DNA of 64,000 nt. Source: Ulva prolifera (lineage: Eukaryota > Chlorophyta > Ulvophyceae > Ulvales > Ulvaceae). Position 1 is the first letter of the stretch, and each line of letters begins with the position of its first letter. The DNA lies in contig CM041200.1 of NCBI GenBank assembly GCA_023078555.1, positions 2,860,001 to 2,924,000 on the forward strand. Reading direction: 5' to 3'. This document shows, in pieces, positions 1 through 64,000 of this stretch. Below the pieces are notes generated by a model that saw nothing but the letters and a program-made list of their open reading frames with translations, had not been told where the DNA came from and searched no databases. Made by a program: the position numbers and the translations under genes.

Positions 1-1476
1 CGGCCAGCAGGGGCTGCCAGGCCTGCACAGCCTCGGCGGGTGCGACAACAGGCGCGAGGTACGGCTTTGAGTCCCAGACAAAGCCAGCAGGATCTGAGAT
101 CTGCACCCACACTTCCACCTGCAGCAGCAGCACATCCGACCCGTCAGCACGTGCGGGAGGCTGCTGCGATGGCAGGGTGGCCGTGCCGTGGTGCAGGTGC
201 GACGCACACCTCTGGGAAGTTGGCGAGCTTCTCTGGAGCAGGCTTGCCCAGGAAGATGGTGTACGTCTTCTTCCCGACCGCACCGGCGAGGGCTTTGATC
301 TGCTGCAGGATGTCCTTCCAGCCATCGATGGCGACTGTGCTGATCAGGATGCCCACGATCGTGGCGCCCTCCGCCTTGCTCGTGAGGAACCTCCTCCGCA
401 TCAGCATCTTCAGCGTCGCCGCGGGCACCTCGTCACTGACAGTGTCTGAGAGCGGATCGAGGAAAGACCAGTCTGTCGTCCCGCACGCGATGAGAGCGTA
501 GTCTAGAGTGGTGCTGCCCTGGGCCCCGATCCACAGCCGGTGCTGGCTGCCATCTCCTGCTCAGCACGCACTGCACATCAGCCATATGCAGGCTCGGTAG
601 CACCCGTCTCCATGCCCTGAGCGGAGGAAGCCGATGCCCTGGAATAAGGACATACCGATGCTTGTAGGATCACACCAGTCACCGTGTTGCCATACATCTC
701 TGGGCTGCCAGCGGCTGGCAGTCCAGCCAGCCGTTGAAGCACTTCAAACGGTGACTTGCAGACTTGGACGCCATTCCCCTGCAGTGCATGCCGAATTGCC
801 TGCGGAAACGGGCCGGCGGTCTACAGAGGTGGAATGCAATTGCAGACCAGCCATGCCTGAATCGATAGTGGGAACCACAGGGCCAAGCGCATGTACGATC
901 ATTCACCAGAATCACAGATGACGCGGAGTGTTTGCATTGCAGTTCAAGGCCTGTAGACGTCACACCGATGAAGCCTCTGAAAGCTGCTCTTGGAAATGCG
1001 CATACGGGGTGTCCAGAATGACGACAAGTCTCTTGCCTGTGGATGATGCTAAGGATTTGACATGCCTTGAGAGGGAGTCTACGCTGCACGCCTGCTTGCT
1101 GAGGACATGAAATACAGGCCTGCTACTGACTGGCTCTCGAGATGCATCCCCGAACTGAACGATGGCGTCTGCTTGTAAATGGTCTGCCGCGACGATGTCA
1201 ACTGTTGATCCATGGCGAGCTATATCGGCTAGCAAGAAGACCTGCAGATTGTCGTCGCAATTCAAGCTTCCAACCATTGTGCAAGCACGGCACACTCGGC
1301 GTCGTACGCACATTCCCTGACCAACCAATCGCGGATAGGCCATCCTTCACCGAGCGCAAGATTGTGTGTGCCGACTGAATCAGGTCGTGTGGGAACTGCA
1401 ACGCGACGTTTCGACTGTTGTTGTCGCTGATGAACTGAACAGCTGCAGCCACGTCCCAACCATCTTCCGCGGCCAT
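1..1476 (-). CDS. DPH2: Diphthamide biosynthesis protein 2 (partial at the left edge)
   Basis: DPH2 partners DPH1 in the first step of diphthamide synthesis on elongation factor 2, in the cytosol. Exons on the minus strand: 1476-1351 starts at an ATG and reads DVAAAVQFI then NVALQFPHDL. Exon 1241-966 is phase 0 and reads VFLLADIARHGSTVDIVAAD then AIVQFGDA, the usual DPH2 N-terminal block. Exon 556-210 reads RLWIGAQGSTTLDYAL, then AEGATIVGILISTVAIDGW and GKKTYTIFLGKPAPEKLANF. Exon 118 to the edge reads VEVWVQISDP then FVWDSKPYLAPVVAPAEAV. The KPAPEKLANFPE block and the following DSK..LAPV block are family hallmarks. One or two exons between 966 and 556 are unresolved; 819-690 is a candidate. 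The extreme C-terminus lies outside the window. The start is shared with a divergent BCCP gene about 510 bp away. The paralogue DPH1 is less likely because of the WIGAQGSTTL block. Confidence 0.88.
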
Positions 1477-1989
1477 GACCGTACACTAGCGGTCCGACAT
1501 GCGCTGTGATGCCCCCCCAGCATCAATCAGACAGGCTTCCTGGCGCTCGCAGACGGCAGACGCATGCACAACGGAATACGCAACTGCCAAACGGATTCGA
1601 GCTACGCAACGCAACCTGATTGAGGACCATCAACACCACGCGAAACTACGGCTGTGCGAACGAGCGCCAACAATTCACCATTTCAGTCCCATCTGTGATC
1701 ATGATGCTATACCACTGTAATGCTGGAGCCTTCGCGATGTTTGTCTTTCAAAGACAAGGTCGGAGGTGCAGGCACCACAGGAGCGACTCGGCGAGTGTTC
1801 AACAATCAGCCGCATGCATGCGTACCATCTACAGCCGTCCCAGCTCGCCTCGGTTCGAACCAACAACAGCCAGGACAGCAGCTGGAGCACAGCCGGGTGC
1901 ATATGAACATGCAAGCTCCGTTTCGTCTTTCCGCGTGAACTTTTGTGTATCGACTTGCCGTTTTTGCCAGGTCTTCGAATTTGCCTACA

Positions 1990-2967
1990 ATGATGCTTCA
2001 TGCCAAGACTGCCAGGGCGCGATGCTGCCTAAGGAACCGATCATGTGTCGCCAGAGCTTCACAAACAGATAGTGCTCCAGCGCCGAAGATTGAGTTTGCG
2101 GATCTCGTTTCTATAATCAAGGCGGTGGACACATCCGACGTCGTCGAGATGGAGGTCAAAGGCAAGCGGTTCGCCATGTGCGTGAAGAAACAAGAAGCTT
2201 TGCAAACTCCTGAGCCTGTCTACATTACAGCAGCGGCAGCCCCTATGGCAGGTGCGTTGCCGCACTCGGACCTCGCTCCACACCCTGAATCAGGGCGACG
2301 ACAGTCGCGGCGTCAAAGACCGTCACGAACAGAATGAAATACAATCTGAATCAGATCATGTCGCTGTGCTGCTCATGAGGTCGAAACTCGTCCTGAATGG
2401 ATATGCATTTCGTTGAAACACCGTGCAGCAAGAGAGTGTAATGAATAATAATAACAGGGGTAAGTGCTGACGTTCGTTCAAGATTGAGTAGAAGCCGTGA
2501 ATCTCATCATGACATTTGAACCGGGTGTTGTCATGCAGCTGCTGCACCTCCACCTGCTGCTCAAGCTGCCCCGCCCCCTGCTGCACCAGCGGCTCCCGCG
2601 GCAGCACCCGCAGCGGCACCCGCTGAGAGCGTTTCCGGGGTGGAAATCGTTGCTCCCATGTCAGGAACAGTTTACCGCAGGCCTGCGCCTGGAGAGCCTC
2701 TGTTTGTGAAGGAGGGTGACAAAGTGGCAAAGGGTCAGTCGATATGCATCATTGAGGTATGATCATACATGCATGGCCTACTCCAGGGCATTTCCATGCA
2801 ATTTGATGTGCGATCGCCTTCACCATCTGCCCATGAAATCTGCTGTGCAGGCAATGAAACTCATGAACGAAATTGAGGCTGATGTTGGCGGCACAGTCGT
2901 CAAGTGGGTGGCAGAGGATGCTGGGAACATCGCACCGGGTGATGTCATTTGTGTGATCGAGCCCTAA
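1990..2967 (+). CDS. Plastid biotin carboxyl carrier protein of acetyl-CoA carboxylase
   Basis: Carries the biotin that moves CO2 between the biotin carboxylase and carboxyltransferase of the plastid heteromeric acetyl-CoA carboxylase, the first step of fatty acid synthesis. Three exons, 1990-2251, 2539-2756 and 2851-2967, join in phase (262+218+117 nt) to 198 codons plus stop. The first about 30 residues (MMLHAKTARARCCLRNR...) are Arg/Ala-rich and lack acids, like a transit peptide. KIEFADLVSIIKAVDTSDVV is the conserved BCCP N-domain. A Pro/Ala-rich hinge follows (AAPPPAAQAAPPPAAPAAP). The biotinyl domain begins VEIVAPMSGTVYRRPAPGEP and ends GDVICVIEP. The biotin site is E-AMKL-MNE with Lys as acceptor, and the second intron cuts just before AMKL. 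A GTG at 1945 is in frame upstream, but ATG 1990 is preferred for a eukaryote. All features of a working protein are present. Confidence 0.95.
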
Positions 2968-3184
2968 GCTTGCAGTCAGACATCGATCTTGAGGTGTACG
3001 GGCGCATGCCTCAGGTTTGGACTGAACGGAGCATTGTATCACTACAGAGGAAGGCGAGCTGCATGCCCGAGATGCATGTATGTCTGTGTTCATGGTTCAT
3101 ATCGGCAACGTATGCCATGTAGGTCAACTGCAGAGTAATTACACCGCGGCGGAGCTTCAGTGCCACCCACGCCACATTTAGATT

Positions 3185-4745
3185 TCATGCGCAGTATGTC
3201 CCGGGGCCAGGCACCCCATTCGCCCCGTATGCTGGCTGCCGCTTGGACCGTCCAAACGTTGGCCTGGGATGTGTCGGTTTGTTAGATGTCAGCTGCTTCT
3301 GGAATGCAGAGGTCGGTCGGCCCGTGACAGGCCCCGGTGTATTGTGCCCATACTGTGCCTTCTCATGCTCCAAGGAAATGAAAACCTGAACCAAACACCC
3401 GGTCAGTGAGTTGTCTCACTGTGTCCATCAGTCCTAGGAGGTCTGAAGCATACGTTTGATGCATCACGTGAGGCGGTGCCCATGCCATACGCTGGCAGTG
3501 TCTTGGACGCAGACAACACCTGCTTTCCCAACCCTGCACAGAGAGTGATCAGCATGCGCCCAAAACTAACACTTTTGTACCTTCGCGCCAAAGCAGCTTG
3601 GCCTATGTGCGCAACACAGACAACCTGTGCACACCTGGATGATTGCTTGCATATTGCCCAGCACCTGGAGTGCCATGTATGGGATGGGATGCGTCAGAGC
3701 GGAACCTTGCAGCGGTTCCAAACCCAACTGCCCGAGGATTGGGCTTAGTTGACAGAGTCTGCTTTCCAATTCCAGGAACATGCGAGTATACTGGCCCTGG
3801 AGTGGCCCGAAGGTGATCCTGGGACTGGTTCATCAACCCAGTACCAAAGATTGCTCTCGCAGATGTGGCACGCCGGGAGTCCTTCTGAGCCCCTACTAAC
3901 CAAGTTTGTGTTACTGAATGCTTGCGCGCCGAGGCTTTCACAGCAAAGTGCCCTGATGTAAGGCACCCGCCCAGGATGGGTGCCCAGTGTTCCCGTCCCT
4001 CGATTCCGCCAACGACTCAATCACCAGCAAAAGTCCAACGCTGTGGAGGGCCGGATTCTCACCAATTGATTGCTCATGCTTGTAGTTTCCAGGTCCAGGC
4101 GCTTTCGATGCATCTGTCAATGTTGCTCTTGGGCCACTGCCTATGACTGCACGTGCAGAAGTGGGCCTCAAAGAGTCCACTTGTCTGCCGCAGCCGCCCT
4201 GGAAACCACATGTCCCAGTGAAAACAGGCCTACGGTGTGTCTCAAGGCTGAGTTGATTACGTCCTGTCCTGATGGACTTGCAGGACCAGAGAGTCATGCT
4301 TGGACGAACGACTTGAGCAGGAAGAAGAAACCTGAGAGACAATGGGGGTACAAAATGAGGTAGGACGCACATAAGTCTTATATACGGCTCCTTGCGAGTT
4401 GTTTCCTGGGCTCGCGCGAGCGTGGTCGGATGACAGGTACATCTGCAGTCAGAGGCACGTCTATCCCCGTGTCGAAGGACCTTAGCGTCTCAGCTGCAGC
4501 AGTAAGTTTGACTTCAAATGATTGCACAAATCTGAGCGCTCTGCCCGCACCTTTTGGAAAGCGTCTCTGTGGGCGGTTCCAAACGCACCACATGGCTCTG
4601 AACGCTTCGTTGAAAAGACTTGACTGCCAAATCCAGACCGCATGCAGCGTAGATCCCACATGATCGCCCGCTGCATCTCGTGCTTCTTGTTGCCGGCCAT
4701 CATTGTGCCCTCAGCCTTGCGCTGAATATCGGGCAACACAGTCAC
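3185..4745 (-). CDS. Sperm-tail PG-rich repeat (STPGR/SHIPPO-type) ciliary protein
   Basis: STPGR proteins associate with axonemal microtubules, several inside the doublet lumen. Across several minus-strand exons a repeat of form G-x-G-x-Q-x-x-S...G-T-A-x-R, followed by a PGPxxY block, recurs at least five times. Examples in gene order are GFGSQVFSTKRSEP with FGTAHRD, then GCGRQVDSLRPTSARAVIGS with APGPGNYKHEQ, then AQKDSRRATSARAIFGTG with TPGPVYS. These are followed by GIGKQTLSTKPNPRAVGFGT with TPGAGQY, then GLGKQVLSASKTLPAYGMGT. The final exon reads YGHNTPGPVTGRPTSAF and ends VPGPGTYCA-stop. The first likely exon is 4745-4551 (ATG at 4745, 65 codons, phase 0). Exon borders elsewhere are approximate, and an upstream exon cannot be excluded. 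TGTAA lies 42 nt past the stop (minus strand, 3143-3139). The gene converges with BCCP, 217 bp apart. Family assignment is firm; the orthologue is not determined. Confidence 0.8.
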
Positions 4746-5514
4746 GTTATGCCCGACCTGGCCACGTTGGCGATCAGTGACAGCGATTTCTCCACATCCG
4801 CTGCTTCAGTGGGGCTGCCAACTCACTCTGTCTGGCCACACGCGGAGGCCTGTTGACGCCTGTCTCGACCGAGACAAGCCGGCCTAAGTGACTACAGGTG
4901 GACGTTGTCGGGCCAGGAGCCAAACGGCCGTTTCCCGCAGAAGTGTCGCAATGGTACGTGTGAGAGCGGTTTTCATCTGACTAAATGACAACAGTACAAG
5001 TTGTGAGTGTGGTGATATTCTCGTTGCTCAAAGCGGTGCTATCGCCCTTTGCACCAACGCCTTGCGACAAGCCTGCGATCGTGTGAACACAAGCCTGTGC
5101 ATGCCAAGGATATGAATGTGATTACCTAACTGCGTGGGCGTGATACTCGTCTGTGTCTGCAACTCACTGGTGTCCCGACAGCGATCACGACTCACCAGCG
5201 TCGTCAGCGAACAGGCACCTGCACTGTCCGACTCTGTGGGGCTTCAGCGCACGCGATCGCATAAGCCTCACCTATGGTACGTAAACTTGAAGGAGCTTGG
5301 CTGTACGTGTGTGTGCATGTGTAGCCTGGGTCCCCTGTGCCTGGCCGCCTGCCCACGCTGCACCAGCGCGCTCATTTTGGCTGCCTGTCCATGCATTCCC
5401 TGCGAGATAAAATGCAGGCTGTCTACGTAACACTGGTATGTATATGAACACGCTGCATGATCATAGACCATTGATTGCTGTGTACTTCCGGCTGCATTGC
5501 ATCCATTTCTCCAG

Positions 5515-8500
5515 CCGGTATGCTCAGCGAGTGTTGCAGTCAGACGTGGAGTCCGTCACGACAGACGAGCTATCCGGCGAAGATGAGGAGATCGATGAAG
5601 ATGCTGCCTTCACAAAAGAGGATGAAGAGAAGTACGGTGACTGGTTTGGAGGTGAGGCTGGCTCTGCAGGAGACGATGGCTCAGAAGAGGATGACACTAA
5701 CGACGACGACGGGAGCGATGGGAGCCAAGAGATGCCTTCCCAGGAGGGTGTGTCCCATGCAGGCATTGACCGGCCTGACTTGCCGTGAGCCTGCCACCAG
5801 GCCTGTTCCAACCAATACACACCCACAGCGCCCCACTCTGCAGCTGCAGGCCTCGAGGGCTCCAGCGACGGATCACAGGATGAAGAGGACACGTCTGACG
5901 AGGACGAGGACGGCGGCGGCGGCGATCACGAGGGGCTGTTGTGGCGAGTGGCGGGCCAGCAAGATCGCCCTCAGGCAAGGCGGGTGACAGTGGTCAATGA
6001 GGCTGTCGCAGAGGACGAGCACAACGTGGCTGCACCAGCAGAGGGTGGCGCGGGCTTACAGCTCGAAGACCTCCTCAACGCCACTGAGCTGGGCGCCTCG
6101 GCCCGCAAACAGCTGCAGAAACTGGTCTCCAAGCCACAGGTGCCGCCTATTCACACCACCTTCTGTCCACAGACAGCTGCGCTGCTCCCGCACACAGCGA
6201 GCTCTGGTGCAGGTGATTGGGGCACGGCTACCAAAGGCGATACAGCAGCGGCAGGAGCGCAAGGCTGCGTATGCGGCGAGCAGCAAGGAGGCGTCCAAGT
6301 GGATGCCGCTGGTCCAGGCGAACCGGCAGGCGCCGACGCTGCGGCTGACGGCAGACGATGCCGCCACGACCACCACCACCGCCGCTGGCCTCGCCTCGAA
6401 GCACACCCCCGTGTCAGACTTCGAGCAGGAGATCGCCGACATGCTCAAGGCCGCGGGCCACAGCAACGCTGCCTCTGCGGCGCAGGTGCGCGGCTGCCTG
6501 GCCAGCTCCCGGTTCCAGCAGCCGGCACCTCCTCCCCAACGCCGTGATGCCTCTGTGAGGCATCCCTTTCGCATCCAGATTCCTTGATGACAGTCCACCA
6601 CGCCGGAGCGCACCAGCCTCTGTCTGCCAGGTTCTGCGTGCGCCTGAGCACCGGCCACTGCGCCTGCCGCTGCTACAGCCGGCGGCTGCTACTCAGCAGG
6701 GCATCTGCGTGCAAGGGGGGCCGCAGCTACTGCATTGCTGGAGATGCGTGCAGGTGGACGAGGCGCTGGGCAGCTCGCGGCTGAGTGCGGAGGAGTGGCA
6801 GGCGCGGCAGGCCGCGATGGCGAAGAACAGCGCGCTGCTGTTCTACCAGGAGCACAAGGCGAAGCGGCTGAAGAAGATCAAGAGCAAAGCGTACCACCGG
6901 CACCTCAAGAAGAAGGCCGCCAAGGCGATGCCCGCCGACGACGAAGCGTCGCAGCAGGCGCGCCGCCTTCTCCTCCTCCTCCGCGGCCCTGCGCTGCGCT
7001 GACAGCTGCAGCCTGGCCGACGCGGCACAGGGCGCTCTCCCGATGCGCGGACTGGCTTACACATCGCAACGGCCGGGATGGTGGAAGCTGTGCGGCGTTG
7101 GGATCCGTGAGTGTGTGCTCTGCGCCACGTGGGCAGGCGGAGGGGGGCGCTGTGGCAATGAGGCAACAGATCGATCACGAGGGTGTGGCTGAGTGCGCCA
7201 GAGCGGCAACAGTGGTGACACGACAGAGGTTGGGCGTGCATGTGAGGTGCTGGGTTGGGGTGCAGGCGCGGGCGGAGGAGGAGGAGTTCCGGAGGGCGCA
7301 GGAGCGGCTGACGCTGAAGCACCGCAACACCTCGCGGTGGGCGCGGCGGGCACTGAAGCGCGGCCTCAGCCTCGCGACGGACAACGAGCGGGAAGCGCTG
7401 CAGGAGCAGCTGCGCCTTGGCCGCGAGCTGCGCGCCAAGGCCGCCACCGCGCGGGACGGCAGCGACTCCGACGCCAGGTTCGCGCCACTCGCTTGCATGC
7501 ATGCCCGCTCGCGCCCACGCGGACCCTCCCCCTGCGGCCCCACGCCGCGAGTCGGCCGCCGCAGCAGGAGAGTGTGCATGCGCTGCTGGGGCTTGCCGTT
7601 CACAACGGGTGAAGCGCCAGCCAACTGCATGCCACAGCGTTGCAGACGCGTTGTGGCCTTATGCCACGAGCCGCGGCGGCAGTGTGAAGGGGCGTGTGCA
7701 TGTGCAGCACGGACGTCTCGACGGACGAGGAGGGTGGCGAGCGGCCGGAGCTGAGCACTCGAGACAAAGCGGAGCTCATGGAGGCGATGCAACAGGGCCA
7801 GCTCGCCGGCATGGAGAAGGAGCTCCCGCAGAAGGGCTTGTTTGCGATGCCGTTCATGCGACGCGCGCTGGCAAAGCAGCGAGAGGCGGTTGCGCTCGAG
7901 GCAGGGGACATCCTCGCCGCACAGGAGCTCGTCGGAGCCCTGCCTGCTGGAGAGGAGGACCCAGGCAGCACGCAGAGCCACTCCGGCAGGATTGTGATGC
8001 CTGGGCCGACCGCGGCCGGACGCCGCGGTGGGCGCGCAGAGCTGCAGCCGGTGGTGGAGGAGGAAGGTGGGGAGGAGGAGGACGCCGCCGCGCGCGCTGC
8101 GCGCATGCATGAAGCTGCAGCGGCCCAGCTCCGCACGGCGGCGGGCAGCGATGCTGCTCCGCGGAGGGCGGTCGTCAAATCAGCTGCTGCTGGGAAGGTC
8201 AGCAAAGGGGGGGCTCCAGAGGCGGGATCCCGCGTAACTGTGGCTGGCCGGGCTGGAGCGGTGCGGCCGCAGGCAGCTGATCAGGTGAGCGTCTGCTCAG
8301 CCGCCTGCCTGTGTGGTGCTTGGAATGTCTGCCTGTTCCACTCTGTACGTGTGCCCGCCGGATGTGCATGTCTGGCGCTCTGCGCCATGTGCAGTTTTGC
8401 ACCAGGCCATGTGATCGACACGGCCTGAGCTCACGATTCGACGCATCCCTGTTTGGCCCAAGGCCACCTCAGCATCTGCAGGGGCTGCCGCGAGCATCCA

Positions 8501-9474
8501 TGCTGCGCTCTCAGGGTTGCTGCGGAGGCCTGCTGAGTGTGTGCAGGCGCGGGAGCAGGCTGGGGGGGGCCCTGCAGCTCCGGAGGCTGCCGCAGGGCCA
8601 GCCGCAGACGGCAGCGGGGGCACCGCGGCGCTTGGCGGACAGGCCCTGCTGGACCCCCTGCAGGCCGCCTTTGCTGGTGACGATGTGGTCGCTGAGTTTG
8701 AGCGGGACAAGGCCGAAGCTGCAAGGGAGAGCACCGACGCCGTTGAAGATCCGACTTCGCTGCCCGGCTGGGGCTCCTGGGCAAAGGCCGGGCGGGACCC
8801 TGAGTGCGCTTCCTCCGCTGCGCATGCTGTGGTGCTACCTGCTGTGTTGCAGTCGGGCGTGTGAAGGGTGGGGCCCCTCGTGCGTGTGCAGGTGGCTCAG
8901 GAAGAAGAAGGCCAAGGCGGAGAAGGAGAAGGCCGCGAAGCTGGCAAAGCGCTCTGACGCGAAGCTCGCCAACGTGATCATCTGCGAGAGGTGGGACAAG
9001 AAGGCCGCGAAGTTCACGGTGCCAGAGCTGCCGTTCCCATATACCCAGAATAACGTGCGCACCTCCCCCCCACCCGGTGGCTGCACTGATGGACAACCCC
9101 TCTTGACAGCCCAAGCACACCCACGCAGACACACGGCGGTCACATGCTCCTGAGCGCACAGGCATCAAGTCACCTGAGCATCTATTCTGGCAGTCCTCAT
9201 CTGTGGGCAAGCGGACTGACCTAGCGGCGTGATGGCGGGAGGGTGGCTGCAGGTGTACGAGGGCCACATGCGGGTGCCGCTGGGCCGGGAGACCAACACC
9301 GAGGCCTCCTTCCGGGACCTCACCCGGCCCGCCATCATCAAGCAGGCGGGCAAGGTCATCCAGCCGCTGCAACGCAACCGCGCGGCCTTGGAGGCCGCCG
9401 CCGCGAAGAAGCGCAGCCGGGCGAGCGTCGTCGTCGTCGCCGGAGGCACTGTCAAGAGGAATAAGAAGCACTGA
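5515..9474 (+). CDS. UTP14: U3 snoRNP-associated protein UTP14 (small-subunit processome), 5' end uncertain
   Basis: Utp14 acts in nucleolar 18S rRNA maturation and activates the helicase Dhr1 in yeast. Conserved blocks occur in family order over about nine exons: acidic N-terminus (5515-5748 and 5850-6139; DEEKYGDWFGGEAG, LQLEDLLNATELG). Exon 6212-6485 carries ARLPKAIQQRQERKAAY and SKWMPLVQANRQAPTL. Exon 6754-6956 carries LLFYQEHKAKRLKKIKSKAY. Exon 7270-7479 carries ERLTLKHRNTSRWARRALKR. Exon 7710-8284 carries LPQKGLFAMPFMRRAL. About 8481-8800 carries AFAGDDVVAEFERDKAEA and LPGWGSWAKAG. Exon 8892-9053 carries RSDAKLANVIICERWDKKAA. The last, 9253-9474, carries TRPAIIKQAGKVIQPL and a basic tail ending KRNKKH-stop. 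Every block is recognisable, so the gene is probably functional. The first coding exon upstream of 5515 was not found, and the donor after the LPGWGSW exon is non-obvious. Confidence 0.9.
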
Positions 9475-10731
9475 GGCCGCCGGGGGCAGCCACGCCGGGC
9501 TGGCCAGTGGCACGACCAACTGTGCTGGCACGCATGGCGCATCAGGCACAGCCGCTTGCTTGATGTGACGACATGCCGCCATTAGCCAGGTCCAGGTGTC
9601 GGAAGCATAGCCAGTCTGACCACGGGTCACATCTCACAAAGCCGGGCGGGAGTGTTGCTGACTCAGTACTGACCTCGAGGTTGTCAGCTGTCACATGCTG
9701 CAAGGCGTCGCGCCTGGGAGTGGCTGAGGTGAGGGGCAACTGCATGTCCATGTGCCAAAGGCACAGCAGCTTGATGGCTGCAGTCAAGTGAAGCCTGGCC
9801 GGCCCGATGGCTCGTCTCAGGAACTGAACACATGTGTGCTCTGTGTGCGGCGGGCTTTGTGTTCCGGGTTGCCATGCGCAGCGCCGTGACGTGGTGCGAG
9901 TGTCCATGGTGCATAGACCTCTAGACCATCACAGCATCCGCTACATTGTGTAATTGTCACCTGCGGCTGGCGTTGCAAGCGATGTGTTGGCATCGGTGCT
10001 GCCTGCGCCGTGCTGGACCGACTCCCATTCGCTTTGAGTTTTACACCGCCACGCAGACGGGTTGATGAGTAATTCTCCTGAGTGTTCCGTTCGCTGTGCA
10101 GTAGGGCACGCTGACTTGCGTCTGCGCCGCATAGCCTCACAGCAGAGCCCATCTGCTGTAACCCTGCAAACATTCACTATCGGTTCCCCCCACGTTGCGC
10201 TTGTGTCTGCGCCACTCGCATGTCTCATTCGCGGAGTTGGTGCTGCAGCTGTGCGTTGCACTGCAAACATCCAGAGCAGGTGTGACTTGTATCATGCCAC
10301 TGTGAGCCCAAATGTGGTGTGTGCACTTGCAAGTCGACGAATTGAGCCAGAAGCGCATTGATGTGTCACTCACCCACCCGTCACTCATGTGGACAGCGTG
10401 TGCTCCTGGCCTGATCGTCTCAGGGAGCTGCAGTCATGTAGCCTTTTCGGCCTCAAGGGCCCCTCTTACACGTCAGGAGGCTCAAGGTTTGTGCCGCATC
10501 GCCCTGGACAGCATGAGTGATTGAGCACTGCCTGGAGCCTATGCTCCAGCCACGTCCACGGGGCAGCAGGACTGTGCACGCACAAGGTATGGCTCGCGCG
10601 CAGTTGCTGGTGGAGCCAGGGTGGGCACTGGTGCCGCCCCCTTTCCACCGTGGCCACTCACATCCCACACAGATCCCTGGTGATGACAGCTCGAGTTTCT
10701 GGCACGGGTGAGGAACTGCTCACCTGTACCA
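9475..10731. other. No confident gene between UTP14 and the hAT element
   Basis: After the UTP14 stop there is about 1.25 kb with only short overlapping frames. A TGTAA at 9949-9953 could be a distal poly(A) signal. The plus-strand frame 10,521-10,742 ends at the transposon insertion point. It continues in the same frame after the element (around 11,946-12,070, CNFPSGVACLCDRA), so an interrupted exon is possible, but no family is recognised. Confidence 0.4.
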
Positions 10732-10739
10732 CGCCAGGC
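10732..10739 (+). repeat. Left 8-bp target-site duplication of the hAT element
   Basis: CGCCAGGC directly before the left TIR, identical to the copy at 11,938-11,945. Confidence 0.93.
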
Positions 10740-11142
10740 TAGGGCTGCAAATTACAAGTTCAGCCTGTCAGAGGCTTAATTTGGAGTTAATTAAGCCCTG
10801 TTAATTAACCCTTAATTGTGTTTTTGACGATTAACTTGGACAAGTTGATATGTGACTTGCTGCAAGTTAAATGATAAACTTGTAACTTGAAAATCTGCTT
10901 TTCGGGCTGTTAAACTCGCATAACTTGGCGTGCTGCCCTCATCGCTGCGCATGAACGCCTCATGAATGCACATCTATGAACACGATTGCTTGCTGCAGCA
11001 TGGATACGTGAATACGTGTGTTCAGAGTGGCAAATAGGTATATGCTGAATCTGTCACTTCTTTGTCTCACTACCTAAACTCTGCCACCAGATAGCTTCCG
11101 CTTGCGTATGCGCCCCGTGTATCAATTATAACTAATTGGTAA

Positions 11143-11337
11143 ATGCTGCAGGTCATGGAGGACGACACCGCATTCAACAGCATCTTTGATGATCTTGCAG
11201 ACTACGAGGAAGAGGAGTTGGCTGCACAGCATGCAGCGGTAGGTGCACAACAATGTAGCTCAGATGATGATGGCAGGGAGGGGCAGGAGGACAGCGAGGA
11301 TGAAGAAGAGCAGCTTGTAGATTTGTATGATTTGTAG
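11143..11337 (+). pseudogene. Acidic C-terminal exon remnant inside the hAT element
   Basis: A 64-codon frame follows an acceptor-like ctgcag and is strongly acidic: DLADYEEEELAAQHAAVG, then SEDEEEQLVDLYDL and a stop. It is the only coding-like stretch in the transposon. I infer that it is the terminal exon of a deleted transposase, because nothing else explains an acidic frame here. An unrelated captured exon is the alternative. Confidence 0.4.
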
Positions 11338-11426
11338 GCATGGTACTATGAAGCAAGGCAGCAGTGATGTTGTGCTAGACAAGGGAAAGCAAGCAATTGA
11401 GTTGTAGTGCAGCATTGCTGTTTTGT

Positions 11427-11513
11427 GTAAAGGAAAGTAAATCTAAATTTACTGAGCCGTATCCTATTGGACAATGACAACTCCGAGTTAACGGGACCAC
11501 ATATGTGTAACGA
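11427..11513 (-). repeat. Short repeat shared with 34,577-34,656
   Basis: About 80 bp, nearly identical at both places, covering GCCGTATCCTATTGGACA, then GACAACTCCGAGT, then ACGGGACCACATATG. It lies inside the hAT element here and in the retroelement-rich block there. The A-rich GTAAAGGAAAGTAAAT edge reads as a TTTAC tail on the minus strand, suggesting a SINE or retroelement 3' end. The alternative is a piece of the transposon family itself. Confidence 0.6.
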
Positions 11514-11937
11514 GTGCTCTGAGGGATTTGTACATGTACAAACTGCTGTGCTGCAACTGTTGTTCACATGATGTCTTCTGTTACCCATCTAGGCAAGCAT
11601 AACGTATGAATGTGGTATCCAATTTCCATGCACTATGAGAAAACTGCATTGGAGATGTGCTACACACTTCAGCACCAGCGTGACAGCCTTGGCTGGAGTT
11701 GCAGGGCAGCCAAGGCTGCAAGTAGACACACGTGTACACACATGTACATGTCCCGCAAGTTAAAAATAATCTGTAAAAAACCCCTTAATTCGGTGCCAAG
11801 AACACAGTTTAAGGCACTTAAGAAACCCTTAATTTGACGATTTTGCACTAGAGTAAGTTACACGAAATTTGACCCTTATTTAAGTATTCTTAATTAACCC
11901 TTAATTGCAACTTCGGGTGCCTTAATTTGCAGCCCTA

Positions 11938-11945
11938 CGCCAGGC
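11938..11945 (+). repeat. Right 8-bp target-site duplication of the hAT element
   Basis: CGCCAGGC directly after the right TIR, identical to the left copy. Confidence 0.93.
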
Positions 11946-13404
11946 GCCACACCGCTGCTGCCCTGCCACCAGGTTGACCCTGGGCCGCTGGCTGGAACGC
12001 TCGTCTGCAACTTTCCCAGTGGCGTGGCCTGCCTGTGCGACCGCGCCGCGATCATCCCTGCGTTCCAGCCAGCTCATGCAGGTCAGTGCACATGCGTGCA
12101 TGCTGGTGGGTGCGGCCGCACTGCGTGCATGCACATGCACATGCGGCTGCGTCTGCCGGGCATACTAGCTCAGCTTGCTCCCAGCTGTCAAAAGCCGTCC
12201 ATCTTGTGGAGGGCTGGCGAATCGGGGCTGAGAATGCTGGTGACAGCCACCCCATACATGCCGACACGGCAGATTCAGACCGGGCATGCCACTAGGCAAT
12301 GAGCTGCCTCATGCTGTGAGCATGAAAAATAGCATCAAGCCACATATGCAAAGCGATCGTGTGGAGGAGTGATTTGACGGTGACCATATCAAGACACTGT
12401 GAACATGAGAGACACAACATACATGCAGCCTGAAGGGTAGCAAGTGAAGTCCAACAATACTGCTGTTCTTACAGGTTCTTCAGGGTAAGCCAATGAGCAT
12501 TCAAGGCCACTTGCATCCTCGCGTCGAAACTTTCGTTCAAGACCCGTTCAGCTCTGACATCAGCCTGCGCCACACACACACATGCCTCGCTTCCCTCAGA
12601 GGCATCCTGAGTCAAGGTCTCTGTAAGCGGACACGACCCCAGCACTCAACAAGCAAGACCAGGCTTGGCCGTGTGCACACCACCACCAGCCGCGGCGGTC
12701 GCATGCATCACGCAGGGCACGCACCCCTGCAGATGCGCTGTGCCGGCCGGGTGCGTGCCTGCGCGGCTGCAGGGCTCATGCTGCGCATGTCCAGGATGAG
12801 CACTGGCCCGCAGCCGGTGCCGACCCCGGCTGCAAGGCCGGGCACCTGTGCAGCTGCAAATTTTTTTGTGCTTTATTCTGCATCCAGCCGAAAACTAGAC
12901 TGGACGGCACGATCAAGCCTGATCACCTCAACTCGTCAGTTCTGAAACATCAAAGAAGCGCACGCCTGTGAGTGACGCTTGCACTGGCTGCCTAATACCA
13001 CTGGGCTCCCACCCTCTTCCCTCTGCAGCGGCTGTTGCCGCCACCCCAACGAAACCCACCTGCCACGCACTGCCAATGCTCTGCCCTACACGCATGTAGC
13101 CGCAGCCACTTCGTAGCTGTCCGAAATCGCATCTCTTTTCGCATCGCTCAGCGCCCCATGTGCCACCTACACCACTGCCAAAGCGCTCGAGGCTGCTCTA
13201 CGTCGTTCACATGCAGCACACCAGCGCTGCGCCTCCTCGCAGCATGCCAACAGTTCCCCACCTCCAACACAGCACAGCTGCCATCTATGACCAGCGGGCC
13301 GCCAGCCGTCTGCTCTACCATTTCTAGCACGGGCCTCATCCAGGCCATGACAGCGCCGGGCCCTCCGCAGATCTGCACGCGGAGACGCTACCTTCAAGCC
13401 GGGG
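11946..13404. other. Unassigned region between the transposon and the PPR gene
   Basis: No family recognised. The start holds a Cys-containing frame that may continue one interrupted by the transposon. A 150-codon plus frame at 12,493-12,945 has no conserved motif. TGCATGCATG runs recur. The 13,035-13,583 plus frame is antisense to the PPR gene end and is not credited. Confidence 0.4.
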
Positions 13405-16400
13405 CTACTGCGCCACGGCCCGGAGCATCGCGGCCGCCGCATCCTGCATGCCGCAGTCCTGCAGCAGCGCAATCAGCTGCTTCACCGCTGCCGCCCGCAT
13501 CGGCTGCGACACGCTCGACGCGTCCTGAACAATCCTCAGCGCGCACAGCGCGTCCCGCTGGTCCAGGCACGCCCACAGCATGATGGTGAATGTGTCGGCG
13601 TCCGGCGGCGGGCAGTGCGTCTGCCGCAGCATCGCCTGGTACTGCTCGCACGCCTCTCCCCAGCGCCCCTGCAACCACCGCCATGCTCGCCGTCTGCCAA
13701 ATGCAGTCTGCGCGCGTGTTGCAAACCGCGCCGGAGTGGCGCACCGGCAGAGCGCGGGTGCAACCACACGCATTCCGCCAGAGCGCGCAGCAGCGCAACG
13801 CGGGCTGCTACCGCCGCTGCATGTGTGCCACGGACGGTGCAAATGCATGGCACTCATACTCGCTGACGCTGCGAGAGGGCCTGACAGGAGATGTGCCTAC
13901 ATCCCCGGCCGGCCTGCACACCTGCTCCAGCACCCACCCACGCCTGCACGCATGCGCACCATGCATGCGCGCTACCGTGCGGTGGTGGGACCTACCACCG
14001 GGATCAGGCAGAGGGGAGGCACACCAGGGAGATGAGGGCGGTGAGGTACGAGTTCAGGGCGGAGGTCTCGAGGCGCAGGCCGCTGCGCACGACGTCCGCC
14101 CACAGGCCCGCCACCTCGCCGTGCAGGCCCGTGCGGCTGCAGAGCGACATCAGCAGCGTCATCGTGGCGCGCGACGGCTGCAGGTGCGCAGCACGCAGCA
14201 CGGGCAGCAGGTTGAGGGCGTCGTGCACGAGGCCGGCGGCACCGAGGGTTTCGATGACGGTGTTGTACGAGATCACGTCCGGCGACACGACCCCCCCGAC
14301 CCTGCACCGCACGCTGCCGTCAGTCGTCAACTCTGCGGCCGGGAACTGGCTTGACTGTGCCCCACTACCGGGAGTGCATCGTGATGAACCCCGCAGGACA
14401 GGGAGGGGAAGAAGCGCTGCTAGTGGGAACGGCTCCAGAGCGGCGCTGTCAGCGGGGCATGCCTGGATCGCAATTCCTCACGTCTGAGGCTGCTTGGGCG
14501 TGGCGGCCGGCCTGCACGATGTTTGGCAAACAGGAAGACTGAACTGCAGTGCGGGCATTAAGCGTTATGCATGCAGCTGTGCCAGCGGCCATGCGTGCTT
14601 GTTCAGAACGCTGCGCACGGACACGTCCATGCATCTCGCACTCCCGCCAAACACAGCGACAGCCGCCAGCCCCAGACAGCAAATCAAACGAAACAGCATA
14701 CTTTCCAGTGGGCAGGTCCGTGCATGTGCCGCATGCATGCGTGCGGGTGGTGGCCACGGGCGCACTGTGTGATGGCGGTGAGCAGCGCGAGAGCGCGCTG
14801 GCACTGCACGGGGCGGGAGAGCTTGTACGCGATGAGCAGTGCGTTGCAGCAGGTGCGCGCAAAGAGGTACTCCGTCTCGGTGTGGCCATTGTACAGCGGC
14901 AGGCCCTGTGTCTGCCACTCGGCGTGCGGCCCGGGAGGTTCAGCGACCGCCGACGCGGCCCCGGCCGTCGTCGCCTGGTCCAGCGCAGCCTGCACCTGCG
15001 CCGCGGTGTCCCGCCACGCTGCGGCCGCCGCGGCCACGCCGCCGTCCGCCTCCTGCACGGGCCATGGGAGTCGTGGACCCTGACGTTTCAGAGGTGGAGG
15101 TCGATGCGGTGTCTGGTATACTGGCATGGCCTCTCGCTCGTGAACTGCCGCACTTACGTGCCGGGCTCAGTGAGGCGATTGCCGTAAGAGGCACCGAGCA
15201 GGGGGGGTGGAGCCGCACTGAGCCGGCGACGCCGTCAGCGGCAGGGCGGGCAGGGGTCTCGCCGTGGCCTGTGGCCGGAGGGTGCGCCCTCCCGGCGCTG
15301 CCGGCTTCACCGTCCGCCGCGCCTGCCAGCTGCGCTTTCACAGGGGAAGCAGCCTCGCTCCCAGAAGGCTGCCAGCTCGGGCCACTAGCACCTGCACAGC
15401 CGCAAATGCACTCATAGGGCGCACAGCACAGCGGAGACTCGCATGCTGCTAAAACACCACTGGAGTGATTGCACTGCAGCCCCGAGATCTCATGACATGA
15501 ATGCGGGGATCTTTCAGCACACAGCATGCAGAGGCACAGTCGGCGCACACCGGAGGCGGGGGTGTCCAGGGGGGGTTCCCCAGGGTGCCGAGGGCTGCCG
15601 CCGCCGCCGAGGCGCCACGCCTGCAGCCGCCGCAGGATGGACAGCTCAGGCTCGGGCATGCTGCCGGTGTCAGGCGGCCCGACGGCGTCCACGAAGGTGA
15701 TGCCGAGGTCTCGCGCGATGGTGCACTGGAACACCTCCTCCGCAAGCTGCCAACGCCGCGCCTTGGCGCACGTCGCGATGAGTGCGAGGCATGTTGCGCC
15801 CTCCGCCACCTTGCCTTGCTCACACATCGACAGGAACAACTGCACCACGGCAGCGTCGTCCATGTGTGCACACGTACGTTCGTCGACGGCGGCAACACGC
15901 TGGGAACCTCCGACTTTGATCACGCCGTTTCAAACACAGCAGGCTGTGCGGTCTAGGTCTGTGCACGACTCAACATGCGCGATACAAGCTGTGCGTAGCA
16001 AACAAATTGCACTGCGCGATTCCCTCTGACAGACCTGAACGATGGTGATGTGAGATGCAGTACGTCGGGTGGTTGGACTGTGAAGCTGTGGCAGGGTGTG
16101 CTGCAGGAGGAATCGGGAGGGCACCTTGAGGGACTGGAGCCACTCGCCGTTCTTCGCAAGGGCGGAGATGGCGCCCTTGAAGGTGATGGAATCCGGCACT
16201 CGGCCCTTGTCAAGGAGGTCGCTGAGCAGCTCCCACAGCCGCGATGTGTCCGCGCCCCTCGCACACGCCCCTGCACACACGCATACTCACTCCCACCCGT
16301 CACATAGCCCAACCCCCACCCACGCAAGCGTGGCAGCCACACGTGCTTGTTGAGCTGTGGGTGAACAGTGCTGTTGCGCAGCGTCCCGACCTCCCTTCGC

Positions 16401-16697
16401 AGACGCGAGCCAGGGTTGCAGCAGCAGCCGCCGGAGGTGGGATCAACACGTGCAGGAGGGAGCCTCGAGGAGCACGTACCGAGAGCGGCGTTGCAGATGA
16501 CGAGGTCGGCCTGCAGCCCGAGGCAGTCCAGGGCGTCGTAGATCGCGAGCGCCTTGCGCCACTTGCCCTGCTTTGTGAAGAGGGACACCAGCTTGGTGAG
16601 GCCGGGCAGGCCCGGCACAAAGCCGTCGGCCGTGTGCCGCAGCGCTGCCGCAACGTCCTCCGGCGCATCACTGCTGGACTCTAGCAGCCGCCTCAGG
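13405..16697 (-). CDS. Pentatricopeptide repeat (PPR) protein
   Basis: PPR proteins bind organellar RNA and act in its processing, stability or translation, usually in plastids or mitochondria. Six or so minus-strand exons each give PPR-like helical pairs. About 16,697-16,480 reads LTKLVSLFTKQGKWRKALAI and LGLQADLVICNAALG. About 16,254-16,090 reads LLSDLLDKGRVPDSITFKGA and ISALAKNGEW. About 15,860-15,555 reads VVQLFLSMCEQGKVAEGATC and LIATCAKARRWQLAEEVF. About 15,054-14,776 reads CCNALLIAYKLSRPVQCQRA. About 14,300-14,000 reads SPDVISYNTVIETLGAAG and LQPSRATMTLLMSLCSRTG. About 13,680-13,405 reads PDADTFTIMLWACLDQRDA and ends AAMLRAVAQ-stop. No SMR, DYW or E domain follows the repeats. The N-terminus is unresolved; low-complexity frames at 16,900-17,330 and 17,378-18,147 may belong to it. 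Exon borders are approximate. Confidence 0.8.
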
Positions 16698-17377
16698 CTG
16701 CATGCACACCCCGGCGTGTAAGGCGTCTGCCAGCGAATCTCATCATATTTGTTTTCAGTATATCTAAACTGCTCTGATTGTGTACGTTGAACGAAACGGG
16801 TTTAAACATTTGATTTGTATTACGCGCAGACAGATACGGTGATCGAAGGACGCCACTAGCAGAATAACGTGGTGGGAACGGATCCGTCAGATTGCGCACA
16901 CGGCGCCGGGATGTGGCTAGAGTGGCGTGGGACCATGGGTGGAGGGGCACCTGGACATGTTGGATGCAGGGGGGTGCTGCTGCGGCCAGGAGAGGGTGGC
17001 TGAGGGTGCGGAAGTCGCCGAGACAGCCCCTGCGGAGCTGCGGTTGGCGCGCTGCGCTCGGAACGACGCATGCATTGACAATGGGCCAATGCTGTGGGCC
17101 GAGGAGGCTTCGCCGACCGCCGACAGCGGCGCTGGCGGGGTGCCCGCGGACAGCCCCTGCATGCATGAGCCTGTCAGGGGGACCCGCCGCAGTGGGTAGC
17201 TCCCGGCGCCGGCCACCGAGCTGCGCTGCGCTGTGCTGTGCTGTGGTAATACTCGCGATTCGGCTCCAGCAGAGGATGGGGGTTGAAGACAGTGCCATGC
17301 AGTCTGCATGTGGCTGCACTTGCATGGCCGCTCAAGCATGGCCCGGCGCATCCTCGGTCAGGCCAGGACTTGTCAGG

Positions 17378-18147
17378 TCAGGTATGAGGCAGGGAGCGCA
17401 CAACTGAGAAGTCTGGCTGCCACTGGGGCCCTCCAGGGTGGTATGGTCTCGAAACGTGGTGAGGCACAGGGTGATGTGGGCCGCCCGGCATTCCTGCCGG
17501 GTACACAGCGTGCATGGCGGTCATGGGCGGATCCGGGGAATTGGGCCCATGCCGGCCGCCGTACACCCCGCAGGGCAGCGTGATGGACCGCATGCCGATC
17601 ATGCGCGGCCGCGTGGTGCCCTCGGGCCCAAACATCAGGTCGTGTGCAGCATGCATGAGGCCGCTGGCGCTGTCATCGGAGAGGCGCCGGTCCGGCATGG
17701 AGTGGTGCCGAGGGCCACTTCCCAGCCGGGGCGGAGGCTGCGCATTCAGCGGGCCCTCCAGGAACTGCCCCAAGTGCGCCTGCTGGGCTGCAGAATGTGC
17801 CTGCTGCATCATCCTGCCCTGAGGGCTGTCCTGGAAGCTGCTGGCCGGGGGCCCTGCGCCGTCGCGCCAGGCGTAGTGCTCGTGCTGGGCACCCTGGGAA
17901 AGCCACGGCAGGTGCGCCGGTGCAGCACCGCTTGCCGGCGACGGCCGCCCGTGCGCCGTGCCGTCATATGCATCCTGGTCGTCCGCGTCAGAGTCGACCT
18001 GCGCTGAGGCTGTGCCAGGCCAGTTGTGGCGAGGGGGGGATGGGCGCGCATGGCGCATGTCCTCGCGTGCAGCGCACCGGTGGCCAGTTCGCGGTTGCGC
18101 TCTGCCAGCTTGCTGTCCTCGCTACTCTGAACGCGTGGGAGCGCCAA
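17378..18147 (-). CDS. Low-complexity His/Pro/Gly/Met-rich coding stretch, possibly the N-terminus of the PPR gene
   Basis: A 226-codon minus frame (18,058-17,378) rich in P, H, G, S and M reads DSDADDQDAYDGTAHGRPSP, later SMPDRRLSDDSASGLMHA and GPNSPDPPMTAMHAVYPAGM. An acceptor-like tcagcgcag before VDSDADD and a possible first exon at 18,147 (MALPRVQSSEDSKLAERNRE) suggest real coding sequence. No domain is recognised. It lies upstream of the PPR exons on the same strand, so it may be that gene's disordered leader or a separate gene. Phase between the proposed first exon and the main stretch was not reconciled. Confidence 0.4.
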
Positions 18148-20970
18148 TGATGTGTACCAACATCACCTCAGCGCGATCCCGCACTCCAAACACGTCACCC
18201 GATCGTCGTGACGAGGGCACATTGATGCGTCCAGATTCCTCTGCAAACTGCCGGTCTTCATGTCAACGAATGCGACAGCGTGGGCACGGTACCACATTTG
18301 CAACCTTGTGGTACCCTGCGCCGGTCCTCGCGGTGGCCATGTCGCTTCCCCTGCTGCCGTTGCCGGTTACGCGGCCCATGGAAGTTCACGAACTCTATCG
18401 AGGCCAAGTTCTGATGAGCATATACACGGTTAGCCCGTTCGAAAGCGGCTACTGTGGAAGTTCTTAGGCTACACATGGCTGTGTCGCGGTGCCCGTACTC
18501 GCTGTGCGCGCGAGCGAGGCGCGTTCGGGGACATACCGATGTGCGATTGTGCTGTGTAACGCTTCACACGAGATAGCTGAGGAACAGGGTACATCCAATC
18601 AGAAACAGTAACGCAATTACGTCGCCGGAGCGGGAGTGGCGGGCTCAATGCTACACACTGGCAGCGCACGTTCAAACACCGAATTGACCATACCGAGGGC
18701 TATGACCGCGGTCCATAGTGCCGTGCAGCGCACAACGTCCGGCACAAAAAGTTTAGAATTATAAATCTGCTTGAAAGCGGCTGATGGTGTACGGCAGTTC
18801 ACTTGTGCTGGCAAGATGCCGTGCTTTCCTGGGCTTGCCAGCGTGCAGGAGAACGGTGCTCAAACGTACAGACTTGAGATCGCACATGCGAGCTGCCTTG
18901 GCTGATGAAGGAAGATATCACGTTCGCCAGAATGAGGAGCGACAAGTGGTCCTGCGCGGCTGTGGCCGCTGGAAACTCGTATCGCTCACAACTCGTCGAG
19001 CGCAGGGCTGGTGCACGGCTGAGAACACTGCACTGAGCACTATCGCGTCATTCTTAATCTACAGGCCATCAAACTGCCACAGATGTAGGCCGGAGGCAAG
19101 TCAGAAGTTGGATTGGCGCACCGCAACGAATGGGCGAATCCGGGATGGTGCGACAGCGTGGTATCGCGTCCCGAACGCTTGAAACCGAGTCAGAGTAGCG
19201 CAAAGTATCTGTGATTGTAGTTGCAGACGTTAGTGTTGCGGCACGGCAGCGCCATGGCCATACGCAGTTCGCCGATCATGCATGATGTGTGAACCGCTTA
19301 CTCCCGTCCGTGGGCCTCCAGTGGGACGTGCAGCAGGCTGAATGAACGTGTCGACGGAGCAGCATGACCGAGGGAGGGCCTGCAAACCTGGGGACGCTCG
19401 GCGAGAGGCGAGGATGGGTCCCTGCGCCGTCTGCCCATGAATGCATCGAGGTGTTGACTGACGTTGGGCGCGATCGCACGTCAACCTCTCGCGAATGCCG
19501 TGCCAGTCGCGGTCTTTCCCTTCAACGCAAGGGTCGCCTGGCGAGGCCACCGCGGTCTACGGTGCACCGTAGACGCCTACACATGTCATGCGCGCCCGGC
19601 ACGTGCGTGCAGTCATGTACAAGCAACCTCCAAGGAACGGACCGGCTGTGCGCTGTCATCCTCGTCGTTGTCGAATATCGAACGACACGTCGAGTCTCGG
19701 CTAGCGTTGATCGTCAATACGGCGGATCGGCCCGACGTGTGTGCCGCCGCGCCTCCCAATGGCCGAGACGTGTGGTCAACACAGATCCCGGCGCTTTGCC
19801 ATGTGCACAGCTGCAGGCTGCATATGTTCAGGCGCTGCATATGCACCCACTGCCTCGTGACAGCTGACGCGGACCGTGCATGAGAGGCCGGGGCACAGAA
19901 ACTGTTCCAGCGGGGCGCCCGTCGTGGGACGCTGCGTTATGTCGCGACTTCAGCCCTGCCTTTGTCGCTGCGTCGCGTGGTGCGCGTGCGGCGGCTCGAA
20001 CCAGCAGCTCTCCCCGGATCCGCACACTCATGGCCATCAACGACGGCGCAGTCATTTCGCAATGCTATACGTATAGAGCGACGTCGGGCCGGCGCAGCAG
20101 TCGTATGCATGCCGTCAGCGACATCCGGGCCTATGCGTCGCTCTGAGCTGGCCGGGGTTTGTGTACAAGCTTCGAAGGGCCGTGGGGGCAGGCAACTGGT
20201 GGTGGATATGACTACGCCCTGCAGCGCGGCATACCGTGCACGGTACACCGTACGTGGTCGTGTTGTAGCCCTGCATGCAGTCTGGCTGTCGTACAGTGTG
20301 TGCGACCCTCACGAGGCTGTTCGACGTGAAGCATGGCTGCGGAAGATGTATGAGACACTCGCAGACCACGATGATGTTTGGGTGGCAGGAAGGCGCCAGT
20401 GCGACAGGGCCCTGCAGGGTCTCCCGCAACCGATCCTCAAGCCTCGACTGGTCGCCAGGCTCATGTCGTCAGCAACGCGCCACTCGAGTGATCGCGATGC
20501 AAGGAGCCTGTAAGGGGGGTATCTCAGGAGATATACCTGTATACCTACGTAGGCATTGCTACTTGGCACTCAGGCCTAGAACGTGTTCACCGAGAACGTG
20601 GAGCACTCAGTCCTCGCCCAGACACGCTGGGAACCTCTATGGACTCGCAATTACCCACTGGGCACCACAGAAACGTCGTTGAACGTGAAGGGGTGGATTC
20701 GACCTTTTCGATCAAAACCACATGCATGCATGGGCACTTCGGCCTATTGTGTCCGTTAAGAGCTGTATACACGTCAGGCGCCCAGCGCATGCCCAATGGC
20801 CGCAGAACACCCCCAGTATGCCTCTGTTGTTCTGTTTGAGGTTCTTTTGGATGCTCTTGCTCTCTGTGGGCTATAGCCTAGCAGTCATCGCTATGTGTGG
20901 CTTGCATGGATTGCCTACTGCCACCTACTGGCTCTTGCACAGCCAGGAGAGCGTGACGGAGGTTTATGTT
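18148..20970. other. Gene-poor region with no confident feature
   Basis: Only overlapping short frames with no conserved motif on either strand. Base composition is more balanced than in the gene blocks. A short inverted motif, TATCTC-AGGAGATA, occurs near 20,520 and a relative, GTATCTCCGGAGATA, near 30,916. It grades into the retroelement block at about 20,970. Confidence 0.5.
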
Positions 20971-20977
20971 GGAGGCA

Positions 20978-21335
20978 TGTGTTACAAGGACAAAGGCAGC
21001 AAGGCGGGCAGCACCGCGGAAGAAGCAAACAAACGAAGCAAACACACAGACACCCACGCACGCGACACCCACCACGCCCAAAAAAAAATCCAGCACCAGC
21101 GCAGCAAAAGACACAGATCCGAAGACCGCCAAGCACACACCCACACACCCACAAACCCAAACCCACACACGCACGCACAAAACACACGGCCGACACACAA
21201 CATCACAACTACCAGCACCACAACGCCCGCCGCCGTACGACAGGGCCAAACCCAACACACTGCTGCCTGAGGCCGCCCATCATAGCCGCCCGATTGCCGG
21301 GGGCCGCCCTGGCCCCAAGACCCACCCCCACCCCA
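20978..21335 (-). repeat. CA-rich retroelement family D, long copy 1
   Basis: About 350 bp whose plus strand is almost entirely C and A. Read on the minus strand it ends in GCGGTGCTGCCCGCCTTGC and CTTTGTCCTTGTAACACA. It matches the copy at 32,996-33,345 along its length, including the GTACGACAGGGCCA, CCCAACACACTGCTGCCTGA and GCCGCCCGATTGCCGGGGGC blocks. Frames through it give Thr/His/Pro low complexity and are not credited as genes. The minus orientation is assigned because truncated copies keep the TTGTAA end next to the target duplication. Confidence 0.75.
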
Positions 21336-21374
21336 GATGAGGAGGGTGCAACCAGGGTGCTGCGCATGCATATG

Positions 21375-21690
21375 CAAGCAAGGCAGGTAGCACCGCGAGC
21401 AACAACCAGGGGAACCGCACACCACGCAACAAGCCACACGCATCACACATCGATGTGTGCTGCGTGTTGATCAATTGATCAACACGTGTACCGCAACGCC
21501 AGCATCCGCGCCGGCCACAGCCACACAGCCACACATACGACCACACTCTCCCAGCAACACACACAAGCCTCCCACCCAGCACCCACAAGCACACCCACAC
21601 GCCCACGCCCACCCGCACCCGGCCCACCAGCCAGGCGCAAGAGCCCCGAAAGCACATGCAGCCAATTGCAAGGCCGCCGAGAGTGTGATT
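21375..21690 (-). repeat. CA-rich repeat, subfamily B copy 1
   Basis: Starts GCAAGGCAGGTAGCACCGCG with GAGCAACAACC and ends near GAGCCCCGAAAGCACATGCA. It matches 46,693-46,925 block by block (CCGGCCACAGCCACAC, CACAAGCACAC, GAGCCCCGAAAGCACA), with an extra segment containing a 24-bp palindrome. It lies directly after the subfamily D copy, so the two form a nested or tandem pair. Confidence 0.65.
21463..21486. repeat. Perfect 24-bp palindrome
   Basis: Half-site CGTGTTGATCAA is followed at once by its reverse complement, with no spacer. It sits inside a CA-rich repeat copy and is absent from the sister copy at 46.7 kb. Confidence 0.9.
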
Positions 21691-21714
21691 GTGTGTACAT
21701 ACATGTATGTCGCT

Positions 21715-21775
21715 GTGGTTTCGGATGAGATTCTTTTGTGATGTTTATCTTGCCCCGTTTACTTTTTTGTAAAAA
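21715..21775 (+). repeat. Retroelement family C 3' tail, diverged copy
   Basis: TTTCGGATGAGATTCTTTTG, then GATGTTTATCTTGCCCCG and TTTACTTTTTTGTAA match the family consensus (GGATGAGATTCGGTTTCAG ... CTCCCGTTCACTCTTTTGTAA). No clear target duplication. Confidence 0.7.
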
Positions 21776-22004
21776 CTTAAGTTTTAACAAAGGAGTAATT
21801 ACGGCCGTACCAATCGAGCGGCATGACGCCGACGGCAGATTTTAGCATGTACGCAGCATCGTTAGCCAAGCGAATCACGCAAATACTTCACTGATGCCGT
21901 ATCCACATTCGTTCGAACATATTAGCACTGTTGGGGGAATGTAGTGCGCCAATCCTGGGGTTGTCGCACTAGCCTGCAGCTGGCCGTACAGGCTAGGGCA
22001 GGTA

Positions 22005-22061
22005 CGTAGAGTTACAAAAGAGTGAACGGGAGAAAACAAACACTGAAACCGCATCTCATCC
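22005..22061 (-). mobile_element. 57-bp family C retro-insertion flanked by 24-bp direct repeats
   Basis: Read on the minus strand this is the bare 3' tail of family C (GGATGAGATGCGGTTTCAGT ... CACTCTTTTGTAA plus a few extra bases). The flanks 21,981-22,004 and 22,062-22,085 are identical over 24 bp (TGGCCGTACAGGC...) and diverge immediately outside. This is the structure expected of target-primed reverse transcription with extreme 5' truncation. Confidence 0.88.
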
Positions 22062-22670
22062 TGGCCGTACAGGCTAGGGCAGGTATGTCTCCCGCTGGCC
22101 GGCCCATCATGTATATTATTTAGTGTCGGCTGGGTACCCGGGAGACCCCCTCATAGCGCGCCTCAACCTACTTTGAAGTGAGCCACGTTGGTGTGGATTT
22201 GCTGCTGTGCTGTAGCGAGCTTCGGTAGTGTTGTGAGGATGTCACTTCGTTGTTCAGAGTTTGTCTAGGCCTGACGCTGCAACGCTCACCCGACCTCAAT
22301 CACGCCATATTTTCAAAGCTCTGACATTATATGGTGATAGACTATGCGGCTGCGAACGCACAGACGGTCAATCTGCTCAGAGCTGGAGTCGTGGGCGACA
22401 CCAGCTGCAGAGTCTGACCAGACTGGTCACCAGACCCAGTGCGCAGTTGCAAACGCCCGGGAAACAAACATTTCGCTCATTCCAGCCCTCAGCATGTAGC
22501 TTTGACGCAAGCAAGTCAGTGCTTATGTCATATCCTGTTAGCAAGTGTTCAAAGCTCGCTGTACGCCGCGGCCGATGTGTCACAGTTGCACGCGGTGCGC
22601 GCTGCAACCGAGGCTTACGTGACAGCTGGCAGTGACTGTCACACAAGCGACGGATCGAAGCTTGAGGACC

Positions 22671-22709
22671 GGATAAAAATGACCCTCGCTGTTAGGGTCA
22701 TTTTTATTC
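22671..22709. repeat. Compact hairpin, 16-bp arms and 7-nt loop
   Basis: GGATAAAAATGACCCT (22,671-22,686), loop cgctgtt, then AGGGTCATTTTTATTC. The arms pair over 15 of 16 positions with one G-T. It stands alone in unassigned sequence; a minimal foldback element or a structured RNA are both possible. Confidence 0.8.
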
Positions 22710-23207
22710 GGGCAGCGAGGGCAGCTACAGCAAGCAGCGCCTGCCTGCAGCTACCACGCCCGCCACCTAGCCATCTGTGTTGCGGTGCTACCTGCGTCTC
22801 CGGCTTTGCCCTTGGAACACCCACCTGCAGCCATCCGTCTCCACATGGAGATCTGCTCACAGAAACGATAGCTAGCCGCCATAGATGCATATGGCTCATC
22901 AATGTGGTGTGGGCACAGCCTGAGTCGTTTCAACTGGTGCACATCACCTGCACCTCAGGCTGTGCATCACTGGCTGTCCTACATGTGTGACAGGCACTGC
23001 TGGCATGGCACGACTGGCATACATACATACATATGCCGTTCCGTGTTGCCTTTGGTGCCCACATTGCAATATCTATGGACAGCTTGTCTTACTGCCGCCA
23101 TGTCAGTGCACGCGTCATCATCAGCAGTGCAGTACTGCAGCCACATTGGTGAGATACCCTGAGTCCAGCATGCAGTACCACATGCTGAGATACCAAACAC
23201 AACATGA

Positions 23208-23264
23208 TTCGGATGAGATTCGGTTTCAGTGTTTGTTTTCTCCCGTTCCCTCTTTTGTAAATAA
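23208..23264 (+). repeat. Retroelement family C 3' tail
   Basis: GGATGAGATTCGGTTTCAGT, then GTTTGTTTTCTCCCGTTCCC and TCTTTTGTAAA: near-consensus copy. Upstream extent and target duplication are not resolved. Confidence 0.8.
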
Positions 23265-24039
23265 AACCACACAAGACATCAGCATCACATGGTGCTGACG
23301 CCAGTGGCCACTGACACCCTGCTGCTCACTGTTCACAAGGGCTCATCCTGCAGCACTTGCTAGCACCCAATCCTGAAGTCTGCATGACGAGGGCCTCTTG
23401 CATTCACCAAGGGTTAAGCGGCACTTGAAAATTTTAGGTGCTTCATTGATGCTTTGTAGGGCCGCACGTATAGAACAAGTTGTGGATCTACAGTGTGTAA
23501 AAAGGATCTACAGTGTGGCTGTGAAACGACTCATACACCCTCATGTTCTGGCTGATAACATAAAAGCATGATAGTATGGCTCCAAGTCCTCCAAGGTCAT
23601 AAATTCACCAGAACGTGTCGGGCGCCATCCCGGCTGCATGCCATGGCAGCTGGCCAGCTATAGTATACGTAGCTGGTGGCTGCCTGGCAGTGACGTGCAC
23701 CAGACTTTGTCACGGACACCTGGCAGCACGTGTACAGGGCCTACAGCCAAGTCGCACGCCCGGGGTGCGCGACTGTGGGTGCGCGATAGAAATGCGAATC
23801 AAAAGTTTTCGAAAAGAGCTCCAAATGACATAATTACACGTCTACATTGTCTATATGTCTCTTCTGTGTAACATTGAAAAATTCTGAGGTCGATCGGGTC
23901 CCATTTGGTCAAGTTACGAACGTTACTATGAATCACCTCGTATCGTCTGTCCGGCATGTCAGCCCCAAGAGGCGAGCCCGGAGATGCAGATACGACCCGG
24001 ATGACTCTAAGATAGGCGATAATGTCGATGATGGTGTAA

Positions 24040-24110
24040 CATGTTACAGAAGAGTGAACCGCAATAGACAAACAGAAACAAATTTGTCATTAATGACCTC
24101 TTCCGAATCA
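24040..24110 (-). repeat. Degenerate family C tail
   Basis: Minus-strand reading ends CACTCTTCTGTAAC, with TTTGTTTCTGTTTGTCTA upstream; strongly diverged from the consensus. Confidence 0.45.
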
Positions 24111-24455
24111 ACAGCCACACACAAACGGCCACAGTACAGCAGCACCCACGCCTCAGTCCAGCCCCCCTGACACCATGTTAGCTGTAGAGGTTTGAAACCG
24201 CATGCATGCACACTGAATATACACTAGTGTGCATGCATGCAAGTTGCACCGCGGTGCACACCGTACGCACACCGCGTAGGCTGGACAGCTCTAGGCTGAT
24301 GCTCTGTGCGTTGCACCGCGGTGTTGCAGCTTGAGTGTGCACGGCAGTCTCGTACGACACGACACATGCTTTGCTGATGCACCCGACACATATTTAAGCG
24401 CTGTGCACAGCTGTGCATACATATGGACATATATTCCATGGATTAAGGCCTCGCT

Positions 24456-24700
24456 GTGCATAGTTACACTGGTAGCAGCTTTGTGCCGTTGACGCACGGT
24501 AGCTTGGGACAGCCTAGGCCTGCTATGGCCATGGATCACTTGAATCGGCTGGCGGAGGTTGCGTCTCGGTGTGGTGTCACTGCACAACGGTTGTGCATCG
24601 TGCTTTGTTTAAACACACCAATTGTCACGAATGCTCGAGCATTCGATGCATTCGACGAGATCTGCGCCGGTTGTCACGAATGCTCTGGATCTAGCTGTTG
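24456..24700 (+). pseudogene. Fragment of retroelement ORF C-terminal region, copy 1
   Basis: Reads SSFVPLTHGSLGQP, AMDHLNRLAEVASRCG and VTNAR, matching 28,848-28,990 (SFVPLSQETHGRLGQP, AMDHLNRLAAVASRCG, VTNALRR). This block is typical of the region after the reverse transcriptase in protist and algal retroelement ORFs. Small insertions break the frame, and TGTCACGAATGCTC is duplicated inside it. It is a separate insertion from the main copy. Confidence 0.65.
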
Positions 24701-25582
24701 ACCAGCTTTGCTGTAAGGGTAAGGCAGTGCCACAGTGCAACAGTGTGACCAAATTGTTCCTGGGATTTTAACAGATTATGGGCCCGTCACGCACCCACTA
24801 CGTGTACCACCGCATCGCCGGTCGCTGTCGCTGCCTAGGCTCAAGCTGACTCACTTTAAGCACGTCACGGTACCGTGACGGTGTGTGCACGTGCGAATCT
24901 ATCGATCCGTCATATATACTACGTAGTATACGTCCCTTCGCCAACGATGATTTATCCACATCAACAATAGCGGCCCGCTTCACGCACGCACGCATATGAA
25001 CAGCTTGTGTGTATGAGCATGTATGGACGTGCGTGTATGAACAGATTCGAAGTCAGGCGGCTGGCACGTGCACGCGTAAAGCGGTGAAGATCTAGAATTA
25101 ATATTCTAGAATTCTGCATTCAACATTCGAATGTCAGGCCGATCGAGGCCCCTCTGCAGCCGGCTCCGACATCATGATCGCCCTCGATGATAATCAGGAG
25201 GACTCCGGGATCTGGGTCCATTGCGCATGCGTCTGCGCACGGCAGTCTCGCGCTCGCGTCCGGCCCGACCGTCAGCACGATAGTAAGCCACATGCGTATG
25301 TCCGAACGCCGCAGTCGAGTGCTGCCTGTGTACAACCTGTGCCACATCCTGACCCGGGGTGATACATGCATGCAGGTGTCGAGGTCGGTATGGCCTGCAG
25401 GGGGCCCACCACATCAGGCCACATGTGCACCAACTCAATGCCGCGTACTGTTCTCACTGTGGCATATTCGGCTCTATCAAGACCAACAAGTCTCATATAT
25501 GTGTGGGAGGTCAGATCTAGAACAGCTGTCCTAGTACGAGCGCTCCTAGCTTGAGGTCAGGTCGACCTGACCTGATCACTGC

Positions 25583-28500
25583 GTGCGGCTCGCCGCACAG
25601 CCGGCCCGACAGCCCGCACCAGCCCAACCCGCCCCAGCCCAGCCCAGCCCTGCCCAGCCCGCCCCAGCCGCAGCCCGCCCATGGCACACCCCCATCAGCC
25701 CTGGCCAGCCCGCCCAGGCGCACCCCCATCAGCCAACCCGCCACTCCACCGAAGCCCCCGCCGCTGCCCACCACACCGCTCGACCCAGGCCCTCCCCGAA
25801 GGTCCCGGACCGCGTCCATATGCATAAGGAGCTCAGCAACGCGACGGCCGAGCACCTCGGAGATTTCAACAATACCATTGACGCGTCTAACATCGACGGA
25901 GCACGAGTGGCCCTGGGCCGCTTCCTCTACTTCCCTGATAAGGTTCTGTCGCTGAAGGGATGGAAAGGCACGTCGCGCCGCGCTCGCACCCACCTAGGCC
26001 TGCATCGTGCTGTTTATGGACGGCGAGGAGCCCAGGCTGGCGGAGCCCAGTCCGAGCCAGCAGCGCAGAATGCATCGGAACCAGGATCGCCGCCTAGCGG
26101 GCTCCGTCCACAGGTCATGTGCGACGGCAATCTCCGCAAAGTCGCGGCGAGAGTGGAGGTGCCACCCATTAATATTGTCAGGTACAGCCCGGAAGTGCAT
26201 GAGGAGCTGCGGCATGCATCCCACAGAAGCTGCAGCTGCATCCCACAGAAGCGCCAGCGCTGCCCCCCGACACCCAGCCCGCTGAGCCCGCGCCCCTGCT
26301 GCAAATCGACCAGGCGATGCTCCGCGCCCTACTCGACAAGTTGCCGAAGGGCAGCGGCCCAGGCCTGTCGGGGTGGACGTATGAGCACATCCGGGCTGCC
26401 GGCACGGCCGGCCTCCACGGCCGCACTCACGGAGATTCACCGCTTCGTGAACGCTGACATCGCCGACCGGCTGCCACACCTCCCGCGCTTGCTGGACTGC
26501 CGCCTCCTCCCGCAGCAGAAGTCGCAGGGAGGCGTCCGCCCTATCGCCGTTGCAGAGATGTGGCAGCGCCTGGCAATCCTGTGCGCAATGACCCTGTGCA
26601 GTGGCCTAGGTGCCTCCCTCGCGCTGCTGCAGGTGGGGGTCGGGGTACCGGGGGGCGCGCAGAACCTGGGCCACGCTGCGCGTGCGGTGCTGTAGGCGTG
26701 GGACGATGTCGTGCTTGTGCAGCTGGACTGGAAGAATGCATTCAACATGATGTCCCGTGCAGTCATTGTGAGGCCGTTGCGTCTCATAAGCCTGCGCTGC
26801 TGCCCTTTGCCATCATGTTGTACAGGTTTCCCGCAAACCTCTACATCGAAGGCGCACCACCCGGTACCGCTGCAATCACGTTGCAGCGCGGTGTACGTCA
26901 AGGCGACCCCCTCAGCCCACTGCTCTTCGAAGATCGATTGCCCTGGCCCTCCAGGGCCCCCTCCAGGCCGTGCATGCATGCAGGCCGTGCATGCGCAGGC
27001 CCATGGGTGCTGGCCAGCACCAGCTGGTGCACGTGCAGCCGCCCGAGAGGGAGGTCATGGCCGTCCTTATGGCGTATCGATATCATGATATCATGATATA
27101 TATCATGACGACTGCACCATCGCAGGGGAGCACGTGGGCGCCGCCGCCGCATTCCGTGCGCTGGTCTCGGCGGCAGAGCCCCTAGGGCTGGAGCCCCAGC
27201 TGCACAAGTGCACGGCCTACTCGCGCGACCCCCAGCGTGCGGGAGCCGTCGCGGCCGCGCTCGGCATTACGCATGCCACGGAGGGCACCGTCATCACCGG
27301 CACGCCCATCGGCACCCCGGCTTTCGATTCGGCGCACGCGCAAGTGACGGCCGAAAAGGTGTGCGCGAACATCGAGAAGATGATGAGCCTGCCCCTGACA
27401 GCGCAAGACCAGTTCTTGCTGCTCACGATAACCTGCCTACGCCGTATGCTGCACTACGCCAGGGTGGTGCCGTGGGCGCACATTTCTGATCACACGCAGG
27501 CGTCTGTCCTGCCTGCGGTGAATGTAATCATGTGCGTCCCGCGGGACGACCCTCGTGCGGCCGCACAAGCCGTCCTTCCAGCGCGCCTCGGTGGCCTGGG
27601 CATCATGTCCATGCCGCGGGAGGTCGCGGACGGAGCGTACCTCGCTGCAGCTGCGGTGAGCCACAAGGCATTCGCATTCTGCGCAGGAGGCCTCGAGCGC
27701 ATGCCGCCGTTCTGGGGGCCGCACGGGCAACACTCTTGCAGGAGACCTGGCAGGCCCTCAACGTCGCTGAGCAGCTCCACCCAGAGCTGCCCGGGCCGGC
27801 GAGCGGCGATACAATCGCCAAGGAGTTACCTGCTATGCAACAGCGTGTCACCAAGATGGTTGCCCTGCGCCGCCGGGCGGCTCTGCTTGCCAGCCATGAT
27901 GTCACCACGCTCGAGGGTGCATGCAACTTGGCACGGCTAGAAGCTTCGCAGCTGTGCTTGCTGTGCGGCCACCCGTTAGTTGAGCACCCTGCCACTCTCC
28001 CAGGCGCTGCCCATGACTGACATTGAGTTCATGCTGTGCATCAGGTATCTCCTGGGTATGTCTCCAGCCCCTCGAGGAGCTCCCAATGCAGTCAGCTCGC
28101 GCTGCGAATGTGGCACATTAATATTCATACAGCCGATGTCGACCATGCGATGAATTGCACACACAATGTGGGGACCTAGACTTCGCGCCACAATATCATT
28201 GAAAACAATGGCGCGAGATCAGGTCCCACGCATGTGTGGCATCCACGCGCATCCCGCGCACAGCGCCGTTCGTCCGCGCGCGGCTCGCGGCCGCTCCGAG
28301 GCAGATCCATGCTGGCCCGCCGGGCCCGCCCCCCCTGCTTCGCCATAGCCCGCCTCCCAGGTCGCGGGCCCTTCGCGCGGGGCGACCTTGCCCGCGGACC
28401 CGATGCCTGGAACTCCGCCGCTGCCGCCGGCCGCGCGCGTGGCCGCGGCGCCGGCACCTACGACTGCTCTGGCCGCTGATGCCGATTCTGGACACAGCGC

Positions 28501-28988
28501 CCGGATGGGGGGCCATGCACCGGACGCATTGCAGGCTGCGGCGCTGGCGGTGGCAGCGGCGCCAGGTGGCCAGGATACGGCGGGGCCTGGGGAGCGGGCC
28601 GCTGCCGCGCAGGCGGCGGCGCTGGGGCGGGTGCTCAGGGCGGAGGCCGGCCTCCTGGGCTCAGGAGATATTGGGGGACATCATGTTTATGCCGCCGGGT
28701 GACGCTTTGTGCGTAGGGGATGTGTCGGTTGTGAACCCCTGTGCTGATACCTATTGCGGCCGAGCGGCCCGGGGGGACGGGGGTGCTGTGGAGACACGGG
28801 ACGTGCAGAAACGCAATGCTTATCGCTTGCACGACCCTGATGCATATAGCTTTGTGCCGTTGTCGCAAGAGACGCATGGTCGCTTGGGACAGCCTGCTAT
28901 GGATCACTTAAATCGGCTGGCGGCGGTCGCGTCTCGGTGTGGTACGGTGAAACGTGCTTTGTTTGTGACGAATGCTCTGCGCCGGTGA
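25583..28988 (+). pseudogene. Decayed non-LTR-type retrotransposon with reverse transcriptase
   Basis: RT blocks occur in order in shifting frames: LPKGSGPGLSGWTYEHIRA (26,330), then GGVRPIAVAEMWQRL (26,530), then VLVQLDWKNAFNMMSRAV (26,710) after an in-frame TAG at 26,693. Next come ITLQRGVRQGDPLSPLLF (26,875), a region where the catalytic DD context (DDCTIAGEHV, about 27,110) is disturbed by an AT-rich insertion of TCATGATA repeats, then LGLEPQLHKCTAYSRD. Downstream blocks are PARLGGLGIMSMPREVADGA (27,570), EFMLCIRYLLGMSPAPRGAP (28,025) and YSFVPLSQETHGRLGQPAMD (28,850), ending at 28,988. At least one stop, several frameshifts and the RT insertion make it inactive. No endonuclease domain was found. 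Pro/Ala/Gln low complexity (25,610-25,690) precedes the RT. It is the only RT in the window and a plausible source type for the family C tails nearby. Confidence 0.85.
25610..25690 (+). repeat. CCCAGCC-type low-complexity tract
   Basis: Imperfect CCAGCCC/CCGCCCCAG units. Encodes PAQP-type repeats if read with the retroelement frame. Confidence 0.7.
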
Positions 28989-29747
28989 GTGTGGCGTTGT
29001 AACGGAAACGTTTAGCAAGGGGAATGCATGCTCTTGTGCTCCGTGCGGGGCTTCAATCTTTGGCTGGCATCACCGGCAGGGCTGTGGTACGTGCTCGTAC
29101 CCGGCCTAGTGCCATGAATGCGTGAGTGGGTTTGCGAGTGGATTCCTGGCAATGGCCCGATGCCCGGCCTCTGTCCTTCGTAACTACATATAGATATCAT
29201 ATCGTCGTTCTACTCTTAACCTCACAGCTCGGGTCGGTCGTGCTGCGGCACACGGCCGGCTTGTTGATCGTTGATTTGAATGTCCATGCTGCTGTCTGAA
29301 CCTTTCGAGCTCGTTTGTTTCGTGTCGTCTAGATCTCTGCTCTGCGCACCACAGGCTTGGCACGCTGCGCATATGCGGCCCGGCTCAGCTGTGACGGCAT
29401 GCCTACCCCTAGGCCTGCTATGTCCGTTGGCGGCGACAGTCATACGGCTGCACTGCAAGTTATTTATTTGATATTGTGCGGCGTTTGGCTCACTTCTGGG
29501 CGTTGCGGATTGCCAGCATGCTCCGCTCGAAGATCTGCGGGTCGGCTTGCAATTGGTGCGGTACCGGCGAGGCAAACATGCCTGCATGGTGCCTTCTGTT
29601 GTCAGCGGGCGCGCGGACGAGGTTCAGCGAAGCTTTTCATCTAGATTCACGTTTCAGTGGCGCAGCTATACCCTTTTATGGCGCCCTGGCGGCTTCGAGA
29701 TGCTCATGCATATGGCTTCAGCGGTCCCGCGTCCTGCTGCACTGCTG

Positions 29748-29769
29748 CGTATACGTATACGTATACGTA
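29748..29769 (+). repeat. Short GTATAC microsatellite
   Basis: Three to four uninterrupted units of CGTATA. Confidence 0.85.
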
Positions 29770-29907
29770 CAGCCAATTCTGTCGGCACCCAGCTGCTGCG
29801 TACAGGTTCCCAGTGTGGAAGTTATGATCCCATGGTCATCCGCTACGATACCCCGCTCTCTGATCATTGGCGGTGCGCGAGGAGATGGTTTCCTGCATGC
29901 AGGCTGT

Positions 29908-29969
29908 GAATGACAAAAGCTAGAGTGAAGGGGAGAAACCATGCATGTTTGCAAACACTGAAACCGAAT
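29908..29969 (-). mobile_element. 62-bp family C retro-insertion flanked by CAGGCTGT
   Basis: Minus-strand reading starts GATTCGGTTTCAGTGTTTG and passes through CTCCCCTTCACTCTA to CTTTTGTCATTC; a short stretch (CAAACATGCATGG) interrupts the consensus. CAGGCTGT flanks it exactly at 29,900-29,907 and 29,970-29,977. The tail lacks an intact TTTTGTAA, so it is less clear than the others. Confidence 0.65.
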
Positions 29970-30832
29970 CAGGCTGTACGCCAGCGCTGTTTGCTGCAAC
30001 GGCTTTGACGATCATGCTACGATGGGCTGCGTGGTTGATGGCTAGCCGCTTCCTTGTGAAGCTGGATGCCTGCGTTTTCTCTAATTGCGAAGACGCTTGT
30101 AGTTTCTCATGTGCAGTGCATTTGCCCGTAGCTATAGTGGGCATGCACGGAACTGGTGAATGAGTGTGTGGACAGTCCGTCGAGACACGGCTCGATCTCT
30201 GGTTTTCTGCCAAACTCGTTGTGTTCACATCCAGGTTTGGCATGACTCAGCAGAGTGAGGCCGAGCGAGCCCGCCATGCCAGCCCCCAATTCCAGCAGCT
30301 TGCTGGCTTGCCTGGCACTTGCAGGAGTAGCACATGTAAATTATGTGGCAGGTGGGCTCCATGTGTGGTGCTGTCCACCTCCAAATATGCCCCAAAACTG
30401 ACTTTTTCAATTCTCAGTGCAAGGATGTTTGCGGCAGGCCACTGTGATACCCCAGAGTGCATACCACTGATGTTGTGTTGTGAAAATTCGCAGCCTCAAG
30501 GCCAAACAACCAACATGCAGCTCGACCAGAATCCGCCCGATCAGCACTTCACATATACCTCAAGTGATCTCCTGTTCGAATCTGAGCCTCAATCCTTGCA
30601 CACCAGCTCCAACAGCTATTCTGCGTGTGCTATAGCTATCGAGCCCGACTATGCGTGTGCTTCACCATTTTCTGTGCTGAAAGTTGCTGTGCACTCAGTC
30701 TCACAAATCGAATGCATTCACCGGCAGCTTTTTTGCGTGCTTCGCGAATCTGCATTCCAGTTGTCAACACTGATCTCGTGGAGTGCATGGCGTGGCGGTG
30801 TGGTGAGTGGTGTCCCGTGACGCACGCCCCAT

Positions 30833-30897
30833 GCGAGATTCCAACACCGGTGTTTGGGTGAAAACCGGTGCGATGTCCGGCCTCTCTTCTTTGTAAA
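30833..30897 (+). repeat. Diverged family C-like tail
   Basis: GAGATTCCAACACCGGTGTT with a later CTCTCTTCTTTGTAAA resembles the family layout but carries insertions. Confidence 0.4.
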
Positions 30898-31017
30898 TAC
30901 ACACACCAGGCCGGTATCTCCGGAGATAGCACCGCCAGGGCGACGCACACCAACGTTACGTAGGTATATACCTTACGTTGAACATGTGGATGTGCGGCGG
31001 TTGTGTACGGAGATCTC

Positions 31018-31110
31018 GAACATATTTACAAAAGCGGGAACATATTTACAAAAGGTGTGCGGGAGAAGACAAATGCCACAAAAGACCATGATTACGAAGG
31101 AATCTCATCC
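31018..31110 (-). repeat. Family C-like tail with a duplicated 17-bp terminus
   Basis: GAACATATTTACAAAAG occurs at 31,018-31,034 and again at 31,038-31,054. It is followed by GTGTGCGGGAGAAGACAAAT and, further on, GGAATCTCATCC. On the minus strand this is a family C end with a repeated CTTTTGTAAATATGTTC tail, suggesting tail slippage or a target duplication overlapping the tail. Confidence 0.6.
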
Positions 31111-31158
31111 AAACCAACAGCCTGCTGAGCCATTGCAATTGGATAAAGGTATTTGACG

Positions 31159-31433
31159 GGCGCGTTTGTCCAGTGGGCGCTGCGGGTGTTGTCGATGTAC
31201 ACATGTCATTGCAGCGTGGCAATGCGGATATGTATCTGAAGTCTGGGCTTGTCATCTCTCGGGAGCAGGGGTTGCGGTGTGATGCGGGCCTGGAGGACGC
31301 GATCCTGCCGGACTGAGTTGTGAGCGCGGTTGTAGTGTTCGTGTGTGTGCACACACTGGTGTATGTTGATGTTGATGATTCGGATGAGATTCGGTTTCAG
31401 TGTTTGTTTTTTCCCGTTCACTCTTTTGTAACA
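31159..31433 (+). mobile_element. 275-bp family C retro-insertion carrying the end of a retroelement ORF
   Basis: Flanked by GTATTTGACG at 31,149-31,158 and 31,434-31,443. The insert starts inside a reading frame ending RGNADMYLKSGLVISREQGL, then RCDAGLEDAILPD-stop. RGN.xMY near the C-terminus is usual in algal and protist RT polyproteins. It continues into a 3' UTR with GCGCGGTTGTAGTGT and the family C tail (GGATGAGATTCGGTTTCAGT ... CACTCTTTTGTAACA). This copy shows that family C tails are the 3' ends of a protein-coding retroelement. Confidence 0.85.
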
Positions 31434-31793
31434 GTATTTGACGCGACAGGTATATACCTATATATAAACGCAGTCCTGGGCTACAGAAGAGTGAAAGCAT
31501 GATCCAACCAAACACAGCGTAGGTAGAATCTCCCGAAATATTTTCGACACGCACAGCCACACTGCAGCTGCATGTCCCGGTGCCATGGCCATGTGTGATG
31601 ACCTTATGTAACTTGTGTACGCATGGTTCCAGAGTACCCTGACACAATCCTGACAGGTATATGGAACCCTGAAAGCTAGCCCATGCATAGCCATAAGGAT
31701 CAGCAACGAAGGCCGCGGCAAGAGAATTCACTTGGGCACATTGTGCCCTGACGACCGACATGTCGCGACAACAGCTCTACAAGCTTTGAAAAT

Positions 31794-31822
31794 CATGCAG
31801 CGCCGCGGCATGCAGCGCCGCG
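31794..31822 (+). repeat. 15-bp unit repeated twice
   Basis: CATGCAGCGCCGCGG followed directly by CATGCAGCGCCGCG. Confidence 0.85.
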
Positions 31823-31911
31823 CCGACACTGGCAAAGCAGATGACACGTCAGGCTGTCATACTTTCAGTGCATGAATGGATTCCGGCTGCATGTGATACA
31901 CATTATTAAGT

Positions 31912-31953
31912 CACTTTCGCGGTGCTGCCCGACTTGCTGCCTTTGTCCTTGTA
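31912..31953 (+). mobile_element. 42-bp family D retro-insertion flanked by 14-bp direct repeats
   Basis: The insert is the bare end of the CA-rich family, GCGGTGCTGCCCGACTTGC then CTTTGTCCTTGTA. ACACATTATTAAGT flanks it exactly at 31,898-31,911 and 31,954-31,967. It shows that family D moves by target-primed reverse transcription and that TTGTA(A) is its 3' end. Confidence 0.88.
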
Positions 31954-32995
31954 ACACATTATTAAGTTACAAATATCTGGCCATTGTATGGCAAAGCAAA
32001 CAAACAACATCAAGCCAACCCAGCGACCGGCTGCCACAACAGCAACCACAAGGAAGCATCACAGCAAAAAAACCCAAGAACAACCAGCCTGTGATACACA
32101 TTAGGCGCTTCATGCTGGCGGTCAGGAAAAGCCTAGTGGGGCCATTCAACTCTGTGAATCATCAGCAGACTGCCTGGCGGAATGCACAGCAGTCAAGCCC
32201 CATAGACTCTACAGCCGCCTGTGCTGTTTGCATCCAAAGGACAGGATTGTTGCGCAGCTGTGGCCCGTGCGGCAGGGATGTCATGATCAGAGCGGTCTGT
32301 CGATCGTACGGTGCACTGCTGCACCCCCGGGTGGCAGCCAAGCCTGCTGAGAGCGCAATCAGCCTCAACTACACAGATCGCCTGACTTATCTCTGAAAAC
32401 TTTACAGACAATAGATCACCCACTGCCTCATGTCTCCACAAACTCTCGCCGGTACGAGACTCCGTACCAGCCCGGTGGCATTTCAGACTCGAGTCTAGAG
32501 AGCTCTCTACAGTCCGCCACGTCCACGACGGCGTTCGAAAACTATTCCAGCACCATATTGCTATCATGGATCCGAGATCTGGCCAGCGATTAGGCGCTGA
32601 TAAGTCGCTGGCCGGCGCTAGCATCCAAAGAGATCTGTAAGTAGCATCCAAAGTGGGCCAAGGTTGCATAATCGGCGCACCAGCACGCACAGTATTATGT
32701 GCATGTGCACGTATGCATGGGAGAGCGACGCCCAAAACGACAGGCATCTGTAGTGCACGAGAGTGCACGAGCCGCCTATAGAGTCCACGTGTACACACAG
32801 CCAGCGTTGACCACACCAACCGATGGCCTCTGACTCCAGCTAGGCCGGTTCCGATGGCAGTGCGGGATGCCTTCGTTGGCATGTGCAGGGATTGCGGAGG
32901 CGGCTTGGGCGATGCATTGTCCTGGGTACGGTACGGCGTGGGCCGGCGAGGCTGCGCGGCGGTGTGCCAGGCTGGCGTGGTGTGCTGTGGCTCAG

Positions 32996-33345
32996 GGGGT
33001 GGGGGTGGGGTTTGGGGCTAGGGCGGCCCCCGGCAATCGGGCGGCCATGATGGGCGGCCTCAGGCAGCAGTGTGTTGGGTGTGGCCCTGTCGTACGGCGA
33101 CAGGCGTTGTGGTGTTGGCGGTTGTGTTGTTGTGTGTGGGCCGTGGGGTCTGTGCCTGCGTGTATGGGTGTGTGGGTGTGTGCTTGGCGGTCTGCGGATC
33201 TGTGTCGTTTGCTGCGCCGGTGATGGGTTTCCGGGGCGTGGTGGGTGTCGCGTGCGCGGGTAGCTGGGTGTTTGCTTCGTCTGTTTGCTTCTGTCGCGGT
33301 GCTGCCCGCCTTGCTGCCTTTGTCCTTGTAACACACGTGTGATAC
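32996..33345 (+). repeat. CA-rich retroelement family D, long copy 2
   Basis: Plus strand is G/T-rich and ends GCTGCCCGCCTTGCTGCC, then TTTGTCCTTGTAACACA. It is the reverse-complement counterpart of copy 1 at 20,978-21,335 over about 340 bp. The two copies have the opposite orientation. Confidence 0.78.
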
Positions 33346-33425
33346 AGTGCACAGCCAGCAGGATCTTGCCTCGTCAGCAGCTTGAGCGCCAGCAATGCTG
33401 CCAATGAGGGCAGTGTTACACAAGG

Positions 33426-33773
33426 ATGGCGCACGCTGCTGTGTGGCAGGTGCAACACGTGGCAACGCGGGCCCAGATGCGCCACGATGACCTGGCTCGG
33501 GCCTTGCACCTATGGAGGTGCGCGGGGCACATATGGGGTGCCCTAGGCTTGCATGCGGCCGTGGAGGACGCACAGTGCCGGGCAGGCATTGTGGAGCAGG
33601 GCCGCCGCGGTGACACCTTCGTGGTCACGCCTCACCAGAAGATGGCCGCCATGAAGGGTGCGGTCGTGCCCGCGGCGGCCACGCAATGCGGCCACCGGCG
33701 CCCGCGTGCGGTGCACCTCGGCTGTGATGGCAGACAGAGCAGAGGACACGAAGAGGAACCGCTTCAGATGTGA
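33426..33773 (+). other. GC-rich open stretch, uncertain coding
   Basis: A 115-codon plus frame starts after a family D copy and reads MRHDDLARALHLWRCAGHIW and MKGAVVPAAATQCGH. It could be a retroelement ORF fragment: its composition matches the RT copy, but no family motif is present. Confidence 0.25.
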
Positions 33774-34462
33774 GGGGACGTGCCTGATCACGTGCGACGT
33801 GCCTGAACATGTGCATGCAGCTTCAGTTTTTGTCCCGTTTCGCTGTGAGTCGCGCCCGGTACATGGGCACGGCTGCTGTTCATTTCGAAATGATCATTGG
33901 CCAATCGGGGGACGCATCCTTGGCAGTCTGGGGGCGCACATGCGGACGCCGGTGGCCCCGGGCGGGTCCGCCGCTGCACGTGCGACAGCGGACCCGCGGC
34001 GGACCCGGCCGAGAATTCGAACAGGAGGCGTGGCCGCTTGGGATCCTCGAGGATGTGTCGACTGCGTTGCAGCCTTCCGATTTCATCCGTTCGCTGTACA
34101 GCCACAGATATCGGTGAAGGGGGTGGGGGGGATGGGGGGATACATGGAGTCCAGTGAGTCATGCGGGCACATTCATGGGCACGGCCGCTATGCATCTCAC
34201 AAACCAGCTTGCAATGGGGCAGCTGTCCCGATCGATATAGCGGAGGACAGTGATATTGCTCGAGTGATGCCGCGCATGCGTGACCGCGCCTGTTGCGGAT
34301 AGAGACATTGTAATTACACATGTAGCGGGGACGCCCCCGGCAGTCGGGCGGCTCGGACAGGTGGCCTCGGGCGGCACCTCGCCGGGTGCGGCTCCTGCGT
34401 GTGGGGACAGGCGTTATTGTGTAGAGTGCTGTGTGCGTGTGTGTGGGGCGGTGTGTGTGGGT

Positions 34463-34493
34463 GTGGGTGGGGGTGGGGGTGGGGGTGGGGGTG
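34463..34493 (+). repeat. GTGGGG tandem tract with quadruplex potential
   Basis: Five or more runs of three to five G separated by single T, on the G-rich strand of a CA-rich repeat copy (34,310-34,570). Confidence 0.8.
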
Positions 34494-34576
34494 TGTAGCG
34501 GTCTGAGGTTCTGGGTGCGACGTTGATTTCTGGGCCCGTGGTGGGTTCTGTGTGTGTTTCGTGGGTGTCTGGGTTT

Positions 34577-34656
34577 GTAAAAGTAAAGTAAATTTGAGAT
34601 TACTAAGCCGTATCCTATTGGACATTGACAACTCCGAGTCAACGGGACCACATATG
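34577..34656 (-). repeat. Short repeat shared with the hAT element interior
   Basis: Same about 80-bp block as 11,427-11,513. On the minus strand it ends AATTTACTTTACTTTTAC. A stretch at 34,775-34,800 upstream in that orientation contains GGTTCGATTCT, close to a tRNA B-box, so a tRNA-related SINE head is possible but not shown. Confidence 0.6.
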
Positions 34657-34819
34657 CCGAAGGGGTAAACGACCTGGAAACCCCCCTCAGACGACCGCAC
34701 GCAACTCACAGGGCCCTATGCTAAGCGAGGTGGTCACGGACGGCCATTTCGGAGGAGGATTCCCCAAAGCGCACGCAGAATCGAACCCACGACCTCCTGA
34801 AACGGAGGGGGTAGGTTTG

Positions 34820-34888
34820 TGCTTAAGCTTGCTCTGCTTGCTTCTTCCGCGGTGCTGCCTGCGACGCCACATTTATCCTTTTAACACA
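34820..34888 (+). repeat. Family D 3' end, diverged copy
   Basis: GCTTGCTTCTTCCGCGGTGC, TGCCTGCGACGCCACATTTA and TCCTTTTAACACATG follow the family D end with substitutions. Confidence 0.65.
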
Positions 34889-35028
34889 TGTAGCGCATGA
34901 TCGCTGAGATGTACCGCCAGCCAAATCCAGTCAAGTCTAGCTTGAGCTTGTCACAATATAGTGAACGGGTCAGACACAAACACAATTAAGCTTAGATAAA
35001 CACAATCAAGAATGTCGGTCTCGAATCA

Positions 35029-35128
35029 AGATGGCGCGGTTGTAGTGTGGCCGTGTGTACTCGGCTGTTGATTCGAATGAGATTCTTTTCAGATGTTTGT
35101 CTTCTCCCGTTCACTCTTTTGTAAACAA
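35029..35128 (+). mobile_element. Family C retro-insertion with imperfect target duplication
   Basis: Shares GCGCGGTTGTAGTGT and the tail TTCGAATGAGATTCTTTTCA ... CTCCCGTTCACTCTTTTGTAA with the 31.2-kb copy. Flanks AATGTCGGTCTC (35,011) and AATGCGGGTCTC (35,129) match at 11 of 12 positions, as expected of an older duplication. Confidence 0.6.
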
Positions 35129-36205
35129 AATGCGGGTCTCTATCCAACTTGAAGATGTCGTTCTACACAGTGTGTTAAGGATAGTGTTGTGCAATTATAG
35201 AAAAGTGAACGGGGATAGTGTTATGCTGTTGCAGATATGTACTGATTATAAGAGCGCATGCGGGTGCAAACAATCACAACACAGCTGCAGCAGGGTCAAC
35301 AACGCCTCGGTCAATGATGCGCTTGCCGTGCGTGTGTTCGACACCGCTGTCAGCTGCAGCGTGTCCACGCGCTCACAGTGCCAGTGCACTGTCGACGCGT
35401 GGATCGCCCTGGCTCCTGGGTTATGTACAGGCCTTGCCTGAGCCTCAGCCAAACCTGAGATGTGTTGGTGGTAGCTCTGCTGCGTGCTCGAGCTAACAGC
35501 AGACCCAGAATTGCACGAATCGTGACCAGAGCACACCATGAGTCCTTCTGCCTCTCAATGGTGTTAGTGGGGATACCAGCACATATCACAGACCCGATCT
35601 GTTCTTGCATCACGTGATGAAGTACTTGCAGGGTCGCCACCATGGCATTGTCACAGTGACATCGATTGCTCCAGCTGCAGCAGCCTAGGGGCACGTGCAT
35701 GTACATGGGAACACGAATTCGGAGCACTGGAACAAGTGGGGTCACAGTGAGGCCTTGCAACTCTTCAAGCATTGCAGCTCTTTGTGATGTCCACAATTGT
35801 ATCTGGTTGGTGTGAGGTACAAGGGCAGACAGACAGTGGGTAGGATCTCCTGTAAAAAAAAATTAGAAAAAATTACGGTACAGGATCTCATGCATGTGTG
35901 CACCGTCCCCTGTACAGTGCATTGTCTGAGCTAACGACCTTGCAGTGCATGTCATGTACCCAGATATGACACTGCGAGCTGTCCTGACATGTCCTAGCAT
36001 GTTGGAGCAGGGGTGACTGTGACACTGCTTGGAATGTCATTGGCTTTGTGACACGTCAAGCACGCACTGCTTCACTCACGACTATATATTGCGCATGAAG
36101 CTTTCAGCGAAAGGTTCAGGGGACAGACAATTTGCTGGGATATCCCAGCTAATTGTGCATATGGCCTGGTTTGCATGGTGTAATTCCCAACATTTCGGGC
36201 GCATT

Positions 36206-36274
36206 AATTCCTGCAGTTGCCTGCCTGGAATTCCTGCAGTTGCCTGCCTGGAATTCCTGCAGTTGCCTGCCTGG
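36206..36274 (+). repeat. 23-bp unit, three perfect tandem copies
   Basis: Unit AATTCCTGCAGTTGCCTGCC plus TGG, at 36,206, 36,229 and 36,252. It contains EcoRI-like and PstI-like palindromes. Confidence 0.92.
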
Positions 36275-37106
36275 AACAGCACATTCTGCCTTTGCGGCTG
36301 TGGCTCTGTTAACGTTGGGCCACGGCCGGGACAGCCCTGATGTGGCCTGGTGTCGAATCCACATGCAGAGGGCTGCGCGGCAGTGGGTGGGTCTGTTGCG
36401 TTGCTGACGTGTGTTGGGAGGGTACATCGGGTATCTGGGACCTGCAGCCCCCCATGCATAGCCAGCCTGAGCCAGCACGGCTGCAGCCATGGGCAACCTC
36501 GTGTCATGCTCTAGGCTATTGTGCCACGTGGTGTGATTGTGGGTGGCTGTGCTGCACGTGTGGGCAACTGTGTGGGTTGGTGCTAGCGTGCGTCGGCCGC
36601 GCTGGGTTCAGCTTGTGCGGGGGCGTTGCAGGATTGCTCTGCTTGCTCCGGCTACACAGAAAGTCCGCCCAAAAATAGCACGCCCACACAGGAACCCCAT
36701 CATTGCGCAGCACGTCCAAGGCATCACCAGACGCGCCCAGCAGCGTCGCGCCAGGACGACCCGGCCGCAGGCAAAGCAGGCATCGGCAACGCCGCCCTTC
36801 GGGTCGGGGCTGGAGAGCAGGGCAGTAGAGGCCGTGGGGAGGCGGCGCTGCGCGGGCAAAGATGGGCGGCCCGCCGCTCAGGCCAGATGGCCAGCGAGCG
36901 GCAAGAAGTCATCGAATGGAACCGTGAGTCCCGTCAAAACTGCCACACCCACGTGACGCGCCATCCGCACAGCAGAAGAGCGTCGAGAAACGATTGCGCA
37001 TTGCGTTCTGAGGGAAAGCCACCCAGAGGCAGCGCCCGACCCTGCAGCCACGCCGGAAAGCCTGCCGAGGAACACAAACGCGGCCAGGCTAATCCTCCCA
37101 TACGTG
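36275..37106. other. No confident gene
   Basis: Short overlapping frames on both strands. The stretch 36,650-36,950 is GC-rich and open on both strands, without a recognised motif. It may be a downstream exon of the minus-strand Pro-rich frame beside it. Confidence 0.3.
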
Positions 37107-37781
37107 TCATGCGAAACCAAGATCAAGGTGAATTGATGTGCCGATGACGGTGCGACCATACTTTGTTGAGCCTGGGCCGGCGGCCTCCGAAACGGCGCCG
37201 TTGCAAAGCGCTGCTGCGGGAACGTCGGACCTGGCCAGCGGGCGAGTGTCAAACATGTCACAATTCACCGGCCGGCGCTTCCAGGAAGGTTGCAAGGATG
37301 TTGCCACTTTGCGCGACTCTGTATCGTCGGGGAAGGGCCTCTGGAGGGGCACCTTGCTTGGGGGCCGACTGCTGCGGCTGCTGCTGCGCCTTGTGGGGCC
37401 GCTGAGGGCTGACGGCGCGTATGGGGGTCGCCCTAAAGCCGGTGTGGCAACGTGTGGGGCCGGGGTGGCCGGGGGAGGGGGTAGCGGCGCTGCATCGCCG
37501 CTGTGCGCCTCCTGAAAATGTGACAGCGGCAGCGCATGCGAGAGGGGAGGGTGCCTGGGTGCCATGAGACAGAGGGGGCGCGGCTGAGGCAGGGCAAACT
37601 GTGGCCGGGGAGCCGAGCTGGGCCACTGCATGGCAGGGTGGCTGAAGCCTGCTGTGGGGCATGTGGTGGGGGAGGCCAGAGGAGCCTGTGCGCCAAGCCC
37701 AGCGGCACCGGCGCCGCCAGCCAGCCGAATGTCGTGGTGGCCACCAGAAATATGGGCACTGAAGTGTGCTATTTGTGGCAC
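37107..37781 (-). CDS. Proline-rich disordered coding stretch, unknown
   Basis: A 224-codon minus frame reads HPAMQWPSSAPRPQFALPQP, PLPPPPATPAPHVATPALGR and GPTRRSSSRSSRPPSKVPLQ. It ends GPGSTKYGRTVIGTSIHL. Length and composition suggest an exon of a larger gene with a disordered region; no domain is visible. Partner exons were not identified. Confidence 0.35.
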   Translation of the reverse strand: MPQIAHFSAHISGGHHDIRLAGGAGAAGLGAQAPLASPTTCPTAGFSHPAMQWPSSAPRPQFALPQPRPLCLMAPRHPPLSHALPLSHFQEAHSGDAAPLPPPPATPAPHVATPALGRPPYAPSALSGPTRRSSSRSSRPPSKVPLQRPFPDDTESRKVATSLQPSWKRRPVNCDMFDTRPLARSDVPAAALCNGAVSEAAGPGSTKYGRTVIGTSIHLDLGFA

Positions 37782-40215
37782 TGCTGCTTTCCCTCAGCAG
37801 AGTGTTGCTAGGAAAACTCTGCAGCTAGTTGCTCTGATAGTTCTCGAGCACAACTGATGGCCCCTCGACATATGACCACACCTGAGGCCTCGGCCGAAGT
37901 CAGAAGCGCCCAGTTCTGACAAACACCCGAAGCCAGACATACAAGGCACAGCAATATCCTAAACACGCTGGCGCAGTCGCTACACCCTGTGCTTCACTGG
38001 CATCTGTCCAACATGCACTCCTCTGTGCATGCATGTGTCAGATGCCGGGTACGCATGCGCCCGAAGTCAGCACGCAGCACGACCACCGAGAAGTGTGTGA
38101 CGATACATCTCTGTGGTGCATCGTGGCACGTGCTGACATGCGAAGGGCGCAGGGACAAGTTGTCCGAGCCTCCAGTGGCTTGAAGTGGCTGCGATCATCC
38201 TGCCCAGGAGCTCCAAGCAGCTGCTGAGAGTGTGTAGATCCCAGACGCATCACATGTGTCACACACCGTAGCATCTCTTGGGAGCCGTTTACCCACGAGA
38301 AAGGCATGCAAATTTTAATCACCCGCCCACCATCATGTACCTGATGCCCCCTCTGATGTCGAGGTTCAACTCCTCACGCTAGGGCTCCTCGGATGGGGCC
38401 TGTGCACATGCCAGGCAACCTCCAAACACGAAAGCCAGCCACCGAGCATCGGTCACGGTGCGCCTGATGCAGCCCCTGGCCACTGTTGCCCATGCAGCGT
38501 GTTCTGTCGAGCACGAGCCGTGCTCAGCAACTTGTCGCTTGTGCATACGTTGAGGCCAGGCTCTCAAGGGAACGGAAGCCACCCGGAGCCACAAGAACCC
38601 ACGGGGAATCTACAGGGTGTTACGAAGTGCATGCAGTGTGTGCGTTGAAGCACACGTCCACATTATCCGGGCCGGCCTCGCATCCGTGAAGCCATGCACC
38701 ACGGCATCTCATGGAGACTGGCACTCCAGGTAGCCGCGGGCGAGCGCCACATCTCTGCGTGTGCGCCTGAGCCGCTGCCCCCCCACACTCTCCCCGTGCC
38801 AGTCGATCAGGTGACTCTCCAGGACCATGACCCCACCTACTTTGTGACCATAGCCTTTTCCATCAGCAGTACAGATGCTATCCGCCTGCACTGTGAGCCC
38901 AGACCTGCATCGCACACATGGCAGTGCATACCTCACACCCGAATGCTGCTTCCACTTGGATCATGTCTCCTGCACTGTTGTACGAACCACTCACCCCAGA
39001 ACGCTGGCATATGGCCAGGCGGTGTGTTGCCCTCAGCCACGCCACTACCAGGCCTGCTTGCAGGACAGCAGCCTGCACTTCAGCTGATCAGCATGTTCGC
39101 GTGGAGCGCGTACCCTGCGTCCCAAGCGAACCAGCGCCATCCCCACGTGAGCGGGAGCCCTGCAAGGCAAACAGGCGAGGCGAGCTGGATGAAGCAAGGC
39201 CGCCTGTGCCTCGCAGCAGCTGCCAGAAGGTGCTGCTTGCCACCGCCGGGGACGGGTGTCACCAGACACAGAACCGCCTCCACCTCGCCGTCCAGAAGCA
39301 GAGCGCAGTGTGTCGCCCAGGATGCGCACAGCCAGTGACCGGCATGTGCGCATGCTGTGCGAATGCTAAATCAGGCGATGGTAATTTTGATCTTCGAAAG
39401 CTATGACTTGGGATGTTTGCACACACACGCCTCAAGCGCAAGACAAATGAATACAGAAGCCTGGTGTGTCGACACATGTTTGCCCTGTAGGAAGGTCCTG
39501 ATGACGGCCACCGCAGCTGGCACCCCGCCGCGACAGCCCAGCGTGGTGGCAGAAGTTCCCTCTCCACATATACACCGCAGCGCAGCCGCACCACCCCACC
39601 CCACGCGTGACGGCCAGGGTGCGCGGTGAACACTTGAGCCCGTGCAGCCATGCCTAGCATGCCCAGTGCACCGCTGTGGGTAGTGCACCGGCGCACAAGG
39701 CAGGAGCGGCAGACATCGGTCCGCATGCGAGGGCAGCGAGGGTGTCCGTGTCGGCCATGGCTGTGCCAGGGTCTGGTGATGCTGCAATTGCTTAGCGCCC
39801 CGGGGGGATGCAGTGCTATTGCGGTGCTGATGCAGAGCATGCAAGCTCACAACATCCGGGCGGAACAACATGCAACCGCACAGAAGCATAGCAGAAAGAC
39901 AAGCATGTTGTGCGAGGCAGGGGAGTGGCAGAAAGAGGCAGGGAGGGGGCGCACAGGCACGCCCATGGGCAGCCGCTGCCTCACCGGAAGAGAGGAGGTG
40001 GCAGACAGAGGCGGCCGCGACCACACGCATGCGATCGACGGTGCTCTGCAGTTGGCTGGAACATTGTAAACCTCTATGTCAAAGGCGGCTCCAGACAATT
40101 GCGCCAGCCTCAAGGAGGCTGCTCTGGACCACAGGCCTTGCACTGGCCAAGCGGCGAACGCCGCCATCAAAGCTCTCGCCATTGTCGCGATGATGACGTA
40201 TTATGGTTGCTTGTG
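37782..40215. other. Unassigned region; possible minus-strand exons near 38.7-39.3 kb
   Basis: Minus frames give coding-like pieces, for example SICTADGKGYGHKVGGVMVL with ESHLIDWHGE (about 38,880-38,800), and EVEAVLCLVTPVPGGGKQHL with LAAAARH (about 39,285-39,220). They look more protein-like than their surroundings, but I could not join them or name a family. Confidence 0.3.
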
Positions 40216-40226
40216 CATCAACTGTG

Positions 40227-40267
40227 TTACAAGGATAAAGGGGGCGAGGCGGGCAGCACCGCGAAAA
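40227..40267 (-). mobile_element. 41-bp family D retro-insertion flanked by CATCAACTGTG
   Basis: The plus strand reads TTACAAGGATAAAGGGGGCG then AGGCGGGCAGCACCGCG, the reverse complement of the family D 3' end. CATCAACTGTG flanks it exactly at 40,216-40,226 and 40,268-40,278, with TTGTAA next to the duplication. Confidence 0.87.
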
Positions 40268-40278
40268 CATCAACTGTG

Positions 40279-41917
40279 CATAAAGATACATCACAGGAGC
40301 TGCGGCCATCGCATGGCAGAGCATTCATTCAGACCATATGGTATTGCAAATTGCACAGTCAATTCTGCACACGTGCGGAGGGGCCACACCAAGGTCTGGA
40401 CGAGGATGACGGATGACGCACATCTCACTCACATTGAAGTGCGCTTGTGCTCTGTGCCAAACGTCCACGCCGGCGCTTGCAGTTGCAGTCCGTGGTTATG
40501 ATTACACTCTGAATCATATCACCCCTGCATGGCGTTGGGGGGATGGGCAGGACGCACGGCAAACTACCAGAACATGACCTGTGCCATACGAAGCGTGCCT
40601 ACAGTGTCGCCAGGGGAAATGTGGGCCTGTGCCACTGTTGGGCGGCAGATGCGTGCAAACGGGATGCCATGGCTAGGTGGCTTGTTCGCGTGGGCACAGC
40701 AGGTGCTACATGTGCCTGCGAGATGGCTTCTGCGGCGAGGGGAGATCAGTGTGAAGGGTAAGGTGGACCTTGCAACGTGCTGCGCAGAGTGGCTCCTCCG
40801 TTCTGGTGTGCGATGCGAACCGGACGACGTGGGCCAGATTAGAACAAGCCATTGATGAGACTGGGTCAAGATCAATTCCGAGAGACGTCCACAAGCAATG
40901 CGTTCAAACCTTGGTGGACAAGAGCGTCGGAGAGGGAGGGCTGGCAGCGCGTGCCCAAACTGCCTCCCCGCTGATCCAGCACCAGCGGTCGCACCATCAT
41001 AAGCTGAGGCTCCTTGTCGTGTCAGTACATGTGTACTCCGGCGGCTCGAACCTGCGAGCCTTGCGCATCGCGACATGTAGAGCGAAGTGTCCGAAGCCAA
41101 TCTGTTGTGGGAGATCTACTCATGACAAGTTCGGGCAGCAACCATAACCAGCATGCGGGTTGCAGCTGCTGCATGCAGCAGCTCACGACACAGGATGATA
41201 GAAGCAGTCGTTGAAGCACGAGTGGATTTGTCAAGCCGATGCTTCCATGGCCCATTTCAATCAGTGAAGCCCTCCAAGCCTTGCTGCTAGGTAAAAATTG
41301 AACATGCTCGCAGATTGCCCACACCTGAAAAGTCTCTCCCTTTTCTGGGACTGGCTTCGATTTACCGGGAAATCCAATTCTGATACGAAAATCTTATACA
41401 TCGCCAGATCTCGCCTAACCAGCGCAAACGCTGCAGCATCCCTGCCCTGTCTCGACGTACAGATAAGATTTGCGACGGCTTGAACTCGCATCAGTCGACA
41501 CGTGCCCCGCCCCTCCTACAGTACCCGATCTTGTCTCAGGTTATCAAGATGATGTCTCTCAGGTACGAAACCATCACAGACCTCGCCTTAATGTTACAAA
41601 TTGTATAATGTAGTGTTCTGATTGGCTCTTGCGCAAAAAGACACTTCTGACTGTGGTCAAGCGTGTACTGCAGGGCTCCTCTCGTGAAGGCACAGGCCGG
41701 TGCGGCGAACGGCTACCTCTCCTTTGTGAAAATGTGAAGTTGTCATTGCTTCTCCTACGTAAATCGGTGCTAGGCTCACATGTTATGTAGCAGTCGGTCG
41801 CACACCCGGTGCGTCAGGGTGGAGATTGCTATGGGGGCCATGTCATTTACATGATCCTGATACAAGGCGACCTCCGCCTACATGCCGTACAGCTAAAAGG
41901 TGCTAATGGTAATGCAG
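40279..41917. other. Unassigned; should contain the first exon of psbQ
   Basis: No family recognised in the short frames. The plastid-targeting exon of PsbQ must start somewhere here or just above 41,918, but no convincing Met-Ala-rich transit sequence was identified. Confidence 0.3.
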
Positions 41918-42749
41918 GCCAAAAGCGCGCCGTGCTCGCACAGGCTACTCCTGATCGCCGTGCGGTGTGCTCCTGTCTGCCAAGGGACCTTGTGATACGA
42001 GCAACACGCTTGTTGCTTCCGCAGAGCTGTTGCATTCAGCAGTGGCAGCCAATTTGCAGAGCAGCGCAGGCGAGCTATACTTTGGTTACAAAGCATTTTT
42101 GATCTGATTCCCTGCCGGTCGCGCAGGTTCTCAGCGGCCTGGTGGCGGGTGTCAGCGCCTTCGCAACCGGCAAGGCTTTCGCTGATGCTACCCCCGTAGA
42201 CCTGTTCGATGACCGTGGAGCTAAGAAGAAGGGCTTCGAGATCATCTACGAGGCTCGTGACCTGGACCTGCCTCAAGCCCAGCGTGACGGGATCAGCCAA
42301 TTCCGTGGTGATCTTTCCGCAACCAAAGACCGCTACGCCGAGGCTGAGCGTCGCCTGAACACAAAGCTTGGCGAATATGTCAGCTCCCAGTACTGGTGCG
42401 GCCAGAGCAAGTTACAATATGCACATTGACTTGAGCCGCTGGTAGTCTCACATGCCTCCACAGCAGCTTGTTGACATGTTGAGACAAAACAATCAATTTC
42501 TGCAGGACCGAGGCGAAGGAAGAGCTCCGTCGCCAGGTCGGTAACTTCCGCCAGGACTTGAGGACACTGGCAGCATCCAAGGGCACCAAGGAGGAGCGCA
42601 AGGCTGCTCTCTCTGCTGCTAAGGACCTCATCGTTGCTGCAGAGAGCCTTGACTTTGCCATCCGCTCCAAGGACTCCAAGGAAGCGGACAAGCTGTATGC
42701 TGCCCTTAAGGGCAAGCTCAGTGCCTTCTCCAGCTCCGTTGTTGCATAG
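41918..42749 (+). CDS. PSBQ: Oxygen-evolving enhancer protein 3 (PsbQ) of photosystem II, 5' exon missing
   Basis: Extrinsic lumenal subunit that stabilises the Mn4CaO5 cluster and chloride retention in photosystem II. Exons 41,918-41,964 (QKRAVLAQATPDRRA), 42,127-42,395 and 42,506-42,749; the last two total 513 nt (170 codons plus stop). A lumen-targeting segment, RRAVLSGLVAGVSAF then ATGKAFADA, carries a twin arginine and an A-x-A-type site, as expected for Tat import; the intron falls right after RRA. The mature protein would start TPVDLFDDRGAKKKGFEIIY, giving about 149 residues, the usual size. The sequence EARDLDLPQAQRDGISQFRG followed by W-TEAKEELRRQVG is the green algal PsbQ signature. 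Splice phases agree (TG|G ACC restores Trp-Thr). TGTAA at 42,871-42,875 lies 122 nt past the stop. The exon for the plastid transit peptide was not located. Confidence 0.92.
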
Positions 42750-44763
42750 GAGCTTTCTGCACCATTTTCCGGGGATGGGCAAGTACACGTTGCAGCAACA
42801 ATAGCAACGGTATTGTGAGGCACGTAGGCGGCAGTGAGTCTGTCTTCTTCAGAATCTATGCTCCGCACCATGTAAACCAGTACGAGTCAACAAATGGCAG
42901 TGAGGAGAGCTGAATTTCTCACAGATACATCACTCCATACTCCAGATGCAACCCAGTGCGGTAGAAGAAAACATTCAACCCAAGCCCTTCCAGCACAGCC
43001 AAGCACCGTATTCAATTCAATTACATGATGTAGCCCAGGGAAAGCAGAACCTATGAGCGAGCAACAACTGTAATGTTAGTAACTGTCTGCATGCACCCGG
43101 AGCCGGGAGCATGTACAGTGCACGGCGACATAAACGTCTGCTAGGGAATCAGAATGTACCTTCTACTTGCATGTGAGCTAGTGCTGCCTGTCTCTGCATA
43201 CATGCAAGATGGTGCGTGGAGGAACACCCTGGCCATTGTGCCATCATGGACCCAACAGAGCATTCATTTTATTGCAGTAGATACTGAGGGATCTTGGCGC
43301 TTCACGGTGCAACAGTGCCGGCAGGGTGAGCATGTCCAGCAGTGCCAATTGACATGAATGACAGCTGCCCACGACCCGTGGCCAGGAGTGCTGGCGCGAC
43401 AGAGCTGACCTGCGTCAAACAGTCACTACACAGGCTGAATGCTATGCTCATGCCGGAGGCGAGATGGCACGCATCTGGTTTAGTCTAGAGAAGTCATGGC
43501 TGCAGTGACTGACACCATCACTGTGGGAACTATCATGTTGGCTGTCTCAGTGTTGGCTCCATGTAGTCCATGTGCATGCATGACGCCTGGCTTTGCATGT
43601 TTAATTGAACGGCTTCTGCCTGCCAGCAGTTGCCAGCTGTGCACTGTGGAGACAGGTGTGGACTCATGTGCGAGGCAGTGGCTGAGCATGCGTCTGCTAT
43701 GTCTGCAGCGTCTGCCATGGGCTCAAGGTCGTAGCATGCCTGGTACTGGACAGGACGACACTGAAGATACGGTGTCAGTTGATGCAGTGCTGTCACAGTG
43801 AGTGCTCGCATGGTCCGGCGGCCGCAGAATCCTCTGGTGCTATTTTGCTCGCGTGTCCTGGGCCAGATGAGCAGGGTGACATGTGAGCGCAGGGGGGGGG
43901 GGGGGGTTGTTGGGCAAAACTCCTGTGCATGGAAAATGTACAGCTCCAGTCCCAGACCTGAGGTCGATCATGGGCAACTGTTGGCCCTCTGACAGATCTT
44001 GTTTGTGCAACAGGTGCACAGTGTGGCACGCTGCTTCAGCATGTAGCCGTGCCGGCATGCATGCCGCAGCTGTGTCGAGTATATGCTGCATCCCGTTGCG
44101 TGACGTCCGGCAAAATCCTCATCCACCGAAATCAATCATGTATGCGCACGTGATTTTCTGCATTGGTCATCCACGCTTGGGCCACATACGGCCAGAACAG
44201 GGTACATGTGTATGTTCATGCGCACACCGGGGGCCATGTATGGTCCGACGACAACCCGTGTTTTCGGCAGCAAAGGAATCAATGAGCGCAGCAGAAATCA
44301 ATTGATGGTGTGTGGTGTGTTAGCCCTACCGCTTAACTGTGTCATGTCGTCTGGACGTACTCATCCATGACCTTGCAGTAGAGTTGTGGCGTAGGGGACA
44401 ACGTCCCGTCTGGTCAGTACCGAGGAGCGCATGCATGCAGTAACCGTTCGACTCCGCAGAAAAGCTGCCGAGCAGAGCTCACGACGCAAAGGTGTGCAGC
44501 GGCTTTGGACGTCCAATTTCGCGTGCTGCGACCCCTTCGCGCCTTCTGTTTGCTCTCCCCGCGGGATCCTTCGTGTTTGTTCATGTTGGATCAGCTTCGC
44601 ATGCTCCCATAAGCCCGATGCTGGGTCAATGACATACCTTATGGTCGTTGTGTATCTTTCCACATAGTAGTATGAGCTGATCGGTCGTTAGCACGGCCAG
44701 GGGACCAGCACACCTGCGGTCCGCTGCAATCCAGAGTTCATCGCACATATCAATTCCTTGGGA
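42750..44763. other. Intergenic region between psbQ and AP1M
   Basis: No gene supported. Includes a 15-nt G run at 43,892-43,906. Frames here are short, without motifs. Confidence 0.5.
43892..43906 (+). repeat. Poly-G run of 15
   Basis: Uninterrupted G homopolymer. Confidence 0.9.
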
Positions 44764-46472
44764 ATGTCGGTGTCAGCGCTGTGCATTCTTGACAGTACTG
44801 GCAGCGCGATCTGTGCCAGAGACTATCGTGGAGATGTGCCATTGGGGGCCCTAGATGCGTTTTTCCCGGTGATCAGCGAGTTGGAGGAATCCAGCAAGGC
44901 GACGCCCATCTTCCAGCACGAAGGAGTAACATATGTCTGGATGCAACATGCCGATATCTTTTTGGTCGCGTTGTGCCAGTCCAACGCTAATGCTGCAAGC
45001 ACCATGTCTTTCTTGCATAAACTTCTTGAGGTGTTCAAGTTCTACTTCAAGAACGTCGTTGAAGAATCTATCAGGGATAACTTTGTCACAGTGTATGAGC
45101 TGTTGGACGAGGTCATGGACTTTGGCTTTCCGCAGTTCACGGAGGGGCCAATTCTACGGGAGTATATCAAAACAGAAGCACATAAACTCGAGGATTTCGT
45201 CGGTAAGCTATTCGGTTCGTCAGATGTCAAGAATCCCAGAGAACTTCCCCCACAAGTGACAGGCGTCGGTGCCACATGGCGAAAAGAAGGCATCTTTTAT
45301 CAGAGGAATGAGGTGTGACAAGATCCGCCATCCTTGCATGGAGTCATCTGGACCACGTCCACATTCAGGTCATGCGTAATGTCGTTCTGCAGGTTTTCTT
45401 GGACTGTATCGAACAATTCAATTTGATGGTCAACAGCAAGGGTGTGATCGTCCACTCTGAGCTGAAGGGTACACTACAAATGAAGGCATATCTGTCAGGG
45501 ATGCCTGAGTGCAAGTTGGGTCTAAATGACAAAACTATGTTCTCTCGGCAGGTGTGATTGTGTGATGATGGCTCTACAGCTTAAGAGCGCTGTCTGTCGG
45601 TGGTGCATGCTGTGCATGTGCTAGTGCCATGTCCCCCCTGCACACTGCATAAGTGTGTGGTGTATCAGACGATTCCAGCACAGTCCCCCTCAGTCACAAA
45701 ATTGCAGACACTGTGCATGGTTGTTCACCGTGGGTTTGCCTTGCTGTGCCTCGGCTGACGGTAAGTTGTTGACAGAGGTAGTGCCTGAAGGGACGGGGGG
45801 GCAGGTCCGTGGATCTGGAGGATATCAAGTTCCACCAGTGTGTCAGATTGACACAATTCGACGAAAATCGCCAGATTGTATTTACGCCACCTGATGGCGA
45901 GTTCCAGCTTATGTCGTATCGACTATCGCAATTGGAGCTAACGCCACCATTCTGGGTCGACTGCCAGAAAGAGCAGCATGGTAGCTCCCGGATAGAGCTA
46001 CTGATCAAGATCCGCAGCCAGTTCAAGCAGAAAGTGCAGGCACAGTCTGTGGAAGTTGCAGTACCATGCCCTCCAGATATCAGGAATCCAGTGACCAAGC
46101 AGAATGCAGTGTGCCTCCAGCGAATCATTGACACGCGTGCTGTATTCTGTGCACTCAGGTCTGAGTCTGCCTAATCTGCAGGGCAGCTGTGCTTATGATG
46201 CATCAGAAGATTGCTTGCGCTGGACCATCAAGAATTTCCCAAGTGACAAGGAGTTTTTCTTGCGTGCGAATTTGCATCTTCCATCTGTGAAGTCGGAAGA
46301 AATCGTGACGGGGAGGGGCCCGCCCATACGTGTCACGTTTGAAATTCCGTACAACGTTCCTTCCGGTCTTCAAGTCCGATATTTTAAAGTCTTTGAGCGT
46401 TCAAATTATGCAGCCTTGCCATGGGTGAGGTACATCACTCGCTCTGGTAGCTATGAGTTTCGGATGCCCTGA
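44764..46472 (+). CDS. AP1M: AP-1 clathrin adaptor complex, mu subunit
   Basis: Medium chain of the adaptor that selects tyrosine-sorting-signal cargo at the trans-Golgi network and endosomes. Four exons, 44,764-45,312, 45,393-45,551, 45,782-46,108 and 46,182-46,472, are all phase 0 and give 441 residues, close to the usual 420-430. The N-terminal longin domain reads MSVSALCILDSTGSAICARD and VVEESIRDNFVTVYELLDEV. The mu-homology domain has NEVFLDCIEQFNLMVNSKGV, then IVHSELKGTLQMKAYLSGMP, DIKFHQCVRLTQFDENRQIV and PPDGEFQLMSYRLSQ. The end is SNYAALPWVRYITRSGSYEF-RMP. The third exon start (after tag at 45,779-45,781) restores GRGGRSVDLED, which fits AP-1 rather than AP-2 or AP-4. An in-frame TTG at 44,758 is ignored in favour of the ATG. 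TGTAA lies 41 nt past the stop. Confidence 0.96.
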
Positions 46473-46692
46473 AGCTGCTATTCATGTGGTGGGACATGCA
46501 GCACAGCCGGGTTGTAACACGTACCCGTTGCAGCTCGTGCACGCAGTTTTCAAGTCAGGCGGCCTTCACCTCCCAGATGGGCCACACAGCATCGTGAAGA
46601 TGCGTACATGGTGCAAGGCGCCACAATCTTCCACGACAGTGTAGCCGCTTCCATGAATACAGTGACAGCTGCAACGTAGTGTGCTTGTGTAT
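46473..46692. other. AP1M 3' flank
   Basis: Contains TGTAA at 46,513-46,517; otherwise no feature. Confidence 0.5.
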
Positions 46693-46925
46693 TACGAGGA
46701 CAAAGCAAGGCAGGTAGCACCGCGAGCAACAACAAGAGGAAGCGCACAACCACGCTCCAGCCACACGCAGCACACATCAGCACACCCACGCAACGTCAGC
46801 ACCTGCGCTGGCCACAGCCACACACAAGCCCACACACCCAACAGCCACAAGCACACTCGCACCCCGCCCACCAGCCCGGCTCCAGAGCCCCGAAAGCACA
46901 CGCAGCCGAGGCGAGTGTGTTTTTT
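46693..46925 (-). repeat. CA-rich repeat, subfamily B copy 2
   Basis: ATTACGAGGACAAAGCAAGG then CAGGTAGCACCGCGAGCAAC match the family D/B end on the minus strand, and internal blocks match 21,375-21,690. A run of eight or more T follows at the distal edge. Confidence 0.65.
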
Positions 46926-48401
46926 TTAACACAAACCTGCTGTGTTTGGGAATGCAATCTGAAGTCTCGCATGGCTCTCTGGGTTCAGCGGTCTGCGATC
47001 ACGTGGCAGCCCATCGTCTCACGTCGTTTGACAACGTCATCATAAAATATGCATTGTGGAGACAGAGTTGCGGTACCTTGCAGCGCCCACCTGAGACTAC
47101 CCATGGTTGCAGCGTCAAGAGATAGAAGAGCCTTCAATGTCTGAGCCAAGTTCTGTGTTGTTTTGTATTCTCTCGGCCAACTCTTACTTTTATATAGCAC
47201 ATTCTGAGCCATGTAGAGCTGCAGCCATACGGCCAATCACACAGACACCAGCACAGCCAAACATCACTGCCACGTTGTGCTAAGCGACGATCGATGCATG
47301 CACACATGTACTGGATATATTCACTACCGGTGCTACCGGTGTGGATGTGTCCTGGCCGAGGTTACTTGTGAGGTGTGTGAAGGGTCGCATGTCCTGATGG
47401 AATCCATGGCCGTGCGGGTTGAACGTCCCCCCCCCCGGCTGTTGCAGGACACACAAAGCTTTCGTTCTTTTCATCTAGGCTGCCGAAAGGACCATGATCT
47501 CGGTAGCTGAAAGCTGATGCCATCTGAACGCGGGCATTGTAATGCGTACCATCGATGCCTGACGAGCACACCCGTATGTGCCTGTCATGTAGCTGGTTGG
47601 ACGGCCCACGCCAGATCCTGTATCCCGCTGCCTGCATGAATTTGGTCTGAAGCGATTTCGTCGCGATCCTATCCACTAGTGGAGCATGAGAACAGGCCCA
47701 ACGCCGGTCACTGGACGGCTCGGTAGGCGTTGTGGACATTGCAGCTAAAACCTGCTGTGCAACAAGTCGTTGATACTTTCTCCGCAACATGTGCCACGTT
47801 CCACTCTACATTATTCTTACCCTTACATACGCTCCGTCAGTTATAGCTGATGCTATTGCCGCATATCATCTGTAGCCACTTGTCGGTATCCAACACCGCT
47901 CGAATTCTCTGGTCGCTGCCGGACAGCAGGCCAGAGCGCTGTATACGTGCCATGCGAGGAACAAACTGCACCAGTTAGGCTTGACACACGTCGCTGCACG
48001 AGCTTTACGCGGAAGTGACGCTGCCGCTCTAGATGCGTACACTCACAGGAGCGGGCATCTCGGTGCCCAACAAGAACATGCCATCAGGCAATGCCCCTTA
48101 AGTGCTGACTTGAACTCTTTCGCATACGTATATGCGGTCATTCGATTACATCACGCCGTTCCACCAAATGCAGTTAGGATTAGCATAATCATTCGAGCCC
48201 GCTCTGACATTTCTTAGCTGATCAGAACATTCGAATGCAGAGTATTACGACACTGATTATGGGAACAAATCTTCGTTCGCAAGATGTGTGCAAGGTTAGC
48301 GATTTAGACTGCTTTCACTGCATTATCGCTGACAACGTCCTACAGAGGCAATGCATGTTGCTCTCCAGAACAATGATCTCAGATTTTGACGCGACTTGTG
48401 A
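46926..48401. other. Unassigned region
   Basis: A 142-codon minus frame (47,790-47,362) has no recognised motif. Short plus frames from 47,981 may be 5' exons of the next gene but carry no family signal. Confidence 0.4.
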
Positions 48402-49330
48402 ATGGATGCACGTTGCATGAAGCCGTTTCATTGTGCAGAGTCTCCACACCGTGTGGCGGTCATGCGCTCCGGCACATCCAGGTTCAAAACTGAGAAAGCT
48501 GTCTCAGTCACACCTTTCGGAGCATATCACATCGATGCAGCACATAGAAAGGATATCGCGTCGTCTGTGCGAGGTGCTGTTCTGCTTGCTGAATCTGTAC
48601 AGCTGTTGTTTCAAACATTTCCACTTCACGCACCTTTACGCAAGAGTGACCAGCATCTGAATCGGTACTGCAATATCATTTTGCAAAATGGCATCGTGCA
48701 CACACGTGTTCTTACATGTGCTGAGTATCTGCCTATGTCCCTGGTCTTGACGCATACAGCTTCTGTGGCGTTTCAAAGCTGATCATGTCGAATTGCACAG
48801 ATAACACTCGCTTCTGCTGCGCATTCGATTCTCCGGGTAGGAAAGATACTCTGTCTATGTCAAACGGCCCAGGCGTATGCTACGATGTAAAGTCATTGTC
48901 GAGTGGGCAGCACCCGACGCTAGCCCAGTCTGCGGAACTGTCTCCTGTGCGCTATGCCATGATGAGGTGTGAGCCAAATTTCGTGCAATCACTGAGGTTT
49001 TCCGTGCCACCGGAAGTTCATCTACCATCAAAATTTCTGTTGCAGATCAAGGCAGGCAAGAGTTGCAGCGGCCCAACAAACTGCAGCCCCTGATATTGTC
49101 TACAACACAGATTTTCTGGGTAAAGAGATGCTGTGGACACGGATTGAAAACTCTCCTATTCAGTACGCCAACTTGGGGAAGAATGGCGTAAAGCGCTCTA
49201 GTTTACACGTCCGTACGTCATGTCCTGACAGTTTGGGCCCTGGCTCATATGATGCCCCGGTGCCAAAGGATGTAAGGGTATCCCTGATGCTCAATCAAAA
49301 TCAGATGAGCAGGTGTGCGTGGCTATGACT
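48402..49330 (+). CDS. Second STPGR-type (PG-rich repeat) ciliary protein, borders approximate
   Basis: Plus-strand exons carry degenerate sperm-tail PG-rich motifs. The first holds SGTSRFKTEKAVSVTPFGAY with HID. The second, about 48,785-49,046, reads NTRFCCAFDSPGRKDTLSMS then NGPGVCYDVKSLSSG. The third, from about 49,091, reads APDIVYNTDFLGKEMLW, SPIQYANLGKNGVKRSSLH and SCPDSLGPGSYDAPVPKD. The recurring [R/F]F...PG(P)GxY(D/N) pattern supports the family. Start, stop and exon ends are not fixed. Unlike the 3-5 kb gene it lacks the G-x-G-x-Q-x-x-S unit, so it is a different member and not a tandem copy. Exons may continue downstream. Confidence 0.55.
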
Positions 49331-50913
49331 CCTCTGATGCTCTGAGTCTGGGGACTTCGTGGCTCACCAGACCTGGCACAGCTGCTGAACACTACAGCAT
49401 GTTTACAGTATGGTTTCTAGAGCACCAAGGCTGGCAACGGATACTGTGGACCCCACACGCAACCTGGGAAGCACGTGGAGGCCAGAGCACGATAGGAAGT
49501 ACTGGAATCGTGGCACTACTGTCTGCAAGGCCAAGTTGCAGCGCTGAGTGCCTGTACCCAGCCGTTCGTATTGATGAGACTGATGAGACTAAGGCCATAT
49601 GCGTGGACTCGATCATTTAAATACGTGTCAAGCTGGTTGCGGACTTGGGCTACCCAAATGAACAAGGCTTCAGGGCTTCGATGCACCATCAACTGGTTGG
49701 CTGTTTGGGATGGTCAGCCTTGTCAACGGTTCACATTGCTGTGCAGCACCTGTGCCCTGACTGCTGTCGCCTACAGCGACGGTGTTGTCATGCGTTTGCC
49801 CTGCGGGTGCCTGACCAAGGGCACTGCTTCGATGTCCTCTGGCAGTGGCCATCGTCGCTACTGTGTCGGCTGGTCAGCCTTTCTTACAGTCCTGGAATGT
49901 GGAGGACATGGAACACCTCTTGGATTGCTCTCAGAATCTGGATGAGAGCTCATGATCGCTTAGGTATACAAGCACCTCGAACACAGATCTGTGCTCGCAT
50001 GTTTCATTGCAGCCATCAGCTGCAAGATGGCATGCATCCATCGCGTGTCTGGGTACGCTCACATGGACATTCAGGGCTTGTAAAAGTATGAAATGGCTCC
50101 ATGGCACAGCAAGCGCCGTGTGTGCTTTGAATAAGATCGAGTGGATGCCACTAAATCAAACTCACGCATTGATGAAGGCTGTCGTCGCTCAGTCTGTCAG
50201 ATTGGGCCTCGGCCTTGTTATCTCGATGCTCTTGTCCCTGGTGCTTCCGTTTGCGTGGTTCTCAACTCACCTGCGTAGACTGCAAGCGGCCTGGTGCACC
50301 GGTAGCCATGTGCTCGCAATGCATGCAGGCCAGACTTGCAGAGCGGCAGCTGGTTGATCGCTCTAACTACCTAACCGAAGCAGCCTGCCTGAAAACTGCA
50401 TTCATCGCACTGTTCGAGATGTCCACATATGATGCTATCCGTGTATTCGCGGGTTTCTTTACAAAATCACATACAGCCTCCCCTGAGATCGGTTGTTTGA
50501 TCTCGACATGCATCGGCAGTCAAGGTGCCATCGAAAGCGATGAAATGATGATGTCACGGTAGTCTACGTTCCGTTAGGAGGAAGGTGTTCGGGTTCGTGT
50601 TCGGCCAATAAGTGCACGATGCACTGCAGCCTCTCCTCTCGAGGGAACGCTTCAGCATCGCTGTCGCATGCTGGCGTACGGGCATGCAAACAACGAGGAT
50701 CATCACAATCCGGACAATGTTGCGGACTTCAAGAATCGTCGCAAGCGCTGCGCCCAATGGTACTCGTCCATGCAGTGTTTCAGTACACGCAACGGCCTCC
50801 CGCGGGATGCTCCGTGCACCACAGTTGTGACTACAATCATCGTTGCAACACCATACGTATGCTGGGAATGCCATATCACCATTTTTTTGGGTTTAATGAG
50901 CTTTGTTTTGCAG
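49331..50913. other. Unassigned; possible exons of flanking genes
   Basis: The plus frame at about 50,265-50,360 reads CVDCKRPGAPVAMCSQCMQA, a CxxC-x9-CxxC arrangement that could be a small zinc-binding exon. The 5' exons of the CRSH gene are expected here, but no transit peptide was recognised. Other frames lack motifs. Confidence 0.3.
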
Positions 50914-53900
50914 ACCCGAGCGTATGGCGGAGGACCACAGCTCGCACAGGCAGCAGCGTCGGCCCCACGGGGTGTGGGAGAGGGCCAGTTATTTTATGAA
51001 CTAGCGCTAGTCTGGCAGGAGCTTCTCAGTCGCTTTGCTGTCGCGCGTGAGGGTCGCGCTCAAGCTCAGATGTTGCTTACCGCGTTGAAGCTTGCGATCG
51101 CAGCGCTGCGGATCGCCCCACTGTCCCCAGACGGAAGGTAGTGATTTCTATCAGCTGCATGAATTGCTTGCTTTGACGCCCCGGGAAAGCTTAGCAGTTC
51201 GCGTGTTGTCCTCGCTGAAGTGTGGTCACGGCTGTATCGGAACCCAGACTGTGGACGAGCCACGGTTCCGCAGCGGCTCTGAGATCACCTGCCGCCCTCG
51301 TAATTGTGGATCCTCTCCACTACATTGGTATCGCTATGCAGATGGCCTCACACCACAGACGTCGTGTCAGCAGCTCTGCCAAACTGCCAGTGCATTTGCA
51401 GGCCACAAGCACAGCGAGCAGTGGCAGTCGCCATGCTGCTCTCCGACCTGTCCACCTCAGGCGTGCCTGTGGATGTGCACAGTGTCGTTGCAGCAGTCGT
51501 TGTTGACGGTGTGTCATCTGGCCACATCCCCATGGAAGTGGTCCACCGGGAGCAAGGCATGGACGTACGCCCTGCCACTCCTCCTCTATACACATCGTCC
51601 ACACTGTCGCTCGGCAATGCCCTTGCATGGAAGGCGCCCGCTTCTGCATGGCCGATGCATAGAGCCCACCTGCCGGCAGTGCCTGTCACCCTCAACTGTC
51701 ATTTAAGCCCTAGCACCACTGCAGGCCTGCGTGCTGGTGCACGAAGTGCAGCGTGTGCGCGCCGCCCCCCGCAGCATCGACATGTACGACGATCGCTCCG
51801 CTGCTGCGCTGCGCGAGCAGATCCTGTCGACGTGCGACACGCGCGCTGTGCTTGTGGAGCTCGCCTGCCGCCTCGACCAGCTCCAGAACTGCCACACCAT
51901 GAGCCTTGCTCGGCAGCAGGTCCTCGCGCTCCAGGTGCCCCCCCCCCCCCCCCCCCCCCCAACACCACTTTTCTGTCTACACGCATAAGCTGTGTTGTCA
52001 CTGCAGCTGGTTGCCATCCCGGCAGACTGTGGCTGCCGTGCGAAGCGAGGCGACCCGCGTGGTGGGGTGTGCTCAGGCCGTGCTGTGATGTGGGGGCGCG
52101 TGAGGACGCCTCCATGCTCTCCCCCGGTGTGCACGCCGGCAGCCAGTATGGCCGGCTGAGTGCAGGTGCTGCAGATCTTCTCGCCGATGGGCCATGCGCT
52201 GGGGCTGTCGGTGGTGAGCGCACGGCTGGATGACCTCGCGCTGGGGGTGCTCTTCGGCTCAGTGTACGCCGACATGCGTGACTGGATGGGCGAGCAGCAG
52301 CGGCACTGGACGGGCCTGCTCGAGGACATGCAGCGGCAGGTGCAGCAGGCGCTCGACACGTGTCCGGAGCTCGCAGAGGTGGGGGCCGTCGCTTGCGTGT
52401 CTACAAGGGCCAAATCGGCATACTCATTGATGAAGAAGCTGGCCACTCTCTCTGGCACGCCTCTCCCCTCGCGTGCGGTGCATGCCACCTGGGGCAAGCC
52501 CTCTCATGCCGCATCTGTCTCGCTCGTTGACTGTTGGTCCAAAGTGGCAGTGGCTGGGTTGCTGAGGTGGGTGGCACATGCACCGTCTGCCCATGTGTGT
52601 GCTCGCAGCTCAACCACTACCAGGTGGTACAGGTGTCTGGCTGCAGCTGGAAGTGCGCTTATGCATGATGGCCGGCCGTCAGCAAGCACAGCCAGGCGCC
52701 TGGTGCTCGTCCTTCTCTACGGTGAACCTGTAGTCCTGGGTGCCATTGTGCTAGTGTGGCAGTGTGCTTGCCTCGTGCCATCTGTCAGCAGGCTGGTGTG
52801 GGGTGCAGACTTCAGTTGTGGCGGCAAGGCGCTGGACGAGACGTACGACGTGCTGGGCATGCGCATCATTGTGGAGGGCCGCGGCGGCGTTCCACTGCCC
52901 GAGGCCGCCGGCCGTGACGCCTGCTACGCCGTTGAGCGCGTTGTCGGCGGCCTGTGGACCGTCATCCAGAGCCGCCGGAAAGACTACATCGCGAAGCCGA
53001 AGAGTAATGGCTACCAATCGCTACACCTCGCCGTCGAGGTGCCGGCCAACCTGCGGCGCGGCGCCGGTGCCGGCGCAGGCGCAGCGCGTGGCGGTCGCGT
53101 CACGGCGGTGGAGGTGCAGGTGCGCACGAGCGCCATGCATGCAGCCGCGGAGGAGGGCATTGCAGCGCACATCTCGTACAAGAGCGGCATGGACGTGCAG
53201 CAGTCGACGCGCCTTCATGAGTGGACGCAGCAGCTCATGCAGGCACGCTCCGTCCCCCCCACGTGTGCCCCTGCTGGTGCAGGGCGCATCAGTGCACGCA
53301 CCGCCGCACATGTCTGCACCGATCAGCGGTGCGCATCCCGCCAGTGTGTTGAGGAGGTGCTGGGTGTGACTTCAGGGGCAGTGTGTGCAGGCATTCAGCG
53401 CGTCGGAAGCCACGACCTCGATTGAGCGGTGGGGCAGCGACGCGACAGAGTCTGATGGGGAGGGGGCGTTGGAGCCGCCGGTGCGTGTGTGTGCGCCGTC
53501 TGCGCCAGCGGCCACCGAGAGCCTCTCGCTGGTCACGAGCGCCGCAATCAAGTCGTCGCTGCTGCAGAACGTTCCGGAGGCACTTGCGGCAGCGTCGGCG
53601 GTGACGGCAGAGGTGGCTGCGCGGGAGCTGTTTGCACACATCGACCGTAACGGCGACGGCGCGATCTCAATAGAGGAATTGCAGGATGTGATGCGGGACC
53701 TCGGGGAGGATTCTGCTGCGGCCGCGGCGGAGGCCCGGGCGCTGCATGCCGCGCTGACGGACCGCCGCGGTGCAGGTGGCCACATCACGTATGCAGACCT
53801 GCTCAGCTTCCACCGCAGCGCCCTGGCGAGTGACAGCGGCCTAGACAGCAGCCAAGGAGCAGCACGCAAATCCTCGCCGCAGTCCCTGTGCGCGGTGTCC

Positions 53901-56900
53901 GCAGCTGCGCGGCAGCCGCGCCACGATGGCCACTGTGTGGGGCGGCCGTTCGGGGCATGTATGCGGGGGGTCCGACTGGGCCGCCAGGTGAGCATGCGTG
54001 CGCATGCTCGCGACCAGCAGTCGCAGTCGGCGCGCTTGTCCAATGGTGCGCCGGTGGACGGGCCGGGGCAGGTGCAGGCTGGGGTCCGCACAGTGGAGGT
54101 GGGGCCGGCGGGGGCAGGCCCAGACGTGCTGCAGCGGCCGCAGCTGCGGGCTGACCTGAGCGGCGGCGGCGACGACGGGTCATATCGCTGGACGGACCCC
54201 AACGCGACGCAGTGGGACGTGCCGCTGGATCAGCTCGAGGCAGAGCGTGCGGAACTGGAGGCCTCCGAGGGAGATATGCCCGAGGAGCAGCGCAGGTTCC
54301 TGGACCGCATCAACCTTGATGTGATTCCCGGGGGGCTTGACACGGGGAAGTGGCAGGCAGCGGACGTGCTGCAGGTTGCTGGCACGTCGGCGCGCGTGCT
54401 GCGGGAGGCGTCGCCGTTCATGCTGCTGCTTGACGAGGGAGCGGTGGACTGCGTGGATAACGTGCTGGGTGCGCTGGTGCTGCGCGACGGACGGACAGCG
54501 CTCGTTGTGCCGGCGCACGGGCCGCTGGTGATGGGCGCGACGAAGTTCCGGGGGTGCGACGTGGTGCTGGACGAGCCACGCATCTCAGGGCGGCATGTGT
54601 TCTTCGAGGCTGTGACCGGCAAGGGCGGCACGCGGCTGACGGTCACCGACATGGGCTCCACCAACGGTGTGTACTTCAACGGCGAGAAGCTGCAGCCGTG
54701 GGCGCCGGTGGAGCTCGGCGTCGGGGATGTAGTCGTGCTGGGGGCGCGCGAGTTTGCGCGCTTCGAGGTCGGGCCGGTCGGCAAGGCAGACCTCAAGGTG
54801 CGGGGCGGGCTATCGCACCTGGCTCTGTCAGCACAGCAGCTCCTGCGTCAGCCCGGCAATATGTAAGCATGGCGTTGCTTCTGCCTCTCAGCATTGCCTT
54901 GCAACAGTTTGCAACACGTGGCTGCCGTGTGGCCGCTGAGCGCTGGGGATCTACGCTGGGTCGAGCTGATGTGCTGTGCTGCACAGGAGGCGTCAACGAT
55001 TGCGGCCCTGGTGGACGACCTCAAGGCCCTGGGCCACCACATGAGCGACCGTGCATGGCGGATAAACAAGCGCCAGCGCCTTGCACTTGGCTGCCTGCGC
55101 CACCCAGCCTCGCAGCTCACCAAGGCGACGCTAGCTGAGTCAGGCAGGCCCCCTGTCGCCAAGACGCTGCCACGCACGTCCCTCGCAGACGTGGCCACTG
55201 CGGCCGTGCCGCTGGCCGCGTGGAACCGCCGCGGCCGCGACGACCTAGTGCGCGACTTGCTGCGCCAGGGCAACGTCAACCGCGCTGTGGACCTGCTGCA
55301 CCGGCTCGCGGTCAACTACCCAACAGACCCGCGCACATGGGTGGCGCTCGCAGAGCTGCGCCTGTTCTACGACGCGGACGTGGCTGCTGCGCGTGTGCGC
55401 TGCCGCGCTGCTCTCGAGGCCCTGTGCATCTCCCGCAGCCAGCTCAAGAGCATCATCAGCCTTGGCCATGACCACACGGACAAGCTGATCCGGCTAGACC
55501 TCATTCAAGTGCATGTGCGCCACCCTCGCATAGAACCGGCCTGCTGCACTTAGCAAGTGTTGGGCCACCGCAGGAGGTGCCACCAGTAGCCGATGGTAGC
55601 CACTGCATCATGTCGTGGCTGCGTTGAGTCCCAAAGGTGATGCTTGTGTGGCTCCACGCGGTGCGCAGCTGGCATGTTTAAGGACGTGCGTGGTATGCTG
55701 CAGGCGTTGACAACATTCGCGTTGACAGAGGCACAGGCGAACGTTATGACCCCGGCACGGCGGCTGTTTCGGGAGGCAGAGCAGCTCGCGGTTCGCAGCG
55801 GCCTGCTTGCGATGCAGTATGTCTTCTGGTCATGGGGGGACTGCGAGCTGCAGCAGGGTAATCCCGCGATGGCGGTGGAGGTTCTCAAGCGCGGCCTCCG
55901 CGTCTGCAAGACCCCCGCCCTCATGCTCCTCCTTGCCAAGGCATGCCCCCGCCCCCTTCGTGTCGCAAATTCTGCTGGGTTTGTCCTGTGTCAAAGCGGT
56001 AGACCAGGACAGCCACTGAGGATCAGGTCTGGATTAACAAGGACGCGTACAATTCATCTAGACAACCGTTTCCGCGGGATGCGCTGGTGCCGGCTACATG
56101 CGGGGTGCTCGGACCAGCGTAATTGCCGGCGCCTTGACGTGCCGGCGTGTGCAGGCAGAACTGACGACTGGCAAGAAGGTGCGCGCGACAAAGCGGCTAG
56201 AAGCGCTGTCAACGCGCTTCCCCGGCTCCGCAGCGGCTGCGTATGTGCATGCATCAGCATGCCTTGACACGGGGGCGGCGCAGAGCGCGCTGCAGATCGC
56301 AGAGCGCTTTGCCAGCGCGGACGATGGCGAGGCGGACGCGGGGGTTCGTGCCGCACTGCAGACCTGCAAGGCACGCGCGTTGACCGCGCTTGGGCGGCTG
56401 CCGGCTGCGCTAGAGTGCGTGGAGGCCGCGCGGGAGAATGAAAGCCGCAGCCCGCACATTCTCATGCATGCGCATGAATTCCACCCTTGGCGGCTGCCCG
56501 AGGAGGCACGGCCGGCGCTGAAGGAACCGCACCTGTTTGTGCACTCGTGCATACGTGCCTCGCGGCAAGGGTTTGTGTGGGTGCGGGAGGTAGTGTCACG
56601 AACGCAGCTCGACGTGGCGCGAGCGCTCATTCCACAGAATCCGCAGAGAGCTTATAGCCTAGCAAGGGATGCCGTCAGTTCGGGGAAGGCGCAGCTGATG
56701 TCACACTGTGTGGCGGCTGAGGCGGCGCTTGCATACGATCCTGCCACTGCGCGGCCGCACTTGATGGCGGCACTGCGGCTGGGTGGGAACAACGCGACAG
56801 TGCTCAGGCTGTTCTGTGCCTGGGCACATAGATGTGGCTACGCTGAGGATGCGACCACGGTAGAGCTCCTAGCGGATGAATTACAACGATTAGGCAAGGG

Positions 56901-56967
56901 GCGTGTCCCTGCGTCGGTGCAGGGAGCTGCACATGATGCTCTTGACAGGTTTATGGCAGGCTCGTAA
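50914..56967 (+). CDS. CRSH: Ca2+-activated (p)ppGpp synthetase (CRSH) fused to an FHA domain and HAT/TPR-like repeats
   Basis: CRSH enzymes make the alarmone (p)ppGpp from GTP/GDP and ATP in plastids when Ca2+ binds their EF-hands. Exon 50,914-51,137 (QLFYELALVWQELLSRFAVA, TALKLAIAALRI, PLSPDGR) joins 51,402-51,564 in phase (AG|G = Arg), giving the decayed HD region AVAMLLSDLSTSGVPVDVHS. Exons 51,725-51,934 and 52,166 onward carry RAAPRSIDMYDDRSAAALRE and FSPMGHALGLSVVSARLDDL. The synthetase core (about 52,810-53,240) has YDVLGMRIIVEG, KDYIAKPKSNGYQSLHLAVE and VEVQVRTSAMHAAAEEGIAA. A canonical EF-hand loop, DRNGDGAISIEE, follows at 53,643. The same frame runs into an FHA domain. A phase-0 intron (54,798-54,986) then joins it to HAT-like repeats ending DALDRFMAGS-stop at 56,967. 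The 5' exon and the junction near 53,245-53,385 are unresolved. Two merged genes are the alternative, but no start codon or 3' end is visible between the parts. Confidence 0.8.
51402..51934 (+). other. Degenerate HD (hydrolase-like) region of CRSH
   Basis: Aligns by eye with the RSH HD domain (AMLLSDL...VVAAVVVDGVSSG), but the His-Asp metal pair is replaced by V-D-G and the following E-D by S-S. The region should not hydrolyse (p)ppGpp, as known for CRSH proteins. Confidence 0.7.
51938..51960 (+). repeat. Poly-C run of 23 beside a splice donor
   Basis: Uninterrupted C homopolymer starting three bases after the GT of the CRSH intron 51,935-52,165. Confidence 0.92.
53643..53678 (+). other. EF-hand calcium-binding loop
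   Basis: DRNGDGAISIEE has D1, N3, D5, S9 and E12, all canonical ligands. A second loop about 35 residues on (LTDRRGAGGHITYADLL) lacks acidic residues at 3, 5 and 12 and is probably inactive, whereas land-plant CRSH usually has two working loops. Confidence 0.85.
54480..54797 (+). other. FHA phosphothreonine-binding domain
   Basis: GPLVMGATKFRGCDVVLDEP, RISGRHVFFEAV, then TVTDMGSTNGVYFNGEKLQP and VELGVGDVVVLGAREFARFE follow the FHA order. The R-x-S-x-x-H (RISGRH) and S-T-N-G (GSTNG) ligand residues are present, so phosphopeptide binding is plausible. Confidence 0.88.
54987..56967 (+). other. HAT/TPR-like helical repeat region of the CRSH fusion
   Basis: Blocks such as LLRQGNVNRAVDLLHRLAVN with TWVALAELRLFYDADVAAAR, then TPARRLFREAEQLAVRSGLL with WSWGDCELQQGNPAMAVEVL, have the W...A..E...G....AR spacing of half-a-TPR repeats. 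Further helices are LEALSTRFPGSAAAAYVHAS and ARPHLMAALRLGGNNATVLR. HAT proteins usually scaffold RNA-processing assemblies. Exons are roughly 54,987-55,420, 55,680-55,940, 56,150-56,460 and 56,600-56,967. TGTAA lies 79 nt past the stop. Confidence 0.7.
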
Positions 56968-57045
56968 GATAGCTGCCCCTAACATTATGGGGCACTTCAC
57001 TAAGTCCACTTCCAGTAAGATGCGGGATCGCTTTGGGCGAGGAGC

Positions 57046-57050
57046 TGTAA
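57046..57050 (+). terminator. TGTAA poly(A) signal candidate for the CRSH fusion gene
   Basis: TGTAA 79 nt after the stop at 56,967, the chlorophyte-type signal also seen after PsbQ, AP1M, MCTS1 and the first STPGR gene. Confidence 0.5.
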
Positions 57051-57555
57051 CTGTACCGGACGTTCACGGCTTGTGACCTTGGTGTTGTGTCATACTCTTT
57101 CTTTCTGTTTGTTTATCTTGTCTTTGCGAAGACAGTAGTGTAACGTGCATGTGTTGTTGCATGCATGCGGGCACCCGCCTACAAGTACGGCATGTATGCG
57201 GAGCCCAGAGCGCAACCAGGTGTCCTAACGCTGTACTTCTGTCGTGTTACATATATGCACATCATGTAGACCGTCGCAAAGTGGTCAATTTGCCGTGGAA
57301 CGTGCAGTGAAACAGTGCTTTGCTGTCATCTTCGTTGGGACTGGGCAGCATACATCGCGAAGTGCTGTCGAACAGGCCGCGGCTTGAGCAAGAAAAATGA
57401 TACCGTCTCGGAGCTTGCCTCAAGGTCTTGGTTCGAGGGCGTTGCTTGGTCCTTTGCGATGTGGCGATCCCGGAAGCACGGTGTGGCAGTCTGCCGGATT
57501 TGCCGGACGAGGCAGCCGAAAGTACCGAGATACATGCGCCGCGGTGCTATTCATG

Positions 57556-58487
57556 GCATCGAGTGCTATGAAGAGTTCCAAGTATAAAATTCGGGTTCCG
57601 AGCTACCGTACGCCCAAGAATTTGTCGAAACAGGTGCGCCAGCTAGTGGCTACGACACGTAGACAACCGCTGCAGCTGAGAACAAATGCTGCGGCCAGGT
57701 CCACGACAATGGATACCAGCCCTTAGCCAACGCGGCTGGCGCACTATGTTCCGAAGTGCTTCGTTGCGTTGCTGTCATGCTCCTGTTGTGCAGTTGATCA
57801 TGAAGTACTATGATCAGGTATGGAACGAAGGCGACACAGCCATGTTGAAGCACATCTGCAGCCAATCCCTCGTGTTCCTGGACGTGGCCTGCTGGCCTGA
57901 GCCATATGTAGGGCCAGATGCGGTCACCAAAGTCATTGAAGAGTGCGGCACCGACTGATGCTTTGAATTTGCTTCGACAGTTTTCCATGCAGCTGCACCC
58001 GTGTGTCCAGAGGCGTGGGCAGCAGCACATCAGCAGGGGCTCTCATCAGCACTTCGCGAATAAGTCATGGCACATACTTCACATGCGCTCATCATATGTG
58101 GTTTCTTTGGCATTGTGCTAGTGCGTGATTCGCAACAGGTCAAGCATGACCTGGGCTTGTGATATCCGTTATGATGTAGCCCCAGCACGCCGATAAAGCT
58201 GGGCTTATGCGTGATGTCGCCGCTGCAGGTATTTGAGCGCATATAAAGCAATCAGGTTTTCTGATGTTGAATTGCTTGTGACAGAGGACGGTTCAGCTGT
58301 CATGGCGCATTGGAAAGCAACAGCCTTTCACCTGGGGGCATTCTTGGGAACCCCTGCTTCTGGAAAAGTCCAAGAAATCAGAGGGATGTCTTCCTTTATG
58401 GTTGTCGACGACAAAATTGCTAGAATAGAAACGTTCAGGGAACAGCTCATTCACGAGCAAGCGTTTTCTGCCGATTATGGACTATAA
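57556..58487 (+). CDS. NTF2/SnoaL-like fold protein, probably plastid or mitochondrial targeted
   Basis: Exon 57,794-57,920 or later reads LIMKYYDQVWNEGDTAMLKH then FLDVACWPEPYVGPDAVTKV, the start of a SnoaL-like ester-cyclase fold (helix, N-E-G-D, then G-P-x-A). The last exon, from about 58,230 to the stop at 58,487, reads YKAIRFSDVELLVTEDGSAV, MAHWKATAFHLGAFLGTPAS and GKVQEIRGMSSFMVVDDKIA, the curved-sheet half of the fold. An upstream stretch with a basic leader, MKSSKYKIRVPSYRTPKNLS then KQVRQLVATTRRQPLQLR (57,568-57,700), may be a targeting exon. Phases between exons were not all reconciled. SnoaL-like proteins have varied substrates, so none is assigned here. Confidence 0.65.
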
Positions 58488-58596
58488 GCTGTTCTGTGCT
58501 GCATTCATAAGCCCCTGATAGATGTACGGCTTGATTGTGGTCCAGCCAACATTTTTACCAACAAGCGATCTTTGCAATGTGCGCCACCAAGGATGT

Positions 58597-60110
58597 TCAA
58601 TCTGCGCCACCATTGTTCCTTTCCCAATCCTCCCTGTATGACCAGCGATTCCACAGCCGCCCATTGCCCCGGTCTTCTGTCCAACCTGAGGGGCTGTCAT
58701 ACGCTGTTGACATTTGGTACAACATCGGAATACTTTCCATGAATGCAAGTGCCAACCGCTACCACCAGAATGAGCAGGTCCATTGGCAGGGCAGACAGCC
58801 TGTGGCTCGAGTCATGGCTTATCGTACAGGAGCTGCATCTTCTTGTTTCTGGCCCAGCTGGTGGCTGCTCCTCTGCCTGCAAACGTCTGTGGCAAGTCAA
58901 TTCGCACGGCGTCCGAATCAGTGAAAACGAGGCTGTATCAGCACAGAAACAGGCACATGCTCTGATGTGCAACACTGAGCCAATAGAACATGCCTGCATA
59001 GCCGTACATCTTGTAGTGTGAATAGCGCTGATGGAATGGGGCCTGGGAGCCGTGGGCAGGAGCACCGCGACCATATGACCATGTAGGGTGTGGCTGGGGC
59101 TCTGGGTATGTCACAACATGTGCAACTCTGCACACATGGCTGGAGTCAGTGCGATAATTCATGATCACACATTCTAGGCCTCTGGAGAAGGGCTTGTGGT
59201 CGCGACAAGCATGTTTGGTCCAAAGATCGGACGGCAGGGCGGCAGCTCAATTGCAACATGCCAATTGCCAGTGAATGCAGCCAGATCACGGTTAGGGGTC
59301 ACAAAGTTGCCACAAAGCACCCACACGAGCAGATCCACGTCAGCTGAGAAGCTCAACGTATTATTGGTGACCTCCGCACTTGTATGCCGCTGAGCAACCG
59401 TTTCTTCTGGGCAAGCGCAGCTCGGCTGCAGTCTGTTTATCCAAGACAGCAGCGTAGTACTTGCGGCCTTCCGGTGCATGCTGCGGGACATCTCCGTGCC
59501 CGTACAGTGCAGGAGTCTGCGGAAATATACGAGTTGGGTCCGCGAGACGCTGTGAAGGGGGTGCACGATTGTGTCCTGTCTCCACATCATCAATCATTGG
59601 CGAGTTCCTCTCCATGGGGCCCCTCTGATCGGGCTGAAGGTTGACATATATGCCATCTGTCGCCTCTACAGGTCACTCTTCGGCATCAGATCCAGCAGTG
59701 TCGGATGTTTTAGAACTCAACGTCTCGGTAACGCCATCACCGTTTGCGGGATGATGTGGCAGTGATTCAAGCCGCTTTGGAGAGGACGTGCACAATCTTT
59801 GACTCAAGCATTGACGTTACACTGCCTCTATTGCCACACTTAGAAGAGAAGAACACGTCGTGCCTTGGTTTTTGACGCTTCGGGGCCCTTCCGACAGTGG
59901 CTTGTAGAGCATCTCTGTCGGCGGTCCGTGCTGAAGCCTTTATCGATGTTGTCAGCCGATCAAGGAAGAGGACAGTGTTCTCAATTCATATTTCGTGGTT
60001 CTGACACAAAGGGACGGTTGCGAAGTCGCGCGCAGCATGACATATTCGCGCTTGGAGACGTTTCCAAGAACCCGCGCGGGAGACAGAGTGCATGCAGCCG
60101 AGTTCCGGAT
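58597..60110 (-). CDS. Putative minus-strand gene of unknown function, exons incomplete
   Basis: Several minus frames look protein-like. About 58,745-58,597 reads MLYQMSTAYDSPSGWTEDRG and NGRLWNRWSYREDWERNNGG with AD-stop. About 59,120-59,000 reads YPEPQPHPTWSYGRGAPAHG with HQRYSHYKMYGYAGMF. About 59,540-59,420 reads FPQTPALYGHGDVPQHAPEG with RKYYAAVLDKQTAAELRL. About 60,080-59,990 reads NVSKREYVMLRATSQPSL. Each is more coherent than its alternative frames, but they were not joined and no family is recognised. It would be convergent with the SnoaL-like gene. Confidence 0.3.
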
Positions 60111-61607
60111 TGATATTTAGACATGCGGTACCCTCATATCGCTCTCTCTCATCGGCTTTTTCTGGGCCGGAACAGAAGCAGGAAATCGCAGTGCTGTAGC
60201 ACCTGTAGCTACGCATCGACTGAACTGCTGTTGGTACGTCGCATGCACAGCACATCGATGTGCAGGCATGCCTGGGCAGCGCATGGAAGCCGCAAATATT
60301 ATGAACTCACGCAACATGTAGCTATGTTCTTGAAACTGCAGATGCTCGCTGTATCTCGCTGTGGCCTGAGAGCGAATCTTTCTCCACATGCCGAGGTATG
60401 CAAAATCAAAGGTGCTTGCAAAGGGACTTGCATGCCAGCTCACACTCCAGCGAGAAAGACGTTGGTGGAACATGCTCGAATTGCTGCATTCTGTAGCTTC
60501 TGCTTGACTTTTTTGTATGCCAGTGACTCCCAGGAGCTAAACTGTATACATGTTCACCCACTGGAAGAATGGACGCGTAATCTCGTACATAGAAGTGGCA
60601 TCCAGATATTAGCGACGATTTCGAAACAAATCAGATTGGTGGACGTGTGCATTGCATTTGGTGACATGGCATGGGCACAATATTAATGACATCAACATGT
60701 TGGAGGTCTGTCCTCATTATGCAGTTTGTTTTGGTGCACAAAACACCTGGCTTAATCCTCTCTTGATTTTGCCTTACTGGCCCACGATACGCATGTGTGA
60801 AGCACCTGTCCAAATGCGTCAAGGCCGTCCATTCCATGTTGGCTTCCCGTATTGCGCTGCCATCTGCATATCTATCAAATGTAATGATGCACACAGTGCT
60901 CCTGAGTTCAGCACCTGCCATCTGACGCTGACACATGTGATCTTTGTGGTTCTCCTGTACCGTGGATGGTAATAGCGTATACCTACACCATGTAGGTGTA
61001 AGATGCATCGCGGATACCAAGCAGATCTGGTGGCTCAGAGTGATGAGCGGGAATGTCGATGAAAAGTATCTCACCCATGCAGTGAGTTGACGCATTACAC
61101 TCAACCTTTGACAGCGCTGGATATTGCAACGCAACATATGAAGTAATCCTCCTATCGTACTAAAAGTCATTGAGTCACAGACATTCCCGGGCAGACATCT
61201 TGCCCAGGACTCTGGGGCGATCACACTGTCCTGCTTGGCACTGCTGGCATCAGTTCCATCACAGAGACAACGGATGATAAGGTTGGCAGCACAAGGTAGA
61301 AGGGCATTTGTGAAACGGATCGAATGGTGTCTGTGGCGTTGATGCGTCTGGTGCATCAACCCAGACGCATCAAGGTGATAAGGTGATACACAGCCATCAT
61401 GTGTACCACGGCAAGCCACATGCAAGCATTCTAAATCTAGCGGGGTCAATGTACAGTTTGCTCTGACACAGGCGGTCACTACGGGGAGTACAAAGGCGCT
61501 CCACTTGAACAGTGGCAGTGACTGGATCATGCACGTGGCTGATGGAGTGCAGCACCTGGGCTGTCTGCTACATTGTGCTGTCTGCTACATTGTGCTGTCT
61601 GCATGCA
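60111..61607. other. No confident gene
   Basis: A 299-codon minus frame (61,530-60,631) is open but shows no motif and has unremarkable composition. A tandem pair of CTACATTGTGCTGTCTG units occurs near 61,568-61,600. Confidence 0.35.
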
Positions 61608-61612
61608 TTACA
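61608..61612 (-). terminator. TGTAA poly(A) signal candidate for MCTS1
   Basis: TGTAA on the minus strand, 22 nt downstream of the MCTS1 stop. Confidence 0.55.
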
Positions 61613-61633
61613 TCCGAACATAAAACAACACAT

Positions 61634-62649
61634 TCATCCCAACGTGGGATGGTTCCACAGTCCGTCCGTTAAGAAATGCAAATTTTCTACCCCATGTCCC
61701 TTATTTATGGACTGAATATCTGCAGTGGACATCTTCAACACTCCAATGGCAAGGGCATTTTCCTTGTTTTCGGCGTAGATTGCCACAGCTTCACCTTTAT
61801 CAGCCTGGATTGCAAGAAGGCCCTTCAATTACATACCATTACATTCTCCGCACAAGCAAGCACTGATGCATCGCCAAAATATGTAACGTTCGGAGTTCCT
61901 GCTTTCCATGTCCCATCAGCTGGCCTGCGGTTGCTTCTGCTAAGTTTGCATACAGGTTGCAAAACGGGAGAGGACGATGGTTGCCACACCTGGTCATGCA
62001 TCGTAGCACCAGGAGAAGTGAGTCCCGGGCACATGACATCAGCACCTGCTAGCACAAATTTAATGGCACCTGTATCAACTCTCAGCTTTTTCATCATGTC
62101 TGGAAACCTGTGGATCAGCCTCAATGTTGGACACCATGGCCCGTCCCTGGTCGTGAAGAAGGTTGGTTCCCCATGTGACATGACGATTTGAATGTGACCT
62201 TGGCTGCACCACATGATAACTTTGATTACCACATGGATCAACACAGCAATGCATCAAATGACTGCGCCCAGAGTTCTGGAGATCAGGTAATGCAGATGAA
62301 CCATACCATTTGGCTATGTGAAGAATTTCTTTTTTGGGAATCAGCACATCTATTAGGCCGGTGTCCGCCAGGTATGGATAGCTTTCGCACAGTGAAGCTG
62401 CAGCAAAGATGAACTTAGGCCACTGCACGATCTACAGCAACTACAACATTGAACACTTGCGATGGAATGTCATGTATGCTAATGCTATGGAGATGACCGG
62501 TTGAAATGCGCACACAGCATGAATGGTTGCGAAGAGGGTGTCTACAAGCCCTGACACAGAGGCTGCGCACCACGTATCCCTCGCGCAACTGATGACTTTA
62601 CTGGCCCTATGGAAGATACATCGCTATTGCTGAACTTCTTGAATATCAT
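61634..62649 (-). CDS. MCTS1: Malignant T-cell-amplified sequence 1 homologue (PUA-domain translation re-initiation factor)
   Basis: MCTS1 pairs with DENR on the 40S subunit to recycle post-termination tRNA and promote re-initiation. Four minus-strand exons, 62,649-62,571, 62,397-62,307, 62,203-61,990 and 61,822-61,634 (79+91+214+189 nt), join in phase to 190 residues plus stop, near the human 181. The start is MIFKKFSNSDVSSIGPVKSS. Exon 2 reads SLCESYPYLADTGLIDVLIP-KK. Exon 3 reads GPWCPTLRLIHRFPDMMKKL, then VDTGAIKFVLAGADVMCPGL with TSPGA, the PUA core. Exon 4 reads KENALAIGVLKMSTADIQSI and ends GVENLHFLTDGLWNHPTLG. All junctions are GT-AG (for example CGT G|CT gives Arg-Ala). TGTAA lies 22 nt past the stop. 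Divergent from the SAM-domain gene, 466 bp apart. Confidence 0.96.
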
Positions 62650-63115
62650 CCTACCTCTCGCCTTCTACAGATTGTGAACAATTGCGAATGTGCAGCGAAA
62701 GTTTGACTTACGACCGCTACCCACACGCACATCCGTTGAACACAATTGTGTTCTCAGCTTTAGAGATCCACACATCGCCGGAGTGGCGATTGGCGCCGTC
62801 GCATGCCCGGTCTTGGCAATCGGCAGATCTCTTCGATCACGAAACATGAGTGGCGACGTGGGGTAGCAGCGCAGTGCACAACCTGCCTCCCAAACGCGTA
62901 TCTGCCTGGCCACCTGAGCATCGACGATGAAACGCAACACTCTGTCGCAGCCACCTCCTGAGTTCGCGTAGTGCCATGCTCTAATTTGGTCGACGGACAC
63001 GATCTCGTTGATGCCAGGTGCACCACCGGTGTGACGGTCTTCATGCGCAAGTGCAGGTTGGGCACGCGAAGGCTGTGTTGACAGTGCTTTCGTCTGATCT
63101 GTATCGACTCCATAC
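62650..63115. promoter_or_regulatory. Shared divergent promoter region of MCTS1 and the SAM-domain gene
   Basis: A 466-bp gap between the two start codons. No TATA-like or repeated element stands out. The 150-codon minus frame across it is not supported. Confidence 0.4.
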
Positions 63116-64000
63116 ATGGATGTTGAGGAATCAGCCGATCCTGCGCTTGCCCGCGTTGCAGATGACTTGGGCCGCGCTGATGCCGATGTGTCCCAATATA
63201 TTCAAGATGTTGATGACACTGACGTGCAAGATCTAGACTATTCCCAGACTGTTCAAGACTACACCCCTGACTACGGTGTGGACCGTATCATTTTGCACCA
63301 TGCACCCAGCACCGCGACACGATGTCCTGTGCCAACATTCACACATGCAGAAATGCCAGAAAGCTGACCTTGAGAACGTGTTCAGTCGAGGGCCTCTGTA
63401 CGAATCCCACCGAACAGGGTTGACAATGCAGGAAGGCAGTGTGAGACTATCCGATTGCCTGCCCAAGGAAGTGGTGTGCATGATCGTGCACAGTCAGCTC
63501 GCCCTGCATCAGCAACCCCACGATCACGGAGGTCTGCATCGAGGCGTTCTCTGTCAGCAAAGCCACAGCAAGGCAGCAACTGCAGGGTTGCATCGATTCC
63601 ACCTTCCAGATGGAATTCTGTAGACGTGGGGGCATGGATATTTTCAATTGGGATGGGGCAATACAAGAAGGTGTTCTTACACAATCAGATCGATGGTCCA
63701 CTTCTGTTGGCGTTGGATATTGGCTTGCTCAAACAAGAATTAAAAATATCCTCTCTTGGACACAGACTCACCATTTACGATGCCATAGCGAAGCTCCAGG
63801 CCTCTGCCTCGTGTTCAGACAGGTCCTTGAGCCCCGCAGCTCGGCGAGGACTTGCTAAAGGTGGCCCGCCCTCCCTGGACTCTGCCACCGTCGCTCGTGC
63901 CACCATGGCTGGATAGTTTTCGGAATTGGCTGGCTCACAGCTGCATGCTGAAGACTCTCACTTTGCAGCTTCACCAATTCAGAAGTTGCCGAGGCCCTGC
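63116..64000 (+). CDS. SAM-domain protein, partial at the right edge
   Basis: Likely exons are 63,116-63,277 (acidic: DPALARVADDLGRADADVSQ, YIQDVDDTDVQDLDYSQTVQ), 63,351-63,470 (KCQKADLENVFSRGPLYESH) and 63,494 onward, all phase 0. The third begins SARPASATPRSRRSASRRSL, a basic Ser/Arg linker. A sterile alpha motif follows: WNSVDVGAWIFSIGMGQYKK, then FLHNQIDGPLLLALDIGLLK and ELKISSLGHRLTIYDAIAKL. SAM domains mediate oligomerisation or, less often, RNA binding. The W-V-W-L pattern and GHR-x-x-I-x-x-x-I helix are intact. A Ser/Ala-rich tail follows. The window's last bases (ctttgcag then CTTCACCAATTC) look like the start of another exon. Function unknown; a scaffold role is only a guess. Confidence 0.7.

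Follow-up and report, generated by a model that had tools for sequence, protein, structure and literature searches.

The plus strand of the 64,000-nucleotide stretch of Ulva prolifera DNA analysed here (hereafter, the window) encodes, between positions 50,914 and 56,967, an HD domain, a RelA_SpoT synthetase, an EF-hand, an FHA domain and TPR repeats, in that order, as judged by profile searches and open reading frames (Table 1). When the nine exons are joined, they yield 1,441 residues without a stop codon, with domain scores well above the respective cut-offs, and terminate at a stop codon at 56,965-56,967. The best reading of these data is that the CRSH synthetase, the EF-hand, the FHA domain and the helical repeats form one polypeptide, and we consider it likely that this is a single nuclear gene for a calcium-type (p)ppGpp synthetase of the CRSH/RSH4 kind with a C-terminal docking tail; all domains would then be carried by one transcript. 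The order of the blocks on the plus strand and the stop at 56,967 had been proposed in an initial annotation, and the profile matches and the frames agree with it; the single polypeptide that it envisaged also stands as the best reading, except that the helical repeats do not hold up as HAT repeats. Exons were placed by combining open frames, splice signals and protein similarity, and this combination did not yield the first exon, the start codon or the transit peptide of the CRSH gene.

Table 1. Features of the proposed CRSH-FHA-TPR gene and its 3' flank (positions in the window)
Feature	Positions	Strand	Basis and remarks
Decayed HD (hydrolase) exons	50,914-51,137, 51,402-51,564, 51,725-51,934	+	GT-AG borders; HD_4; motif loss
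Exon across the HD-synthetase border, with the TRAKSAYS motif of the synthetase start	52,166-52,472	+	Splice borders; Thermus Rel alignment
Synthetase exon (RelA_SpoT)	52,809-53,251	+	PF04607, 88.1 bits on open frame, 94.6 joined
Proposed phase-0 intron, synthetase to EF/FHA exon	53,252-53,390	+	One of 32 open solutions among 153; exact sites uncertain
Single exon encoding the EF-hand, the linker and FHA	53,391-54,797	+	Open frame 53,370-54,866
EF-hand with canonical calcium loop	53,619-53,705	+	PF13405, 30.0 bits (cut-off 25); PDB calmodulin matches
Low-complexity linker, uncertain join	53,829-54,170	+	Weak coding score; no TGTAA
FHA	54,549-54,743	+	PF00498, 53.4 bits (cut-off 20.7); the Gly-Arg pair, immediately 5', reads Thr-Lys
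Proposed phase-0 GT-AG intron, 189 bases	54,798-54,986	+	In-frame stop at 54,864 inside TGTAA
First TPR exon	54,987-55,508	+	TPR_14, 26.4 bits on open frame
Second TPR exon, GC donor proposed	55,704-55,940	+	TPR_14, 21.1 bits on open frame, below cut-off 23.5
Last TPR exon with stop codon	56,155-56,967	+	TPR_14, 22.0 bits on open frame, below cut-off 23.5
Two TGTAA motifs, possible poly(A) signals 3' of the stop	57,046-57,143 (at 57,046 and 57,139)	+	Motif scan; weak

The combination of a decayed HD domain and a RelA_SpoT synthetase, with which the initial annotation began, is borne out by the profile searches. For HD_4, the open frame 51,707-51,985 reaches 21.6 bits and the joined protein 56.8 bits (E=2.8e-15), and RelA_SpoT, already detected on a single open frame, gains several bits on the joined exons (E=5.9e-27); both scores rise on joining, which supports the splicing proposed for the 5' half. 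In an alignment with Thermus Rel, the hydrolase motif is lost, LLHDTLED being replaced by VVVDGVSS, and the synthetase motifs RxKxxYS, YDxLxxR and KDYIAxPKxNGYQSLH are retained, with threonine in place of the glycine that precedes the first synthetase-motif arginine (that of RxKxxYS). According to the accessible sections of Avilan et al. (2019; PMC6881373), a change of the glycine at this site is found almost throughout the red RSH4 clade, and two diatom enzymes that carry it make (p)ppGpp. The joined HD-synthetase region matches 16 PDB sequences at E<=0.01. Neither TGS nor ACT was matched in the open frames scanned or in the joined parts, and the NCBIfam matches of the joined parts all fall below the curated cut-offs. 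A run of more than 20 C residues is found at 51,938-51,960 (+), inside the intron 51,935-52,165.

The window protein accordingly displays the traits of RSH4/CRSH: a degraded HD domain, a conserved synthetase, a C-terminal EF-hand and no matched TGS or ACT. The C-terminal EF-hand is typical of most plant and green-algal members of this group. Land-plant RSH4/CRSH (At3g17470), as described in the accessible part of PMC10107265, is alike in the decayed HD, the synthetase, the EF-hand that follows it and the lack of a matched TGS, whereas the window protein differs in the addition of FHA and TPR and in having one Pfam EF-hand as against two.

The CRSH blocks and the FHA domain had been annotated as sharing one continuous frame. 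This holds for the EF-hand but not for the synthetase, which occupies another frame (open 52,160-53,425) and has to be spliced to the EF/FHA frame. Among the 153 combinations of GT and AG at this junction (introns shorter than 60 bases being skipped), 32 leave the joined frame open, so that finding a possible junction carries no weight on its own; of these solutions, we favour the intron 53,252-53,390. The synthetase is joined to the EF-hand because a synthetase followed by an EF-hand is the known RSH4 order, as given in the accessible sections of PMC6881373. One EF-hand, in the frame of the FHA domain, is recovered with PF13405; Pfam matched no second one in the open frames scanned.

So do the EF-hand and the FHA domain belong to one gene or to two? 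Their common frame runs uninterrupted from 53,370 until the stop codon at 54,864-54,866, and we join them on the strength of this frame and of the green-algal precedent considered below. Under the gene's own codon model, the shared frame of the linker between them scores 0.033, the best of six frames (the next being -0.162), with the sure exons at 0.157 to 0.246 in leave-one-out scoring and one intron frame at 0.005; under a kinase-trained model, it also leads the six frames, with -0.218, but is outscored by several intron frames. The 300 bases 5' of FHA (54,171-54,470) behave as coding sequence, with 0.246 when left out in the same manner. An open linker was rejected as proof of a single gene: of 5000 random sequences matched in composition, 1529 lack a stop there as well, and 100 of 5000 stay open across the whole of 53,829-54,470.

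An alternative that we regard as unlikely is that of two adjacent genes on the same strand, a CRSH gene that stops a short way past the EF-hand and an FHA-TPR gene that begins at an in-frame ATG, for instance at 53,961. The weak coding signal of the linker and the ease with which it stays open by chance would fit this arrangement, but the shared frame offers no stop, and the first gene would require an extra splice to a stop in another frame, such as that at 53,842 or 53,989; moreover, a motif scan detected no TGTAA within 53,252-54,861. In-frame ATGs are indeed available at 53,961 and 53,994, the residues after the former look slightly transit-peptide-like by eye, and the C-terminus of land-plant CRSH, in the accessible part of PMC10107265, carries EF-hands only, but for green-algal RSH4 gains of TPR and 'forkhead' have been reported (PMC6881373, accessible sections). 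We retain the reading of one gene that runs through the linker.

The FHA domain covers positions 7-67 of the 67 positions of PF00498 (E=3.5e-14). The phosphothreonine ligand residues of FHA domains are a Gly-Arg pair, Ser, His and Asn. The initial annotation had described a full domain with the RxSxxH and STNG residues; the coverage of the profile and the retention of Ser, His and STNG in the PDB alignments agree with this description, but the Gly-Arg pair reads Thr-Lys. In three of the four PDB alignments shown (2n84, kanadaptin and GarA), it is the lysine that stands opposite the arginine of the pair, and in the fourth (1uht) it is the threonine. The genome contains 11 FHA matches, and in the nine in which this site was read by eye, arginine is found seven times and lysine twice, the window FHA included. 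Another FHA match (L009, 1,501-1,728 on the minus strand) has GK for GR, and the lysine variant is thus not unique to the CRSH protein. With Ser, His and STNG kept but the pair changed, binding of phosphothreonine by the window FHA is plausible but not assured.

The FHA exon and the first TPR exon lie in the same frame, interrupted between them by nothing but the stop at 54,864, part of a TGTAA at 54,862-54,866 (+). The phase-0 GT-AG intron that had been proposed here can indeed join them, as one of 14 open solutions among 49 (seven donors by seven acceptors). With 14 of 49 combinations open at this junction and 32 of 153 at the preceding one, frame-joining introns were rejected as proof. The last intron, 55,941-56,154, is best fitted as GC-AG. 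Of the HAT/TPR-like character that had been ascribed to the repeats, the TPR part survives: the joined repeats score 53.9 bits with TPR_14 (E=1.1e-14, cut-off 23.5), other TPR models remaining below their cut-offs, whereas a HAT identity is not supported, as PF23231 appears only at E=0.096 on one exon and no HAT model reaches E<=0.1 on the joined repeats. The proposed tie to RNA metabolism had been drawn through HAT repeats and, with TPR scoring in their place, is unsupported. The HAT-TPR proteins MBB1 and NAC2 of chloroplast RNA metabolism (PMC8635915, accessible part) resemble the window protein in possessing helical repeats and in coming from green algae; unlike them, the window protein lacks a significant HAT match, and it is the TPR models that score. 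Searched against the PDB, the joined repeats gave nothing at E<=0.1, and the first repeat exon alone gave one match at E=0.12.

Because the same-frame FHA and TPR exons are parted only by a stop that lies inside a TGTAA, one could imagine a single gene with two protein forms, in which the intron 54,798-54,986 is retained, or an early 3' end is formed at its TGTAA, to give a CRSH-EF-FHA protein without TPR. A lone TGTAA is no strong sign, however, there being 48 on the plus strand of the window, and we hold this possibility to be very unlikely. The two TGTAA motifs beyond the final stop were rejected as proof of a 3' end, given that at least two are found in 156 of 3000 random sequences. That the locus is an assembly error or a decaying gene, as the altered glycine before the synthetase arginine might suggest, is scarcely credible in the face of 1,441 residues without a stop across nine exons and of domain scores well over the cut-offs.

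The genome (88.9 Mb in 44 contigs) matches the chlorophyll a/b-binding family 38 times, as befits a green photosynthetic eukaryote, and light-harvesting proteins compared with the PDB point to such an organism too. In it, both the FHA part and the first TPR exon are single-copy: besides itself, the former has two weaker matches (E=5.4e-4 and 0.65), as does the latter (E=0.035 and 0.33). RelA_SpoT is matched four times, once in the window and three times at loci with HD_4, one of which also has TGS; eight chosen open frames from these three loci, which represent part of their exons, contain no EF-hand, FHA or TPR model at E<=0.01. Among viral contigs, neither the FHA part nor the synthetase part has a relative, and the first TPR exon, taken with nine intron bases, has none among the genome contigs searched, a set outside the eukaryotic genome collections.

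CDD, which stands in the reference list of PMC6881373, names FHA 'Forkhead associated', and for this reason we read the 'forkhead' domain of Chlorella variabilis RSH4 as FHA, which it probably is. This 'forkhead' domain, as well as TPR repeats at the C-terminus of RSH4 in some green algae, are already on record (Avilan et al., 2019, PMC6881373, accessible sections, the TPR repeats being cited from Ito et al., 2017), and the novelty implied by the initial annotation largely fails with them. The window protein shares its C-terminal TPR repeats with those green-algal RSH4 proteins and probably shares the FHA gain with the Chlorella variabilis protein, if 'forkhead' equals FHA. The accessible sections of PMC6881373 do not state that TPR and 'forkhead' occur in one protein, and none of the papers searched unites CRSH, 'FHA domain' and ppGpp. 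We have to conclude that the architecture is largely known and that having both FHA and TPR in a single protein extends it slightly at most. In the portions of the literature accessible here, domain gain is described as frequent in algal RSH4 (PMC10107265), a CRSH is reported from Chlamydomonas (PMC8863741), and CRSH had earlier been placed in land plants only (PMC5633626). At the genomic level, the window gene clearly exemplifies how RSH4 has gained domains in a green lineage, and it suggests a single architecture that the TPR and 'forkhead' gains on record may share.

What could such an enzyme do? The content and order of the domains, the loss of the hydrolase motif, the retention of the synthetase motifs in the alignment and the single copy are direct observations, and the functional scheme goes beyond them. 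The HD part would be a dead scaffold, the synthetase would make (p)ppGpp and the EF-hand would switch it with Ca2+, while FHA and TPR would make up a tail at the C-terminus by which the enzyme docks to a partner, probably a phosphorylated one, or to a complex; alternatively, the binding of a partner to the tail might free the enzyme from inhibition. The enzyme is most likely one of the plastid. Activation by Ca2+, known for plant CRSH (PMC10107265, accessible part), would apply here by analogy, and docking to a phosphorylated partner may be envisaged from the FHA domain. The initial annotation had tied (p)ppGpp synthesis to both Ca2+ and phosphothreonine; both ties appear plausible, and the second is weakened because Thr-Lys replaces Gly-Arg. 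In any case, the gene offers a concrete protein on which the joint action of phosphorylation and Ca2+ on alarmone synthesis can be tested. A more elaborate version, to which we would assign little probability, is that of one enzyme with three inputs, namely, Ca2+ sensed by the EF-hand, a phosphorylated partner recognised by the lysine-variant FHA and a complex bound by TPR, such that a choice at the intron 54,798-54,986 adds or omits the TPR tail and (p)ppGpp synthesis is directed to a particular site within the plastid; the separately reported gains of TPR and 'forkhead' would then represent one conserved architecture.

Rfam (at gathering thresholds) and tRNA scans of the 64-kb window returned nothing. 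Just 3' of the gene, open frames at 57,680-58,487 (+) resemble a small NTF2/SnoaL-like gene by eye, and the first of them (57,680-57,955) has nothing in Pfam at E<=0.001. Far upstream, the open frame 6,648-7,751 (+) matches Utp14, a ribosome-biogenesis protein, with 63.4 bits, the nine other open frames of the window scanned alongside it being without a match at E<=0.001, and a perfect tandem repeat with 3.1 copies of a 23-base unit lies at 36,206-36,276.
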